From Candidatus Hydrogenedentota bacterium (GTDB taxonomy: Bacteria; Hydrogenedentota; Hydrogenedentia; Hydrogenedentales; JAGMZX01), in NCBI GenBank assembly GCA_029556545.1, contig JAKQEQ010000180.1, forward strand, positions 1 through 14,382: DNA of 14,382 nt. The letters run 5' to 3'. Under the pieces are notes generated by a model. It saw only the letters and a program-made list of their open reading frames with translations, did no database searches and had not been told where the DNA came from. This document shows, in pieces, positions 1 to 14,382 of this stretch. The translations under genes were made by a program, and so were the position numbers. Positions within the stretch are counted from its first letter, which is position 1; each line of letters starts with the position of its first letter.

Positions 1-37
1 TCCCGCAGAGCATGAAAATGCGCGACGCATGTGGACT

Positions 38-107
38 GCGCAAGCTTGCTTGCGCTCTTGTCCGGCAAGCTAGCTTGCTGGACGGGAAAGCTGGAGCAAG
101 CTCCAGC
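38..107. repeat. Cluster of three GC-rich palindromes (REP/REPIN-like)
   Basis: Three palindromes lie end to end. The first (38-55) has 7-bp arms GCGCAAG/CTTGCGC around a CTTG loop. The second (60-83) is a loopless 24-bp palindrome with one G-T mismatch, centred on CTAG. The third (90-107) has 7-bp arms GCTGGAG/CTCCAGC around a CAAG loop. All three share a CAAGC/GCTTG core, so they look like variants of one element. As RNA, the first hairpin on the plus strand and the third on the minus strand present a G(CUUG)C tetraloop, known to be unusually stable. The cluster sits about 50 bp behind the stop of the minus-strand glycosidase gene. It could act as a terminator or 3' end stabiliser for that transcript, but only a short T run (TTTCCC on the minus strand) follows the stem. 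No protein-coding gene is supported in 1-155. Confidence 0.6.
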
Positions 108-155
108 ACTCCAAAGCGCGTCGATTTTCGGAGTAGCACGAACACGAGTACGAAG

Positions 156-1160
156 TCACTCGAAGTATTCGTAGGCGTCGATGATATCGAGGTAGACGCC
201 GTCGAAGCCTACGGCAAGGATGCGGTCGAGATAGGCGTCGGGGCCGCCATAGATGATGCTTTGCCATTCGGGGTCCCAGTAGCGCACCTTGTAGTTGCCG
301 GGCCAATCGGGGTTTTGGGTGCGGAGCCACGCGGGATCGCCCGGCCGCCATGCCGACCGCCAATAGTAACGGTAACTTTCGGCTTCGCCGATACTCATGT
401 AGCACAACACGAGCCGCGTGCCTCCGTTGCTCTTGGTCTTTAATTGCGCCAGTTCCTGCGGCGTCAGGGCGGCCTCGTCGTGGAACAGGTCGATGATGAG
501 CAAATCATAGTTCGTATTCGCCAGTGCGGCTAGATACGCCGCGCGGGACGCGAACCCGCCCGGATCGAGGACATAGAGGAAATTGCGCGCCTCGGCGAGC
601 GTGGTGACATCCCCCGCGTGCACGTTATAGGGAACGGCGGGATACGGCGGGATATTGTCCAGGTCGCGGTGGTTCGCGGCTAAGGAGATAAAGCCGTGCG
701 AGGCGTTCCAGGCGTACGAGTTGTCCACGTAGGACTGGGTCGAGCAGTAGTCGGTCACGAGGGCCTCGACGCCGTGGTTCTCGGCAAGGTCGAGCATGGC
801 CAGCATGGGATTGCGTTCGGCGGCGGGCGTGGCGACGTTATCGTTGTCAAAGCCGTAGAACAGGTCCTCGCGGCCCTGCCCGTCAATCGCGGCGATGTAG
901 GCGGCGTGCGGTTGGCCGGCGGCGGTCCCGTTCAGGGTGAGCAGCGGCTCGCCGTTCTGCGGCACGACGATGAAGTCCGCGTCGGCGGCCCTGGCGTAGG
1001 CGGCGATGCCTTGGACGAAGTCGCGCATGTCCTCGCGATAGTCGCGTTCCCCCTCGCCTTCGCCTTCGCCCTCGCAGGGCGGGCACCCTGAAAGTTGCAC
1101 GGTTGAGAACGCGGCGGCAAACAGCAGCAACACGAGCCATCCGGAATGTCTTGCTTTCAT
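156..1160 (-). CDS. MJ1477/TM1410 family (GH114-like) putative glycoside hydrolase, lipoprotein, apparently circularly permuted
   Basis: This is a 334-residue exported TIM-barrel glycosidase-like protein. Residues 1-26 form a lipoprotein signal peptide: basic start, leucine-rich core and lipobox LSGC with Cys26. A short CPPC then EGEGEGEGE stretch follows (residues 30-38). The domain is recognisable from GREDLFYGF (96-104), YDLLIIDLF (218-226), LCYMSIGEAESYRYYW (252-267), WPGNYKVRYWDPEWQ (286-300) and GFDGVYLDIIDAYEYF (318-333). These match the family represented by Thermotoga TM1410 and are related to endo-alpha-1,4-polygalactosaminidases (GH114). In the usual family order the segment with DFIVVPQNG (62-70) comes after the DIIDAYEYF motif; here it comes first and the protein stops at that motif, so the barrel looks circularly permuted. 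The ATG has a strong AGGAGG (1168-1173) at 7-nt spacing, and the gene is divergent from the ligase-like gene. The substrate is not deducible; an alpha-1,4-linked amino-sugar polymer is a family-level guess. Confidence 0.85.
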   Translation of the reverse strand: MKARHSGWLVLLLFAAAFSTVQLSGCPPCEGEGEGEGERDYREDMRDFVQGIAAYARAADADFIVVPQNGEPLLTLNGTAAGQPHAAYIAAIDGQGREDLFYGFDNDNVATPAAERNPMLAMLDLAENHGVEALVTDYCSTQSYVDNSYAWNASHGFISLAANHRDLDNIPPYPAVPYNVHAGDVTTLAEARNFLYVLDPGGFASRAAYLAALANTNYDLLIIDLFHDEAALTPQELAQLKTKSNGGTRLVLCYMSIGEAESYRYYWRSAWRPGDPAWLRTQNPDWPGNYKVRYWDPEWQSIIYGGPDAYLDRILAVGFDGVYLDIIDAYEYFE

Positions 1161-1189
1161 CCTCCGCCCTCCTCTTGCGCGACGCGGTT

Positions 1190-1218
1190 TTCCGATCGGC
1201 GCGGCGCGACGTTATTAT
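1190..1218 (+). promoter_or_regulatory. Candidate promoter for the ligase-like gene, facing the glycosidase promoter
   Basis: On the plus strand TATTAT (1213-1218, 5 of 6 to consensus) sits 17 bp after TTCCGA (1190-1195, 3 of 6). The -10 overlaps the minus-strand TATAAT of the divergent gene, so one A/T block would serve both directions. This is the only A/T-rich stretch between the two genes. Confidence is limited by the weak -35. Confidence 0.3.
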
Positions 1219-1241
1219 AGCGCCAGTCCGGCGTTTTCCGA
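1214..1241 (-). promoter_or_regulatory. Sigma70-type promoter for the lipoprotein glycosidase
   Basis: On the minus strand a perfect TATAAT (1214-1219) lies 16 bp from a weak -35, TCGGAA (1236-1241). The predicted transcript starts near 1207 and has a leader of about 45 nt with AGGAGG before the ATG at 1160. The -10 is convincing; the -35 matches only 3 of 6 positions. Function is inferred from position and consensus only. Confidence 0.4.
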
Positions 1242-1285
1242 CGGGCATTTCGGCGACGACAACCGGCCGGACCACGAGTCTGCAC

Positions 1286-3109
1286 GTGTCCTTGGAAGAA
1301 ACATCGCATGAAGCCGAGGGAGCGAACGGGTCCGCAACGGAGCCCGCGCCGCTGCCCGAGCTGGTGTTGCCGCGCGGGACGCGGCGGCGGCTCGGCGACT
1401 TCTGGTGCGGCGGGGTGCTGTGCGTCGCCGTGGTCGCCGTGACGCTGGCGCACTCGTACCGCCTCGTCTATTTCGCGCACGCGAAGGAGTTCGTGCTCAG
1501 TGCCGCCGTGGCCGCGGCCGCGATCGGGCTGCTTCTACGCGGCGGCGTCTCGTGGCGCGGCGCGCGGTCGCTGATGCCGCTCTGGCTCGGGCTGCTCGTC
1601 GCGGTGGCGCTCGCGCTGGGTCCGGCGTTCGCCCGGACACCGTGGCGGGTAGTCGAGGAGGCGGTGCGGCTGGGCGTGCTGCTTCTGGCGACGTTGATCG
1701 CGTATGACCTCGCGGAGCAGCGCGCGTGGCGGGCACGGCTGCGCGCGGCGCTGGTGGCCAGCGCGGTGTCGGCGGCGCTGCTCGGCTTTGTCCAGTACGC
1801 GGGGCTTGCGCCGACGTGGTTTCCGATGTTCGAGGGCAACGATCAGCGGGCGTATTCGGTCTTCGCCAATCAAGACCTGTTCGGCGGCTACATGGCGCTC
1901 GGGCTGGCGCTGGTGTTCCCGCGCGTAGTGGGCGACAGCGGCGGGACGCGGTGTCTCGCGTTGCGACGCGCGTTGTATCTGCTGTGCTTTGCGGTGCTGC
2001 TGGGGGCGCTGCTGCTGAGCGCGTCGCGGAGCGCGTGGCTGGCGGCGATCGTGGGCATGGCCGCGGGGTGCCCCTGGAGACAACTGCGTCCCCGGCGCGT
2101 GGCTGTGGCGGCGTTTCTCGCCACGGCGTTGGTTGCCGCGGCCATTTCTGTGGCGCCCGACCGCACCATCGAGCGCGTAACCGGCACGTTCGGCCCCGAG
2201 GACGATGGCGGGCATCTGCGCCTCTGGTTTTGGGCAGGCGCCTTCGAGATGGTCCGCGCCGCGCCAATCTCGGGCGTGGGATTGGGCAACTACACCTTCT
2301 GGAGCCCGTATTATCAAGGGGTTGCGCTCCAGGCGGCGGGCGGCGAACGCTACGTCCACAACGGCCTGCACACGACCGACGCGCACAGCGAGCCGCTGCA
2401 ACTGCTTGCGGAGACGGGCCTCGTGGGCGCGTTATGTTGTGGCTGGATGCTTCTCCGGGTGCTTCGGCGGCGCGGCGCGGAGTGGGGAGGGCTGGCGGCT
2501 TCGCTGACCTTCGCGCTGTTCAACGCGGGATTCCACAGCGCGCCGCATGCTTTAGCGGCGTTGTTGTTGGCCTGCATGCTTCTCGCGCGGGGGCGGCGCG
2601 TGTCGTTGCACGAGCGGGATTCCACCGTGCTGGCGGTGGTCTTGACCGGCCTCGCGGGCGGGCTCCTGTTCGCGACGTACTGGACGCGCACCTTGCCGAG
2701 TTGGCGACTGGCGGCGGCGGAAAACGTCCACGTGGCGGGGCAGAATCCCTTGGCGCTGTACGAGCGCGCCCTCGAACACCCGTGGCCGAACCCCGAGGCG
2801 CGGGAAGAATACGGCATGGCGCTGTGGGAGCGCGGGGCCGCGCACGAGGCCCACGAGCAGTTTCTGGTCGCCGTAGGGGAATTGGACACGGCGCGGCTAT
2901 ATTTACAACTGGGTAGGTCCTCGATGGAGGTGGGGGACATCGGGACCGCATGGTCGGCGTTCAGTGCGTGCCTCTGGCGGTGGCCGTCGAACGATGAAGC
3001 ATGGCTTGGGATTTACGGACTCGCGGACGACGAAGAACGGCCCGCGCTCGAGGCCCATGCGCGGCGTTGGCGTATCCCCCTGCCCGCCGACGCGGCCGAT
3101 TCAGTCTAG
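1286..3109 (+). CDS. O-antigen ligase / Wzy-like polytopic membrane protein with helical TPR-like tail
   Basis: The family (Wzy_C superfamily) transfers or polymerises lipid-linked glycans on the outer face of the inner membrane. About ten or eleven hydrophobic helices run from residue 40 to 435, with another near 447-465. Family marks are LLLSASRSAWLAA (242-254), the long periplasmic loop (about 290-365), ISGVGLGNYTFWSPYY (328-343) and the signature DAHSEPLQLLAETGLVGAL (365-383). The C-terminal 140 residues are soluble and helical, with TPR-like spacing (PLALYERALEHPWPNPEAREEYG and following), as in many ligase-TPR fusions. The open frame extends back to an ATG at 1103, but that would overlap the divergent gene's 5' end and add a non-homologous Arg/Ser/Thr-rich segment. 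I chose GTG 1286 (607 aa); its ribosome binding site is weak, so the start is uncertain. Its last 9 bases overlap the end of the convergent TPR/zinc-ribbon gene. No glycosyltransferase or flippase lies alongside, so whether it is a ligase or a polymerase cannot be decided. Confidence 0.8.
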   Translation: MSLEETSHEAEGANGSATEPAPLPELVLPRGTRRRLGDFWCGGVLCVAVVAVTLAHSYRLVYFAHAKEFVLSAAVAAAAIGLLLRGGVSWRGARSLMPLWLGLLVAVALALGPAFARTPWRVVEEAVRLGVLLLATLIAYDLAEQRAWRARLRAALVASAVSAALLGFVQYAGLAPTWFPMFEGNDQRAYSVFANQDLFGGYMALGLALVFPRVVGDSGGTRCLALRRALYLLCFAVLLGALLLSASRSAWLAAIVGMAAGCPWRQLRPRRVAVAAFLATALVAAAISVAPDRTIERVTGTFGPEDDGGHLRLWFWAGAFEMVRAAPISGVGLGNYTFWSPYYQGVALQAAGGERYVHNGLHTTDAHSEPLQLLAETGLVGALCCGWMLLRVLRRRGAEWGGLAASLTFALFNAGFHSAPHALAALLLACMLLARGRRVSLHERDSTVLAVVLTGLAGGLLFATYWTRTLPSWRLAAAENVHVAGQNPLALYERALEHPWPNPEAREEYGMALWERGAAHEAHEQFLVAVGELDTARLYLQLGRSSMEVGDIGTAWSAFSACLWRWPSNDEAWLGIYGLADDEERPALEAHARRWRIPLPADAADSV

Positions 3110-4573
3110 CCTGTGACGGAGCAGGCCGTTGACGGTCACCTGTACCACGGCGTCTTCCGGCCCCGTGATGCGCAAGCGGTAGCGCTTGCCGGGCTCGATG
3201 CCGAATTCCTGGGACCAGGTCGTTCGGAGTTCCGGCTCGAAGCCCAGGTTCCTGCTCTTATCATCCAGGAAGTCCAACTGAAGCCCCCGGGCCGCGCCCT
3301 GCGGCGTAGCGGTGATGCGCACGGACTCCCCGTAATGGTCCAGCCATGCCGACCTGCTGGACGGCCAAGAGATGAAGTGGTCGATGGGGGTATGCTCGGA
3401 TACGGTGCGGCGACTGACAAGCCCGAGCCCGGCATCCTCGTAACGGACGTAGGAAGCGACGGCGGGAACCTCGGTGATCGGGTTGAAGACGGCCCCCGCG
3501 CGAATGTACTCCGCCGCGGCGAACGTGAGCATACCAACGAGCAATACGACGGCGAGTTGAAACCCCCAGACCGTGAATGCGTGGGCGACCTTCAGCCGGA
3601 ATACGCCCAGAAAGATCGCGAGAGACACGACGGCGGTCAGGACGAAACCGGGGGTAATCCATCGCGCGGCCACGCATGCCGGCAGGAACGCCAGCCCGGC
3701 GAGGAAGAGTCCCGTCAGGTAGATGGTCCCGAAGGAGACGGTGTCGTTATCTAACAAGAAGAGCGCCAAGTGGAGTATGAGCGGCCAGACCAGGATGAGG
3801 ACGAGTCCCGCCGCGAGGCGGCTCCCCGCCAGTTCATGCAGGTAGAATGCCTGGAGGGGGTCCAGGTCGCTCGGCGGCGCAGCCATCAGCGGACGGGCGG
3901 CGAGAAACAGTGCCGCGAGGAGGACCGCCGCGACGCCGACGCCCGCCGCGATGCGCACGGCGTGCGGGTCGATCAGCGGCTTGGCGGCGGCGGGCGCGAG
4001 GGCGCGGCCGGCGGGACGGGGCGTGCGGACGGAGAAGATGGGCGCCTGACACTGCCAGCACAGATCGGCGTCGAGGGTGTTCTGCGCGCCGCAATTCGGG
4101 CAGGTCTGCCCGGGATGCAGGTTGATGCCGCTGTCGCTGCCCACGAGGTTCAGGTCGTAGGTGGGCGTTTTCGTGGGCTTTTCATGCAGCCGCTTCGCGG
4201 CGCTGTCCGCGACGGGATGCTTCGGGTCGAGCTTGAGCACCTCTTCCCATGCGCGGGCCGCTTCTTCGCGTTTGCCCGCGGTTTCGAGGACGCGCGCCTC
4301 CTGCTCGCGCAGTCCGATCTCATTCGGCCACGTGGCAATGCCGGACTTGAGTTCGCGCAGCGCGTCGTCGTGCCGGCCGAGCCGATAGTACGTGGCGGCG
4401 AGGTAGCGCGCGACGTGCAGTTTCGGCTCCCAGTCTTTGCGCAGTACCTGCAAGTGCTCGAGGGCCAGGCGATATTCGCACGCGTTGTAGAGTTTCTTCG
4501 CGAGCCGCCAGCGCTGCTCGTGATCGTTGGGATGCTCTTCCACGTATTGCGTGAGGTCTTGTACGTCCGTCAT
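3101..4573 (-). CDS. TPR / zinc-ribbon / multi-pass membrane protein of unknown function
   Basis: This 490-residue protein has four visible parts. Residues 5-130 are TPR-like helical repeats (clear motif HVARYLAATYYRLGRHDDAL, 53-72, and EEAARAWEEVLKLDPKHP, 103-120). Residues 158-175 hold a CxxC-x10-CxxC zinc ribbon (C158, C161, C172, C175). About five hydrophobic helices follow (roughly 206-227, 252-274, 281-303, 308-326, 332-354). The C-terminal 130 residues are soluble and look beta-rich. With five helices, the TPR and ribbon would be cytoplasmic and the C-terminal domain periplasmic. An SD-like GGAGGG lies 8 nt before the ATG, inside the intergenic gap. It is last in a four-gene minus-strand operon, 28 bp after the small membrane protein. 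I do not recognise a named family for the whole chain. Scaffolding between a cytoplasmic partner and the envelope is a reasonable inference, not a demonstrated role. Confidence 0.8.
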   Translation of the reverse strand: MTDVQDLTQYVEEHPNDHEQRWRLAKKLYNACEYRLALEHLQVLRKDWEPKLHVARYLAATYYRLGRHDDALRELKSGIATWPNEIGLREQEARVLETAGKREEAARAWEEVLKLDPKHPVADSAAKRLHEKPTKTPTYDLNLVGSDSGINLHPGQTCPNCGAQNTLDADLCWQCQAPIFSVRTPRPAGRALAPAAAKPLIDPHAVRIAAGVGVAAVLLAALFLAARPLMAAPPSDLDPLQAFYLHELAGSRLAAGLVLILVWPLILHLALFLLDNDTVSFGTIYLTGLFLAGLAFLPACVAARWITPGFVLTAVVSLAIFLGVFRLKVAHAFTVWGFQLAVVLLVGMLTFAAAEYIRAGAVFNPITEVPAVASYVRYEDAGLGLVSRRTVSEHTPIDHFISWPSSRSAWLDHYGESVRITATPQGAARGLQLDFLDDKSRNLGFEPELRTTWSQEFGIEPGKRYRLRITGPEDAVVQVTVNGLLRHRLD

Positions 4574-4601
4574 TGGTCGCGCCCTCCGCGTTGTTCCGAC
4601 C

Positions 4602-4934
4602 TTATGCCTTGCCGTTCCTGGCCTTCTTTCCCTTGTTCTTGCGCCGCGCGGCCTCTTTCCTGTAGTCGGCCACGCGCGTGACGATGCCGTTCAATCCCCA
4701 GGTGATGAACGCCGCGGCCACCGCCGCGAGGACCAACCCGAAAGAGATGGTGGTCACGCGGGTCGACATTTGCTCGTAGGTAATCATGCGGGCCGCGAGT
4801 ATGCCGGGATAGGCCAATGCGGCAAAAACCACGAACCAAGCCGGCCAGCCCAGCGCGTCGATTTCCTTTAGCGAACGGAGCCACCGTCGAATTGTCGCCT
4901 TCCAGTCTCGTTTTCCCTTGCGCTGTCTTGGCAT
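4602..4934 (-). CDS. Small basic two-helix membrane protein, unknown function
   Basis: A 110-residue protein with a basic N-terminus (MPRQRKGKRDWK), two hydrophobic helices (about 30-49 and 60-82) and a strongly basic Lys/Arg-rich tail (from about 91). Both ends are predicted cytoplasmic by the positive-inside rule. It lies 54 bp after the histidine kinase stop and 28 bp before the TPR/zinc-ribbon gene on the same strand, with GGAG three bases before the ATG. No family was recognised. It is supported as real by its place in a tight operon and by a hydrophobicity pattern that alternative frames lack. Confidence 0.7.
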   Translation of the reverse strand: MPRQRKGKRDWKATIRRWLRSLKEIDALGWPAWFVVFAALAYPGILAARMITYEQMSTRVTTISFGLVLAAVAAAFITWGLNGIVTRVADYRKEAARRKNKGKKARNGKA

Positions 4935-4988
4935 CGTCTCCAGTCCTTAACTCCAAGTCGATTGCGGGCGCGTCCAGGCGCCGCGATG

Positions 4989-6272
4989 TCACTCCGCGCG
5001 AGTCGTCTCGTTCCGGCCCCGCGAGGGGCCCGGCAGCGCTATGCGGAACAACGCGCCGCCGCCCTCGCGGTCCTCGTAGGCGAGGTCGCCGCCGTGTTCC
5101 CGCGCGATCTTGCGGCTCACGGCCAGCCCGAGGCCCGTGCCGCGCGAGCCTTTCGTCGAAAAGAACGGCTCGAAAATCTCTTTGCGGACGGATTCCGGTA
5201 CGCCGGGTCCGTTGTCCGCCACCTCGATGATCACGCCGCCGTCCGGCGTGCCGCGGGCGGTGATTTCGACGCGCCCGCCCGTCTCGGGCACCGCGTCCGC
5301 CGCGTTGGTCAAGAGATTGAACAGGCAGCGGTGTACGCCCTGACCGTCCACGGCGACCGGGCCGTGCAGGGCGGCGGTGTCCACGTCGATGACCACGTTG
5401 CGCTGGGCGAACAGTTCCGCGAAACTCTCTCGGACGTCCTCGATGAGCAAGTTCACGTCGCACGGTTCGCGTCTGGGCGCGCGCGGTTTCGAGTAGGTGA
5501 GCATGTCCTGCACCACATTCGAGATGCGTTTCGTGCTTCGCTTCATGATCGGCCACGCGCGGTCAAGCAGGGCGTAGTTCTTCTCGCGTATCGCCTGCTC
5601 GATAAGGTCCGCGCCGCCGCTCATGCTGGTGAGGATATTCTTGGTATGGTGCGACATGCCGGCCACGGCCTGGCCGATGGCCGCGAGGCGTTCCTTGCGC
5701 AAGTTGGCCTCGATGAGCCGCGCGTTGGTAATCGCGGAGGCGGCCAAGGTCGAGAACATCTCCATGACGTGCAGGTCCGCCGTGGTGAACGCCGGGCCGT
5801 CCGTCTTGTTGACCACCTCGATGACGCCGATGAGTTGATCGCGGTCGAGCATCGGGACCGCCAGCAGGCTGCGCGTCGTGAAGTGGCTCGTTTCGTCGGC
5901 TTCGCTGTAGAAGCGCGGGTCCTGTCGCACATCGGGGACATTGATGGATTGGCGCGTGGACGCGGTGGCGCCCGCGATGCCCTGCCCGAGCTTGAGGCGG
6001 ATATCGCGCATGAGCGCGAGCTGGTCGCCCTTGTCGCCGAGGGCGACCTGGAAATACAGTTCTTCCGTGGCCTCGTCATACAACATGAGGGAGCAGGCTT
6101 CCGCGCGTGCGACGGCCCGGCTCTCGATCATGATCTGCGCGAGGAGCGAATTCAGGTCCGTGATCGCTGAAATGAGGCGATGGACACGGTAGAGGGCCTC
6201 GACGATCCGCTTCGTCTCGTCGAGGGAGGCGTCCTGAAGCCATGTCGCGTCCCCGTGATAACTGATGGCCAT
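4989..6272 (-). CDS. Cytoplasmic GAF-domain sensor histidine kinase
   Basis: A 427-residue two-component kinase without membrane segments. A GAF sensory domain covers about 38-183 and includes SLLAVPMLDRDQLIGVIEVV and an NK-x5-F-x3-D pattern (N155, K156, F162, D166) like that of ligand-binding GAF domains. The dimerisation/phosphoacceptor box is AGMSHHTKNIL (204-214) with His208 the likely phosphorylated residue. ATPase boxes follow: N box NLLTNAADAV (319-328), G1 DNGPGVP (353-359), F box FEPFFSTKG (367-375), G2 GTGLGLAV (378-385). I chose ATG 6272: AAGGG lies 5 nt upstream, whereas the alternative GTG at 6278 would sit directly against it. The start is 2 bp past the stop of the upstream M28-like gene, suggesting coupled translation. 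No receiver domain is encoded nearby, so the partner regulator is elsewhere or unknown. The ligand of the GAF domain cannot be read from the sequence. Confidence 0.93.
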   Translation of the reverse strand: MAISYHGDATWLQDASLDETKRIVEALYRVHRLISAITDLNSLLAQIMIESRAVARAEACSLMLYDEATEELYFQVALGDKGDQLALMRDIRLKLGQGIAGATASTRQSINVPDVRQDPRFYSEADETSHFTTRSLLAVPMLDRDQLIGVIEVVNKTDGPAFTTADLHVMEMFSTLAASAITNARLIEANLRKERLAAIGQAVAGMSHHTKNILTSMSGGADLIEQAIREKNYALLDRAWPIMKRSTKRISNVVQDMLTYSKPRAPRREPCDVNLLIEDVRESFAELFAQRNVVIDVDTAALHGPVAVDGQGVHRCLFNLLTNAADAVPETGGRVEITARGTPDGGVIIEVADNGPGVPESVRKEIFEPFFSTKGSRGTGLGLAVSRKIAREHGGDLAYEDREGGGALFRIALPGPSRGRNETTRAE

Positions 6273-6274
6273 GA

Positions 6275-7267
6275 TCACCCTTCGGCGGCGGCTTCGAGCC
6301 GCCTGTCAAGAGCCGAAATTGCATGATATAGAACGTCCCCGACGGCCTGCAAACTCTCGGCGCAGACACGGTCGAGGGTGTCCGCCGCCGTGCGCCAGTA
6401 GCGGTCGTGTTCGAGGCGCGAGCCGCCGAAGCTGAAGTCGATTACACCCAGGCTCGGGACGCCGGCCTCGCGGAAGGGTGCGTGGTCGTCGCGGATTGCG
6501 TAGCCGCTTGCCGAAAACTGTTGGCGATAGCCCTGGTCCCGCGCCACGGCCCAGACCAAGTCGCGCAGCCACGGCGGGGCGGCGGGGTCGCGCGCGATCC
6601 CGAGGTAACAATCGCCGATGCGCGATACGGCGATTACCGCGTCGAACTGGACGATTTCGCCGCGCGTCTCGAGGTCGGCGACGAGCGCGCGGCTCCCGTA
6701 GAGCCCCGGTTTGCCCGCGGCATCGGGCCATTCGTGGCCGTCGCACCAGACAAGCCAGACGGACCGGCCTTCGCGCTCGGGGCCGATGACGCGGGCCATT
6801 TCGAGGAGCCACGCCGCGCCCGCGGCGCTGGAATTCGCGCCCAGGAACACGAAGTCGTCCGCGGGCATGGTGTCGTAGTGGGTGATTAGTGCGACGGCCC
6901 CGGGCTTTTGGCCACGCGAGACGGCCACGAGATTCGTCATCCGCAGGGGTCCCTGCGGCGTGTCCGCGTCGAAGGCGTGTTCCCGCACGGCGAATCCGGC
7001 GGCGCGCAGAGCCAGCATGAGCCGGTCCCGCGTTGCGGCAATCGCGTTCGAACCGGCCGGGCGCGGGCCGAGCGCGAGGAACCGTTCGAGGTTCGCGAAT
7101 ACGCGCCCGCCATCGAACGGACTCAGGGTCCGGACCAGGGTGACGCGCTCGGTTTCGTTTGGTCGCAGGCCGCGTTGCAGGGCAAGCGAGGCGAGATAGA
7201 GGGCCACGAACGTTAAGACGCCCAGCACCACAATGACCCTCAACGCTATTTCGCCGGATTCCCGCAT
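6275..7267 (-). CDS. M28 / glutaminyl-cyclase-like protein, membrane-anchored, with degenerate active site
   Basis: A 330-residue protein with one N-terminal hydrophobic helix (about 8-30) that would anchor or export it. The fold is that of M28 zinc peptidases and glutaminyl-peptide cyclotransferases: ALITHYDTMP (126-135), FVFLGANSSAAGAAWLLEMARV (139-160), VWLVWCDGHEW (170-180), GLYGSRAL (188-195) and IRDDHAPFREAGVP (258-271). By eye alignment, the first histidine (H130), one glutamate (E179) and the late histidine (H262) are kept. The bridging Asp of the usual GA-x-D motif is Ser146, the catalytic Glu of the usual DGEE is His178, a third-site Asp is Ser215, and the usual late WHT is WRT (R292). 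It may be inactive or may use altered chemistry. Start: ATG 7267 was preferred to GTG 7276; neither has a good SD. It is the first gene of the kinase operon. Confidence 0.75.
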   Translation of the reverse strand: MRESGEIALRVIVVLGVLTFVALYLASLALQRGLRPNETERVTLVRTLSPFDGGRVFANLERFLALGPRPAGSNAIAATRDRLMLALRAAGFAVREHAFDADTPQGPLRMTNLVAVSRGQKPGAVALITHYDTMPADDFVFLGANSSAAGAAWLLEMARVIGPEREGRSVWLVWCDGHEWPDAAGKPGLYGSRALVADLETRGEIVQFDAVIAVSRIGDCYLGIARDPAAPPWLRDLVWAVARDQGYRQQFSASGYAIRDDHAPFREAGVPSLGVIDFSFGGSRLEHDRYWRTAADTLDRVCAESLQAVGDVLYHAISALDRRLEAAAEG

Positions 7268-7286
7268 GCCGCACACCGCAAAATGT

Positions 7287-7316
7287 TTGACAAAACCCTC
7301 GAATAACGACTAGGCT
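7287..7316 (+). promoter_or_regulatory. Candidate sigma70 promoter of the aldolase-like gene
   Basis: TTGACA (7287-7292) is a perfect -35; TAGGCT (7311-7316) at 18-bp spacing is a weak -10. The predicted start near 7323 gives a leader of about 45 nt. The leader holds a direct repeat TATCACG at 7338-7344 and 7350-7356 (12-bp period), which could be an operator; that is speculative. The minus-strand operon must also start from this 100-bp gap, but I see no clear promoter for it. Confidence 0.4.
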
Positions 7317-7366
7317 ACGTGCTTTCCGTCAGTGCGTTATCACGAAGTGTATCACGGAGACTTGCT

Positions 7367-8323
7367 ATGTATCGCCCGCAAATCAAAGTAGTCGATTGCA
7401 CCATCCGCGACGGCGGCCTGATGAACAACTGGGAATTCCCCCGGGAGATGGTCCGCGACGTATTTCACAAGCTCGCCGAGGCGGGTGTGGACTACGTGGA
7501 GTTGGGCTATCGCGTGGACAAGAAGATGTTTCCGCCCGCGAACCACGGCGTCTGGCGCTATTGCGATGAGGCGGACGTGCGCGACGTGGCGTTCGCGTGC
7601 GACACGCGAATCTCGGTGATGTGCGACGTGGGCCGCACGGATTACGACGCTTTTCTGCCGCGCAGCGAGTCCATCATTCACACCATCCGGGTTGCGACCT
7701 ACGTGAAGGACATCGACAAGGCGATTCACCTGATCAACCACGTCAAGGCGCTCGGTTATGAGGTGACGTGCAACGTCATGGCCGTATCCACAAATCTCGA
7801 GCCGGACTTGGACGAGGCGCTGCGCCAACTGGCCGATACGAACGTGGACGTGGTCTACCTCGTGGACAGCTACGGCTATTTCTACTCCGAGCAGATTCAC
7901 TATCTGGCCGACAAGTACAAGAGGATTCTCAACGGCAAGGAACTCGGCATCCATTGCCACAATAACCAGCAGTTGGCGTTCGCGAACACGATCGAGGGCA
8001 TCATCAAGGGCATCAACTGGGTGGACGGGTCGATCTTCGGTATGGGCCGCGCGGCGGGCAACTGTCCCACCGAGATGCTCCTCGGTTTTCTGAAGAACCC
8101 CAAGTTCCGCCTCGCGCCCGTCCTCGAACTTATCGAGAAGTACTTCATCAGAATGAAAGACGAAAGCCGCTGGGGTTACGAAGTGCCGTACATGATCACC
8201 GGCATGCTCAACAAGCACCCGCGCACCGGCCTTGCCTTCGTGAAGGAAGTCATGGAAGGGACGCAACAGAAAAGCCTCGCCGACTTTTACAATATGCACA
8301 TGACCCCCGACGGCGTCGATTGA
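7367..8323 (+). CDS. DRE-TIM metallolyase, HMG-CoA-lyase-like / 4-hydroxy-2-oxovalerate-aldolase-like
   Basis: A 318-residue TIM-barrel aldolase of the pyruvate carboxyltransferase/HMGL superfamily, which makes or breaks carbon-carbon bonds next to a carboxylate using a divalent metal. Metal and catalytic marks are VVDCTIRDGG (8-17; Arg14, Asp15), GIHCHNNQQLAFAN (194-207; His196, His198) and GRAAGNCPTE (227-236; Asn232). The C-terminus contains a conserved-looking YMITGMLNKHPRTGLAF (275-291). It lacks the leucine-biosynthesis regulatory domain and the long C-terminal domain of bacterial DmpG, so it is a stand-alone catalytic barrel. Such proteins are often annotated only as 'aldolase catalytic domain-containing'. 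Start ATG 7367 has GGAG (7356-7359) at 7-nt spacing; a longer frame from 7319 has no such site. It is monocistronic, 26 bp from the converging glycosidase stop. Substrate unknown. Confidence 0.85.
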   Translation: MYRPQIKVVDCTIRDGGLMNNWEFPREMVRDVFHKLAEAGVDYVELGYRVDKKMFPPANHGVWRYCDEADVRDVAFACDTRISVMCDVGRTDYDAFLPRSESIIHTIRVATYVKDIDKAIHLINHVKALGYEVTCNVMAVSTNLEPDLDEALRQLADTNVDVVYLVDSYGYFYSEQIHYLADKYKRILNGKELGIHCHNNQQLAFANTIEGIIKGINWVDGSIFGMGRAAGNCPTEMLLGFLKNPKFRLAPVLELIEKYFIRMKDESRWGYEVPYMITGMLNKHPRTGLAFVKEVMEGTQQKSLADFYNMHMTPDGVD

Positions 8324-8349
8324 GGGGACGTAAACGCGCGCCTGTTTGC

Positions 8350-10113
8350 CTACTCAAGGATGGCGACGCCGAAGCTGCGGGGCGGGGCGGTGAATTGGGG
8401 GCGGTCGAGGGGTATTTCGGTTCCGGTGTCGCGGTCGCCGTGGATCGTGTCCTCGGTCAGGATTCGGACGCGCGCGGCGGTGAAGTTTTCGAGGCGCACC
8501 TCGAGCGTTCGGTCGGTCGTGTTCGCCCAGAAGAGCGTGTCGCGGACGCGCGCGGCGGTGAAGCCGTCCGGGTAGGTCGAGTCGCAGCGGCGGACGATGT
8601 CGCCCGCGTTGGGGTGCCGCGTGAACGTCGCCACCGCGTGGTACACGGGGCGGACGGGCCATTCGCCGCCGAAGTCCCACAGCCCGAAACGCATGGGGGC
8701 TTTTCCGCCGGGATAGTACATTTCGTGGACGCACCAGACGCTGAACCCGGCCACGCCCGCGTTCAGCCCGGCGATGAAGCAGGCCGCCGTCCGTAGCGCG
8801 TATTCGTACTCGCGCATCATGGGGTTTTTGTCCGGCGGCTCGGTGCGCGCGTCCTGCAGGCCGAATTCCGCGACGGCGAACGGCTTGGCGGGCGTGCGCG
8901 CGCGCAGGAGTTCGACGCGGTCTCCGAAGATGCGGTCCGCGAAGGGGACCTGGGGCGGGCTGAGGTAGAAATGGGACGCGAAGAGGTCCGCCAGCGCGAA
9001 GTACGCATCGTCGCCGACGCAGCGCTGGTACCAGGCCGAGCCGTGGCCGTCGTCGCTGCCGACGATGTTGACGGTGAGGCCGCGCCGCCGGCATTCAGCC
9101 TTCACGAGGCGGTGTATTTCGCGATAGCGGTCGAAGGTGTTGCCCGCGGGCGCATAGAAGAGGTTCGGTTCGTTCGTGAGTGTCCAGTCGCGGACGCAGG
9201 TGTAGCCCTTCGTGACGATGAGATGTTCGAGCAGCGCGCCAATCGCGCGCGCCAGTCGATCCGGGTCGGCGAAGGTATCCGGCATGGCCCACTCGACGCC
9301 GCAGATGGTGACGCGCGCGCCGATTTTCTGGTAGAGGTCGAGGGTGCGGTAGTGACTCCGCATGTTGTCGCTGTCCCACGTGAAGGTCGCGGCGTCGAGG
9401 TTGGGGTCCCAGTCGCGATACCAGAAGAACATGCGGACCCAGTCGGGTGCGAGCCACGCGATGCGTTCTTCGCGCAGGGCGATTGCGGCGTCGTCCGCGC
9501 CGCGCGCGGTGTTTTCCGCGTTGTAGAACCAGCCGTCGTCCTCGAAGCCGAAGCCGACCAGCGCGTCACAGACGGTCTCGTCGGTGACGCGAACCGTGAC
9601 GACGCCGTCCTCGGGCGGCTCGGCGGCCGCGCCGAGGTCGCGCAGCACCGGCTCGCGAAAGTACGCCGCGCCGCGGCCGTGCAACACCGGGATAAAGCGC
9701 ATGGTTGCGGCGTCGGGCGGCGCTTCGGCGCGCAGGACCAGCCGCGTCCATGGCAGGATTTCGCGGTTGCAGTACTCGTCGGAGTGGGCGATGCGCCGGT
9801 CGTCGGCGTCGTAGAAGCCTACCGAGAGTCCCGCGCCCGCGCCGTCGCGCAGGTTCTCTCCGAGGATGCGCACGGACGCCTCGAAGCGTTGACCCGGCGC
9901 GGCGGGGAAGCGCCGCACGGCCTGATGCCACGATACGGCCTGGTCCTCGCCGACGGTGATGCGGATGGCGCTTCCCGCGTCCGTCTGGACGAGGTCCACG
10001 CGCGCGTCCTCGGGCCAGCGGGCCCACGCGGCGAACGTGTCCGGCGTCAAGGTTTCCTCCAAGAGATTCACGGGCTGGGCGATCCAAAGCAACAGCGGCA
10101 ATAGGGCGATCAT
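8350..10113 (-). CDS. Secreted clan GH-A glycoside hydrolase with N-terminal carbohydrate-binding-like domain
   Basis: A 587-residue exported protein. Residues 1-13 are a short signal peptide (MIALLPLLLWIAQ); residues 20-160 form a beta-sandwich of the CBM4/9-like or galactose-binding type. A (beta/alpha)8 catalytic domain covers about 180-500, and a C-terminal beta domain (about 505-587) is typical of GH39/GH30/GH51-like enzymes. The likely acid/base is Glu315 in DWTLTNEPN and the likely nucleophile Glu416 in FAVAEFGLQD, the spacing expected for clan GH-A retaining enzymes. The CAZy family cannot be fixed by eye. The open frame extends to 10491, but the extra Arg/Pro-rich sequence is a shadow of the upstream gene. 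I chose ATG 10113 because it starts the signal peptide, has GGGGA at 6-nt spacing, and overlaps the upstream metallophosphoesterase stop by ATGA, implying translational coupling. Confidence 0.87.
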   Translation of the reverse strand: MIALLPLLLWIAQPVNLLEETLTPDTFAAWARWPEDARVDLVQTDAGSAIRITVGEDQAVSWHQAVRRFPAAPGQRFEASVRILGENLRDGAGAGLSVGFYDADDRRIAHSDEYCNREILPWTRLVLRAEAPPDAATMRFIPVLHGRGAAYFREPVLRDLGAAAEPPEDGVVTVRVTDETVCDALVGFGFEDDGWFYNAENTARGADDAAIALREERIAWLAPDWVRMFFWYRDWDPNLDAATFTWDSDNMRSHYRTLDLYQKIGARVTICGVEWAMPDTFADPDRLARAIGALLEHLIVTKGYTCVRDWTLTNEPNLFYAPAGNTFDRYREIHRLVKAECRRRGLTVNIVGSDDGHGSAWYQRCVGDDAYFALADLFASHFYLSPPQVPFADRIFGDRVELLRARTPAKPFAVAEFGLQDARTEPPDKNPMMREYEYALRTAACFIAGLNAGVAGFSVWCVHEMYYPGGKAPMRFGLWDFGGEWPVRPVYHAVATFTRHPNAGDIVRRCDSTYPDGFTAARVRDTLFWANTTDRTLEVRLENFTAARVRILTEDTIHGDRDTGTEIPLDRPQFTAPPRSFGVAILE

Positions 10114-11087
10114 AGCGTGTCCCCGCTCTCGACGCGGCGCAGGGTGAGCAGCGTCGCCTCCGGCGGGCAATTGTAGCGGACGGGCAGGTCCGTCGTGCCC
10201 AGCCCGATCGAGGTGTGCCCGAACATCTCGCCCAAACGCCACGGGCCCATCAGGCATTGCCGCGGCGCGCCGCGGGCGTTCGACTCGATGGCGCCGATGA
10301 ACGGAAACCGGACCTGGCCGCCGTGCGTATGCCCGCACAGGCACAGGGCGACGCCGTGCGCGCGGGCTTCGTAGACGACCTCGGGCGTGTGCGCCAATAG
10401 GATGCGGAAGGCGTCGTTGGGGGCGTGCCTCATGGCGTGGGGCACGCTGGCGCACTCGAAGTCGTGCGGGTCGTCCACGCCGCCTATCCACAGCGTTGCG
10501 TCGCCGACGGCGACGGCTTCGCCCGCGTTCACGAGCACGCGCACGCCCATGTCCTCGAGGCTGTCCCGGAGCACGCTCACGTCGTGGTTGCCGAGTACCG
10601 CGTAATTACCCTCGCGGATGGATACGCCCCGAAGAACGGTCGCCAGTTGCTCGAGCACGTGGTCCGAAGGCCCGAAATAGCCGAAACGAAAGTCGCCGGT
10701 CATGACGCACAGGTCCGCCGCGGCGCCGTCGAGGCAGGCGGCGGCGGTTTCCGCGAATTGCGGGGCGCGCTGTCGAAAATGGAAATCGGAGAGGTGCAGA
10801 ATGCGGAGGCCGTCGAGGGCTTCCGGGAGGCGTTCGATGGGCAAAGCGACGTGTTTCAAGACCGGGCGCATGGCGTTGCGTCGTCCGCGCGCGTACAGGC
10901 CGGACAGGCGGAGGGTGGTCTTGATCGCCCGGACCCACCAGGCTTTGCGCGCGCTGTGGAAGTCGTCTTCGTCGCCCTCGGTCATGCGATAGCGCCGCTC
11001 GAGTTCAAGCCGCTTGCGCCAGAACGCTTCGGGCGTCGCGTCGTCTTGCACGAGAACGGCGGCGGCCTGCGTCGAGAATTTGCCCAT
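10110..11087 (-). CDS. Metallophosphoesterase, YaeI/LpxG-like
   Basis: A 325-residue calcineurin-like phosphoesterase with a full dimetal set: LHLSDFHF (97-104; Asp101, His103), MTGDF (129-133; Asp132), VLGNHDV (164-170; Asn167, His168), LLAHTPE (230-236; His233) and CLCGHTHGGQ (249-258; His253, His255). The GGVDDPHDF and THGGQVRFP context is that of the YaeI/YkoQ group, some members of which hydrolyse UDP-2,3-diacylglucosamine in lipid A synthesis; that role here is inference. The first 80 residues are charged and helical with a basic stretch (KAWWVRAIKTTLRL, 48-61) that could lie on the membrane. The stop overlaps the glycosidase start by 4 bp. The SD before ATG 11087 is weak. The 185-bp gap upstream should hold the promoter; I see only a TACACT-like -10 there and nothing else. 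Confidence 0.92.
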   Translation of the reverse strand: MGKFSTQAAAVLVQDDATPEAFWRKRLELERRYRMTEGDEDDFHSARKAWWVRAIKTTLRLSGLYARGRRNAMRPVLKHVALPIERLPEALDGLRILHLSDFHFRQRAPQFAETAAACLDGAAADLCVMTGDFRFGYFGPSDHVLEQLATVLRGVSIREGNYAVLGNHDVSVLRDSLEDMGVRVLVNAGEAVAVGDATLWIGGVDDPHDFECASVPHAMRHAPNDAFRILLAHTPEVVYEARAHGVALCLCGHTHGGQVRFPFIGAIESNARGAPRQCLMGPWRLGEMFGHTSIGLGTTDLPVRYNCPPEATLLTLRRVESGDTL

Positions 11088-11272
11088 GCTTCAATGTTTC
11101 CGGGTGGATTGTGGACGTATGGCGATTCGCGGGCGAAGTGTACACGTTCGAAGCGGGCGGTCGCTACGCGGCGGCCCTCGCGCGGTCAACGTCCACGGCC
11201 AATACAAAGGCGCGGCCCGTGGCCCATAGGTCGCGGCCGCACCCGGTGAATACGCTTGTTCCCGCTCTTCGA

Positions 11273-12082
11273 TTAGCCGCCCAGCAGCCGCAGCGTCGAC
11301 TGCGGGGTCGCGTTGCTTTGGATGAGCGCGGCGAGACCGGCCCGCTGGAGCAACTGCCCGCGCGTCCGATCGATGACGCCGAGCGCAATATCGAGATCGC
11401 GGATGCGCGATTCCGCTTCGCGCGCGTTCTGCCCTTGCGTCTCCCGCTGGCGGATGGCGCTTTCGAAGCGATTCTGCTGCGCGCCGAGGCCCGCGCGGCT
11501 CTGGTCGATCCGGTTGAGCGCCGTATCGAGCGTGCCGAGCGCCGCCTGCGCGCCCGCCTGCGTGCCGAGGTCGAGACCGGCGATTCCGAGCGCGCCCGCC
11601 GTCGATTCCGGCAGATTGACCTGGATGCCGCCTTCCGTGCCCAGGCCGATGGTCGGCGTGCTCCCGTTCAGCAATTGTGTGCCGTTGAATTCCGTGTTCT
11701 CGCCGATGTCGCCAATCTGCTCGATCAGTTGCTGGGCTTCGGCGTTGATGGCCTGGCGGTCCGCGTCGCTGAGCGTGCCGTTCGACGCCTGGAGCGCCAA
11801 TTCGCGAAGCCGCTGCGTCGCCTCCTGCTGCACGGACAGCCCGCCTTCCGCCGTCTGCACGACGCTCACCCCGCTCTGCAGGTTGTTGATCTCGACCTGC
11901 GACTGCCGCGCCAGCGCGTTGAGCCGTTCCGCGATGGCGAGCCCCGCCGCGTCGTCCGCCGCGCGGTTGATGCGCAGGCCGGTCGAGAGCCGGCGGAGCG
12001 AGGTTTCGACCAGGCCGCTCGCATTGCGCGTCTGGCGGTCGGCGTTCAAGGCGGGAATATTCGAATTGATGCGCAATCCCAT
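11273..12082 (-). CDS. fliC/hag-like: Flagellin, minimal form
   Basis: A 269-residue flagellin subunit of the flagellar filament. The N-terminal D0/D1 part (1-140) has the standard pattern: LRINSNIPALNA, SLRRLSTGLRINRAADDAAGLAIAERL, QSGVSVVQTAEGGL, RLRELALQASNGTLSDADRQAI and EFNGTQLLNG. The C-terminal D1/D0 part (about 175-269) has ALNRIDQSRAGLGAQQNRFESA, SRIRDLDIAL and the terminal RLLGG. Only about 35 residues link the halves, so surface-exposed D2/D3 domains are absent. Start ATG 12082 has GGGAGG (12090-12095) at 7-nt spacing. No other flagellar gene, FliW or CsrA lies in the window, so this is a detached flagellin locus. No strong terminator was seen after the stop. Confidence 0.95.
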   Translation of the reverse strand: MGLRINSNIPALNADRQTRNASGLVETSLRRLSTGLRINRAADDAAGLAIAERLNALARQSQVEINNLQSGVSVVQTAEGGLSVQQEATQRLRELALQASNGTLSDADRQAINAEAQQLIEQIGDIGENTEFNGTQLLNGSTPTIGLGTEGGIQVNLPESTAGALGIAGLDLGTQAGAQAALGTLDTALNRIDQSRAGLGAQQNRFESAIRQRETQGQNAREAESRIRDLDIALGVIDRTRGQLLQRAGLAALIQSNATPQSTLRLLGG

Positions 12083-12093
12083 AGACTTGCCTC

Positions 12094-12127
12094 CCGCGCC
12101 CTCGGCGCGGCTGGTATTTGGACCAGC
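12094..12127 (-). promoter_or_regulatory. Two tandem hairpins in the flagellin leader, abutting the Shine-Dalgarno
   Basis: In the flagellin 5' leader (minus strand), a 6-bp stem GCTGGT/ACCAGC with a 6-nt loop (12110-12127) is followed at once by a 7-bp stem CCGCGCC/GGCGCGG with a 3-nt loop (12094-12110). The second stem's last two bases are the first two of the GGGAGG ribosome site (12090-12095). This could tune translation. Flagellin leaders are known CsrA targets in other bacteria, but no loop-presented CsrA motif is obvious here. Confidence 0.5.
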
Positions 12128-12143
12128 TATTGAACCTGCCTAC

Positions 12144-12152
12144 AATATAGCA
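12144..12152 (-). promoter_or_regulatory. Extended -10 promoter for flagellin
   Basis: On the minus strand TGCTATATT is an extended -10 (TGnTATAAT type, -10 hexamer 5 of 6), with no good -35 at the usual distance. The transcript would begin near 12137 with a leader of about 55 nt. A loose sigma28-like pattern (CAAAG ... GCGGAATT, about 12153-12178) overlaps upstream; flagellins often use sigma28, so the true sigma factor is open. Confidence 0.35.
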
Positions 12153-12182
12153 TAATTCCGCGAATTTTGCCCAGCTTTGATC

Positions 12183-12211
12183 TTGGCGTGGGCGGGGAAT
12201 TGGTGTATAGT
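12183..12211 (+). promoter_or_regulatory. Sigma70 promoter for the InlB-repeat surface protein
   Basis: TTGGCG (12183-12188, 4 of 6) and TATAGT (12206-12211, 5 of 6) are separated by exactly 17 bp. The predicted start near 12218 leaves a long leader of about 158 nt before ATG 12376. No known riboswitch consensus was recognised in that leader. Confidence 0.5.
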
Positions 12212-12280
12212 GAAATACAGCTTCACCGGTGCCGCGGCGAGAAGATTTCGGGCGGGGATCGGCGTGTTTCGGGAGAAGGC

Positions 12281-12349
12281 ATGACGACCGTGGCGCGGTG
12301 GGAAAGAAGTGCGATCAGCAGGGTATGGGCATCCCGCGGAGGTGAGTGA
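12281..12349 (+). CDS. Possible 22-residue leader peptide
   Basis: Inside the long leader, an ATG with GGAG (12272-12275) at 5-nt spacing opens a 22-codon frame, rich in Arg and with two Trp, ending in TGA at 12347-12349. That stop lies in the loop of a 7-bp hairpin (12335-12341 with 12350-12356), and the main gene starts 26 bases further on. The layout resembles translation-dependent leader control, but a frame this short can occur by chance. Confidence 0.25.
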   Translation: MTTVARWERSAISRVWASRGGE

Positions 12350-12356
12350 CTCCGTG
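12335..12356 (+). promoter_or_regulatory. Leader hairpin upstream of the repeat-protein ribosome site
   Basis: CGCGGAG pairs with CTCCGTG (one G-U pair) around an 8-nt loop. It stands 7 bases before the GGGAGG (12364-12369) of the main gene and encloses the stop codon of the short leader frame. It is not followed by a T run, so it is not a terminator. Confidence 0.35.
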
Positions 12357-12375
12357 GTTGCCCGGGAGGCGTGTC

Positions 12376-14382
12376 ATGGGCGATAAGGCTGGTATTCCAG
12401 GGGGATTCTTACTCGTCATGTGTGTCTTGGCTCTGGGGGCCGTATTTGCGGCCAGTGCGGCGGCGGACTACACGTTGACGATTAACGTCGTGGGGCAGGG
12501 GACGACGACGCCCGCGCCAGGCGATCACACGTATCCGGGGGGGACCTTCGTGTCCCTCGATGCCTTCCCCGACCCGGGCTGGGCCTTCGATCAGTGGCAA
12601 GGGGCGGCGGTCGGGACGCTGCCGAGCGCGGCGGTTGTCATGGACGCGGACAAGACCGTGACCGCGGTGTTTGTCGAAGGCGGGTACATGCTGGTCATCA
12701 GCGTGGACGGGATTGGGACGACCTCGCCGCCGGAAGGGACGCACTTCTACGTGCCGGGCAGAACGGTATACGTCGCGGCCTATCCCAGTATCGGCGTGTC
12801 CGTGTTCGATCACTGGGAGGGCGACCTGACCGGCACGGACCGGCAGCAGGAACTGCTGATGGACGCGGACAAGACGGTCGTGGCGGTCTTCGCGGCGGCG
12901 GAGAACTTCACACTGACCACCGCGGTCGTCGGCAACGGAAGCATTTCGCCGGCTGCGGGCGCGCATACGTTCCTGCGCGGAACGGTTGTGCCCATACGGG
13001 CGTTCGGCGATCCGGGCTGGGCCTTCGACCATTGGGAAGGCGACCTGAGCGGCACGAACCAGTTCAATCAGATGGTGACAATGGACGCGGACAAGTCCGT
13101 GACCGCCGTATTTGTGGCGCAGGATCACAGTATCACCATCGGCGTGATGGGGGGCGGGCAGACCATTCCGCCACCGGGGACCTATGGGGCGCTGGACGGG
13201 AGGGAGTTTCATGTGGTCGCCACCACGGCGCCGCCCGTGCCGCCGAACATCGTGTTCGACCACTGGGAAGGCGACTTCACCGGGTCCGAGAACCCCGCCG
13301 TGCTGGTCATAGACGGCGATAAGGCCCTCACCGCGGTGTTTATCGAGGTCGTGGACGAGCGCACCTTGACCATGCTCGTGGACGGCGCGGGCACGGTGGA
13401 CCCGCCGGGCACGACGACGCATCCGCTGGGCGCGGCGGTCACGATCACGGCCTTCCCGGAACCGGGCTGGGAATTTGTCGAGTGGCAGGGCAACTGGACG
13501 GGGTCGACGAATCCCGACACCGTCACGATGGACTTCGACCGCACGATTACGGCGGTGTTCGCGCCCGCGACCGGCGACCACACGCTGACGACGTCGGTGA
13601 TCGGCGGGGGGACCATCTCGCCCGAGGCCGGCGCGCATGTCTATGGTCACGGGACCGAGGTCGAGGTTGCGGCGACGCCGAACGTGGGCTGGTATTTCAG
13701 CCATTGGGAGGGCGATCTGTCGGGTTCGGCCAACCCGGCCACGGTTGTTATGGACGGGGACAAGATGGTGACGGCCGTGTTCGAGCAGTTGAACTACTTG
13801 CTGACCACGGTCGTCGTGGGGGGCGGGGTCATGGACCCGCCGGCGGGTTCGCATTCGTATGTCGGGGGCACGGAGGTGACGGTCTCGGCGGCGGCGAACG
13901 CCGGCTGGGCCTTCGGCCACTGGGAAGGCGACCTGAGCGGCGACGAGAATCCCACCGTAATCGTCATGGACAACGACAAGACGGTCATCGCCGTTTTCGA
14001 TCAGTTCAGCTACACGTTGGCGATTGCCGTCGTCGGCGAGGGAACGGTAATACCCGGGCCGGGCGAACACGTGTATCTTTCGGGAACGCCGGTTCTCGTG
14101 AGCGCGGGCGGGGACCCGGGGTGGGACTTTGATCGTTGGGAAGGCGATCTGACGGGGTCGACGAACCCCGCTACTATTGTGATGGACGCGGACAAGTCCG
14201 TGACGGCGATTTTCGCGCAATCCGGCGAAGGCGAAGGCGAAGGTGAGGGTGAGGGTGAGGGTGAGGGCGAAGGTGAGGGTGAGGGTGAGGGCGAAGGTGA
14301 GGGTGAGGGTGAGGGCGAAGGCGAAGGAGAGGGTGAGGGTGAGGGTGAGGGCGAGGGTGAAGGCGAGGGCGAGGGCGAAGGA
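12376..14382 (+). CDS. Exported protein with eight InlB B-repeat-like domains and Gly-Glu tail (runs off the window)
   Basis: The frame stays open from ATG 12376 to the last base: 669 codons without a stop, so the 3' end is missing. GGGAGG (12364-12369) lies 6 nt before the ATG. Residues 1-30 form a signal peptide (hydrophobic FLLVMCVLALGAVFAA, then SAAAD, a probable cleavage site). Residues 32-616 are eight tandem repeats of 71-78 residues of the divergent InlB B-repeat/Flg_new_2 type: TLT...VVG.GT..P..G.H.Y..GT.V...A.P..GW.F..WEGDL.G..NP..V.MD.DK.VTAVF. Residues 617-669 alternate Gly and Glu without exception. The protein is probably secreted or surface-displayed; an adhesin or cell-surface scaffold is plausible, and a catalytic or anchoring domain may lie past the Gly-Glu tail. 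It is divergent from flagellin. The antisense strand carries a long open frame (12409-14220), which is a coding shadow. Confidence 0.9.
   Translation, partial: MGDKAGIPGGFLLVMCVLALGAVFAASAAADYTLTINVVGQGTTTPAPGDHTYPGGTFVSLDAFPDPGWAFDQWQGAAVGTLPSAAVVMDADKTVTAVFVEGGYMLVISVDGIGTTSPPEGTHFYVPGRTVYVAAYPSIGVSVFDHWEGDLTGTDRQQELLMDADKTVVAVFAAAENFTLTTAVVGNGSISPAAGAHTFLRGTVVPIRAFGDPGWAFDHWEGDLSGTNQFNQMVTMDADKSVTAVFVAQDHSITIGVMGGGQTIPPPGTYGALDGREFHVVATTAPPVPPNIVFDHWEGDFTGSENPAVLVIDGDKALTAVFIEVVDERTLTMLVDGAGTVDPPGTTTHPLGAAVTITAFPEPGWEFVEWQGNWTGSTNPDTVTMDFDRTITAVFAPATGDHTLTTSVIGGGTISPEAGAHVYGHGTEVEVAATPNVGWYFSHWEGDLSGSANPATVVMDGDKMVTAVFEQLNYLLTTVVVGGGVMDPPAGSHSYVGGTEVTVSAAANAGWAFGHWEGDLSGDENPTVIVMDNDKTVIAVFDQFSYTLAIAVVGEGTVIPGPGEHVYLSGTPVLVSAGGDPGWDFDRWEGDLTGSTNPATIVMDADKSVTAIFAQSGEGEGEGEGEGEGEGEGEGEGEGEGEGEGEGEGEGEGEGEGEGEGEGEGEGEG
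12469..14223 (+). repeat. Eight tandem InlB B-repeat-like units (coding)
   Basis: Unit starts are 12469, 12685, 12907, 13126, 13360, 13579, 13795 and 14011; lengths are 72, 74, 73, 78, 73, 72, 72 and 71 codons. Each ends in a D.DK.VTAVF-like strand and begins with an aromatic, His or Arg residue followed by alternating hydrophobics. Unit 4 is the most divergent, with an insertion (PPVPPN). DNA identity is patchy: a 39-bp block in unit 3 (13015-13053) matches unit 7 (13903-13941) at 37 of 39 positions. Confidence 0.92.
14224..14382 (+). repeat. Gly-Glu hexanucleotide tandem repeat, reaching the window end
   Basis: Fifty-three codons alternate Gly (GGC/GGT/GGA) and Glu (GAA/GAG), a 6-bp repeat of 26.5 units. 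Between 14248 and 14319 there is a higher-order 24-bp unit, (GGTGAG)x3 + GGCGAA, present as three perfect copies. Outside that block synonymous codons vary, so protein alternation is kept while DNA differs. The array may be longer than shown. Confidence 0.97.

Follow-up and report, generated by a model that had tools for sequence, protein, structure and literature searches.

Related enzymes and precedents

The closest described relatives of the protein reported here are TM1410 (TmGH191) and Env-GH191, barrel enzymes of glycoside hydrolase family GH191 that belong to TIGR01370. Asp156 and Glu225 are the putative active-site residues of TmGH191 (PMC12054363). Endo-α-1,4-galactosaminidase activity has been demonstrated within GH191 for Env-GH191 only, on Pel, and TmGH191 was inactive on GAG in the same study (PMC12054363). 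GH114 sensu stricto (Ega3, PF03537) and GH166 (PelA) have the same fold and an equivalent catalytic pair (PMC12054363). A natural circular permutation of a (β/α)8 glycoside hydrolase is known from the GH70 glucansucrases, which are permuted relative to GH13 with the cut after β3 (PMC4919382, PMC11046441).

The window analysed here is the whole stretch of 14,382 nucleotides of contig JAKQEQ010000180.1, from a Candidatus Hydrogenedentota bacterium. A gene at its start was confirmed to encode a natural circular permutation of the TM1410/GH191-type barrel, in which strands 5–8 are followed by a linker and then by strands 1–4. The protein resembles TM1410 and Env-GH191 in sequence family, in the barrel, in the β3 insertion with its Trp loop and in the catalytic Asp and Glu; it differs from them in that the half-barrels are swapped, the new termini lie beside the nucleophile and the β1-β2 segment is longer. 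GH114 sensu stricto and GH166, unlike this protein, have the canonical order, and GH114 forms a separate clade on the tree. The closest precedent is GH70 versus GH13, in which a β-α loop is likewise cut, unpermuted near relatives are known and permutation by duplication has been proposed, whereas the family is unrelated and the cut described here falls after β4, with no extra domains. A search of open-access articles found no published mention of a permuted GH114 or GH191 protein, and the word is absent from the GH191 structure paper (PMC12054363).

The gene and its surroundings

The gene is an open reading frame on the minus strand (1160..156) with its stop codon at 156–158, and its annotated parts are listed in Table 1. 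A comparison with an ortholog from the same genus gave a dN/dS of approximately 0.15, which indicates purifying selection on the gene.

Table 1. Features of the permuted GH191-type gene (positions are those of the window).
Feature	Position	Strand	Basis
Whole gene: lipoprotein, circularly permuted TM1410/GH191-type (β/α)8 barrel, 334 aa	156..1160	-	TIGR01370 match (185.3 bits) split into two swapped stretches
Predicted signal peptide and lipobox (LSGC, Cys26), residues 1–26	1083..1160	-	Sequence inspection
Gly-Glu spacer, residues 30–38	1047..1073	-	Sequence; low pLDDT (residues 1–36 < 50)
B half, canonical strands 5–8, residues 39–170	651..1046	-	TIGR01370 178–276, E 3.5e-11; fold superposition on Env-GH191 and TM1410
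Pro-rich linker, residues 171–192, old C-terminus to old N-terminus	585..650	-	Rotation optimum 173–184
A half, canonical strands 1–4, residues 193–334	159..584	-	phmmer to TM1410, E 4.6e-29; superposition on TM1410; PF03537, 59.5 bits
Glu98, aligned with putative general acid/base TmGH191 Glu225	867..869	-	Alignment; catalytic assignment PMC12054363
Asp325, aligned with putative nucleophile TmGH191 Asp156; nine residues before the C-terminus	186..188	-	Alignment; PMC12054363
Trp286, counterpart of TmGH191 Trp121 (loop residue over the active site)	303..305	-	Alignment; PMC12054363

Several other features were observed in the window. An 86-base REP/MITE-like element occupies 40–125 and contains two strong hairpins (fold z −3.1); it has approximately 20 matches in the genome, of which the full-length ones are 98–100% identical and several lie at contig ends. 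A secreted protein with no Pfam match is encoded at 8350–10106 on the minus strand, and its motifs WTLTNEPNLF and VAEFGLQD resemble, by eye, a GH39/GH5-type glycosidase barrel. A short flagellin of 269 aa, made up essentially of just the conserved N- and C-terminal helical regions, lies at 11273–12082 (minus strand), while 12346–14382 holds seven divergent InlB B-repeats (Flg_new_2) and then a (Gly-Glu)n tandem repeat where the contig ends.

Sequence evidence for the swapped halves

The NCBIfam profile TIGR01370 (MJ1477/TM1410) matched the protein with 185.3 bits, above its curated cut-off of 181.25 bits, and did so in two stretches of reversed order: profile positions 53–175 were found at 162–545 of the window and positions 178–276 (E 3.5e-11) at 735–1061. 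In phmmer comparisons with the solved TM1410 structures (2aam, 9eux, 9euz), residues 212–333 aligned with the N-terminal half (E 4.6e-29 against 2aam) and residues 40–78 with the C-terminal half. In a rotation scan against a profile of canonical relatives (A2), the native chain scored 192.6 bits, and a maximum of 296.2 bits was reached when the chain was opened at residue 177, a point inside the linker; the unpermuted control, L130, obtained its top score unrotated. The reversed profile stretches, the phmmer halves and the controlled rotation scan demonstrate that the swap is real and far beyond chance.

The preliminary description had proposed such a swap from the order of the motifs, with a Pro-rich linker joining the old termini. 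All of these motifs are present in the order given there, the residue numbers are correct (E98, W286 and D325 were checked), and the rotation optimum within the linker bears out its role. Sequence, rotation scan, structure prediction and the superposition of both halves on TM1410 agree on the swap. The linker is approximately 21 residues long here; outside Alphaproteobacteria, nearly all permuted proteins have one of 19–23 residues, while in the alphaproteobacterial ones its length is more variable (17–79 residues).

The family label of the preliminary description, TM1410/GH114-type, needs one refinement: the protein is of the TM1410 type, and the current CAZy family for TM1410 is GH191 (PMC12054363), not GH114. 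Of the features of GH191, the protein shows a score above the curated cut-off, the predicted three-stranded β3-α3 insertion, the Asp at the end of β4 and the Glu; its half order, β5-8 and then β1-4, is not the canonical one, and we therefore class it as a permuted GH191 derivative and not as an ordinary member. It does not belong to GH114 sensu stricto, as the Pfam profile PF03537 matched partially (59.5 bits, residues 217–331 only, profile positions 19–119 of 231) and the protein stands apart from the GH114 sequences L165–L167 on the tree.

Predicted structure and superposition

An AlphaFold2 model built with 19 aligned sequences presented a complete barrel of eight strands (pLDDT 88.5, pTM 0.85), which suggests that the two halves close one barrel as usual. 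In the model, canonical strand 3 is followed by three additional short strands (E259–261, E279–282 and E289–292), and these strands, lying between E250–256 and H297, match the GH191 β3 insertion (PMC12054363). Model residues 154–334, which include the A half, superposed on TM1410 29–165 over 132 residues (1.6 Å, Z 9.6–9.7). The N-terminal half was also folded separately (residues 38–190, pLDDT 93.8); it superposed on TM1410 170–312 over 133 residues (1.9 Å, Z 12.0) and on Env-GH191 338–468 over 129 residues (1.7 Å, Z 13.5), as well as on PelA (Z 8.1) and Ega3 (Z 6.8). Between them, the two halves span TM1410 residues 29–312, in swapped order.

Sequential aligners matched the full model to TM1410 over one half at a time only, and they returned no whole-chain match to it. 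The full model aligned with unrelated TIM barrels over its whole length (residues 55–331, Z 11.8), as expected of a complete barrel. The structural comparison proposed in the preliminary description has thus yielded a complete barrel that fits TM1410 half by half, in swapped order. Each half is present once, in swapped position, and superposes on an unpermuted structure, which is what defines a circular permutation, with the closure of the barrel read from the predicted model.

Catalytic residues, lipid anchor and function

The alignment showed that the catalytic pair is retained in reversed order, Glu98 preceding Asp325. Asp and Glu are invariant in 35 aligned canonical proteins and are kept in all permuted proteins from outside Alphaproteobacteria (58/58); the pair is intact in none of the nine alphaproteobacterial permuted proteins. 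Of 67 permuted proteins, 35 have a lipobox by a strict pattern, none of them alphaproteobacterial.

Given that the cut lies within a β-α loop, the new termini would be placed at the catalytic face. The fold therefore predicts a lipid anchor on the catalytic face and an active site turned toward the cell surface, opposite to the arrangement in canonical GH191 lipoproteins. A lipid anchor at a new end had been proposed previously; the anchor itself is not new, as TM1410 also starts with a lipobox-like sequence, and it is the face of the barrel carrying it that appears to have changed.

We consider it very probable that the protein is a GH191-type glycosidase and surface lipoprotein, permuted once, most simply by duplication and truncation. 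It would be a retaining endo-α-1,4-galactosaminidase that acts on exopolysaccharide rich in galactosamine, Glu98 being its acid/base and Asp325 its nucleophile, and the placement of the lipid anchor on the catalytic instead of the opposite face would direct the active site toward the cell surface. Endo-α-1,4-galactosaminidase activity at the cell surface is suggested by analogy, because one GH191 enzyme cleaves Pel, and this step is uncertain since TmGH191 was inactive in the same study.

It is quite possible, if less than probable, that the permuted GH191 fold serves another substrate or forms a carbohydrate-binding protein, and is not a galactosaminidase. GH191 activity is known for one enzyme only, with TmGH191 inactive on GAG (PMC12054363), and the catalytic pair is not intact in any of the nine alphaproteobacterial permuted members; against this, the present protein retains the Asp, the Glu and the loop Trp, and all members from outside Alphaproteobacteria retain Asp and Glu. 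The gene neighbourhoods, which also bear on another function, presented no partner shared across phyla and no conserved exopolysaccharide genes, their signal being lineage synteny in one Bacteroidota group only (leucine biosynthesis genes, RecQ).

Distribution of the permuted form

The permutation has a wide distribution that takes in Bacteroidota and several other bacterial groups. In the source phylum (68 genomes of one order, 44 genera), the family was detected at the profile threshold in 16 genomes and was permuted wherever the order was readable; no canonical copy was seen among the 68 genomes. The source genome carries a second permuted copy, L161 15993–19028 (G000 contig 19). In L161, one open reading frame of approximately 1000 aa encodes a reprolysin-like metalloprotease domain and (GE)n spacers, followed by the permuted GH191 domain.

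Within Bacteroidales, 41 of 295 genomes contained the permuted form and six a canonical-type match only, while the corresponding counts in a Bacteroidota-wide set were 20/296 and 1/296. The canonical form dominates in Planctomycetes (24 genomes), where the permuted one is rare (G761, G1247), and permuted forms were also found in one Zodletone bacterium MAG and on one contig of a 'Gemmatimonadaceae' MAG. Approximately 15 of 289 alphaproteobacterial genomes showed a divergent permuted-type match across the junction, nine of which were read as proteins. Canonical forms occur in Chloroflexota, archaea, Planctomycetes, Deltaproteobacteria, Alphaproteobacteria and others.

The alphaproteobacterial proteins L039, L134–L140 and L144, many from genomes of 1.2–2.3 Mb, are divergent permuted GH191-type proteins and candidate pseudoenzymes. 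In L158 and L160, the alphaproteobacterial permuted gene overlaps an upstream gene of 539 aa, identified by Pfam as a phosphoglucomutase in L158.

Origin of the permutation

A first tree was built from 102 proteins with both halves re-joined in canonical order, and one change of order sufficed to explain it. A second tree of 68 proteins was rooted on GH114 sensu stricto (L165–L167, canonical order), and the permuted proteins formed one clade (100/98) nested within canonical GH191. They were monophyletic in 100% of the bootstrap trees from the concatenated halves. The nested position on a rooted tree indicates that the permuted order is derived from canonical GH191, and the sequences point to what is apparently one origin. 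The question of whether other permuted members exist and form one clade, raised in the preliminary description, is thereby answered in the affirmative.

The nearest canonical relatives are the unpermuted sister clade L126–L131. The β1-β2 segment is 20 residues long in this clade and 19–20 in the permuted proteins, compared with 11–16 in other canonical proteins, and a YRQDM motif before α4 is common to both groups. The spacing from the nucleophile to the B half is 32–34 residues in L126–L131 versus 17–27 in 29 of 30 other canonical proteins. The simplest reading of these sequences is that the β4-α4 loop, which was later cut, had already been enlarged before the permutation.

The permutation would have begun with a tandem duplication of a canonical GH191 gene, followed by an in-frame fusion that joined the old C- and N-termini in what is the present linker, and by loss of the outer halves, which would have placed the break in the β4-α4 loop. 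No intermediates of such a duplication (A-B-A or B-A-B within a single reading frame) were detected among 100 proteins of two-half loci from 1731 genomes searched, and none in the class of the sister clade among the matches listed.

A real permutation with several origins, such as a separate one in the alphaproteobacterial branch, is improbable. The A-half tree requires one change of order and the B-half tree two, the latter without support, and the alphaproteobacterial members, which sit on long branches, are highly divergent and have more variable linkers; the concatenated trees nevertheless require a single change, and the cut point and a 19-residue spacer are the same in 9/9 alphaproteobacterial members. 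Still less likely is a permuted order ancestral for GH191, with that of TM1410 derived. The permuted form is common in Bacteroidota, as the Bacteroidales counts show, but GH114 sensu stricto is canonical and roots the tree among canonical GH191, Asp precedes Glu in Ega3, Sph3 and PelA (PMC12054363), and the canonical order is found in archaea and in more phyla. The preliminary description had named an order both ancestral and common as evidence against its own reading: the order is common in Bacteroidota and the source phylum, and it is not ancestral, being that of a derived clade inside canonical GH191.

Two further readings carry next to no weight. A fusion in which the GH114/GH191 relic is confined to the C-terminal half might be suggested by the partial PF03537 match and by the A half dominating most searches, but an unrelated N-terminal domain is refuted by the TIGR01370 match to that half and by its predicted fold on TM1410 and Env-GH191. 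The gene stops 156 bases short of the contig end, adjoining the dispersed repeat, but an assembly artefact or decaying gene is refuted by the recurrence of the architecture in more than 60 independent genomes (several on contigs of 1–3.7 Mb), by the paralogue in the same genome and by the dN/dS of 0.15.

Implications

A broader scenario, which we consider possible but less likely than not, is that a single ancient permutation moved the anchor to the catalytic face and so created a new class of surface glycosidases that spread through Bacteroidota and the source phylum, while the branch in small-genome Alphaproteobacteria may have lost catalysis and taken on a binding or scaffolding role.

Natural circular permutation is rare among TIM-barrel glycosidases, and GH70/GH13 is the textbook case. 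The GH191-type proteins provide a second one, a clean case of two halves with no domain inserted, apparently of a single origin and represented by dozens of living members. As Pfam covers half of such proteins, canonical-order searches undercount them. The sister proteins L126–L131, with their enlarged β4-α4 loop, are well suited to experimental permutation. With an extant unpermuted sister group whose loop is already larger where the cut was made, the steps of the permutation are directly testable.
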